A DNA stretch of 34,056 nucleotides from the IMG/VR virus record IMGVR_UViG_3300036859_000326, positions 1-34,056 of that record, one strand, 5' to 3'. The position numbers were made by a program, and so were the translations under genes. Shown here piece after piece: positions 1 through 34,056 of the stretch (position 1 is its first letter; each line of letters opens with the position of its first letter). The notes under the pieces were generated by a model. That model had not been told where the DNA came from. It did not search any database and saw only the letters and a program-made list of their open reading frames with translations. This stretch comes from a virus.

Positions 1-626
1 GCGGGGGGGGCGGGCGTTCGCCGAGTCCGGGCGGGGGGGGGGGCACATCTTCGACTCCAGGCGGCGGCGTTGGCGCCGCTGCTGGAGGTGCTCTCGGCAT
101 CGTGAACGCGATTACCGGCGCGGTGTCTGCCGTTTCAGATGTCATTAGCGCCATCTACAGCATCCGGCAGGAAGGTACTCTCAACGCGATCGAGCACAAC
201 ACGCGGTACGGAATGATGTACCTGGGCGAGCGCTCGGACGGCGGAATCCTCGGGATTCTCTTCAAAATCGACGAGGAACTCGCCTGGGGCAATCTCACCA
301 AAGCTACCGAAGCGATTAAGGACGCCTTCATCGGTTTCGCTCGCGATGCGCTCGTCGATTTGGACGACATGAAAGCGAAGCTGTGGACGCTGCCCGGCCT
401 CTCCGACGCCATGTGGTACGCGAAAGACGCCTTGTTCCAGTTGGTAGACCAGGCCGAGACTGCGACCTCTCAGGAGCTGGCGTTCTTTGACCGGATGAGC
501 ACGGCGCTCGATCGCATCGCGCTGAGCAGCGAGCGCAGCGTGAATATGAACCTGTACGGCACTGATCCCACCGTGGTGGCGACACAGATCGCTACCCAGC
601 TCCGCTTGCAGGGGGGGCGTGCGTGA
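1..626 (+). CDS. Tape measure protein, C-terminal part (continues from the right edge)
   Basis: The frame is open from base 3 to the TGA at 624-626. It starts with a glycine/proline/serine-rich linker encoded by G-runs at 3-10 and 33-43. A hydrophobic segment (ALGIVNAITGAVSAVSDVI) follows, then the sequence LNAIEHNTRYGMM, and the end is MNLYGTDPTVVATQIATQL. From memory, this order is usual for the C-terminus of long phage tape measure proteins. The tape measure at 30291 leaves the window with one unpaired base; that base plus bases 1-2 makes GGC and continues in this frame. The GTG at 102 is therefore not a real start. Homopolymer length errors in the G-runs are possible, but the frame is intact as given. 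The next gene overlaps by GTGA. Confidence 0.85.
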   Translation, partial: GGGGRSPSPGGGGGTSSTPGGGVGAAAGGALGIVNAITGAVSAVSDVISAIYSIRQEGTLNAIEHNTRYGMMYLGERSDGGILGILFKIDEELAWGNLTKATEAIKDAFIGFARDALVDLDDMKAKLWTLPGLSDAMWYAKDALFQLVDQAETATSQELAFFDRMSTALDRIALSSERSVNMNLYGTDPTVVATQIATQLRLQGGRA

Positions 627-3229
627 AGTTGCGGTGTGCGATCGGGGGTTTCGACGTTAGCGTCGTCACCCTGATCGACGGCGCGACGATCACGCAGGAT
701 TCCACTCAAGCCATCTCCACGGCCGACGTTACCCTGTTCGAGCTCTTCGGCGAATCGCGCTACGACCACGCCAGATACGATCAGGCCGACTACGAATACC
801 AGTGGGACGTTCAGGAGTGGAACGAAATTGTTCTGTGGGACGCGGACACCAATGCCATCCAGTTCGCTGGCTTCGTTCTGACCATCACCAACGAACTCGA
901 AGGTCCGCACATTCGCCGGCGCATCCATGCGGCCGATTGGGGCATTCTGCTCGATCGCCGGCTGATTACGGCGACGTGGCCGGATGGCACGCCAGATTCG
1001 ACGATCGTCGAGGATCTGGTGCGCCAGGTCCCGGAGCTATCAATGGGCACGATCGTTACCCTGGTCGCCAATCTGGGCACGATCGAAGCCAAAGATCAGC
1101 GCATCCGCGATGTGCTCGACGATCTCTGCCAGCTTACTGGCGGGGAGTGGAACGTCGGGTATGACGCGAAACTGAACTACTACGCGCAGGGCTCAATTCT
1201 CGCGCCCTTCGCGTTCAGCGACGTGCCGAACGGAACCACGACACAGCCGTTCCAGCCGGAATCGCTCGGGGCTGATTTCGCCGAAGCCGCCAACCGCATT
1301 ACGGTGCTCGGCGCGATCACTGGCGGTGGCACGGAGCTGACCACGACGGTTGATGACATTGCAAGCCAGCGCCAGTACGGCATCCTGAGCGTGACCATAG
1401 TCGATCGCAGCATCACCGACCAGGCCACGCTCGATCTGTTGGCGCAAACGCAGCTTGCCATACGTGCGTGGCCGCAACCGACCGCGACGCTCGATTACTT
1501 CACGCCGGGATTGACGCGCGGCATGACGATCTACGTGGAGGCCGGCAAGTACGGCGTTTTCCAAAACTTCATCTTACGCACGCTGCGCATCGTCATCATG
1601 GCGCCCGACCGCACGCGCGTGCCGGTCGCGGGCCATATGCTCAAGTTCACCGCAGTGCTCGGGGCCAGGCCTCCGGACATGGTGTACGCACTGCGGCGCA
1701 TGCAGCGGCGTCCGGTGCAGACGACGATCGCGCCTCCTACCACGATCCCGCCTGGGTCGATCACGGGCGGGGATTTCGCCAGCAGTATCTCGCCGGTCTA
1801 CATCGTGGACCACAAGCCGCAGGGCGCGGAGTGGGCGCAATATCCGCAGGATGCGGTTTTTCTCCTCACTACCGACCGCAAGCTGTACCGCCGCATCGGC
1901 AACGATTGGACCGCGGTAGTTAACACCGACGACATCATCGGGCAATTGCAGACACACCAGCTCGCACCGGGCTCGGTGACTACGACCGTGCTCGCCGATG
2001 GGTCGGTAGTCACGGCCAAGATTCCCGCAGGCGCGATCACGGCGCCTACCATTGCCGTGGGCGCCGTGACTCCGAGTGCGATCGCCGATGGTGCTGTGGT
2101 CACGGCGAAGATCCCCGCGGGGGCGATCCAGGCGCCGCAGCTCGCCGCCTCTAGCGTGACCGCGAACGCGGTCGCAGCGAACGCCATTGCAGCCTCGAAT
2201 CTGCAAGCCGGCAGCGTGACGGCGAACGCAATCGCCGCCAATTCGGTATCCGCGTCTGCGCTGCAGGCCAACTCGGTAACCGCCAACGCGGTTTCCGCCG
2301 GCGCGATCACGGCCACGGCACTAGCGGCGGGCAGCGTGACGGCTAACGCGGTTGCGGCGAACGCGATCTTCGCGCAAGCCATTCAGGCGAACGCGGTGCA
2401 GGCGATCCACCTTGCGGCGAATTCCGTGGTTGCGGGCAAGATCGCGGCGCTTGCTGTGGTCGCGGGCAACATCGCTGCCGATGCTGTTGTAGCCGGCACG
2501 ATCGCGGCCGGCGCCGTGCGGGTGGGTAACCTTGCGGCCGGCGCGGTTACTGCAGAGTCGCTCGCCGTGGGCTCGGTCACTGCACAGTCGATTCAGACAG
2601 GCACGATCACCAGCGACAAGTTCAACGTGATCGAGCTGAGCGTAGGCTATGGCGGCAATAAGCCGGGTCGCGTGGCGGTCTACAGCACGAACCTGTCGGT
2701 TGTCGCGCTGTTTGGCGACCTAGGCGGGGCGGGACTGCCAGGGGGCACGTATTACGGCGTGTGGGGGCAACTGTGCGCGTTCGGCGGCCATGGGTACAAC
2801 GATGCGCCCATGTACACCGATCTGAGCGGCAATCTGTTTTTACGCCAGGCGTCGATTACGATCACGGCGTTTGACGGCAGCTACATTCAAACAGGGCCGT
2901 CCGTGTTCGACAACGCGTACGGTTCCATCGCACTGAACATCGTCAAGCCGGGGGATTCGCAAACGGCGTTGGTGTCACGCGGCATCGTCTGCCGATCGGG
3001 TGGGGGCGGCACGGTGGCCGCTCTGGTGCGCTCGCCCTTTAACGCGTTCGCGGGAGAGTTGACGATTTACAACAGTGCCGGGCAAATCGCCGTGTTCGGG
3101 GATGGAGTTAACGGCATCGTGAGAGCGTTGACCCGCTTTGACGTGGGCGGCAATCCCGGTTTCACCGGGCAGATTCCGGCCGATCGGGCAATTAACGTCG
3201 TAGGCGGGATTGTTACGGGGCCCGCGTAA
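623..3229 (+). CDS. Tail tip/hub protein with repetitive stalk and fibre-like C-terminus
   Basis: 868 residues, GTG start in a GTGA overlap with the tape measure stop. Residues 1-380 are a non-repetitive beta-rich domain (LWDADTNAIQFAGFV, DVLDDLCQLTGGEWNV) like the phage proteins that follow the tape measure and form the tail tip. Residues about 440-660 are short repeats of the form GSVTANAVAANAI, probably an elongated stalk. The C-terminal part has strand-rich motifs (VAVYSTNLSVVALFGDL, IYNSAGQIAVFGDG). It ends in a fibre-type terminus (FDVGGNPGFTG, VVGGIVTG). Position right after the tape measure and before the fibres supports a hub or adsorption role. The exact family (Dit, Tal or central fibre) is not settled. 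Confidence 0.75.
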   Translation: MKLRCAIGGFDVSVVTLIDGATITQDSTQAISTADVTLFELFGESRYDHARYDQADYEYQWDVQEWNEIVLWDADTNAIQFAGFVLTITNELEGPHIRRRIHAADWGILLDRRLITATWPDGTPDSTIVEDLVRQVPELSMGTIVTLVANLGTIEAKDQRIRDVLDDLCQLTGGEWNVGYDAKLNYYAQGSILAPFAFSDVPNGTTTQPFQPESLGADFAEAANRITVLGAITGGGTELTTTVDDIASQRQYGILSVTIVDRSITDQATLDLLAQTQLAIRAWPQPTATLDYFTPGLTRGMTIYVEAGKYGVFQNFILRTLRIVIMAPDRTRVPVAGHMLKFTAVLGARPPDMVYALRRMQRRPVQTTIAPPTTIPPGSITGGDFASSISPVYIVDHKPQGAEWAQYPQDAVFLLTTDRKLYRRIGNDWTAVVNTDDIIGQLQTHQLAPGSVTTTVLADGSVVTAKIPAGAITAPTIAVGAVTPSAIADGAVVTAKIPAGAIQAPQLAASSVTANAVAANAIAASNLQAGSVTANAIAANSVSASALQANSVTANAVSAGAITATALAAGSVTANAVAANAIFAQAIQANAVQAIHLAANSVVAGKIAALAVVAGNIAADAVVAGTIAAGAVRVGNLAAGAVTAESLAVGSVTAQSIQTGTITSDKFNVIELSVGYGGNKPGRVAVYSTNLSVVALFGDLGGAGLPGGTYYGVWGQLCAFGGHGYNDAPMYTDLSGNLFLRQASITITAFDGSYIQTGPSVFDNAYGSIALNIVKPGDSQTALVSRGIVCRSGGGGTVAALVRSPFNAFAGELTIYNSAGQIAVFGDGVNGIVRALTRFDVGGNPGFTGQIPADRAINVVGGIVTGPA

Positions 3230-3243
3230 GCAAAGGAGGAAAC

Positions 3244-3594
3244 ATGCGAGTCGAACATAAGTTGTCGCCGGCTGTGGCGGCAGCGATTAAACGGTTGAAC
3301 GACCAACTCAACGCGAATATGAATGCTCTGCGGATGGCGCTCGGGGACGCCAAGCAGGCAGAGATGAATATTGGCATGCTGCGCACGATGATGGGTGACC
3401 ACCTGGCAGTCGTGCAGGAGAGCGAAAAGCTGCCGGCATCGACCGTGCCATACACGCTCAGTCCGGATGGACTCTCGCTTATCGGCGAAGCCGCCGATCC
3501 CGCGTCGGCCGATGAGACGGCGACCGCCGCCGCTTCGCCGCTTGTTCCCGCGTGCGTGAACGGAAAGACGAATCATGCCGCGCAGGATCGGTGA
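3244..3594 (+). CDS. Small coiled-coil tail-associated protein, unknown function
   Basis: 116 residues. A very strong ribosome site (AAAGGAGG) lies seven bases before the ATG, so the start is secure. The first half is helical and likely coiled coil (IKRLNDQLNANMNALRMAL). The second half is alanine-rich and low complexity (ADPASADETATAAASP). It sits between the hub protein and the long fibre and overlaps the fibre start by 20 bases, so it may be a fibre chaperone or an adaptor. That role is inferred from position only; no family was recognised. Confidence 0.7.
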   Translation: MRVEHKLSPAVAAAIKRLNDQLNANMNALRMALGDAKQAEMNIGMLRTMMGDHLAVVQESEKLPASTVPYTLSPDGLSLIGEAADPASADETATAAASPLVPACVNGKTNHAAQDR

Positions 3595-6500
3595 CGAACC
3601 GCCAGCATTACCGCCGTTCCATCTGCGGGCTCTGGCGGCGCCGCCTCCCGGATGGCCGCCCGATGTCCAGCCAGGGGAGATCATTCGCGCGGCGCATATC
3701 AACGTAGTCCGGGATAGCGTCTATGCGTGGCCGGGGGACGTGGACGGCCAGTTTCACACGTTGCGTAACGTGAACCTGGTGAACGCAACCGGTGTGCTCA
3801 CCGATCCGACGACGACGGCCGGCGATCTGCTCGTGCGCGGTCCGGCAGCTCTCACGCGTCTGCCGGTCGGCACACAAGGGCAGGTATTGACCGTCGATAC
3901 CGCGCTACCCGACCGGATCCGTTGGGCGGCTGTGCCGGCCGCACCGGTAGCGAGCGTTTTCGGGCGCGTGGGCGCGGTCGTAGCACAGGCCGGGGATTAC
4001 AACGTCAACCAGGTCACCGGCGCAATGGCAGACCCCACAACCACACGCGGCGACCTGATTGCACGCGGGGCGCTCGGCGTGGGCCGGCTGCCGGTCGGGA
4101 CCGATGGGCAAGTGCTCACTGCGGACAATGCCGCCGCGCTCGGCGTGCGGTGGGGCACGCTTCCAGTGGCGAGCGTTTTCGGCCGAACGGGCGCGATCCA
4201 GGCACAGGCCGGCGACTATACGGCCGCGATGGTGCTCAACGCAGTGAGCACGCTCGGTTCTTACCCCGATCCGATCTGGATTCCCTCCTACGCCTATTCA
4301 AAGCTCATCGGCGTGCCTGCGCAATTTCCGCCGGCGCCGCACACGCACGACGCCGCGGCGATCGTCTCTGGCGTGCTCGCGACCAGCCGGCTAGGTACAG
4401 GCGTGGCCGACGATCAGGTGTTTCTACGAGGCGATGGAACCTGGGCGGCAACGGGAACCGGGGGCGGGGGAGCGGTAATCAGCGTTTTCGGCCGTGCCGG
4501 ACACGTGGTCGCAGAAACCGGCGACTATGACGTTTCGCAAGTGACCAATGCACTACCCAATCCAACATCGGCGCCCGGCGATCTGATCACGCGTGATCAG
4601 ACGGGCTCGATTGTGCGTCTGCCAGTGGGCGCTGACGGACAGGTGTTGCAGGCGACGACGGCGGGCGTACGCTTGCAGTGGACGACGCTTTCTGCGGCGG
4701 TGCAGACTCCCTGGGTCACTGACATCGATGCGAATGGATTCAAGCTCCAAAACGCCGGCACGATCGGGGTAGGAAACACGGCGATTCCGCCCTTTACTTT
4801 GCCGGGTTATTCGTTTCTGGTAGTAGGTCCTACGACGCCGAGCACGGCGGCCGGAATTATCACCGCGTGCGGGAATACAGCGGCTGCTGGCCAGGCGATC
4901 GGCAGCTTCAGCTTTGCTAATTACGAAGTGACCACGGCAGACAAGCGGATCGCGGAGATTCGCGGCGATACCGACGGGGGTCCCGGAGCCGGAAGAATTA
5001 GCTTCAACGTGTGGTCGGCCGGCGCGGCCGTCGAGCGGGCTCGCATGACTGCAACGGGATATCCGCTGGAGGTGTTCGGCGATCTCAATATTACCGGCGT
5101 ATATCGGGTCAACGGCATCCCGATCGATACCGGGGGCGCCGATCAGACGCCCTGGTTGAGTGACATCGATGGAGCGGGATTTACGTTGAGGAATGCAGGA
5201 GCGATCGGGATCGGCATAGGCAATGTCATCCCGCCCGCTATGTTGACCTTGGGCGCGGGATCGCTTGGCTTTGCCGGCGTCTATGCTCCTGGGGCCGATG
5301 TGGGCTATCCCGCGCTGTATAACGGCGAAACCGGGAACGGAAACGGACTCAATGTTCGCACCTGGAAGTTCGCTATTCGTACAGGCCCATTCGGGAATTC
5401 AACCACGAAATTCTATGTCGAGCAGAACGGGCACGTGGGGATTCTGACTACGGTCGCTGAATCGAAGTTGAGCTTTGGTTCTACCGATGCGAACATCCAG
5501 AGCCGTTTCGCGCTGTGGGAGGGTGGGGGCAGTACCGGCTTTCGCGGGATCGGGATGGCGAATCCCGCGACGAGCGTGTATGGGGTCGGTATTTATGCCT
5601 TGTCAACGGCTATCCCTACCGATATCAACATGGCTCTGTTTGTCCGTGATGAGGGCAATATCGGCGTTCATACCACGAACCCCCTGGTGCCGCTTCACGT
5701 AGTCGGTAATGCTTCGCCAAGCACGGGCGCTACTGCGTTTCGCGTGCAGGGCTCGTTTGGCGGCGGAATGTCGCTGGTCGATGGGGCGCTAGAGGCAGCT
5801 TTCTATATGACCGGGGGAGCCTCAACGCAACTGCACCTAGCGTTCGGATCTACCGGGTCAGCGCTGACCGATCTGGTGGCGTTTATTGCCGGCACGGGAA
5901 TGCAGGTGACTGCTCCTATTCAGCCTGCCTTTTTCTTGCAGTCGGCCAGTGGAACCCCTGGTGCACAGATCGGCAAATTAGTTTACGACGGCGGTTTTGC
6001 GATTGCTACGGGCGGAGTTGGCGGCTGGATCTTTCAGAAGGTCGATGATGCCGGTAACTTCCAGGCTAATCTGGTTACCATCCGGCACTCGCATGCTTCG
6101 ATGGGTATCGGAGTTTTGCAGCCAGGCTATCCGCTGGATGTGAGTGGGGACTGCAATATTAGCGGCACGTACCGGGTCAATGGAGTGCCCTTACCCACCG
6201 GTGCGGCGAACAACTGGGTGAATCTGGTGCGCTGCAGCGCGCCGGCCAATTTGACTCCTGTCAACACGTGGGTGGCAGTTCCGGGCTGCTCAATGACGCT
6301 TGCGAACGGGCCGGGCCGCTATCTGATTCTGGGATCTTTCGATTTTGTGCAGGGCACTCTTGTTGACACGACGTTTAGCGGCGGACTGTTTGTCAATGGG
6401 GGCGACCAGGGGCAGCATGCGGACTACGCGACTGGCGGTATCACAGGCCAGGGGAGCAGCGGCCGGGCTTCCGTGCTCCAGCAGTGGGTGTATGCGACGG

Positions 6501-6601
6501 GGACAGGAGGTGAAACGATTGAACTGCGGGCGCAAGCCAACCAGGCGGGAGCACAGGTGCAGCTACAGTCCACCCTGTCAGCCACATGGATTTCACCATA
6601 G
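3575..6601 (+). CDS. Long modular tail fibre / receptor-binding protein
   Basis: 1,008 residues. Repeated modules are plain in the translation. DPTTTxGDL..RG with RLPVGTxGQVL occurs three times in the first 360 residues. SVFGRxGAVxAQAGDY occurs three times. QTPWxxDIDxxGFxLxNAG occurs near 4706 and 5148. YPLEVFGDLNITGxYRVNG and a close relative occur near 5060 and 6128. HTHDAAAIVSG is a motif common in phage fibres. The C-terminal 120 residues (GRYLILGSFDF to WISP) look like a jelly-roll or C1q-like trimeric tip. The function is host recognition at the tail end. No intramolecular chaperone or hydrolase motif was seen. The ribosome site is weak (GGAAAG), so coupling with the upstream gene is likely. 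Confidence 0.85.
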   Translation: MPRRIGDEPPALPPFHLRALAAPPPGWPPDVQPGEIIRAAHINVVRDSVYAWPGDVDGQFHTLRNVNLVNATGVLTDPTTTAGDLLVRGPAALTRLPVGTQGQVLTVDTALPDRIRWAAVPAAPVASVFGRVGAVVAQAGDYNVNQVTGAMADPTTTRGDLIARGALGVGRLPVGTDGQVLTADNAAALGVRWGTLPVASVFGRTGAIQAQAGDYTAAMVLNAVSTLGSYPDPIWIPSYAYSKLIGVPAQFPPAPHTHDAAAIVSGVLATSRLGTGVADDQVFLRGDGTWAATGTGGGGAVISVFGRAGHVVAETGDYDVSQVTNALPNPTSAPGDLITRDQTGSIVRLPVGADGQVLQATTAGVRLQWTTLSAAVQTPWVTDIDANGFKLQNAGTIGVGNTAIPPFTLPGYSFLVVGPTTPSTAAGIITACGNTAAAGQAIGSFSFANYEVTTADKRIAEIRGDTDGGPGAGRISFNVWSAGAAVERARMTATGYPLEVFGDLNITGVYRVNGIPIDTGGADQTPWLSDIDGAGFTLRNAGAIGIGIGNVIPPAMLTLGAGSLGFAGVYAPGADVGYPALYNGETGNGNGLNVRTWKFAIRTGPFGNSTTKFYVEQNGHVGILTTVAESKLSFGSTDANIQSRFALWEGGGSTGFRGIGMANPATSVYGVGIYALSTAIPTDINMALFVRDEGNIGVHTTNPLVPLHVVGNASPSTGATAFRVQGSFGGGMSLVDGALEAAFYMTGGASTQLHLAFGSTGSALTDLVAFIAGTGMQVTAPIQPAFFLQSASGTPGAQIGKLVYDGGFAIATGGVGGWIFQKVDDAGNFQANLVTIRHSHASMGIGVLQPGYPLDVSGDCNISGTYRVNGVPLPTGAANNWVNLVRCSAPANLTPVNTWVAVPGCSMTLANGPGRYLILGSFDFVQGTLVDTTFSGGLFVNGGDQGQHADYATGGITGQGSSGRASVLQQWVYATGTGGETIELRAQANQAGAQVQLQSTLSATWISP

Positions 6602-6618
6602 ATAAGGAGCAAGCAATT

Positions 6619-6909
6619 ATGACGAGTGCAGAATCCGCGGCATTGATGGATGATCCGGTCTTCCAGGGCCGGGTGAAGGTAGACGCATTACGCTACGCGG
6701 ATACATTGACCATTCAGGCCGTGCCGGCTTCTTCTCATACCCGTCTGCTGGTGTATGCAGCGGAAACCTTTCAGTCGCCGAATGCGATGGCCCAGAGACT
6801 GGTGCCTCTCGTGGTGATGGACAGCGCGGTGCAGGCTGACGGTGCGGATATCAGCGATGCAGCGTTGCAGGGCGCGGTCGAGGCCACGGTCAACAAGCTG
6901 TATAGCTAG
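6619..6909 (+). CDS. Conserved small phage protein following the tail fibre
   Basis: 96 residues. ATG at 6619 has AAGGAG eight bases upstream; the in-frame ATG at 6586 lies inside the fibre gene and is unlikely. The protein has an N-terminal helical part (MDDPVFQGRVKVDALRYAD) and an ending VMDSAVQADGADISDAAL plus VEATVNKL. I recall this architecture from small proteins near tail genes of many phages, but their function is not established. It is the last rightward gene before two leftward genes; the stop codons face each other seven bases apart in a short repeated sequence (AGCTAGGCT twice). Confidence 0.75.
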   Translation: MTSAESAALMDDPVFQGRVKVDALRYADTLTIQAVPASSHTRLLVYAAETFQSPNAMAQRLVPLVVMDSAVQADGADISDAALQGAVEATVNKLYS

Positions 6910-6915
6910 GCTAAG

Positions 6916-7218
6916 CTAGGCTGGCGGCGGCAGGCGCTCGATGAGCTTGCCGATGGCTGAGACTAGATCGCCGATACGCTTGTCGGTAACGCGATCGCGT
7001 TCCGCCTGTTCTCTTTTCATCTCGGCCCATTCCTGATCATGGCGTGCGGCGGTTTCAGACGCCTGTTTGGTAAAGCGGTCGAACGCTGTCCAGGTAGCCT
7101 GTACCTGACTCTCCATCTCACGCTTCCACGCGATGTGTGCAGCACGATCCTGACGCGCCATCTCCACGTGTTCGGCATGCAGCTTTTCCATATATTCAAA
7201 GCGTTGTTCGACCGTCAT
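6916..7218 (-). CDS. Small coiled-coil protein, leftward
   Basis: 100 residues from the ATG at 7218, which overlaps the stop of the upstream gene by ATGA and has GAAGGGG eight bases before it. An ATG at 7236 would add six residues but lies inside the upstream gene. The sequence is almost all charged helix (EYMEKLHAEHVEMARQD, AEMKREQAERDRVTDKRI) with an end RIGDLVSAIGKLIERL. It forms a two-gene unit with the basic protein at 7215-7415. It resembles the other leftward coiled-coil genes at 17101 and 22177 in size and style but not in sequence. Function unknown. Confidence 0.75.
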   Translation of the reverse strand: MTVEQRFEYMEKLHAEHVEMARQDRAAHIAWKREMESQVQATWTAFDRFTKQASETAARHDQEWAEMKREQAERDRVTDKRIGDLVSAIGKLIERLPPPA

Positions 7219-7415
7219 TCCGTTTTCCCCTTCCATCGCGCGGCGGCGGCTTTCTTCGCGATTGCCTGACGTTGCGCCTTCGTCAGCTTCTTAGCACGAG
7301 CCTTCCCGCCGGCGAGTCCACCACTGCGGGCGACCTCGGAGCGCTCCTCTGCCGTCATTTTCGTCATTCGCTGTTTGGCGAGTGCCACGGCCGCGGGGTT
7401 CTTTCGCGTTGCCAT
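7215..7415 (-). CDS. Small basic protein, possible DNA-binding
   Basis: 66 residues, rich in lysine and alanine, with AKKLTKAQRQAIAKKAAAAR near the C-terminus and MTAEERSEVARSGGLAGGKA in the middle. Lys/Ala helices of this type occur in histone-like or nucleoid-associated peptides, so nucleic-acid binding is plausible but unproven. The start at 7415 has no ribosome site. A strong extended -10 box (TGGTATACT) ends eight bases before the ATG, so the mRNA would be nearly leaderless. First gene of the leftward pair with 6916-7218. Confidence 0.7.
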   Translation of the reverse strand: MATRKNPAAVALAKQRMTKMTAEERSEVARSGGLAGGKARAKKLTKAQRQAIAKKAAAARWKGKTE

Positions 7416-7423
7416 CGTCCATA

Positions 7424-7432
7424 AGTATACCA
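7424..7432 (-). promoter_or_regulatory. Extended -10 promoter for the leftward pair
   Basis: On the minus strand the sequence reads TGGTATACT, a five-of-six TATAAT match with the TGn extension. It ends eight bases before the ATG at 7415. No clear -35 is seen, as is usual for extended -10 promoters. Transcription would begin within a few bases of the start codon. Confidence 0.6.
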
Positions 7433-7479
7433 GCTTAACTACCGCTAGTTTCTTGGGGTGAAATCTCTGTCTTTTTCTC

Positions 7480-7508
7480 TTGCCATTCTACCGATAGTCA
7501 AGCATACT
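7480..7508 (+). promoter_or_regulatory. Candidate promoter for the 7548-9607 gene block
   Basis: TTGCCA at 7480-7485 and CATACT at 7503-7508 are 17 bases apart. The first rightward gene starts 39 bases downstream. This gap between divergent gene blocks must contain promoters, and this is the best rightward candidate. A small hairpin (AGAG..GCC-GCGA-GGC.TCT) follows in the leader. Confidence 0.45.
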
Positions 7509-7547
7509 AAAAGAGTAGCCGCGAGGCTCTAAAGCGCAAAGGAAAAA

Positions 7548-7913
7548 ATGATCGTCACCCTGCTTTGCAACCATTGCTCGAACTACTTCCGGATTGAAGC
7601 GTTCGAGCCTGAAGATGAACGGAACCGCATCTGCGAGAGCTGCGAGGAATCGCACGTCCGTGCTGAAGAGGCGGCATGGGAGGCCACACAGGATGCCTGT
7701 ACCCATGAGCACATCAAGACTATTTATATCGATGATGGCCGCTGCGAGCGGACAGGATATCGCGAGGATGGCCACTTTTACGAATGTGAGGAGTGTGGTC
7801 TGGAAATGACCGCAGCGGAGGTTCTCGCCGCCCGCAAGCCCGTGCAATCTGAGCTGGTCGGCGCTGCGTGGGTTTTGCAGCAGCTTTCCGGAACCTTCGG
7901 AGGTGGCCGCTAA
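7548..7913 (+). CDS. Cysteine-rich, likely zinc-binding small protein
   Basis: 121 residues with AAAGGA before the ATG. Two clusters of paired cysteines are visible: CNHCSNYF with CESCEE near residues 8-36, and YECEECGLEMTAAE near residues 78-92. Each looks like half or all of a zinc ribbon. The middle is acidic (EDERNRICESCEESHVRAEE). First gene of a rightward run of small genes; its TAA overlaps the next ATG (TAATG), which indicates an operon. Possible roles include transcription or recombination accessory factor; none is proven by the sequence. Confidence 0.7.
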   Translation: MIVTLLCNHCSNYFRIEAFEPEDERNRICESCEESHVRAEEAAWEATQDACTHEHIKTIYIDDGRCERTGYREDGHFYECEECGLEMTAAEVLAARKPVQSELVGAAWVLQQLSGTFGGGR

Positions 7914-8131
7914 TGAGCATCCAGGAATACCTTCTCTCGCAGGGTTGGAAGCCGTTTGAGGACGGCTTCCTCAATCGCTGGAGTGATCTTTACGTCGATC
8001 TGAGCGGCAATTTCGGCTATGCCTGGGAACTCAAGCAGTTCACCGATAGCGACGTTGACGGTGTGGCGAAAGCCCGCTGGGGACGCCTCAACGAAGGCGA
8101 TACGCTTGCCGAACTCCAGGAGCTTGTCTAA
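7913..8131 (+). CDS. Hypothetical small protein
   Basis: 72 residues starting at the ATG that overlaps the previous stop (TAATG) with GGAGGTGG upstream, an ideal ribosome site. The content is mixed, with aromatic residues (FEDGFLNRWSDLYVDLSGNFGYAWELKQF) and an acidic C-terminal helix (NEGDTLAELQELV). It looks like a small folded domain. No family was recognised. It belongs to the same operon as its neighbours. Confidence 0.65.
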   Translation: MSIQEYLLSQGWKPFEDGFLNRWSDLYVDLSGNFGYAWELKQFTDSDVDGVAKARWGRLNEGDTLAELQELV

Positions 8132-8133
8132 TC

Positions 8134-8799
8134 ATGAGCGACATCATTCAATTCGAATTCGGGCAACCCGTCGAGGTTGCCCTAAAGTTCCCTGAGCCGA
8201 AGATGTTCGACGGGCAGTACGGCGAGCGAGCAATGTACAGCCTGACCGATGGCCGGGTGATGTACCTGGATATGTTGACCGCGGCACGCATCCGCAGTCT
8301 CGGCGTGGGACCTGGTGAGTTCTTCTTTGTCCGCAAGGACAAGAACGGGCGCCGCACCGAGTGGAGTGTGTACCGCGAGGCCGACCAGGCGCCAGCGCCG
8401 CCGGCCAGGCGATTGCCGCCCCATGAGCTGGCCAAGCGTCTGCCTGAGATCGTGGCAGCTCGCAACGCGGGCGCGAATCATTCGCCGGCAGTAGGCGAGC
8501 AGCGCGACGGCACGTTCGCCGTTCCCGTGCCGCTGTCTGAGCTGGAACAGAAACTCGCCGATTCGATTGCGCTGGTGCAGACGCGCAAGGCCGCGGCGCA
8601 AGCGCAAAGCGCAGACGGGACGCCGCGGTGGGCTCAAGTGCTCACGTCACAGACCAGGCAACTGTTGGACGTGTACGCTGAGCTGGTGCAGTACGCAAGC
8701 GCGAAACACGGCAACGCGATCCGGCCGGATGACATCCGGGCGCTTCTTACGACGACGTTCATAAATTTGAGCAAGGGAGGCAACGCCAATGCCGCATAA
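8134..8799 (+). CDS. Hypothetical protein with an N-terminal beta domain, possible ssDNA-binding role
   Basis: 221 residues. Residues 1-85 are strand-rich (IIQFEFGQPVEVALKFPEP, GRVMYLDMLTAARI, GEFFFVRKDKNGRRTEWSVY), which could be an OB-like fold. A proline/alanine linker follows (APAPPARRLPPHEL). The C-terminal half is helical (LEQKLADSIALVQTRKAAAQ, RQLLDVYAELVQYASAKHG). A position upstream of the replication genes and this two-part layout fit a single-strand-binding or replication accessory protein. That is inference; no diagnostic motif is present. It overlaps the next gene by 11 bases. Confidence 0.7.
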   Translation: MSDIIQFEFGQPVEVALKFPEPKMFDGQYGERAMYSLTDGRVMYLDMLTAARIRSLGVGPGEFFFVRKDKNGRRTEWSVYREADQAPAPPARRLPPHELAKRLPEIVAARNAGANHSPAVGEQRDGTFAVPVPLSELEQKLADSIALVQTRKAAAQAQSADGTPRWAQVLTSQTRQLLDVYAELVQYASAKHGNAIRPDDIRALLTTTFINLSKGGNANAA

Positions 8800-8998
8800 G
8801 TTTGCGGTGTTCGAGGGTGCGGCAGTCAGCGGGGATACGGCGGTCTTTCCGCCGTCCCGCCGCCGTCCGGCGCCTGGTGGGGATACGCTCGCCTGGTTGA
8901 TCCGTAAGGCCGCGGCGCTTGCCAAAGAACAGGACCGGAATGAAACGCTGGTCTTTCTGCTCGACGAAGCGAGTAAGCTCGCCGGGCGGGTGAAATGA
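8789..8998 (+). CDS. Hypothetical small protein
   Basis: 69 residues. AAGGGAGG before the ATG at 8789 is a strong ribosome site inside the end of the previous gene. The N-terminal half is proline/arginine-rich (FPPSRRRPAPGGD). The C-terminal half is one helix (LAWLIRKAAALAKEQDRNET). Its stop overlaps the next start by ATGA. No family recognised. Confidence 0.6.
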   Translation: MPHKFAVFEGAAVSGDTAVFPPSRRRPAPGGDTLAWLIRKAAALAKEQDRNETLVFLLDEASKLAGRVK

Positions 8999-9123
8999 AT
9001 CCGTTGCGGGACGAAGGTTTCGCGCCGTGGCGTGAAATCGCGCGATGGCGCCGGTTGTTTTGGTGTTCGTTTGTGTTGAACGTCGTGCTTATCGCCGTGA
9101 TCGTGCGGCTATGGGTGAAGTGA
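8995..9123 (+). CDS. Single-pass membrane miniprotein
   Basis: 42 residues in an ATGA overlap with the previous gene. The N-terminal half is charged and aromatic (RDEGFAPWREIARWRRLFW). It is followed by one hydrophobic span (CSFVLNVVLIAVIVRLWV) and a terminal lysine. Orientation by the positive-inside rule would place the N-terminus in the cytoplasm. Such proteins can be holin-like, superinfection or envelope factors; nothing decides which. The tight coupling supports it being a real gene. Confidence 0.6.
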   Translation: MNPLRDEGFAPWREIARWRRLFWCSFVLNVVLIAVIVRLWVK

Positions 9124-9187
9124 AGTATCGCGGCGCCGTCCGGCGCCGTCCAATCTAATTCAAGGAAAAATCAATGAAGAGAGATTC

Positions 9188-9607
9188 ATGTCTAAAAATG
9201 AAACCACTGAACAGAAGAAAATCGTGATCGGCCACAAAGGGTGCGCCGGTTGCGCTGCCCTGATTGTTGGATCGTTTTTCGTGCTGATGATTATCGTGAT
9301 TGCGACCAGTCAAAAGTCACCTGAAGAGAAGCGAAAAGAGCAGACGAAGATCGCCGGCTATAACGCGGCGTCTGCCTGCCAGGACTGGGTACGAGTGCGC
9401 TTGAAGGCGCCGCGTACGGCCGAGTTCCAAGAACTTCGTGAGGCTCAAATCGAGTGGATACCGAATGAAGGCACCGGGGTTTTTAAAGTGACCTCGTACG
9501 TCGATTCGCAAAACGGGTTTGGTGCGATGCTGCGTATGCCCTATACCTGCACTGCTATGACGACCGATGATAAGAACTTCAATTTGGCGAGTCTCGATCT
9601 GCGCTAG
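9188..9607 (+). CDS. Membrane-anchored protein with an exported domain
   Basis: 139 residues. A short cytoplasmic N-terminus contains a cysteine pair (HKGCAGCAAL), then a hydrophobic span (ALIVGSFFVLMIIVIATS). The outer domain has CQDWVRVRLKAPRTAEFQE, VTSYVDSQNGFGAMLR and YTCTAM. I recall this pattern (C..FV...LKAPSTA...YVDAQN.FG) from a widespread unnamed bacterial and phage family of exported domains. Two cysteines in the outer domain (CQDW and YTCT) could form a disulfide. It may act at the host envelope, for example in superinfection control. The ATG at 9188 is preceded by AAGAGAG; a 17-codon frame overlaps from 9173. Confidence 0.7.
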   Translation: MSKNETTEQKKIVIGHKGCAGCAALIVGSFFVLMIIVIATSQKSPEEKRKEQTKIAGYNAASACQDWVRVRLKAPRTAEFQELREAQIEWIPNEGTGVFKVTSYVDSQNGFGAMLRMPYTCTAMTTDDKNFNLASLDLR

Positions 9608-9615
9608 CCCATCGG

Positions 9616-10140
9616 TTAGGCGTCCGGGGCCGCTTCCGTCTGCCGGCGTGCCTCGATCACTCGCGCCAGGCGATCGGCGAAGGTCTGCCGGACATCGACG
9701 GTCTGAACGGCCGCCGTCTCCGGCAGAATTCGCGCATCAATCACATGGGCGGCGAGCATGTCTTTCATCATGCCGATCAGTGCGGCGCCGTCGTCTGTGG
9801 TCAGCTCGCCCTGCGCCACTCTTGCCAACAGCTCATGCATGGCACTGCGGATATCGGCGGGCGTGCTGGTCGCCGGCAGATCGAGCGTGATCGGTGCTGT
9901 GCGAGGCTTCGGCCACACGCGATCCAGAATGATCTTTGCTGCCATCATGTCGCCGTTTTTGGCGGCATTGATGACGGTCTGAAGCAGGGGAATGGCTTCC
10001 GATCGGGCGACTCGTTCTAGCGCACGGTGCTTGCGGTTGCGGGCGCCGCGCGGCCGCCCGTTTCCATCGTTGGGAGCCTCGGACGCCGGCGCGGGCGTCT
10101 CGATCGCTTCGAACTCTGGATCGAGCGTCTGTTGCTCCAT
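9616..10140 (-). CDS. Small terminase-like / DUF5681-like DNA-binding protein
   Basis: 174 residues on the minus strand. Residues 27-37 read GRPRGARNRKH, the signature found at the start of DUF5681-type and small-terminase-like phage proteins. It is followed by a helical region (LLQTVINAAKNGDMMAAKII) and DRVWPKPRTAPI. It may bind DNA for packaging, but it lies 3.2 kb from the large terminase and on the opposite strand, which is unusual. There is no ribosome site. A promoter ends six bases before the ATG, so the transcript would be leaderless. Its stop faces that of the membrane gene at 9188-9607. Confidence 0.65.
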   Translation of the reverse strand: MEQQTLDPEFEAIETPAPASEAPNDGNGRPRGARNRKHRALERVARSEAIPLLQTVINAAKNGDMMAAKIILDRVWPKPRTAPITLDLPATSTPADIRSAMHELLARVAQGELTTDDGAALIGMMKDMLAAHVIDARILPETAAVQTVDVRQTFADRLARVIEARRQTEAAPDA

Positions 10141-10146
10141 TTCAGT

Positions 10147-10175
10147 ATTCTAATCCCCAAGTCAATGTGACACAA
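10147..10175 (-). promoter_or_regulatory. Promoter for the small-terminase-like gene
   Basis: On the minus strand TTGTGT (10175-10170) and TAGAAT (10152-10147) are separated by 17 bases. TAGAAT matches the -10 consensus at five of six positions. The ATG follows after only six bases, which points to a leaderless transcript. Confidence 0.55.
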
Positions 10176-10200
10176 TATAGGCCGTAGGAGGCCTCCCCCA

Positions 10201-10425
10201 ATGCCTACCTGTGTGGTATCGCTCGAACGCGAGGCGGTTCGCCTGCGCGAAGGTTTCGACGTATGGCGGGCCGATGGCAAACTGATTCTGCGGACGATGA
10301 GTATGCGGCGCGTGCTGGCTCGCCGGGCTTCGTACTTCCGCGTCAACCAGAGCGGCAAGGTGTTCGAGCTGGTGAGCCGGCAAAAGTCGGTTGAGCTGCC
10401 GGCCGGTTCGATTGAATGGCGCTGA
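10201..10425 (+). CDS. Small basic protein, unknown function
   Basis: 74 residues. TAGGAGG lies nine bases before the ATG, inside a GGAGGCCTCC palindrome. The sequence is rich in arginine and beta-prone (CVVSLEREAVRLREGFDV, KVFELVSRQKSVELPAGS). It is divergent from the small-terminase-like gene and precedes the double-HTH gene. A regulatory or nucleic-acid-binding role is possible, but no motif proves it. Confidence 0.6.
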   Translation: MPTCVVSLEREAVRLREGFDVWRADGKLILRTMSMRRVLARRASYFRVNQSGKVFELVSRQKSVELPAGSIEWR

Positions 10426-10473
10426 GGTAGCGGCGGGCTGGCGAAGCTCTCGCGCTTTCGCCGCCCGATCTGT

Positions 10474-10479
10474 TACCCT
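10474..10479 (+). promoter_or_regulatory. -10-like box directly before the double-HTH gene
   Basis: TACCCT, preceded by TGT, ends seven bases before the ATG at 10487. There is no ribosome site in between. It fits the TANNNT boxes seen before other leaderless starts in this genome; the match to TATAAT is weak. Confidence 0.35.
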
Positions 10480-10486
10480 GCCTCTC

Positions 10487-10921
10487 ATGGCGAAGAAACT
10501 GGAGCTGTTGACGAAGGAGATCGCCGCCGAGCGTCTGAACCTCAGTGTTCGCCGCCTGATGGAAATTTCCGCGGAAGGGAAGCTCACGCGTCACCGGGAG
10601 TTTGATCCGAGCACGCGGCGCGAGGCTGTCATGTTCGATGCCGCCGAAGTAGCTGCACTCGTCGAGGAATGGACTCCGAAATCCCTCGTGGTGCGTCCCT
10701 TGGAGCTGCCGCCCGGCAACGGTGAAGCCGAACCCGCGGACCGCGACCAGGGCCGGCTATGGCTAACCATCGCAGAGGCGGCCGACTACACCGGGCTGCC
10801 GGCATCCTTCCTGCACAGACTCGTAGACGAGCGGCGTCTGCCGGCGTTCGATGTCGGCGTACGACCAGGCGGCCGGTTGCGCGTGAAGCGGGCGGATCTG
10901 GAGATGCTCTCGGTCCAGTAA
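10487..10921 (+). CDS. Regulator with two excisionase-type helix-turn-helix domains
   Basis: 144 residues from the ATG at 10487; the frame is open further upstream, but those codons fall in the previous gene and look non-coding. Two related domains are visible. The first (residues 5-60) reads LTKEIAAERLNLSVRRLMEI, then FDPSTRREAVMFDAAEVAAL. The second (residues 88-144) reads LWLTIAEAADYTGLPASFLH, then GRLRVKRADLEML. Both follow the pattern of excisionase/MerR-like winged HTH units (helix pair, short wing, closing helix). It probably binds DNA at repeated sites. It lies directly before the promoter and structured leader of the replication genes, so it is a candidate controller of that region. 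Confidence 0.75.
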   Translation: MAKKLELLTKEIAAERLNLSVRRLMEISAEGKLTRHREFDPSTRREAVMFDAAEVAALVEEWTPKSLVVRPLELPPGNGEAEPADRDQGRLWLTIAEAADYTGLPASFLHRLVDERRLPAFDVGVRPGGRLRVKRADLEMLSVQ

Positions 10922-10944
10922 GCGCTGTAAGGAATTTCCCCCGA

Positions 10945-10974
10945 TTGATCTGCCTTGTTCGGCTGGCATATGAT
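10945..10974 (+). promoter_or_regulatory. Promoter before the structured replication leader
   Basis: TTGATC at 10945-10950 and TATGAT at 10969-10974 are 18 bases apart. TATGAT matches the -10 consensus at five of six positions. The same -10 sequence and spacing recur at 12759-12788. Predicted transcription start is near 10981, about 308 bases before the first start codon. An imperfect inverted repeat (GGC-TGGC / GCCA-GT-GCC, 10961-10984) overlaps the -10 and could be an operator. Confidence 0.6.
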
Positions 10975-10980
10975 CGCCAG

Positions 10981-11302
10981 TGCCTGCTCAGTGGCGTAGT
11001 AGCTGAGACGTCGCGGCTGGCGGGGATCACGGCAGCAAACTTCATGCTATCCCATCCGTGGTTCCCGGCCGGCCGGAATGAGCAGACCCCGAGGTGGGAT
11101 AGGGTTTATGGCGTCGCCCTGCCTGTGAGTGGGTTCCTGTCGTCTGCTACGTGCGTGGTCGCGTGACCTCACGGGCAGGGGATAGTGGGTTTGCGATAGC
11201 GAGCCCGCGGTTGTATCCCGGCCGCCGTTGGCGCCGGTTTGCAACTTGAATTAAACAGTGTAAATCAGTGCCAGCAAAGGGGTTTTATATGGGCTGGCGC
11301 TG
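10981..11302 (+). ncRNA. Structured 5' leader RNA upstream of the replication genes
   Basis: About 300 bases without a convincing gene, packed with hairpins: CTCAG/CTGAG (10987/11003); a 10-bp stem CTATCCCATC/GGTGGGATAG (11047/11093); a 13-bp stem CCCTGCCTGTGAG/CTCACGGGCAGGG (11117/11168); a 10-bp stem with a GATA loop (11185-11208); a nested pair GTTGT/GCAAC around CCGGC.GCC/GGCGCCGG (11210-11245); and a 10-bp stem CAGTGCCAGC/GCTGGCGCTG (11266/11293). The last loop holds both the ribosome site AAAGGGG and the ATG of the 54-residue gene. This order suggests a cis-acting control leader rather than spacer. No known riboswitch or ribozyme consensus was recognised. Folding was judged by eye only. 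Confidence 0.55.
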
Positions 11303-11453
11303 TGATATCGTGGAGAGCGTTCCGGACGGCAGACAGCCTATTCCACTCCCTGAACGTGGAAAAGGCCACGATGTTCGACGCATCGCGGCCTCAAAGACCG
11401 GAACGGAAAGCAGTGTGGTGATCCGTTGCGATCAAATTCCGCATTCAATATAG
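11289..11453 (+). CDS. Small protein behind the structured leader
   Basis: 54 residues. AAAGGGG lies eight bases before the ATG, and both sit in the loop of a 10-bp hairpin whose 3' arm is the first codons of the gene. The sequence (MGWRCDIVESVPDGRQPIPL, DVRRIAASKTGT, SSVVIRCDQIP) is short but protein-like, with a strand-helix-strand feel and two cysteines. It overlaps the replication gene frame by 28 bases. It could be a leader-controlled regulator or simply a coupling ORF. Further helices (AGGCC-CGATG/CATCG-GGCCT, 11363-11391) lie inside it. Confidence 0.55.
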   Translation: MGWRCDIVESVPDGRQPIPLPERGKGHDVRRIAASKTGTESSVVIRCDQIPHSI

Positions 11454-12652
11454 CAGAGACACAGCGTACTTCCAAGCAGATTTCGTCGGAAAGTACTACC
11501 AATTTAGGGCCAACTTCCGATAACAGATATTGTGAACTAAGTCCCTCTGGATCAGACGATTCGGGTAGTACGCCGGGGGTTCGCCGGAAGCCGGTTGCAT
11601 CCCAAAAGCCGGCGCGGCCGTTCGTCCACTGTACGACGATACCATGGAGTTACTTTATGGACCGCTGCCGGTCTATGCTTCAAGCACAAATCATGTTTTT
11701 CGCGACCGCAGGGACCATATCCGCACCGTACTTGCCGGGAACCGAGGAGCGGCCGGAATTCTGGAACTTCGATCCCGACGAGCTGGCGGCGCGATGGTCT
11801 GCGACGGTGCGCGGGATCGAAAAGGCGTTGCAGGAGCTGGAGGAACTGAGGTTGATTGTGCGCCGCTATCCGGATCGCAAGCATCATCGTGGTGGCATCA
11901 AACCGCTCTTGGATGAGAACTATCTCAACATGCCAGACGCCGAGCCCAAGAAATGTAGGCCGCGCGAAGCCGCGATCAGGGCACCGAAACCGGAGCGGAA
12001 ACTGGGCTCTGTCGTCGAGTCCGATCCTATCATCCTGGGAGGCGAACTCCAGTTCGCTCCGATGAGTTCGCCCGATCCGATTTCTAGTTCGCTTGGTGCG
12101 AACTCCAGTTCGCCTGGTGCGAGCGCTTATAAGGAAGAAGAACAAGAACAAACATCGTCGTCTCAGACGACGCTAGAATCCGGTGATGGATCGGAATTGG
12201 TTGAATCGGCTGCACCGGTAGAGTTGGACATCCTTTTGCGCCGGAAAAGGGCCGCCATGTGCAACGCCGCCCAGGGTGTGGCGGAAGGCGTCGAGTGGGC
12301 AAACGCCTATTTAGCACGTTTGCACGAAGATCATGTCCAGTTCTGGCGTCCAAAACATTGTGTCCCCACATTTAACCAAACTGTGCGGGCACTTGCTGGG
12401 ATCGCGGTTCGCGCATTGCCCGGCATCGGCGAGGAATTTCTGCGATGGATCACGCCCAAGCAGTTTCGTCTTGCGCGAGGCGTTGGTATTGTGAATTCGT
12501 GGGCTGACGAATTCGGCACGCTCATAGCGCCGCGGCCGGAAGAAAAAAACAAACCTGAGCGTGAGGTCGCATATGGATCGTACGAGCAGTATCGCGCGAG
12601 CGGTGGCACGCTGAGCTGCGACGAATGGATCAAAGATCAACTGCGAGAATAG
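11426..12652 (+). CDS. Replication initiator-like protein with embedded origin
   Basis: 408 residues if it starts at TTG 11426. An alternative ATG at 11657, with GGAG seven bases upstream, would give 331 residues. Residues about 70-155 look like a winged-helix domain (IPWSYFMDRCRSMLQAQIMF, FDPDELAARWSATVRGIEKA, LEELRLIVRRYPDRKHHRGG). A low-complexity Ser/Gln/Glu linker (about 200-250) follows. A C-terminal helical domain comes last (FNQTVRALAGIAVRALPGIG, EEFLRWITPKQFRLARG). This N-wHTH, linker, C-helical layout resembles lambda O or DnaD-type initiators. DNA repeats in the linker support the call. No helicase or primase was recognised nearby, so host enzymes are probably recruited. Confidence 0.65.
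   Translation: MRSNSAFNIAETQRTSKQISSESTTNLGPTSDNRYCELSPSGSDDSGSTPGVRRKPVASQKPARPFVHCTTIPWSYFMDRCRSMLQAQIMFFATAGTISAPYLPGTEERPEFWNFDPDELAARWSATVRGIEKALQELEELRLIVRRYPDRKHHRGGIKPLLDENYLNMPDAEPKKCRPREAAIRAPKPERKLGSVVESDPIILGGELQFAPMSSPDPISSSLGANSSSPGASAYKEEEQEQTSSSQTTLESGDGSELVESAAPVELDILLRRKRAAMCNAAQGVAEGVEWANAYLARLHEDHVQFWRPKHCVPTFNQTVRALAGIAVRALPGIGEEFLRWITPKQFRLARGVGIVNSWADEFGTLIAPRPEEKNKPEREVAYGSYEQYRASGGTLSCDEWIKDQLRE
12042..12172 (+). other. Candidate replication origin: iterons inside the initiator gene
   Basis: The 7-mer AGTTCGC occurs at 12051, 12065, 12086 and 12107, spaced 14, 21 and 21 bases (whole helical turns for the last two). Its complement GCGAACT occurs at 12042 and 12098, producing the perfect palindrome GCGAACTCCAGTTCGC twice, 56 bases apart. 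The last two units extend to AGTTCGCYTGGTGCGA. An A-rich, GC-poor tract follows (12127-12154), then the palindrome CGTCGTCT-C-AGACGACG (12156-12172). Iterons within the initiator gene followed by an A-rich tract is the layout of the lambda origin. The protein linker here is low complexity, so codon constraint is weak. Confidence 0.6.
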
Positions 12653-12778
12653 GTAACTTACCTGAGTAACTCCCCCAACTTGCGGGGGCTTATCTATCTA
12701 AGTTTCTGCACATGTTGTGTCAGTGTGTGTAACTAGCCATTGAGCGTCGTAATTCCGGTTGCACTTAGCAGAGTTACT
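12651..12778. promoter_or_regulatory. Operator-like GTAAC repeat cluster
   Basis: AGGTAACTTACCT (12651-12663) and GAGTAACTC (12664-12672) are adjacent perfect palindromes. GTGTAACTA occurs near 12728. GAGTTACT (12771-12778) lies within the spacer of the promoter at 12759-12788. The shared core is GTAAC/GTTAC. A repressor or activator binding site set is likely; AGTAACTC and GAGTTACT could also pair in RNA. The double-HTH protein at 10487 is one candidate binder. Confidence 0.45.
12672..12698 (+). terminator. Weak terminator-like hairpin after the initiator gene
   Basis: CCCCC (12672-12676) and GGGGG (12684-12688) enclose AACTTGC. The following sequence is only moderately T-rich (CTTATCTATCT). 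It lies 20 bases past the stop codon, where a terminator is expected. The absence of a solid T run keeps confidence low. Confidence 0.4.
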
Positions 12779-12788
12779 TGGTTATGAT
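12759..12788 (+). promoter_or_regulatory. Promoter before the second structured leader
   Basis: TTGCAC (12759-12764) and TATGAT (12783-12788) are 18 bases apart. The -10 and spacing are identical to the promoter at 10945. The operator-like GAGTTACT lies inside the spacer, so a bound protein would block it. Predicted start is near 12795. Confidence 0.5.
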
Positions 12789-12794
12789 TCCTAC

Positions 12795-12993
12795 GACCCA
12801 ACAACTTGAATCTCGGCGGCAGGGCCGAGACGGATTGGACAAGCGGGGAAAGCTAAGCAAAGGCGGTCGGAAGCTTTTCTTTCCCCGACCGCTTTCTCCG
12901 TCATGGGGCAATCCTCTGACGGCGGGCTTTCAGGTCTAACGTAAAGCCGCCTGCGTGCGAAATGGGGGGACCTCCCCCAATTTCTTTTTTCTC
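12795..12993 (+). ncRNA. Second structured leader RNA ending in a terminator
   Basis: Four strong hairpins follow one another: TCTCGGC/GCCGAGA (12811/12824); AAGGCGGTCGG/CCGACCGCTTT (12860/12885, with one G-T pair); GGCGG.CTTT/AAAGCCGCC (12921/12943); and a terminal TGGGGG/CCCCCA (12963/12974). An alternative perfect stem CCGTCA/TGACGG (12898/12917) shares bases 12921-12922 with the third hairpin, so the two cannot form together. That is typical of a switching leader. No coding frame is convincing here. It could be a free small RNA or an attenuator for the gene at 13007. Structures were drawn by eye. Confidence 0.5.
12963..12993 (+). terminator. Intrinsic terminator in front of the 13007 gene
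   Basis: TGGGGG and CCCCCA pair around GACCT, followed by ATTTCTTTTTTC. GC stem plus T-rich tail is the standard intrinsic terminator form. It ends about 14 bases before an ATG, which fits either attenuation or the end of a small RNA. Confidence 0.65.
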
Positions 12994-13006
12994 CCATTCG
13001 CTGCTC

Positions 13007-13219
13007 ATGTCCAGAATACGTGTGCTTCATCCAGTTGGCGACGTTGTGGAACGCCGCATAAATAGCGAACAAGCCGAACGGTGGATTTCCGAAGGCTTGG
13101 CTCGACGCGAGGACGCGCGGTCGATTCGCCAACAACTCTTGGCCTGCCATGGCCGTGTCGTACGCGCACTGCGAGTGCCGATCCTCTACGTGCAGCCTGT
13201 GGCCGCGGCCAGGTTATGA
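13007..13219 (+). CDS. Small basic protein upstream of the large terminase
   Basis: 70 residues from ATG 13007; the frame extends upstream through the terminator hairpin, which is unlikely to be coding. No ribosome site precedes the ATG. Sequence: VLHPVGDVVERRINSEQAER, then WISEGLARREDARSI and a C-terminal RALRVPILYVQPV. It is basic and helical, with no recognised family. The stop overlaps the next start (ATGA). Directly behind the terminator at 12963, its expression may depend on read-through. Confidence 0.55.
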   Translation: MSRIRVLHPVGDVVERRINSEQAERWISEGLARREDARSIRQQLLACHGRVVRALRVPILYVQPVAAARL

Positions 13220-13320
13220 CCACATCAGATCATGGCCATGTGACGGGCTTCAAGTTTTTAGATAGCATCGATCTGCCGGTGTTCCGGTCGGCCGTGCTCG
13301 ACAACCTGACTTTTACATAA
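13216..13320 (+). CDS. Miniprotein between the 13007 gene and the terminase
   Basis: 34 residues in an ATGA overlap with the preceding gene. Sequence begins MTTSDHGHVTGFKFLDSIDL and ends LDNLTFT. The overlap and the lack of other content favour a real but unknown gene. Its final codons contain the -10-like box of the terminase. Confidence 0.45.
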   Translation: MTTSDHGHVTGFKFLDSIDLPVFRSAVLDNLTFT

Positions 13321-13321
13321 T
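13316..13321 (+). promoter_or_regulatory. -10-like box directly before the large terminase
   Basis: CATAAT (five of six to TATAAT) ends six bases before the ATG at 13328. No ribosome site lies between. This fits a leaderless terminase transcript; no clear -35 is visible. Confidence 0.4.
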
Positions 13322-13327
13322 GGCCTC

Positions 13328-14614
13328 ATGCTGAACCTTCATCGTTTGCCAGAGGGCGTAATCCGGCAGGACATCGAAGCGGCTTCAGCGGCGATGAGCG
13401 ATGCCGAACTTCGCGAGCTGCTGTTCTGCTGGGAGCTATGGAGCCGGCCGGAGCAGGAGTGGCCGGCAGGCGACTGGCGGACCTGGTTAATCATGGCCGG
13501 CCGCGGCTTCGGCAAGACGCGCACGGGCGCCGAGACAGTGCGCCAGGTGGCGATGCGGCGGCCGAATCAGCGCATCGCGCTTATCGGGCCTACGTCGGCA
13601 GATTGCCGTGACGTGATAGTGGAGGGGGAGAGCGGACTGCTGAACGTCTTCCCTCCCGAGCAGAGGCCGATCTATGAACCCAGTAAGCGCCGCGTTACAT
13701 TTGCGAACGGGACGATGGCCATTATGTACTCGGCCGAGGAGCCCGAGCGTTTGCGGGGACCCCAACACGACTTTGCGTACTGCGATGAGATCGCCGTGTA
13801 TCCCAAGCCGGATCTGCTGTGGCAAAACCTCAAGTTCGGCTTGAGGCTCGGGCCGGACCCGCGCATCGTCGCGACGACGACGCCGAAGCCGGTCAAGTTC
13901 CTCAAGAATCTGGTGCAGGACGCGGGCACGCGCGTGACGCGTGGCTCCACGTATGACAACCGCGCGAACCTGCCGGCGACCGTGCTCGCCGACTTCGATC
14001 GCATCTACGGCGGAACGCGTATCGGCCGCCAGGAGCTGGCCGGCGAGCTGCTCGAAGAAGTCGAAGGGGCGCTGTGGCGGCTGAGCGAGATCGACGCCCG
14101 GCGCGTGCGCAAGGCGCCCGAGCTGGTGCGCATCGTGATTCCGATTGATCCTTCGGTGACCAGCGGGCCGGACTCGGATGAGTGCGGCATCGTGCCCGTG
14201 GGGCTCGGCGCGGACGGACACGGCTACGTGCTGGGGGATCACTCCGGGCGCATGCCGGCGGCACAATGGGCGGCGAAAGCGGTTGAGCTACTCGACCTGC
14301 TCGAAGGCGACCGGATCGTGGCCGAGGTAAACAACGGCGGCGACCTGGTAGAGACCACGATTCGTACGGTGCGGGCTAACGTGCCCTACGACAAGGTGCA
14401 CGCCTCTAAGGGCAAGATCCCCCGGGCTGAGCCGGTCGCGGCACTGTATGAGCAGGGCAAGGTGCATCATGTCGGCAGCTTTCCGCAGCTCGAAACGGAG
14501 ATGTGTACGTGGGTGTCGGGGATGCGCTCGCCGAGCCGCATGGATTCTTTGGTGTGGGGTGTGTCGTACCTGATGCTGAAGCCGCGTCGCGAAGGGCGGG
14601 CCTTGTCGATATGA
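13328..14614 (+). CDS. terL: Terminase large subunit (ATPase-nuclease packaging motor)
   Basis: 428 residues, full length. The Walker A motif is AGRGFGKT (residues 57-64; Lys63). Walker B is FAYCDE (Asp153, Glu154). A coupling motif follows (ATTTPKP). The RNase H-like nuclease shows its acidic residues in IDPSV (Asp274), VNNGGD (Asp339) and MDSLVWG (Asp406). It cuts concatemeric DNA and drives it into proheads through the portal. The start has no ribosome site; a -10-like box six bases upstream suggests leaderless translation. The stop overlaps the next gene by ATGA. The portal is 4.4 kb downstream, an unusually long separation filled by small and fibre-like genes. Confidence 0.95.
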   Translation: MLNLHRLPEGVIRQDIEAASAAMSDAELRELLFCWELWSRPEQEWPAGDWRTWLIMAGRGFGKTRTGAETVRQVAMRRPNQRIALIGPTSADCRDVIVEGESGLLNVFPPEQRPIYEPSKRRVTFANGTMAIMYSAEEPERLRGPQHDFAYCDEIAVYPKPDLLWQNLKFGLRLGPDPRIVATTTPKPVKFLKNLVQDAGTRVTRGSTYDNRANLPATVLADFDRIYGGTRIGRQELAGELLEEVEGALWRLSEIDARRVRKAPELVRIVIPIDPSVTSGPDSDECGIVPVGLGADGHGYVLGDHSGRMPAAQWAAKAVELLDLLEGDRIVAEVNNGGDLVETTIRTVRANVPYDKVHASKGKIPRAEPVAALYEQGKVHHVGSFPQLETEMCTWVSGMRSPSRMDSLVWGVSYLMLKPRREGRALSI

Positions 14615-14925
14615 TGGGCGGACCTGAAGATGCTGCTTGTACCGATACGGCGGAATGCTATTGTCTTTCATGCGGTAGGGCAATCAACGTTGAAGCCAGG
14701 CTCAGGATTAATGCTTGGACCAGTTCACAGAACCCAGCGGAAGAGAAGCGCACGGTTTGTGTGAGATGTAGCGCGTTGCTGGCGATCGCATCCGAGTTGA
14801 CGGTTCCGTTGTACGGCCGGTTTCTCGCGTGGTTACTTCATTCCCGGTTCAAGCTAATGCGTCGGTTGGCGAATAAATGGCTGGATTGGCGGTTGTCGGC
14901 GATCGAGCGGCGGTTATCGCGATGA
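14611..14925 (+). CDS. Zinc-ribbon protein, first of two paralogs
   Basis: 104 residues in an ATGA overlap with terL. Cysteines form a ribbon: CYCLSCGRA and, 40 residues later, VCVRCSALLAIASELTV. The same pattern (C.CL.CG ... VC.RC....A...LTV) is in the protein at 15157, so the two are paralogs. The C-terminal part is unique, helical and basic (FLAWLLHSRFKLMRRLANKW). Zinc binding is strongly suggested. The role is unknown; small zinc-ribbon proteins next to terL are frequent in phages. Confidence 0.75.
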   Translation: MMGGPEDAACTDTAECYCLSCGRAINVEARLRINAWTSSQNPAEEKRTVCVRCSALLAIASELTVPLYGRFLAWLLHSRFKLMRRLANKWLDWRLSAIERRLSR

Positions 14926-14939
14926 CAGGAAAGTTCGAC

Positions 14940-14979
14940 CGGTTGACGATCCGCGATGTTCGGTCTACACCGTCAACCG
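14940..14979 (+). promoter_or_regulatory. Promoter with overlapping inverted repeat
   Basis: CGGTTGACG (14940-14948) and CGTCAACCG (14971-14979) form a perfect 9-bp inverted repeat with a 22-base spacer. The left arm contains a near-consensus -35 (TTGACG). TACACC, 17 bases further, is a weak -10. A protein bound at both arms would cover the promoter. The same core GGTTGAC/GTCAACC recurs at 17021. It may serve the small genes from 15023 on. Confidence 0.5.
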
Positions 14980-15022
14980 ATCGGCGAGGCGACCTGCTGA
15001 GTATAGCGCGTGGAGGTGAGCT

Positions 15023-15157
15023 ATGTTGTCCCTGCGTTTTATTCTCTTGATTCTGGCGTTCCTGCTGTTCGCCGTGGCGGCGTGCGGCGTGCAGTCGCGC
15101 GTCAATCTGACCGCGGCCGGCTTGGCTCTGTGGGTGTTGTCGGCGATAGTAGGGTAA
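15023..15157 (+). CDS. Two-span membrane miniprotein
   Basis: 44 residues with GGAGGTGA just before the ATG, an excellent ribosome site. Sequence is a hydrophobic span (LRFILLILAFLLFAVAACGV), a short polar turn (QSRVN) and a second span (LTAAGLALWVLSAIVG). I recall similar two-span proteins near terminases in other phages, with no known role; a holin-like job is possible but unsupported. TAA and the next ATG overlap (TAATG). A degraded copy of its 3' end lies at 15433-15468. Confidence 0.7.
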   Translation: MLSLRFILLILAFLLFAVAACGVQSRVNLTAAGLALWVLSAIVG

Positions 15158-15468
15158 TGACTACAAATACGCCACAATGCCGGTGTCTTGCGTGTGGTGA
15201 ATGCTTTGAGGCTTTGACCGGCATTGATCCCAATGACCGACCGTCAGAAGGCGATCTAATCGTCTGCATCCGATGCGGTGGCGTGATGGCAACTGCTCAC
15301 GATTTGACGGTCCGTGGTCTGAGCGGGGAGGAAATCGCTAAAATTCAGGACGATCCGCAACTGACACAGTACCTTGCGCAATGTGTGCGTGTCGTGCATT
15401 TTGTTCGCGCGGTCCACGAAAGGCGGAACTGAGGCTATTGCGGGTGCTTTCGGTGATAGTAGGGTAAT
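15124..15468 (+). repeat. Direct repeats flanking the second zinc-ribbon gene
   Basis: 15124-15158 and 15433-15468 match at about 80% over 36 bases, with an identical core GATAGTAGGGTAAT. The first copy encodes VLSAIVG-stop, the end of the membrane miniprotein. The second, read in the matching frame, gives VLSVIVG-stop. It is thus the remnant of a duplicated membrane gene, and the zinc-ribbon plus membrane unit was copied in tandem. Confidence 0.65.
15157..15432 (+). CDS. Zinc-ribbon protein, second paralog
   Basis: 91 residues, coupled to the membrane miniprotein by TAATG. Zinc ligands: CRCLACGECFEALTG and VCIRCGGVMATAHDLTV. The rest is an acidic helix (GLSGEEIAKIQDDPQLTQYL). This length and layout match a common small phage family of unknown function; I recall forms with ACG, then ICxxCG and an LT-containing helix. 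It is paralogous to 14611-14925, which has a different C-terminus. Confidence 0.75.
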   Translation: MTTNTPQCRCLACGECFEALTGIDPNDRPSEGDLIVCIRCGGVMATAHDLTVRGLSGEEIAKIQDDPQLTQYLAQCVRVVHFVRAVHERRN

Positions 15469-15470
15469 TC

Positions 15471-15593
15471 ATGAAGAAAGGAGGGACGAGGAGAATAGCC
15501 AGAGCAAATCGTCCCGAAGGCACGGCCGTTATGGAGTCTGCTGCATTGTGGCCGATGTGGTGGAGCGGCCGTGTCTGGGGATGCGAGGCGTGA
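15471..15593 (+). CDS. Doubtful small ORF
   Basis: 40 residues beginning MKKGGTRRIARANRPEGT, with TAGGG upstream of the ATG. The second half is tryptophan-rich (WPMWWSGRVWG). The overlapping frame (open from 15374) is also protein-like here (GSQTWTARMVTWPERG from 15581). Only one of the two can be the main product. It follows the degraded membrane-gene copy directly and may be part of that decay. Confidence 0.3.
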   Translation: MKKGGTRRIARANRPEGTAVMESAALWPMWWSGRVWGCEA

Positions 15594-15739
15594 GACTGCC
15601 GGGTGGCTCGCAGACTTGGACGGCGCGAATGGTAACATGGCCGGAACGGGGACCACAGACAGACGTTGAAACGGTGTGGGGCGCGACTCTGGCGCCGTGG
15701 CTGTCAAGACCGGGCCTACGTGAATTGGACGCGGGTAGA

Positions 15740-16036
15740 ATGGGTCTGGCGATGATTAAGCGGGAAGAACTTGCCAATCTGTCGAGCTGCATGAATCGAG
15801 CGCACGACGATGAGATGATGTTCGTCCTGCTAGGGCGCGATGTTGCCGCGCCCGCCGCAATCTGGGCGTGGATTGAGGAGCGCATAAGACTGGGCAAGAA
15901 TAAGCCCGATGATGAGCAGCTCAGGGAGGCCCGCCGCTGTATCACCGCCATGTTGGTTTACCAAGAACCGTCGAGTCCCGAGCCCACACCCGAGCAGATG
16001 ACGCCGGCCGCGCAGAAGGTAGAGGGCGAGCAATGA
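15740..16036 (+). CDS. Conserved small phage protein
   Basis: 98 residues from ATG 15740 (or 94 from 15752). The frame is open back to 15374, with possible starts at 15581 and 15629, so the N-terminus is uncertain. The core reads SSCMNRAHDDEMMFVLLGRD, then AAPAAIWAWIEERIRLG and EQLREARRCITAML. I recall this pattern (S...A..DE..FVL...D..A...I..W...R...G) from numerous phage proteins without known function. The end is Pro/Glu-rich. It overlaps the next gene by ATGA. Confidence 0.7.
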   Translation: MGLAMIKREELANLSSCMNRAHDDEMMFVLLGRDVAAPAAIWAWIEERIRLGKNKPDDEQLREARRCITAMLVYQEPSSPEPTPEQMTPAAQKVEGEQ

Positions 16037-16272
16037 TCCTCGAAAAAGAATGGCAGATTTTTCGCGATGCGGTGCTCCGGAACAATAGCATCTCTGAAAG
16101 CGCGATGGCGATCGCGCGGCTTACGTTTTATGCCGGGGCTTATGCGATGGCGGGCGCGTTCGGCCGGCCGGATACCGACGTTGCGGCGATTGTACGGGAA
16201 CTGGACGCTTTCAAGCAGGAATTGGAAGCTATCGAGGAACGCGAGAACTTGCGGAAGCTCACGAGGTATTGA
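16033..16272 (+). CDS. Hypothetical helical protein
   Basis: 79 residues. AGAGGGCGAG lies before the ATG, which overlaps the previous stop. Mostly helical: ISESAMAIARLTFYAGAYAM, then a glutamate-rich helix (ELDAFKQELEAIEERENL). It is followed directly by the next gene (TGA, then ATG at 16273). No family recognised; operon position suggests a role with its small neighbours. Confidence 0.6.
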   Translation: MILEKEWQIFRDAVLRNNSISESAMAIARLTFYAGAYAMAGAFGRPDTDVAAIVRELDAFKQELEAIEERENLRKLTRY

Positions 16273-16518
16273 ATGCTGAAGCCCTATCTCATCTGCCCCA
16301 AGTGTCAATCCGAAATGGCCAACATCACATCGTGGGATGATGCACGCGAGCGGTTTTACTGTTTCTGCGGACATGAGGAAACGGGCGATCCGGTGGACCC
16401 TGCCGACGTTCGGCGCTCTCAGGTGGAATGTGCGATCGAATGGCTGGAAGTGAATAAGGCGGACATCGAATACCTCATCGAACAGGAACGGCAACGCGCC
16501 GAACGTTCGAAGGGTTGA
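16273..16518 (+). CDS. Zinc-ribbon small protein
   Basis: 81 residues. An N-terminal ribbon CPKCQSEMANIT and, about 20 residues later, FYCFCGHEETG provide two cysteine pairs, a typical zinc knuckle pair. The C-terminal half is an acidic-basic helix (LEVNKADIEYLIEQERQRAE). Its ATG comes immediately after the previous stop. DNA or RNA binding is possible; function unknown. Confidence 0.65.
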   Translation: MLKPYLICPKCQSEMANITSWDDARERFYCFCGHEETGDPVDPADVRRSQVECAIEWLEVNKADIEYLIEQERQRAERSKG

Positions 16519-16523
16519 CCAAC

Positions 16524-16847
16524 ATGGATATCAAATTCGTCATCACTTTCACATGGAAGAACGAACAGGAAACCAAGGAAATCGAGGACGCCGTTCAACG
16601 GCTTGCTATTGGCTTCGGGGCTACGGAATGCCGGGTTACCAAGACATCGCCAAGCAGGTTAGATACCCCGGCACTGCCACCCTTGCCCACGCCACACGAA
16701 CAAGTTTTGGAGCAAGCGCTGGAATGGTGGGACCGGGAAGGGAACGAACCGTTTATCGGTGCGCCAGGATGGTTGTTTAAGGCAAGAACGTTGATCCCCA
16801 AGCAAGGTGAGGCAGTTGATTCTAAAGGAGTTCCAGAACCCAAGTAG
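16524..16847 (+). CDS. Hypothetical protein
   Basis: 107 residues from ATG 16524 (AAGGG nine bases upstream); TTG 16515 would overlap the previous stop. A strand-helix-strand start (IKFVITFTWKNEQETKEIED) is followed by a proline-rich linker (PALPPLPTPHEQ) and a tryptophan-containing helix (VLEQALEWWDREGNEPF). No family recognised. Last gene of the small-gene run after terL. Confidence 0.55.
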   Translation: MDIKFVITFTWKNEQETKEIEDAVQRLAIGFGATECRVTKTSPSRLDTPALPPLPTPHEQVLEQALEWWDREGNEPFIGAPGWLFKARTLIPKQGEAVDSKGVPEPK

Positions 16848-16878
16848 ACATAACGCCCGTTAGTGGAAGTCACTTTTC

Positions 16879-17013
16879 ATGATTCTAAAGACTTTAATCC
16901 GCAAAGCGGGCATACACCTAACGCAAGTGGCTGATTTTGCCGTGGGAAAGCTGGGATGGGCGGGATTCCGGATGGTTTCCCTACGATATGGCAAAGTTCT
17001 GTCATGCGTCTAA
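16879..17013 (+). CDS. Doubtful small basic ORF in the gap before the first cassette
   Basis: 44 residues (MILKTLIRKAGIHLTQVADF to LSCV), amphipathic and basic, without a good ribosome site. It is the only frame in the 16848-17067 gap that looks at all protein-like. The rest of that gap holds the inverted repeat at 17021 and the palindromes GTCCGGAC and CTCCGGAG near 17047-17066. Confidence 0.25.
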   Translation: MILKTLIRKAGIHLTQVADFAVGKLGWAGFRMVSLRYGKVLSCV

Positions 17014-17020
17014 GGAGGGA

Positions 17021-17045
17021 TGGTTGACCGTATCGCCGTCAACCA
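17021..17045. repeat. Inverted repeat with GGTTGAC arms
   Basis: TGGTTGAC (17021-17028) and GTCAACCA (17038-17045) form a perfect 8-bp inverted repeat around a 9-base loop. It shares GGTTGAC/GTCAACC with the promoter-operator at 14940. There is no T-run, so a terminator is unlikely; a protein-binding site or RNA hairpin fits better. Confidence 0.5.
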
Positions 17046-17067
17046 TGTCCGGACGCGACTCCGGAGG

Positions 17068-17103
17068 CGCTCTGCTTACGCGGAGTGCGCACGGCAGAGA
17101 TCA
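17068..17103 (-). repeat. Cassette 3' flank, copy 1 (hairpin at the stop codon)
   Basis: These 36 bases are identical to 22143-22179 except that T is replaced by AA in the centre. Both end exactly on the TGA of a leftward gene. CTCTGC (17070-17075) pairs with GCAGAG (17094-17099), with an inner CGC/GCG. There is no T-run on either strand. Matching position at two unrelated genes marks it as a cassette boundary. Confidence 0.8.
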
Positions 17104-17349
17104 GGGAATCTGTAATTTCTCTTTGATGCGGGCGACGTCCAGTGCGTACCCGACTAAAAGCTGTTCGATGTGATCGAGTTTGCTTTCGAGCCGCTCCATG
17201 CGGCGCTCCATGCTATCGAGGCGCTTACTCATGTCGCTGAATCGCTGGTTCATGTCGCCGAAGCGTTGGCTATTGACCAGTAGGGCGACGATGGCGACCA
17301 ATGTGCTGCCGCTGGCACTAATAATTGCGGCTGTAAGGTTGGAATCCAA
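17101..17349 (-). CDS. Cassette protein 1: membrane-anchored coiled coil
   Basis: 82 residues from a TTG start with AGGAG eight bases upstream. One N-terminal membrane span (AAIISASGSTLVAIVALLV) is followed by a heptad-rich coiled coil (MNQRFSDMSKRLDSMERRME, RLESKLDHIEQLLVG). Haemolysin XhlA-type or holin-partner proteins share this span-coil layout in reverse or similar order, but sequence support is absent. The gene sits in a cassette whose 5' hairpin, ribosome site, TTG start and 3' hairpin match those of the gene at 22177. Confidence 0.75.
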   Translation of the reverse strand: MDSNLTAAIISASGSTLVAIVALLVNSQRFGDMNQRFSDMSKRLDSMERRMERLESKLDHIEQLLVGYALDVARIKEKLQIP

Positions 17350-17355
17350 GGTGTT

Positions 17356-17379
17356 TTCTCCTGCCGGATAGCGTCCGGC
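17356..17379 (-). promoter_or_regulatory. Cassette 5' flank, copy 1: hairpin before the ribosome site
   Basis: On the minus strand the mRNA reads GCCGGA-CGCTA-TCCGGC, followed at once by AGGAGAA. The 6-bp stem abuts the ribosome site. The second copy at 22434 reads GCCGGT-CACTA-ACCGGC-AGGAGAA. The last pair of the stem changed from A-T to T-A on both sides, so pairing was kept. Confidence 0.75.
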
Positions 17380-17409
17380 TTAACTCCTTCATTTTACCAC
17401 GCTTATAAG
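17380..17409 (+). promoter_or_regulatory. Candidate promoter for the 17413 gene
   Basis: TTAACT near 17380 and TTATAA (17403-17408) are 17 bases apart. The ATG begins five bases after the -10 and no ribosome site is seen. It fits the near-leaderless pattern noted elsewhere in this genome. Confidence 0.45.
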
Positions 17410-17412
17410 TTT

Positions 17413-18060
17413 ATGCCGGAGAAAAGGCGCTTCACTGAAGTGTTTTCCCGCTTGCGGTTCTGGGAGAGCGAAGGGGAAGCCCTAGCCCCAGAACCCGCTG
17501 AGCAGACCGAGACTGACCCAGAGCGGCTGGCGCGTCTGGAGCAGCGCACCAGAGAGCCGCAACTTCAGGGCCGATCTGATCCGACCATAGAGCGGTTGGT
17601 GCTCACAGTAGAGCAATTGACTCGCGTCGTGGAGCGATTCAGCGGCGAACTGGCGAGCGCCTCGCTCCTTCGCCGCCCGGAGAGTGCCGGGCTGCCGGAG
17701 CTGCCGCCGATGGGTCGCGCCGCGCCGGGTATCGTCATCCCGCGAGCGCAACCGCCCACCGAACCGCGGGCCGTGACCACGGTCACGCTAGCCGAGATGA
17801 ACACGTTGTTCCTCGATGCGAACCAGGTCTACCGCCTGGTCGCGCCCACGTATGGCCGCTACTACTACTGGGTCGCGAATTTCGGGCCGGGCGCTTTGTC
17901 TCTGCGTACCGATGCCGATCCGTTCCCCGGCGATCCGGCATCGGAAACCTTGCCCGCCATGACGGCGGATAACCAGATTCCGGTTTGGCAGGGACTCCGC
18001 GGCCTCGGCGTCGTCACGCAGGCGGCGGGCTGGATCAGCGTCCGCAGGTGGGCTTGGTGA
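17413..18060 (+). CDS. Structural protein with coiled-coil base and beta head domain (putative)
   Basis: 215 residues. Residues 1-90 are charged and helical (FSRLRFWESEGEALAPEPAE, TIERLVLTVEQLTRVVERF). A proline-rich linker (ELPPMGRAAPGIVIPRAQPP) leads to a beta domain of about 95 residues (NQVYRLVAPTYGRYYYWVAN, FGPGALSLRTDADPFPGDP). The beta part resembles the small domains phages use for surface decoration or collar attachment. Its place between terminase and portal, next to a fibre-like gene, suggests a head or collar appendage. No family recognised. Confidence 0.65.
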   Translation: MPEKRRFTEVFSRLRFWESEGEALAPEPAEQTETDPERLARLEQRTREPQLQGRSDPTIERLVLTVEQLTRVVERFSGELASASLLRRPESAGLPELPPMGRAAPGIVIPRAQPPTEPRAVTTVTLAEMNTLFLDANQVYRLVAPTYGRYYYWVANFGPGALSLRTDADPFPGDPASETLPAMTADNQIPVWQGLRGLGVVTQAAGWISVRRWAW

Positions 18061-18073
18061 AAGGGGTGCAGTG

Positions 18074-19033
18074 ATGGGTGGCTTTTCTTCGATCGGCGGC
18101 GCGGTCACTGGCGGTGGCATTCCCGACGCGCCCGACGACGGCCTGCTCTATGGGCGGCGCAATGAAGCTTGGGAGCCAGCACCGGATTACGCCTATGTCG
18201 ACGCCGGCGACGCCAATCTACAGGGACAGATCAACCAGCTCGCGGCAGGCCTGATCTATTGCGGCGCTTATGATGTCGCCAACGATCAGGGGACCTTCAC
18301 TGCGGCGAGCGGCATTCCGAACGGACCATTGCCGCCGGCGAACCAATCGCCGCCGGTGACGCGCGGCGAATATGTGGTCTGCACCAGCGCAGGCATTGGA
18401 CGGGGCAATGCTCCAGCGGTTCCGATTGCAGTCGGCGATCAGTTGATTTCGGGCGGTCCAGGTAGCGGTCCGATCTGGCAGCTCCTGCCGGTCGGCGGCG
18501 CGGCCGCAACCGCCGATGCGGTGGCGTTGAATCCGCCGATTCCGCCCTGGACCAACGTGCAAGAGGCGATTGAGGGACTGAATACCAACACTGGGGGAGC
18601 GCTTCGTGTCGTCGTGGTCAATCCGAATGAAATCACGATCCCCGTGGGCAATCAGCTCCAGACCATTTATGCAGGCAACCCGATCACTATGGGACGCGGC
18701 GGCAATTCCTGGCTGGGGTTCCAGTTCTCCGGCAATTTCTATCAGACTGCTGCGGTCGGCTCGGCCTGGACGGTTAGCTGGCAGATTCAGGGTGGTCCCG
18801 TCACTCCCTACCGATGGATCCTGACCTACCATTACAAGGGAATCGATATCACTCTCGGCACCACCGGCTTCGATCTGAGTTTGATGCTGCCCGTCTCCGG
18901 GTCCAACCCCAGGGTAGAGATTCTGAGTGTGCCCAGGGCCGGGCCGCAAGCGCTGACCTACATTGGCGCGGGCGGGGGCCTGAGCGATGAGTACCGCATG
19001 AAACTGGCCCTGACTGACGCCGGACCGCGGTAG
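18074..19033 (+). CDS. Fibre-like structural protein
   Basis: 319 residues. ATG 18074 has AAGGGG seven bases upstream and is preferred to GTG 18071. The N-terminus is glycine-rich (GGFSSIGGAVTGGGIPDAPD) and contains DDGLLYGRRNEAWEPA, a motif of fibre linkers. The middle reads YVVCTSAGIGRGNAP and ISGGPGSGPIWQLLPVGG, then WTNVQEAIEGLNTN, also fibre-typical. The end is a beta-sandwich (TVSWQIQGGPVTPYRWILTY). It probably forms a head fibre, whisker or second receptor-binding protein. Its place before the portal, away from the tail fibres, is unusual. Confidence 0.7.
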   Translation: MGGFSSIGGAVTGGGIPDAPDDGLLYGRRNEAWEPAPDYAYVDAGDANLQGQINQLAAGLIYCGAYDVANDQGTFTAASGIPNGPLPPANQSPPVTRGEYVVCTSAGIGRGNAPAVPIAVGDQLISGGPGSGPIWQLLPVGGAAATADAVALNPPIPPWTNVQEAIEGLNTNTGGALRVVVVNPNEITIPVGNQLQTIYAGNPITMGRGGNSWLGFQFSGNFYQTAAVGSAWTVSWQIQGGPVTPYRWILTYHYKGIDITLGTTGFDLSLMLPVSGSNPRVEILSVPRAGPQALTYIGAGGGLSDEYRMKLALTDAGPR

Positions 19034-19053
19034 AGAGTGGAAGCGACCAAGAA

Positions 19054-20508
19054 ATGCCTGTTCTCGATCGCGTGCTAAATCGCTTCGGGCTCGCCCGGAT
19101 GAACGGCCACGGCCGCAAGCAGAACGCGCCCATCATCAACGACGAGCGCGGCAACCGGCCGTCCGTGCAGATTATCGGCGGATTCACTGGGACGGGCGGT
19201 AGTTGGGGGACCTGGAACACCTACGATTACGTGCCACAGGTCACCGCGGGTTACATTCGCAATCCCGATGTGTACGCTTGCGTATCGTTGATTGCGAGTG
19301 CGGGCAAGCAGGTCAAATGGTGGGACGGGGCAGGGAACTCGAAAGCACTCACACCGGCTGAGCTGCTGGCGAAAGCCATCGGCCGCGATCCCGACGAGCA
19401 CATGGCACCGAGCGTCCGCGACGACGCCAAACAACGCCGCCACTACCTGAAGGCCGTTCTGAATCCGCTGCCGTCGATTGCGCTGTTGCGGAAGGCGGGC
19501 GGAGCGGCATTCATCGAGTCCTGGTTGAGTTATATTCTGCTCGCCGGCAACGACTATATCGAGATCGAGCGCACCGCTCCGAGTGCGCCGCCGAACTCGA
19601 TCTATCTGTTGCGGCCGGATCGAGTGCAGGCCTGGTTATGGGAGATTCAGCGGCGGGGGATAGAGTCGGTCTTTGCCGTCGAAAATGAGCTGGTCGAGTA
19701 CTGGAAGGTGACGGCCTACGGCCAGGCGCGGACGGTTCCGCCGCGCGACATGGTGCATTCGAAGCTGTTCAATCCGCTGTCTGACATCTACGGCATGCCG
19801 CCCTTGCAGGCCGCGATGCTGCGCGTGCAGACGCTGAACGAAGGCGCCGAGCGCATGAAGCTCATGATGCAGCGCGGCTTTGCGCCAGGCTGGATCGAGG
19901 CGGCCAAGGATTCGATCTGGGACGATGTGCAAATCGCGCAGCTCAAAGAGCGCGTGCGCGCGAGCAAGGGGGCAGGCGAGGAATTGTTCCTCGAAAACGC
20001 CACGTGGCACCAGATGGGTTTTTCGCCAGCGGACAGCGAAGTCAGCAATCAGCAAATTCTCTCCAAGCGCGATATCGCCGCGGTGTTCCATGTGCCGCCC
20101 GAGCTGATCGGCGACACGGCGAGCAAGACCTACAGCAATTTTCAGGAAGCCAGGAGGGCGCTCTACACCGAAGCGGTGATTCCGCTGTTAACGCAGTTCC
20201 GCGACGACTGGAATCAGACCATCGGTAAGGAACTGGGCAGTCCGCTGGACTTCGACAAGGACACGTTCGACGCCATCAGCGCAGCGCGGGCCGAAGCTAC
20301 CGACCGCGTGAACAAGCTGTGGAGCAGCGGCGTGATCACCCACAACGAAGCCAGGGCCGATCTCGAATATGATTCGGTGGAGAAAGCTACGGGCGGCGAT
20401 GGCAACGTGTTCTACGCGCCGGCGAACTTCATGCCGCTGAGCGTGCCGCCTGATGAGGAGGGTAACGATGCTCCTGCAAAGCAACCTGCGAGTGAAGATC
20501 AGCAGTGA
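19054..20508 (+). CDS. Portal protein, HK97 type
   Basis: 484 residues, usual for the family. Diagnostic stretches include NPDVYACVSLIASAG, ESWLSYILLAGNDYIEIER, LLRPDRVQAW, IYGMPPLQAAML and QILSKRDIAAVFHVPPELIG, then TYSNFQEARRALYTEAVIPL. It forms the dodecameric ring at one head vertex through which terminase pumps DNA. The C-terminus is acidic and disordered (PDEEGNDAPAKQPASEDQQ). The gene overlaps the start of the next one by 41 bases. It heads the head-assembly block 19054-24803. Confidence 0.93.
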   Translation: MPVLDRVLNRFGLARMNGHGRKQNAPIINDERGNRPSVQIIGGFTGTGGSWGTWNTYDYVPQVTAGYIRNPDVYACVSLIASAGKQVKWWDGAGNSKALTPAELLAKAIGRDPDEHMAPSVRDDAKQRRHYLKAVLNPLPSIALLRKAGGAAFIESWLSYILLAGNDYIEIERTAPSAPPNSIYLLRPDRVQAWLWEIQRRGIESVFAVENELVEYWKVTAYGQARTVPPRDMVHSKLFNPLSDIYGMPPLQAAMLRVQTLNEGAERMKLMMQRGFAPGWIEAAKDSIWDDVQIAQLKERVRASKGAGEELFLENATWHQMGFSPADSEVSNQQILSKRDIAAVFHVPPELIGDTASKTYSNFQEARRALYTEAVIPLLTQFRDDWNQTIGKELGSPLDFDKDTFDAISAARAEATDRVNKLWSSGVITHNEARADLEYDSVEKATGGDGNVFYAPANFMPLSVPPDEEGNDAPAKQPASEDQQ

Positions 20509-20752
20509 TGGTATAGGCGAAGCCATCGGCCGAATCGAGGACATCCGCCCGCCTGCGGAAATGCCGTACCTTTCAGGCATCGAACATCCGAGGGCCGTGC
20601 TGGAGGAGTGGGGTGTCTCGCGCGTGGCAATGATCAGCTATTACGCCGCGCCGTCCTCACAGTTCGTTTTTATGGCGCTCGAAATCGGCGGCGAATGGTG
20701 GGATCTGAAGCGGCGGAAGCTGTCTTTAGAAGTCGTCGGGCGATTCGATTGA
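20468..20752 (+). CDS. Hypothetical protein overlapping the portal gene
   Basis: 94 residues from ATG 20468, with GAGGAGGG six bases upstream, inside the portal's disordered C-terminus. Sequence: LLQSNLRVKISSDGIGEAIG, then HPRAVLEEWGVSRVAMISYY and FMALEIGGEWWDLKRRKLSL. It looks like a small alpha/beta domain. The stop overlaps the next start (TTGA). No family recognised. Confidence 0.65.
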   Translation: MLLQSNLRVKISSDGIGEAIGRIEDIRPPAEMPYLSGIEHPRAVLEEWGVSRVAMISYYAAPSSQFVFMALEIGGEWWDLKRRKLSLEVVGRFD

Positions 20753-20940
20753 GGAACACTAAGGATCGATTCCGCGAGATCAAGCTGCGTTATGACGACC
20801 GGTGTGTGGACTGCGGGCGCGAAGTCTCGCGCGGCGACTGGGTGGTCTGGGATGAGATCGCCCGCAAGGTCTACTGCGCGAGATGCGGCGAGCACCTGCC
20901 TGTCCAGGGCGAGCTGCTGTTGAAACGAGAGCGCGAATGA
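20749..20940 (+). CDS. Zinc-ribbon small protein between portal and head morphogenesis genes
   Basis: 63 residues from TTG 20749, in a TTGA overlap. The ribbon is clear: CVDCGREVSRGDWVVW, then KVYCARCGEHL. The frame is open further upstream, but those codons are in the previous gene and look non-coding. The pattern (C..CG..I..G......, C..C) is a known small zinc finger type found in phages. The stop overlaps the next start by ATGA, so it is co-translated with the head morphogenesis gene. Confidence 0.65.
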   Translation: MRNTKDRFREIKLRYDDRCVDCGREVSRGDWVVWDEIARKVYCARCGEHLPVQGELLLKRERE

Positions 20941-21707
20941 TGGCGGGCGAGGCAGTCGATTCTAAAGCAACCGATCGCCGCTGGCGGACGTTCGACGTGT
21001 TCCTGGAAAGCGAATCGGCGGCGCAAGCGGGCATGGCGCAAAGGCTGCTGAAAGACGAGGCGCACCGCATCGCCGGCGCCTACGGACGGGCGGGCCGCAA
21101 CACAGCCTTGCAGCAGGTGCGCGAGCTGCCGTGGCACAACTACATTATGCAGCTCTGGAGCACGGCCGTGAAGATCGCAGGCGAGCTGACCGAGGAGGTG
21201 CTGGCGTCTAAGCGTAGCGATATCTTCTATCGCGCAGCGCGGCAGTGGCTCGACCGCAACGGGCGGGCACGTGCGGCGGGACTGGCGCGAACCAGCCGGC
21301 AGAACGCGCTCAAGGCGATCGCCGCTGCTACCGAGGCCAGCGCGAGCCTGGACACCGTTCAGGACGCCGTGCGGCAGGAGCTAGAGAAGATTGCAGTGTG
21401 GCGCTCGGAAACCATCGCCCGGACTGAGGTTCATTCTGCCGCGTACTATGGAGCGTTCATGGCGGCGCTAGCGAGCCACCAGCCACTACACAAAATCTGG
21501 ACGGCGCCGCGGCATCCCACGCGCACGTGCGACCAGCATCTAGAGCTGCACGGCGTGCGTGCCGAGATGCGTCACTACTTCGTCATTGGCGAGGATCGCC
21601 TGATGTACCCCGGCGACACCGAACTAGGGGCGGCGCCCGAGCAGACCATCAATTGCCGCTGTTCGATGGACCTGATCCAGTTGCAGCACGAACAGATCGA
21701 GGTGTGA
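20937..21707 (+). CDS. Head morphogenesis protein (Mu gpF / SPP1 gp7-like)
   Basis: 256 residues from the ATGA-overlap start at 20937. The C-terminal half carries the family hallmarks: ETIARTEVHSAAYYGAFMAA, IWTAPRHPTRTCDQHLELHG and the final NCRCSMDLIQL, with the conserved Cys-Arg-Cys. The N-terminal half is helical. Members act as minor head proteins during prohead assembly and DNA ejection. The position just after the portal agrees with that. Confidence 0.88.
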   Translation: MMAGEAVDSKATDRRWRTFDVFLESESAAQAGMAQRLLKDEAHRIAGAYGRAGRNTALQQVRELPWHNYIMQLWSTAVKIAGELTEEVLASKRSDIFYRAARQWLDRNGRARAAGLARTSRQNALKAIAAATEASASLDTVQDAVRQELEKIAVWRSETIARTEVHSAAYYGAFMAALASHQPLHKIWTAPRHPTRTCDQHLELHGVRAEMRHYFVIGEDRLMYPGDTELGAAPEQTINCRCSMDLIQLQHEQIEV

Positions 21708-21711
21708 GCTT

Positions 21712-22095
21712 ATGGCTAAAAAGGGTGAGGGTAAGCGGGTTACCGAATCGCTCAAGGTTACGCTGACTGCGGCGGAGATCCGGCAGCTCGGGACCGATCT
21801 GGCGGAAGCGGTCCGGCATCAGGTGGAGCTGGAAAACGCCAAGGCAGCGAGCGCGAGCACGTTTGCGGCACAGATCAAGACGAACGCCAACCTGTTGCGG
21901 GATTTGGCCACGCGGTACGCAGACGGATACGAAATCCGCGAGGTCGCGTGCTACGTGCTGTACGCCACGCCGAAAGCCGGCATGAAACGCATTATTCGAT
22001 CGGACACCGACGAGGTAGTGCGCGAGGAGCCGATGACCGCGGACGAACTTCAGACGGCCTTCGGATTTGAAGATCCGGGGCGGAAACCACAATGA
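21712..22095 (+). CDS. Conserved phage protein with coiled-coil core
   Basis: 127 residues. Order: basic start (AKKGEGKRVTESLKVTLTAA), a helix with LGTDLAEAVRHQVELENAKA, and a strand-rich end (YEIREVACYVLYATPKAG) with DTDEVVREEPMTADELQ. I recall proteins with this end (R.DTGEVV..R.M...E.Q) from many phages, usually without known function and often near recombination or replication genes. Here it lies between head genes. GAGGTGTGAGCTT precedes the ATG, giving a modest ribosome site. Confidence 0.7.
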   Translation: MAKKGEGKRVTESLKVTLTAAEIRQLGTDLAEAVRHQVELENAKAASASTFAAQIKTNANLLRDLATRYADGYEIREVACYVLYATPKAGMKRIIRSDTDEVVREEPMTADELQTAFGFEDPGRKPQ

Positions 22096-22103
22096 GGGGG
22101 GTA

Positions 22104-22126
22104 CGGGGATCTTACGTAATCCCCCG
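22104..22126 (+). terminator. Hairpin in the gap before the second cassette
   Basis: GGGGAT (22105-22110) pairs with ATCCCC (22119-22124) around eight bases. No T-run follows, so it is at best a weak terminator for the 21712 gene. The palindrome GGTTACTAACC follows at about 22129-22139. Confidence 0.3.
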
Positions 22127-22142
22127 GAGGTTACTAACCCCA

Positions 22143-22179
22143 CGCTCTGCTTACGCGGAGAAGCGCACGGCAGAGATCA
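22143..22179 (-). repeat. Cassette 3' flank, copy 2 (hairpin at the stop codon)
   Basis: This is the second copy of the element at 17068-17103; it differs only by AA for T in the centre. CTCTGC and GCAGAG again pair, and the element again ends on the TGA of a leftward gene (22177-22179). The bases left of it are unrelated to copy 1 apart from a nearby CCGGAGG. Confidence 0.8.
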
Positions 22180-22428
22180 ATTCTGCGGCAGACGATTCAG
22201 GTATGCCTGCCATTGTTTTTCGAGATTGGTGATGGCTTCGTCGCGCCTTTTACCGCTTTCGATCAGTTCGTCAATCTGGGCATCATGTGCCAGAGCGGTA
22301 TTTTCGAGGGCTTTGATTGACTCATGCAGGATCAGGCTATTTTGCACAAGCTGTGCGATGGATCTGGTGTTTTCCGCAATCGCCAAGCTGTTTTGCGCAA
22401 CGATGTCATTCAGTTCTTTGGTGGTCAA
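22177..22428 (-). CDS. Cassette protein 2: soluble coiled coil
   Basis: 83 residues from a TTG start with AGGAG seven bases upstream. Nearly all helix with heptads: LNDIVAQNSLAIAENTRSIA, ESIKALENTALAHDAQIDEL, AITNLEKQWQAYLNRL. There is no membrane span, unlike cassette protein 1. Length and helical character are similar, but no residue-level homology is evident. The gene interrupts the rightward head block between 21712 and the prohead protease, which suggests insertion as a unit with its own expression signals. Confidence 0.75.
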   Translation of the reverse strand: MTTKELNDIVAQNSLAIAENTRSIAQLVQNSLILHESIKALENTALAHDAQIDELIESGKRRDEAITNLEKQWQAYLNRLPQN

Positions 22429-22433
22429 AGGAA

Positions 22434-22457
22434 TTCTCCTGCCGGTTAGTGACCGGC
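22434..22457 (-). promoter_or_regulatory. Cassette 5' flank, copy 2: hairpin before the ribosome site
   Basis: On the minus strand GCCGGT-CACTA-ACCGGC is followed directly by AGGAGAA. Over 24 bases it differs from copy 1 at three positions; two of these are the two halves of one base pair and one is in the loop. That is the pattern expected of a selected RNA (or DNA) hairpin. Confidence 0.75.
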
Positions 22458-22488
22458 GTATCTATATGATAGCACGGAGGTAACTGTT

Positions 22489-23607
22489 ATGCCAGCAATC
22501 GGATCGCATTCGACAGGGACCACTGACGCAGCATGGGACGGTCCGGCGAACGTGGCCAGGCTCAGAAATGACGGTAGCCGGAGCTACTACCGCTCCATGT
22601 TCGCCTGGGTTGATCCGGACGGCGATCAGGAAACCAAGAGCGCCTATAAGTTTCCCCATCACATGGTCAGCGGGGATGGCAAAGTAGGGGCGGCCAATAC
22701 TCGCGCGGCCAGCGCGGGGATCGCCGTGCTGAATGGCGGTCGGGGCGGCGCGAACATTCCCGACAGCGATCGCAAGGGCATCTATGCGCATCTGGCGAAG
22801 CACATCCGGGATGCCGGCAAAGAGCCATCCGAGCTGAAGGATTGGGAGTACGATGCTTCGACCGATGGGCCGCTGTTCGATCGACTTCAAGCGGACGTCG
22901 GCGAGCAAAAGAGTGAGGTCAAGTATGTCCCGTTGTTCGATCTCAAAGAGATCGACTCTGACGACGGATCATTTAGCGGACATGCCGCCGTCTTCGGCAA
23001 CGTCGATTTGCAGGGCGACCGCATCCGCCGCGGCGCGTTCGCTGACTCGATCGCCGAGAGCAGCGGACGGTGGCCGATCCTGATGGGGCATATCACGTCG
23101 CGGATTGTGGGATTCTCCACTGGCGCTACCGAAGATGCGCACGGGCTGTTTGTCACCGGGGAGTTCACGCCGGATTCTGACGAGGGGCGCAACGCGTACG
23201 CGATCGCGCGGCACGCCGCCAGGCTGAAGCAGCCGCTGGGCCTCTCGATCGGGTACAGCATTCGCGAGGGCGGGGCTGATCTCAACAGCGAAACCGGCGT
23301 GCGCAACCTGACGGCGCTTACTGTCCACGAGTTTTCTGTAGCCGCGGTTCCTGCTAATCCGCGGGCGCGGATCGCCCGCGTGAAGGGCCTGGAGAGCGTG
23401 CGCCAGGTCGAGGGCCTGTTGCGCGAGGCCGGCTTTACCGGCGACGAAGCGCGGCTGATGATCTCTGTTTGTAAAGGGGAGCGGGACGCGAACCTTTCCA
23501 CCCTGGAGCGGGAGGCGAAGGGGCTCACACTCCGCGCAATCACCGAAGATTTGCGCATGTTCAAAACTGTTCGTGATTTAGAAGGAATCATATGCCGACA
23601 CTCTTAG
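22489..23607 (+). CDS. Prohead protease, HK97 (S78) type, with an extra N-terminal domain
   Basis: 372 residues; GGAGG lies eight bases before the ATG. Residues about 145-300 are the protease: DDGSFSGHAAVFGNVDLQGD, then LMGHITSRIVGF (His201), GLSIGYS (Ser253) and HEFSVAAVPANPRARI (His280). Residues 1-130 are an added domain (WDGPANVARLRNDGSRSYYR, YKFPHHMVSG, ANTRAASAGIAVLNGGRGGA, then GIYAHLAKHIRDAGKEPSEL). I recall this domain from other phage and metagenomic prohead proteases; its role is unknown. The protease trims capsid protein during maturation. The gene overlaps the capsid gene by 16 bases. Confidence 0.92.
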   Translation: MPAIGSHSTGTTDAAWDGPANVARLRNDGSRSYYRSMFAWVDPDGDQETKSAYKFPHHMVSGDGKVGAANTRAASAGIAVLNGGRGGANIPDSDRKGIYAHLAKHIRDAGKEPSELKDWEYDASTDGPLFDRLQADVGEQKSEVKYVPLFDLKEIDSDDGSFSGHAAVFGNVDLQGDRIRRGAFADSIAESSGRWPILMGHITSRIVGFSTGATEDAHGLFVTGEFTPDSDEGRNAYAIARHAARLKQPLGLSIGYSIREGGADLNSETGVRNLTALTVHEFSVAAVPANPRARIARVKGLESVRQVEGLLREAGFTGDEARLMISVCKGERDANLSTLEREAKGLTLRAITEDLRMFKTVRDLEGIICRHS

Positions 23608-24803
23608 AAACCGACGACATGCAGAAATTGCAGGGTCTGCTCGGTGAATTTAAAACCACCTACACGAAGCTCGAAGTCGAATACCAGAAGCTCGGCCAGG
23701 GGCAAAGCGAAACCTTTACCAAACTGCAAAAGCTCACTGATGACTATGCAGAGCTGCATACGCAAGTGCAGGAAAAGGCCGTCAAGCGCATTGATGATCT
23801 GGAAGCCAAGCTCAACCGCCGCCAGGCTGAGATGGAACCGCCGAAGTCCATCGGTCAACAGGTGGTCGATGATCCGGGATTTCAGACGGCCATCAAGCAG
23901 CGTGGTGGACGCCTCAATGTAACCGTGTCCGTGAAGGGGCCGCTGTGGCTTGCCAGGCTGGGGATCAAACAAACGGCGATTAGCCTCAGCGAGCAATGGC
24001 CACAGCGCTTATCCGAAATGGGTTTGTTGCCGCGGCCGCCGATCGGTGTTCGCACTCTGATTCCGCCCGGCCGTACGAGCGCGGGCTCGGTCGAGTACGT
24101 CGAAGAAACGTCCTGGACCAATGCCGCGGCGCCCGTGGCGCCCGGCGCGGCGAAGCCGGAATCGCAGAAAGTCTTCACCATTAAGACGGGCGTGGTGCGC
24201 ACGCTTGCGACGTGGTTCAAGACAAGCTGGCAGACTTTAGACGACATGCCGTTTCTCGTCTCGCAAATCGAGAACAACGGCGTATGGGGTGTGCAGGTGG
24301 TCGAAGACAGCCAGTTGCTCAACGGCAACGGCACAGCGCCGAATCTTCAGGGCATGATGCCGGTTGCAGCCGCGGCGCCGGCGCCTCCGGCCGGCAGTAA
24401 TCTGGTGGACGCGATCGGTAAGGCGGTGTTCGATCTGGCGGCGAAAGGCTACATGCCCGATGGCACGGTAGTGAATCCGAGCGACTGGGGAAATGTCGCC
24501 ATGCTCAAAAACTCGCAGGGCAATTACTTGTTTGCCAACCCGATGGACTACCAGCCGAATCCACGGGTATGGGGCACGCGCGTCGTCCAGACCGCGAATA
24601 TGGCGGCCAGCAATTTCCTGGTCGGCGCCTTTCAAGGCAACACGCAATTGCTCGATCGCGAGGACGTGCATGTGCAGCTCGCCACCCAAAACGAGGACGA
24701 TTTCATTAAGAATTTGATCACGATCCTGATCGAGGAGCGTGTGGTGCTGGTACTCTATCAGCCGGGCGCCCTAGAAAAGGGCGTAGTTCCGGCAGCGCCG
24801 TAG
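23592..24803 (+). CDS. Major capsid protein, HK97 fold, with N-terminal scaffolding (delta) domain
   Basis: 403 residues. Residues 1-90 are coiled coil (LGEFKTTYTKLEVEYQKLGQ, VKRIDDLEAKLNRRQAEME), the usual delta domain removed by the protease. The body has VRTLIPPGRTSAGSVEYVEE, AKPESQKVFTIKTGVVRTLA, DSQLLNGNGTAPNLQGMM and MVGAF-type FLVGAFQGNTQLLDREDVHV. These follow the HK97 major capsid pattern of N-arm, P-domain and A-domain. AAGGA precedes the ATG within the end of the protease gene. Confidence 0.93.
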   Translation: MPTLLETDDMQKLQGLLGEFKTTYTKLEVEYQKLGQGQSETFTKLQKLTDDYAELHTQVQEKAVKRIDDLEAKLNRRQAEMEPPKSIGQQVVDDPGFQTAIKQRGGRLNVTVSVKGPLWLARLGIKQTAISLSEQWPQRLSEMGLLPRPPIGVRTLIPPGRTSAGSVEYVEETSWTNAAAPVAPGAAKPESQKVFTIKTGVVRTLATWFKTSWQTLDDMPFLVSQIENNGVWGVQVVEDSQLLNGNGTAPNLQGMMPVAAAAPAPPAGSNLVDAIGKAVFDLAAKGYMPDGTVVNPSDWGNVAMLKNSQGNYLFANPMDYQPNPRVWGTRVVQTANMAASNFLVGAFQGNTQLLDREDVHVQLATQNEDDFIKNLITILIEERVVLVLYQPGALEKGVVPAAP

Positions 24804-24809
24804 AACGGT

Positions 24810-24923
24810 ATGAACGAGGAGAAAAAGAAACCGAAGCAGGAGCGGGCGGCGAAGAAGCGGAAGCCCGCCCGCACTCCCCAGAACAAGGCGATCACGCAGG
24901 CGCCCGAGAACAAGAAGCAGTGA
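24810..24923 (+). CDS. Short lysine-rich protein after the capsid gene
   Basis: 37 residues, about one third lysine or arginine (EEKKKPKQERAAKKRKPART). It starts six bases after the capsid stop with a poor ribosome site. Small basic proteins are sometimes seen here and may bind DNA in the head. Low complexity makes a chance ORF possible, but spacing and strand fit an operon gene. Confidence 0.5.
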   Translation: MNEEKKKPKQERAAKKRKPARTPQNKAITQAPENKKQ

Positions 24924-24931
24924 AGGGTTGA

Positions 24932-25357
24932 ATGGCACAGCCACGCTATAACGAGGCACTCCAGAAATTCTTCCGGGACTGGCGCCCGAACGATCCGGAA
25001 CTTGACAAGCGTTTCATCGAAGCGGTAAGGGCGTTGGTGGCTGCGATCGCTGCCGCACCAGCCGGAGCATTTGAGGTCGAGACGATCCTGACTGATAACG
25101 GCGGCAAGGTCGTTGTGCGCTTGGCGGATTACGAGGCTCAGCTTGACCCTTTAGACGCCCAGCATCTGGCCTTAGGGCTGGTCGAGGCTGCTACATCGGC
25201 CCGGACGGAATCCTTCCTATTCCGGTTCATGATGGAGCAAGTCCAGCTTGATCCTGAGAGAGCAGCACGGGTGATTGGCGAATTCCGGAACTATCGTACA
25301 GAGGAAATGCAGAAGGAACTGGACGGGGATTTTGCACGTCGGAGCGGTCCGCTATGA
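24932..25357 (+). CDS. Hypothetical protein in the head-completion block
   Basis: 141 residues, GAAGGG before the ATG. Features are YNEALQKFFRDWRPNDPELD, a helix FIEAVRALVAAIAAAP, a beta hairpin ILTDNGGKVVVRLADYEAQL, then helices (LALGLVEAATSARTESFLFR). No family recognised. It overlaps the head-tail connector start by ATGA, so it is expressed with it. Confidence 0.65.
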   Translation: MAQPRYNEALQKFFRDWRPNDPELDKRFIEAVRALVAAIAAAPAGAFEVETILTDNGGKVVVRLADYEAQLDPLDAQHLALGLVEAATSARTESFLFRFMMEQVQLDPERAARVIGEFRNYRTEEMQKELDGDFARRSGPL

Positions 25358-25926
25358 ATTTTCTCAGTTTGCAAGTGGTCACACCGCCTGTGGAACTGCC
25401 GATTACCAAGGATGAGTTCATCGATCAGGCGCGGCTGAACGGCATCACGCTAGGCACGCAGCCGGGCCTGATCGACCGCGAGATGGAGGCGGCGACCGAA
25501 CGCGGCCAGCAGTTCTGTCGTCGTTCCTTCATCACACAGACACTGGTCGCGATCTTCGTGCCGGATTACCTCAATCGCGCCAGTGCGCCGCTTTTAGTTC
25601 TACCGCGCGGCGTAGTGCAGCAGGTCGAGGAAGTCGCCTCGGGCGGTGATGTGATTACCGGCTACACGCTGACGTGGAACGTGATTACGCTCAACGTGCC
25701 GATCTTTGCGCCGGTGACGGTGCGGTGGGTGTCGGGCTATGGGGATGCCAGGGACGACGTGCCGGCGCTGATTCGCGAGGGGATCTTGCAGTACGCTACG
25801 ACTCTGTACGAGAGCCGGGCAGGGGAACGGCCGCCCGAAAATCGGAACTCGAATGCCGCGAAGAACGGCCTCCCGGACGGTGTGTACGACTGCTGGCGGC
25901 CGTACCAGATAGAGCTGAGCGGGTGA
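25354..25926 (+). CDS. Head-tail connector (HK97 gp6-like)
   Basis: 190 residues. Hallmarks are VTPPVELPITKDEFIDQARL, a helix with DREMEAATERGQQFCRR, IDR, then VLPRGVVQQVEEV and VRWVSGYGDARDDVPALIRE, with a final LQYATTLYESR. This is the gp6/DUF3199-type pattern of adaptor proteins that form a ring beneath the portal. Position after the capsid gene is canonical. It overlaps its neighbours at both ends (ATGA and TGATG). Confidence 0.85.
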   Translation: MNFLSLQVVTPPVELPITKDEFIDQARLNGITLGTQPGLIDREMEAATERGQQFCRRSFITQTLVAIFVPDYLNRASAPLLVLPRGVVQQVEEVASGGDVITGYTLTWNVITLNVPIFAPVTVRWVSGYGDARDDVPALIREGILQYATTLYESRAGERPPENRNSNAAKNGLPDGVYDCWRPYQIELSG

Positions 25927-26189
25927 TGCATAATCGGACTATGAGCGGAAGTCCTCCATTTCAGGTCGAGATCACGGACGCGAGCGAGTTTCATTGTTTT
26001 CGCCTGACACTCAATCCGCGATCAGGCGACCGGATCGAAGTGATGCTGCACGCGCGAAGTTTGGTCGAGCTGATTCATCAGTGCTCGATGGTGCTGTGTG
26101 ATTGGCAGAAGCAGACCACCACGATGTTGATTTGCCAGAAAGCCGGATGCACTGAAGAGCAAGCGCGTGCAGCAGGGTTGATCGGATAA
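25926..26189 (+). CDS. Hypothetical small protein
   Basis: 87 residues starting in a TGATG overlap. Sequence: a strand-rich start (PPFQVEITDASEFHCFRLTL), a helix (ARSLVELIHQCSMVLCDWQK) and a C-terminal CQKAGCTEEQARAAGL. Four or five cysteines but no clean ribbon. The frame is open further upstream only as a shadow of the connector gene. Function unknown. Confidence 0.6.
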   Translation: MHNRTMSGSPPFQVEITDASEFHCFRLTLNPRSGDRIEVMLHARSLVELIHQCSMVLCDWQKQTTTMLICQKAGCTEEQARAAGLIG

Positions 26190-26202
26190 AGGTGAGTCCC
26201 AG

Positions 26203-26487
26203 ATGGTCCGAATTGTCCAAGTCTTATGTCCAGAACGGCATTGCCTCTGTGCGGCGCTCTATCTCTCTGAAGACGGCTTAACCAAGCCCGAGCGGGCTGT
26301 TGACCTTCAGGCACGCATGACACGGGTGGGACTAGAATTTCGCTGTGGCATCTGCAAGTCAACGGATATCACTATCGAGGATCGAGCCACGGGATTCGAG
26401 ACGATGGAAGAGGCTGAACCTGTATTTCGCAAGTGCGAAGCGGAGCAGCTTACCAGTCGCGTGTTTCTTGACTCGATACGAAACTGA
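26203..26487 (+). CDS. Cysteine-rich small protein, likely zinc-binding
   Basis: 94 residues; AAAGGTGA is seven bases before the ATG. Cysteines: QVLCPERHCLCAALY at the start and EFRCGICKSTDITIEDRAT in the middle, which can make one zinc site. The C-terminal helix is acidic (FETMEEAEPVFRKCEAEQLT). It overlaps the next gene by one base (TGATG-type junction). Function unknown. Confidence 0.65.
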   Translation: MVRIVQVLCPERHCLCAALYLSEDGLTKPERAVDLQARMTRVGLEFRCGICKSTDITIEDRATGFETMEEAEPVFRKCEAEQLTSRVFLDSIRN

Positions 26488-26843
26488 TGGCATACCGGCC
26501 GGCGAGCGCCACTGCAAGCGAACTACGGGAATGGATCGCGCTGTTTCTGCCGGTGTTGGTACCGGACGGACAGGGCGGGTCCTACGAGACAGTGCCGCCT
26601 GGTCTGGTAGCCGATCTGCCGGCGAGCGTGCTCGAACCCTCGGGCACTCAGGTCTGGTCGAGCGATCAGCTCGGCGATCGCGTCCGTTACGAAGTGACCA
26701 TCCGCTATCAGGTAGGGATCACGACGGCATATCAAGTCATGTGGAGGAACCGCTATCTGAACATCGTGTTCGTGCGCAACGTCGATTCGCGCGACGTGTG
26801 GCTGGTGCTTACCTGCGAACGGCGGGAGCTGGGGCAGCAATGA
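26487..26843 (+). CDS. Head closure / head-tail joining protein
   Basis: 118 residues. The pattern SELREWIALFLPVLVPDGQG, GSYETVPPGLVADLPASVLE, then YEVTIRYQVGITTAYQVMWR and VRNVDSRDVWLVLTCERRE is that of the Phage_H_T_join (SPP1 gp16/HK97 gp7-like) beta-barrel family. It forms the stopper ring that closes the filled head. The next gene starts in its last codon (ATGA). Confidence 0.85.
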   Translation: MAYRPASATASELREWIALFLPVLVPDGQGGSYETVPPGLVADLPASVLEPSGTQVWSSDQLGDRVRYEVTIRYQVGITTAYQVMWRNRYLNIVFVRNVDSRDVWLVLTCERRELGQQ

Positions 26844-27067
26844 AGCCGGATCTCACCTTGTTGAAGGAGCAACGCCCGATCTCGATCGAAGACGATGCCG
26901 ATGGGATAGGGTACGCGGTTCGCTTTACTCGCTGCAATCACAGGGTGTGGTTCGCGGTCCGCCCGTTCTATGATGCGCCATACTACTGTGCTGTGTGCCT
27001 TTCCGAGTTCATGGACGCAGTGCGGGCGGATCGCGCGGAGCGCAAAGGGCGAATGGAGTCGGCATGA
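26840..27067 (+). CDS. Cysteine-containing small protein
   Basis: 75 residues from the ATGA-overlap start at 26840. Core: YAVRFTRCNHRVWFAVRPFY and PYYCAVCLSEFMDAVRADR. The single CxxC plus CNH could bind zinc. It ends basic (RAERKGRMESA) and overlaps the next gene by ATGA. No family recognised; the frame upstream of 26840 is a shadow. Confidence 0.6.
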   Translation: MKPDLTLLKEQRPISIEDDADGIGYAVRFTRCNHRVWFAVRPFYDAPYYCAVCLSEFMDAVRADRAERKGRMESA

Positions 27068-27276
27068 CGCTGCGCGAATATTTTCACGGTCACCCGAACT
27101 TGCACTTGGATGGATCGTTCCAGGTGATCGCGGGAAGCAAAGATTTTGTGCGGTATTGCGGCGTGCCGGTCAACCGGGACCTTTGGGATATGCTGAAGGC
27201 GGATCAGTTGGATACGCCGCTCTCGGAGGAATTGCTGCGGGAATTGAGGGCGTTCGATGGCATCCCGAATCTTTAG
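27064..27276 (+). CDS. Hypothetical small protein
   Basis: 70 residues, ATGA-overlap start at 27064. Sequence: LREYFHGHPNLHLDGSFQVI, VRYCGVPVNRDLWDMLKADQ, then an acidic helix (LSEELLRELRAFDG). It overlaps the following tail-component gene by 20 bases. The tight packing supports translation; function unknown. Confidence 0.55.
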   Translation: MTLREYFHGHPNLHLDGSFQVIAGSKDFVRYCGVPVNRDLWDMLKADQLDTPLSEELLRELRAFDGIPNL

Positions 27277-27748
27277 CGTGAAGATTACCGGACAAGAGAA
27301 AATCAAGTCCAACTTGACTTATCTCCGGCGCAACTTCCCCGAGTGGGTCGATGCGGCGAATCAGGAAACGGCGCGAGAGATTCGCGACGAGGCGCGGAAC
27401 AACATCCAGCAACTGGATGCGTTCGACACTGGCGCCCTCTACGATTCGATTGAGATTCGCACTTCCGCCAAAGGCCTGAGCGTTTCGGTGGGATCGACGG
27501 CCAAGTACGCGCCGTTTATCGAGTTCGGCACGTCGCCGCACTTCCCGCCGCTCGAACCTATCCGGGCCTGGTGCCGGCGCAAGGGGATTCCCGAGGAAGC
27601 GGCTTATCCGATCGCGCGTGCGATCTCTGAACGTGGCACACCAGAACGGCCGTTCCTGTATCCCGCGTACCTGGTGGGGATGCGTAGTCATGTCGATCGC
27701 ATTCGCAAGTACACGATGTCCGCACTCGGCAAGCTGTTGGTGGGGTAA
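27257..27748 (+). CDS. HK97 gp10-like tail completion component
   Basis: 163 residues. The start (SRIFSVKITGQEKIKSNLTY), the helix ANQETAREIRDEARNNI, FDTGALYDSIEI and the hallmark VGSTAKYAPFIEFGTSPHF, then FLYPAYL, place it in the gp10/DUF64 family. These proteins act at the head-tail junction or in tail completion. The gene lies in its standard position between head closure and tail terminator. Confidence 0.9.
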   Translation: MASRIFSVKITGQEKIKSNLTYLRRNFPEWVDAANQETAREIRDEARNNIQQLDAFDTGALYDSIEIRTSAKGLSVSVGSTAKYAPFIEFGTSPHFPPLEPIRAWCRRKGIPEEAAYPIARAISERGTPERPFLYPAYLVGMRSHVDRIRKYTMSALGKLLVG

Positions 27749-28012
27749 ATGAAGGATAAAGAGGGATTTCCGCCAATGCCTAAAAAGTGGCCACCGCCAC
27801 CGAAGCCACCGGTCAATGATCCGTTTCGCACGCTGGACGATCCAGATCCGGACCTTACCAAAGCGAGCAGCTTTCTTATTGCCCCTGGAGAAATCCGTGC
27901 GCATGCTGTGCGGGCACATGCACATAATTGGGTTCTTCGGTTCGGTCGGCCGAACGCATGGCGGCGGTTCTGGATGCGAGCGCTGATGGGTGGAAGATGG
28001 GAGAAGCTGTAA
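27749..28012 (+). CDS. Hypothetical proline-rich protein
   Basis: 87 residues starting directly after the previous stop (TAAATG). The N-terminal half is proline-rich (FPPMPKKWPPPPKPPVNDPF). The C-terminal half is basic and aromatic (NWVLRFGRPNAWRRFWMR). There is no recognised domain. It overlaps the next gene by 16 bases. Confidence 0.5.
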   Translation: MKDKEGFPPMPKKWPPPPKPPVNDPFRTLDDPDPDLTKASSFLIAPGEIRAHAVRAHAHNWVLRFGRPNAWRRFWMRALMGGRWEKL

Positions 28013-28179
28013 ATCCGTGTTCGGCCTGCACCGAAAAGCGGGTGCACACGGTAGCGGAATGGAGCGAGTTCCATCGCTATGCCAGACACGGCTATAGCAT
28101 CGTGACGGGCTGGAGCCTTCCCGAGTTTGAGGCGGCGGCGAAAGAGCGCGATTCCGCCGTCCCGCCGCCGCAAGAATGA
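27997..28179 (+). CDS. Small protein with one CxxC motif
   Basis: 60 residues from ATG 27997 (an earlier in-frame ATG at 27958 would give 73). Sequence: NPCSACTEKRVHTVAEWSEF, then RHGYSIVTGWSLPEFEAAAK and a proline end. The CxxC near the start may bind zinc, perhaps with a following His. Function unknown; it precedes the tail terminator gene. Confidence 0.5.
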   Translation: MGEAVNPCSACTEKRVHTVAEWSEFHRYARHGYSIVTGWSLPEFEAAAKERDSAVPPPQE

Positions 28180-28188
28180 CATTTCGCC

Positions 28189-28578
28189 GTGCTACCGCTG
28201 AGTGATGTACAGAAGGCGATTTACGATGCGCTAGTACCGGCTATGGCTCCAGTTGCGGTGCTCGACAACGCAGGTCCGAATCAGGAGTTTCCTTATCTCA
28301 CGATCGGCGAATTCATCGCCGGGCAAACCGATTTGCTTCGCGAACAGGCGGTCGATATGGCCGTGACCGTCCACGTGTGGAGCCGCGAGCCGGGCATGAA
28401 GCAATGCCAGGATCTGATGACGATCGCCAAAGACACGCTCGATCGCAAGAAATTCACCGGGACGGGCTTTCAATGGGTGGATACGGTTTGGGAGTACGGG
28501 CAGACGCTACGAGAGCCAGACGGCGTGACACGGCACGGGATTCTGCGGTTTCGAGTAGAGACGTTTAGTCCGGCTTGA
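28189..28578 (+). CDS. Tail terminator/completion protein (DUF3168-like)
   Basis: 129 residues from a GTG start. The DUF3168 pattern is visible: VQKAIYDALVPAMAPVAVLD, then FPYLTIGEF, VTVHVWSREPGMKQCQDLM, AKDTLDR and the closing ILRFRVETFSPA. Members cap the tail tube and meet the head. Its last 14 bases overlap the end of the leftward gene at 28565. Confidence 0.85.
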   Translation: MLPLSDVQKAIYDALVPAMAPVAVLDNAGPNQEFPYLTIGEFIAGQTDLLREQAVDMAVTVHVWSREPGMKQCQDLMTIAKDTLDRKKFTGTGFQWVDTVWEYGQTLREPDGVTRHGILRFRVETFSPA

Positions 28579-28867
28579 TAGAGCCATCAGGCACACGATA
28601 GTTGATCACCGCGCCTTTGGCAATGCGGTTCAGAATGACTGAACCGGGTTCCAGTTTAGTTGTGGGGACGGCGCCGTGTGGGAGTCGAATGACGGGAACT
28701 TGGCCGTGTGGAACGTTGGTGATCACTCCGGAAATCATCTGTTCGTACGCTTCGCGAGCATGGCGCATTCCCTGCGCGTAGCCGATCCGATGGGCAAAGA
28801 AGCCCGCGATGCCGCCGCCGATCACGGCGCCGACAAAGCTAAGAACGACTGTCGATACATCCAGCAT
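28565..28867 (-). CDS. Leftward membrane protein with tail-like repeat tail
   Basis: 100 residues. One N-terminal membrane span (VVLSFVGAVIGGGIAGFFAH) is followed by a short helix (QGMRHAREAYEQMISGV). Residues about 48-100 are repeats of the type PHGAVPTTKLEPGSVILNRI, AKGAVINYRVPDGSIKPD. These repeats have the same G(A/S)(V/I)xxxx(I/L) rhythm as the stalk of the tail protein at 623-3229. The region after the span could form a short beta-helix outside or inside the membrane. The gene interrupts the rightward tail block and is convergent with 28189-28578. No cassette flanks like those at 17101 or 22177 are present. The ribosome site is poor. Confidence 0.65.
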   Translation of the reverse strand: MLDVSTVVLSFVGAVIGGGIAGFFAHRIGYAQGMRHAREAYEQMISGVITNVPHGQVPVIRLPHGAVPTTKLEPGSVILNRIAKGAVINYRVPDGSIKPD

Positions 28868-28906
28868 TTGACTTAATTCTCACACACATTTGAAAGGAGT
28901 AGCTTT

Positions 28907-29512
28907 ATGGCCAAATTTACCGGCAAGGGTGCGCAGATCCTTGTCAAGACTGTAGGCGCAACACCGACTTGGAAACCATTCGGCCAGGTCGGAGAAATCG
29001 GCAACATCGATGTGACCGCAGACGAGGTAGACGTAACTACTTTGGATGCAGGGGATTACAGGGATTATATTCAAGGGTTTAAGGATCCGGGAGAGTGCCA
29101 AATCACCGTCATGTTCGATCCGGCGATGGCCGATCAGGGAGACACAGCCGATGGCTGGCTTGGTCTATTCGGGTCCGGCGCGACGCGTGATTGGGCAATC
29201 AAATATAACAGCTCGGCTACGGGCGGTTTCGAGTACGGCGTGTTTACCGGCTTTATCAGGGATTTCTCCTACGGTGCTCTAAACCCCGATGATCCGCAGC
29301 AGATCCAACCGACGATCCGGCTTTCGAGTCCGATTGATCTGGTGGATACTCTGCCGACGACGGTCGAAGCCAACCAGGTCACAGAACCTGAGCTGACCAA
29401 GATGGAACAGGCGCTAGAGGCGGAGCGCGCCAGGCTGAATCGGCTGCGGGAGGAAACTCGCCGGCGCCGTGAGAGCCCGCAGGCAGAAGAGCGGGAGCTG
29501 GTGATGGCATGA
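28907..29512 (+). CDS. Major tail (tube) protein
   Basis: 201 residues, AAAGGAG before the ATG. Pattern: KGAQILVKTVGATPTWKPFG, IGNIDVTADEVDVTTLDAGD, FKDPGECQITVMFDPAMADQ, then FEYGVFTGFIRDFSYGALN and PTIRLSSPIDLV. This fits lambda gpV-like tube proteins. The last 50 residues are a charged helix (LTKMEQALEAERARLNRLRE), an addition not needed for the tube fold. It precedes the tail chaperone pair in the canonical order and overlaps it by ATGA. Confidence 0.88.
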   Translation: MAKFTGKGAQILVKTVGATPTWKPFGQVGEIGNIDVTADEVDVTTLDAGDYRDYIQGFKDPGECQITVMFDPAMADQGDTADGWLGLFGSGATRDWAIKYNSSATGGFEYGVFTGFIRDFSYGALNPDDPQQIQPTIRLSSPIDLVDTLPTTVEANQVTEPELTKMEQALEAERARLNRLREETRRRRESPQAEERELVMA

Positions 29513-30015
29513 CCGAAGAGAACAGCATTCTTGATGTGTCCGTTCCCCTCCGGCTGTACGGCAAAAACCTGGTGATCCGCTATCGCGGGCTGGCCTTTAT
29601 GCGGTATTTGAAGGAATTCAAGCGCGACATTTTCACCGATCTATCTCGCCTCGATGTCGAAGGCTCAGCGCTCCGGAATCTCGGTAGCGGCAACCTGACG
29701 CAAACCCCAAGCGGTGCGGGTCTAGGAAGCCTTTTTGAATTGGTGCGGGATCTTCTATGGGCCGGGCTGCTGGAGGTGCAGCCGGCAATGACGCTAGAGG
29801 ATGTCACGAACCTGCTGGACATGCGGAGCTTGATGCCCGTGCTGCCGGCGATAGCGGCTGCGGTCCAGGCTGGGATGCCGCAGGGGGAACCGAGCCACCC
29901 TCCAAAGCCGCAGGTGAACGTGGACGAAGAGAAGTCACTATCCACGACTGGGCCAAGCTCTGGGCCTTCCTCCGAAACACCTGCGGTATTACAGCCAGTG
30001 AATTCCGCTGCCTGA
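29509..30015 (+). CDS. Tail assembly chaperone, short (gpG-like) form
   Basis: 168 residues. It begins with LDVSVPLRLYGKNLVIRYRG and carries a helical core (FMRYLKEFKRDIFTDLSRLD, LGSLFELVRDLLWAGLLEV, DVTNLLDMRSLMPVLPAIAA). The C-terminal tail is disordered (SLSTTGPSSGPSSETPAV), as expected where the sequence also encodes another frame. Position and size match the G protein of the G/G-T pair. Ribosomes could shift by -1 at CAG-GGG-GAA (29881-29889) to make the longer form. Confidence 0.82.
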   Translation: MTEENSILDVSVPLRLYGKNLVIRYRGLAFMRYLKEFKRDIFTDLSRLDVEGSALRNLGSGNLTQTPSGAGLGSLFELVRDLLWAGLLEVQPAMTLEDVTNLLDMRSLMPVLPAIAAAVQAGMPQGEPSHPPKPQVNVDEEKSLSTTGPSSGPSSETPAVLQPVNSAA

Positions 30016-30287
30016 CGATTGCCGAAATCTCCTACCTGAGTAATGCCTATCGGCGCCGCGAGATGCTGGCCGATCTGTACGGGGCTCGTATTGTGGCCAT
30101 GCTTTCGGCCGTGAATAGTAAGGCCCGGCGCTATGAGCCGGAACGATGGATGACCAACAGCCGGGAACTCATGCGGCGCAAGCAGGAAGCGCCTACAGCT
30201 CGCCGGCCGCTCACTGGTGAAGAAGTAATACAGCGCTTTCGGATGCTCGGAGTGCCGATTCGGGACAAGCGAACGAAGAAAGACTGA
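29883..30287 (+). CDS. T part of the tail chaperone, made by -1 frameshift
   Basis: From the G-run at 29883-29887 the -1 frame is open to the TGA at 30285-30287, about 134 codons. It encodes VTIHDWAKLWAFLRNTCGIT, LTIAEISYLSNAYRRREML and ERWMTNSRELMRRKQEA, which look like the T domain that follows G in other phages. No ATG or good ribosome site opens this domain. The frame before 29883 is glycine-rich and shadow-like. The slip site G-GGG-GAA is not a perfect X-XXY-YYZ heptamer, since the A-site shift gives a mismatch. The fused protein would be about 260 residues. Confidence 0.65.
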   Translation, partial: GGTEPPSKAAGERGRREVTIHDWAKLWAFLRNTCGITASEFRCLTIAEISYLSNAYRRREMLADLYGARIVAMLSAVNSKARRYEPERWMTNSRELMRRKQEAPTARRPLTGEEVIQRFRMLGVPIRDKRTKKD

Positions 30288-30290
30288 TGT

Positions 30291-33200
30291 ATGGGTGCGG
30301 TAAGCGGTAGCGGGCTGAGTCTTGGAACGCTCTGGATTGCCATCGTTGCCAACGTCGATGAAGCGTTGCAACAACTCCAGAAGTTTACCAATGACGTCGG
30401 TCAGATGGTGGAGCAGCAGAAGCAGAAGTTTGAGGGGCTGGCCACTGTCGGGGAATCGTTCAGTAAGATCGGCACTGCGCTCACAGTGGCAGTTACCGCG
30501 CCTTTGGTGGGCGTAGGCGCGGCGGCCGTGAAGGTATCGGAACAGCTCAACCAGGCGAGAGTCAGCTTTGCGACGATGCTCGGCAGCGCTCAGGCTGCCG
30601 ACAAGATGCTGAAGGATCTTCAAAAATTTGCAGCGACTACGCCGTTTGAATTTCCGGAATTAGTCGATGCCGCCAAACGCATGCAGGCGCTCGGAGTCTC
30701 GGCACAGCAGGTAATCCCGTGGTTGACTGCGATCGGTAATGCCGCCTCAGCGATGGGCGGCGGAAAGGAGGTAATCGACGGCATTACGTTGGCGCTCGGA
30801 CAGATGTCGGCAAAGGGCAAAGTCTCCGCACAGGAGATGAATCAGCTTGCTGAGCGCGGCATACCCGCGTGGCAGCTTTTGGCCGACAAGATCGGCACGT
30901 CCATTCCCGAAGCGATGAAGCTTGCAGAAAAGGGCGCAATCAGTGCGAGCACGGCGATTCCTGCGATTTTGGAGGGAATGAACCAAAAGTTCGGCGGGTC
31001 GATGGAGGCGCTCAATAAGACCCTGACTGGGCAGTGGTCAAACTTCAAAGACAAGATTACTCAGGCGCTGATACCGATCGGCGAGGCGCTCACACCGATG
31101 CTCCAGACGATCGTGAAGGTGATGACTCCTCTACTGGGGCTCGTGGCGGATGTGGCAGAGTTGTTCGTCACTCTGCCTGAACCTGTCAAGGCATTCGCGG
31201 TGGGTTTGGCTGCCGTTGCGGCTGCCATCGGGCCGCTGCTTCTGGTGGTCGGCCAGCTCGCTGTCGGCATTGCGGCGATCGGGCCGGCGCTTGGTGCTCT
31301 CGGGCTTGGGATCACCGTTTCGGTCGGTGCGCTAGTTGGTTGGGCGGCGGCTATCGGGGTTGCAGCGGCGGCATTGGTGGCATTCGGCGTCTGGGTATCC
31401 AACAACTGGGATCGGGTCATGTCGGTCATTACCGGTGCGCTGGCCTTCGTAGTGGATGCATTCGAGGGGCTTATCGGCATTCTCGCCAAGGTGACGGCAT
31501 TTATACCGGGCGTGGGTTCTACGCTGAGTGATTTCGATGGGGATTTAAAGAATCTATCAGCTCAGTTGGAACTCTCTAGTCAAGAGCACGGCAAGCTCGC
31601 CGACGCTGCGGAGCAGGCAGCAGAGCGCATCCCTCCGGCCGTAGAGAAGATCAAGCAGTCCTGGGATGACATGGCGAAAGCGGCTGCAACGCACTTTGGT
31701 AAGGCAGCTACAGAAGCCGTAAAGGCGACCGACATCATTGCCGGAGCAATGCAGGTAGCGTCGGATCTTCAGGATAAGCGGACCGCAGAAGAGAAAAAAG
31801 CCGCTGAGCAGGCCAAGACTCTCGGGGTTCAAACGATTGCCCAACTGCAACAGAACGTGAAGGATCGAAAGCGAATCCTCGAAGAATGGATCGCACTAGA
31901 AAAGCAGGGCATTCTCAAGCATGCGGATGTGGTAGCTGCAACGCAAGCGGTGACTGATGCGGAAAAAGCGCTAGCCGATGGCTCTAAAAATGTCAAAGCC
32001 GCACGCGAGGCCGCGGCCGCCGCAGCGGCGAAGCTGGCGAAAGAAACCGAGGAGCTAGGCAAAAAGGAAATCGCCCACGAGAAGGCGATGGCAGTAATCC
32101 CGTCTGAATACTACCGCTGGATCCAGAGCATCGACGACTGGAACCAGAAAGCAGACGAGCACAAAAAGAAGTTGGAGGAGCAGCGCCAGGCACAGCTTGA
32201 CGCCATGATCGCAGCCGCTAACATGGCGACCTCGATCAATAGCCTGGTGACGCCGGCTGTCGAGCAACTGACTCAGAGGATCAACGACCTGGCGTCAGCC
32301 AACGCAACGCTGAAACCACAGGTAGACGCCACCTACGAGGCTCTGAAGAAGCTAGGGCTGAAAGCGGCCGACGTGTTCCGGTCTGAAGCCGATGATGCGA
32401 AAGCGGCATACGACACGTTAGAGGCGGAAGGCAAGGCCAGTCTGTATCAGCTCACGCAGGCGCGACTCATCTGGTTAGAGAAGGAGAAAGAGGCGGCACT
32501 GGCAGCCGGCGAAATCTGGAGCGCGGCCGATCAAGCAGAGATCGAGGCGCTGAAGAAGACGCTTGATCAGATGGAGCAGAAGACCGCCAAGCACACACAG
32601 AAGACTAAGACTATCTGGCAGGAGTGGGCGAAGTCGATCGGGCAGACGATCCAGCAATTTATCGGCAGCGTGATCGAGCGCGTATTCGGCGGTTCGGATA
32701 TCAATAAGCAGCTCGATGAGCAGGCCGCGGACCTGCAAAAGTCTCTCGCCGAACGCAGCCAGGAGTACGATCAGTTTCTTTCGGACAACGCCGCGAAACA
32801 GCAGAAAGCAGCGCAGGACTACGAGGATTCTCTGGCGAAGGAAGACGAGGCCTTCGCGAACGCGATCGCGGACAAGAAAAAGGAGTTCGACGATTACGCG
32901 GCCAGTATTCCCGAGCTGATGGCAAAGGCCGAACAGGAGGCCGCGGGCAAGCTCGCCGAAACCACGGGTGACCTCAAGCGCGAGCTGGCCGACCGCACGG
33001 CGGACTACCAGCGCTATAGCGAGGACGTCGGCAATGCCATTGAAGAAATTAAAACCAAGCACGCCGATGAGCTGGCCGGCGAGCTGGAGGATTTAGAGAG
33101 CAACCTGGACGACCGCCGCCAGGCATACGAAGACTTCGTACAGGATGCAGCTACCAAACTCGCGCGGCTTCGCGAAGACTCGGCCGACAACATCGCCGAT

Positions 33201-34056
33201 GAGACGCAGGACGTTAGTGACAACATTCGCGATCGTACGACTGATTACCAGCGCTTCGCCCAAGACACGGCGAAGAAGATTCAGAAGCTGCGGGAGAAAA
33301 ACGGGGGCGTGTATTCCGATGAGGAAGACGACCTAGCTACATCCCTGAAGCGCCGGGAGGAGGATCTACAGCAGTACATCACCGATCAAAATCGCGATCT
33401 GCAGACCTTCGTACAGCGGCAGCAGCAGAAGCAGAGGGAAGAGGAACAGGATCTGCAAACGTCGCTCGACCGCAAGCAGCGGGATCAGCAGGAATACGAG
33501 CAGGGCATCCAAAAGCAGCGCGATGAAACCACCGCCAAACACCAGGCCCAGCAGCAACAGGAAATCGCCGACCAGCAGCTTGCGCTGGCGCGCCGCACGC
33601 AGGACTACGAAACCTATGTCGCCGACAACAAAGCGCAAATGGACAAGGCCGTTGCGGACTATCAGATCCAGGTGGACACCGACCGCGCGGCGCTAGAGCA
33701 ATCGCTCACCGATCGCCGTACGGATCTGGATCAGTTCACGGTCGATGCGCTCGGCAAGCACGAACAGAATCGCCAGGACATCAAGCAGACCTATGCGAAC
33801 ACCACCACGGATCTGGAGACAGAGCTGGCGAAACAGAAAGCCGACTACGAGGCGTTCAAAGAGGACATTATCGGACCGGGCGGGCAGCTAGAACAACTCA
33901 AAGAACAGCACCGCTCGATCTGGGAAGACATCGGCAGCCTGGTTGTGGGAGCGCTCGGCAAAATCGGCGAAAAGTTCCTGGAGATCGCGGGTGAAAAGTA
34001 CCTGGGCGTGCTATTGACCAAGCTCGGGGAGCTGATCGGCGCTGGTAACAAGATAG
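30291..34056 (+). CDS. Tail tape measure protein, N-terminal 1,255 codons
   Basis: Begins at ATG 30291 right after the chaperone and is open to the right edge. Residues about 1-240 are the typical TMP_1/TP901-type start (SFATMLGSAQAADKMLKDLQ, FAATTPFEFPELVDAAKRMQ, ITLALGQMSAKGKVSAQEMN, QLAERGIPAWQLLADKIG). Residues about 300-375 are long hydrophobic stretches (AVAAAIGPLLLVVGQLAVGI). Residues about 810-1195 are a highly charged coiled coil with a recurring aromatic-tagged unit (DYQRFAQD, DLQQYI, DYETYV, DYEAFKED). It sets tail length and passes into the host at ejection. No lytic or peptidase motif was seen. It continues in frame at base 3. Confidence 0.93.
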   Translation, partial: MGAVSGSGLSLGTLWIAIVANVDEALQQLQKFTNDVGQMVEQQKQKFEGLATVGESFSKIGTALTVAVTAPLVGVGAAAVKVSEQLNQARVSFATMLGSAQAADKMLKDLQKFAATTPFEFPELVDAAKRMQALGVSAQQVIPWLTAIGNAASAMGGGKEVIDGITLALGQMSAKGKVSAQEMNQLAERGIPAWQLLADKIGTSIPEAMKLAEKGAISASTAIPAILEGMNQKFGGSMEALNKTLTGQWSNFKDKITQALIPIGEALTPMLQTIVKVMTPLLGLVADVAELFVTLPEPVKAFAVGLAAVAAAIGPLLLVVGQLAVGIAAIGPALGALGLGITVSVGALVGWAAAIGVAAAALVAFGVWVSNNWDRVMSVITGALAFVVDAFEGLIGILAKVTAFIPGVGSTLSDFDGDLKNLSAQLELSSQEHGKLADAAEQAAERIPPAVEKIKQSWDDMAKAAATHFGKAATEAVKATDIIAGAMQVASDLQDKRTAEEKKAAEQAKTLGVQTIAQLQQNVKDRKRILEEWIALEKQGILKHADVVAATQAVTDAEKALADGSKNVKAAREAAAAAAAKLAKETEELGKKEIAHEKAMAVIPSEYYRWIQSIDDWNQKADEHKKKLEEQRQAQLDAMIAAANMATSINSLVTPAVEQLTQRINDLASANATLKPQVDATYEALKKLGLKAADVFRSEADDAKAAYDTLEAEGKASLYQLTQARLIWLEKEKEAALAAGEIWSAADQAEIEALKKTLDQMEQKTAKHTQKTKTIWQEWAKSIGQTIQQFIGSVIERVFGGSDINKQLDEQAADLQKSLAERSQEYDQFLSDNAAKQQKAAQDYEDSLAKEDEAFANAIADKKKEFDDYAASIPELMAKAEQEAAGKLAETTGDLKRELADRTADYQRYSEDVGNAIEEIKTKHADELAGELEDLESNLDDRRQAYEDFVQDAATKLARLREDSADNIADETQDVSDNIRDRTTDYQRFAQDTAKKIQKLREKNGGVYSDEEDDLATSLKRREEDLQQYITDQNRDLQTFVQRQQQKQREEEQDLQTSLDRKQRDQQEYEQGIQKQRDETTAKHQAQQQQEIADQQLALARRTQDYETYVADNKAQMDKAVADYQIQVDTDRAALEQSLTDRRTDLDQFTVDALGKHEQNRQDIKQTYANTTTDLETELAKQKADYEAFKEDIIGPGGQLEQLKEQHRSIWEDIGSLVVGALGKIGEKFLEIAGEKYLGVLLTKLGELIGAGNKI

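Follow-up and report, generated by a model that had tools for sequence, protein, structure and literature searches.

The window, a stretch of 34,056 bases comprising the whole of virus record IMGVR_UViG_3300036859_000326, belongs to a tailed phage and encodes a terminase (13328-14614), a portal protein (19054-20508), a head morphogenesis protein (20883-21707), a protease (22489-23607), and a major head protein (23592-24803), together with connector and tail genes. An excisionase-like protein at 10391-10921 suggests a temperate phage. The span 17356-22457, to which the original prediction had assigned a pair of hairpins, resolved into two separate minus-strand cassettes, a (~17022-17396) and b (22105-22471), and all cassette features below are on that strand. 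Each cassette holds one small TTG-started open reading frame (ORF), termed cargo here: ORF a (17101-17349, 82 amino acids) has a hydrophobic N terminus and a coiled coil, with relatives in L182, L109, and L060b, and ORF b (22177-22428, 83 amino acids) is a coiled coil. The two ORFs are unrelated by BLASTP, yet the sequences flanking them resemble each other both upstream and downstream.

Upstream of each ORF is a 5′ hairpin, at 17363-17379 in cassette a (GCCGG-ACGCTAT-CCGGC) and at 22441-22457 in cassette b (GCCGG-TCACTAA-CCGGC), with the Shine-Dalgarno (SD) sequence AGGAG directly 3′ of it (17358-17362 and 22436-22440), then 7 to 8 nt, and then the TTG start. Hairpins before both ribosome sites had been predicted and were confirmed (17379-17363, GCCGGA CGCTA TCCGGC; 22457-22441, GCCGGT CACTA ACCGGC), and AGGAG abuts both stems, as claimed. 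The pattern GCCGGW-N3..12-WCCGGC occurred exactly twice in the window, against a mean of 0.27 in shuffled sequence (two were reached in 3 of 100 shuffles). A −10-like TAAAAT (17391-17396) precedes the hairpin in cassette a and TATCAT (22466-22471) that in cassette b; in most copies of the cassette the best −10 ends approximately 7 nt upstream of the hairpin, so transcription should begin at the hairpin.

The stronger signal was a paired domain of approximately 75 nt located 3′ of the ORF stop codon, absent from the original prediction and made up of three hairpins (A, B, and C) plus a pseudoknot. Hairpin A comprises outer and inner stems capped by a loop of UCUCC or near it; the loop of hairpin B is 6 to 8 nt long; and the loop of hairpin C is of the type UACGNAAG or GGCGNUACG. 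In cassette a, hairpin A (17070-17099; outer stem CTCTGC/GCAGAG, inner stem GCGC/GCGT, apical loop ACTCC, the proposed partner of the SD) is joined by the linker CGCC (17066-17069) to hairpin B (17048-17065; TCCGGA-GTCGCG-TCCGGA), whose loop pairs with the 5′ hairpin loop, and the linker pairs with GGCG (17037-17034) in the loop of hairpin C (17022-17044; GGTTGAC-GGCGATACG-GTCAACC). Cassette b has the same order: hairpin A (22145-22175; CTCTGC/GCAGAG, GCGC/GCGT, loop TTCTCC), the linker CGT (22142-22144) pairing with ACG of loop C, hairpin B (22127-22141; GGGG-TTAGTAA-CCTC), whose TTAGT is the partner of ACTAA in the 5′ loop, and hairpin C (22105-22124; GGGGAT-TACGTAAG-ATCCCC). The pseudoknot, formed by the A-B linker and the start of loop C, occurred among the copies as CGU/ACG, CCU/AGG, CGCC/GGCG, and CGCA/UGCG; it was first shown by RNAalifold on a structurally poor MAFFT alignment and then counted. 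In the copies read, no T run follows hairpin C. Rfam 15 gave no match at gathering score for the window and eight loci, a sensitive search of the cassette region only a chance snoR35 match, and seven further loci only subthreshold matches. Hairpins A, B, and C with the pseudoknot were also seen downstream of an ordinary sense phage gene at L246 ~13018 (record G433, also L242 453); a matching 5′ hairpin loop was not seen at this L242/G433 element.

The comparison covered 26 distinct copies from phage contigs: the 24 of alignment A6, L241, and the second L173 copy. Scanning viral contigs with a hairpin pattern returned many chance matches and approximately 10 true relatives, and a hairpin-blind search with one cargo family returned 23 loci, most with the same leader and 3′ region. 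Further copies came from two narrower scans, R1 (a covariance model applied to entire viral records), a phage protease search, a 3′-only pattern, and a descriptor of B, the pseudoknot, and C; 16 of the 24 aligned copies were also recovered by hairpin-blind searches. R1 matched 31 of the 36 viral records tested, 5 of them twice, and those matches with E values of at least 0.3 that were inspected were false. A divergent member may lie at L051 2094 (record G301), which fits the cassette model loosely: its ORF is of another kind and starts with ATG, and R1 does not score its 3′ domain. Cargo homologues L141, L143, and L144, and L147/L148 from metagenome-assembled genomes of Bryobacteraceae and Acidobacteriaceae, occurred in other contexts without the cassette leader and 3′ region, and this shared scaffold (the chassis) was likewise absent beside cargo homologues in Acidobacteriota, which from the distribution of these homologues is probably the host phylum. 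No R1 match was obtained in 297 Acidobacteriota genomes in a search of low sensitivity (only 16 candidates scored per genome), and the exact hairpin pattern had none in 396; neither search was sensitive enough to establish chromosomal absence. A near-exact copy of the 3′ A hairpin sought in other viruses was not found, and DNA similarity to isolated phages was limited to chance 22-nt matches in mycobacteriophages, with no protein match there.

Further copies were inspected for 5′ stems broken without compensation, and the five outer pairs held in 119 of 120 cells (24 copies), with both-sided changes in four of the five and compensated variants such as GTCGG/CCGAC and GCTGG/CCAGC. Some copies had been found by patterns that require the stem, so the fair test lies in those reachable only without it (L128, L129, L131, L139, L142, L226, and the second copy of G312); these keep the stem by compensation or wobble, except for one C-A in L139. 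The innermost pair, from which covariation had originally been read, does change genuinely from A-T to T-A between the two cassettes, but it is the weakest part of the stem, kept in 18 of 24 copies and failing in 6, and was rejected as sole evidence. The alignments were arranged manually around the structure, so their pairing counts, which are also not tree aware, run high; 96.8% of cells were paired in A5 (73.2% shuffled; 108 cells changed on both sides) and 94.3% of 1003 cells in A6 (24 copies; 76.5% shuffled), where both-sided changes fell in 32 of 45 pairs (173 cells) and sliding the partners by 1 to 3 columns left 37 to 42% paired. Thermodynamic folding of single whole cassettes does not recover the fold unaided: alternative pairings were often favored, and the helix of B reached a mean probability of 0.13 and that of the 5′ hairpin 0.39. 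The local helices contained 46 G-U and 4 A-C cells, a ratio that the opposite strand would reverse; the folding molecule is therefore the RNA of the cassette strand. Together with the covariation in more copies and the position at the ribosome site, this asymmetry supports the original suggestion of a selected RNA structure that may control initiation.

The 5′ loop and the B loop were paired in 84.7% of cells with 36 double changes, and co-changing pairs included GCUAA/UUAGC, GCUUA/UAAGC, ACGAA/UUCGU, AUCA/UGAU, and ACCA/UGGU; the L182 pair UGGCUUA/UAAGCAA compensates relative to L129, and the L001-type kissing helix has one mismatch. In permutation tests independent of the alignment, the mean Watson-Crick run was 4.62 with a copy's own partner and 2.80 when permuted (0 of 20,000 permutations), and P was 0.00002 with one copy per loop class. 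A longer duplex joining the 5′ hairpin to B was rejected: the local stems are kept in 99% of cells and cross-pairing of the arms in 70%, so the contact is loop to loop. Covariation thus establishes, at the level of sequence, the local helices, the pseudoknot, and the pairing of the 5′ loop with loop B. The A loop (UCUCC) is in turn complementary to the SD over 4 to 6 bp in 25 of 26 copies (3 bp in L226). Both partners have changed in the second L173 copy (SD AGGAAA, A loop UUUCCU, 6 bp), and in L128 they have shifted to GAGAGAA/UUCUCU. Permutation gave P values of 0.0024 (Watson-Crick run) and 0.0011 (duplex energy), and of 0.17 counting G-U; because the SD and the A loop are nearly invariant, this covariation comes from few copies. 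Masking of the SD by loop A is likely. The two contacts are nested, which is consistent with one docking event, and pairing between loop C and the start codon gave no signal. The hairpin originally predicted is half of a larger, previously undescribed 5′-3′ structure, in which the ends of the mRNA appear to clasp each other.

Within this chassis, the cargo varies. The cargo ORFs form eight BLASTP groups of coiled-coil proteins, and function searches gave only weak coiled-coil matches; one hydrophobic segment was seen by eye in the MTD, MDS, and L226 groups and was not evident in L002, L093, L152, L157, L158, and L164. Chassis identity did not correlate with cargo similarity (rho, −0.02): unrelated ORFs occur in L073 and L152, whose chassis is 93% shared, and the cassette at L205 10781-11402 (L182) encloses two ORFs in succession. 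Start codons in the 26 copies were TTG (23), GTG (2), and CTG (1), with ATG in none. In the phages checked, the cassette is antisense to its neighbors, often approximately ten bases from the next stop codon. In L225, a close relative with 82% identical DNA, the genes at the position of cassette b are separated by nothing but a ribosome site, and L226 and L164 have cassettes there with two further ORFs. The cassette thus shares with morons an apparent promoter of its own (the −10 boxes) and presence or absence at one site between phage genes. Near-identical CGGAGGTTACT (22125-22135) and CGGAGGTAACT (22475-22485) flank the ends of cassette b; the right-hand copy is the protease ribosome site, and the pair may be an insertion trace or chance.

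We lean toward a closed-loop mRNA: by docking on the leader of its own message, the 3′ domain would limit translation. Each cassette would be an independent transcription unit, antisense between phage structural genes, with an mRNA predicted to run from the 5′ hairpin through the SD and a small TTG-started ORF to the pseudoknotted 3′ domain. This domain would dock on the leader in cis by two adjacent loop contacts, covering the SD once the transcript is complete, so that translation would stay low or be confined to nascent transcripts. A 5′ hairpin and a 3′ knot would shield the message, and the chassis would be reusable, with phages swapping coiled-coil cargo genes within it. Both the docking and the direction of its effect on translation are inferred.

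The same loop could instead promote expression, its ends shielded from nucleases and kept together for ribosome reinitiation, as in a plant-virus 3′ cap-independent translation element. The covariation data fit this equally, as do the hairpin at the 5′ end of the transcript, the compact knot at its 3′ end, the retention of a strong AGGAG, and contact by kissing, where an extended duplex would bury the leader; we nevertheless judge it unlikely, since the A loop mimics the anti-SD and would compete with the ribosome, and the near-cognate starts suggest low output rather than high. It is more doubtful still that the RNA itself is the product and the ORF a tolerated passenger, whether the RNA acts in trans through a free anti-SD loop on other messages or self-assembles through kissing between molecules, as packaging RNAs or ornate RNAs do. 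A chassis conserved while its cargo changes or doubles would suit such an RNA, and the loop complementarity could be intermolecular, but an ORF with SD and start is found in 26 of 26 copies, the anti-SD loop tracks its own SD, and two copies with different loop pairs can occur in one record. The original prediction had also raised a binding site for a phage or host protein, which as the primary role is disfavored. A lone protein-bound hairpin beside the ribosome site, comparable to the MS2 operator or to the start-associated sequences of mycobacteriophages, would explain a stem adjoining AGGAG, and unrelated phages do have comparable repeated leaders of hairpin and SD (PMC3203893); a protein site, such as a translational operator of the coat-protein type, is expected to fix its loop, however, and here the loop letters vary with loop B (GCUA, ACUA, AUCA, ACCA, ACGA, and others) while complementarity to the distant 3′ loop is kept, which makes this reading very improbable. 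Hardly credible is the remaining suggestion, DNA hairpins as single-strand-recognized ends of a mobile cassette (in the style of IS200/IS605 or integron attC, the inverted similarity of the 5′ hairpin and B marking the element's ends): presence or absence at one site (which does support mobility of the whole cassette as a moron), the inverted repeat 22129-22139/22444-22454, and cargo exchange fit it, but the wobble pairs fall on one strand (46:4), the pseudoknot and the SD-directed loop have no role in DNA, B lies approximately 25 nt inside the 3′ end, and the cassette encodes only its small ORF or ORFs and no recombinase of the IS200/IS605 or integron kind.

Bacterial messages are usually regarded as linear and translated during synthesis, and structured 3′ untranslated regions (3′UTRs) are rare. 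The paper on the L17 downstream element and other bacterial 3′UTR motifs terms such structure highly unusual in bacteria (PMC2864571); the cassettes resemble these motifs in having structured RNA in the 3′UTR and differ in matching no Rfam model. That a 3′UTR can mask the SD has experimental precedent in icaR of Staphylococcus aureus, in which UCCCCUG in the 3′UTR pairs with the message's own SD and blocks it, lowering translation and exposing an RNase III site (PMC3868564). The cassettes share with icaR an anti-SD motif in their own 3′UTR (UCUCC) and a 5′-3′ contact over the ORF; unlike icaR, a single gene with a motif-SD contact, they are phage units with interchangeable ORFs, a conserved three-hairpin pseudoknotted domain, and an additional contact by kissing. 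In the hok and aapA type I toxin mRNAs, long-distance pairing renders the full-length mRNA inert (PMC6733600). The likeness lies in a small ORF, a distal anti-SD masking the SD in the full-length RNA (predicted in the cassettes), and folding in cis; the cassettes differ in a cargo that is mostly a soluble or one-helix coiled coil and in a 3′ domain that is a pseudoknot with a kissing loop. In plant-virus 3′ cap-independent translation elements, a structured 3′ domain kisses a 5′ hairpin loop and a second loop targets the initiation machinery. The cassettes are like these elements in anatomy, but belong to another domain of life, so that relatedness in sequence is not expected, and have a loop that mimics the anti-SD instead of complementing rRNA. 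The SAS/ESAS of cluster K mycobacteriophages are a fixed 13-bp sequence at translation starts, for which a 3′ partner domain is not described (PMC3203893); they too are a phage-specific repeated signal at translation starts, whereas the cassette hairpin varies in sequence and has a 3′ partner domain. In unrelated phages, L116 (1051, 1512, 2348, and 2683), L112 (1789 and 2088), L063, L105, and L119, a repeated leader, CCACGGCCC-GCCGGAGCCYATCCGGC-AGGAGGAC, stands before several ATG-started genes; its loop is nearly fixed, a 3′ domain was not seen, and it resembles start-associated sequences.

We tentatively suggest, at somewhat short of even odds, that the cassettes represent a class of phage RNA not known before. 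Its chassis would be transferable, with the 5′ hairpin and the pseudoknotted 3′ domain recognizing each other through two loop-loop contacts whatever ORF lies between them; the result would be a circularized, self-gated messenger, which phages of Acidobacteriota may use as their standard unit for expressing accessory genes that can be exchanged. The many natural variants of the 5′-3′ clasp, with their predicted compensatory partners, would make cis control by mRNA ends testable by loop swaps. They also point to a cassette logic among phage genes, with a conserved RNA scaffold and a variable protein, and the cassette may be a compact part for gated expression.
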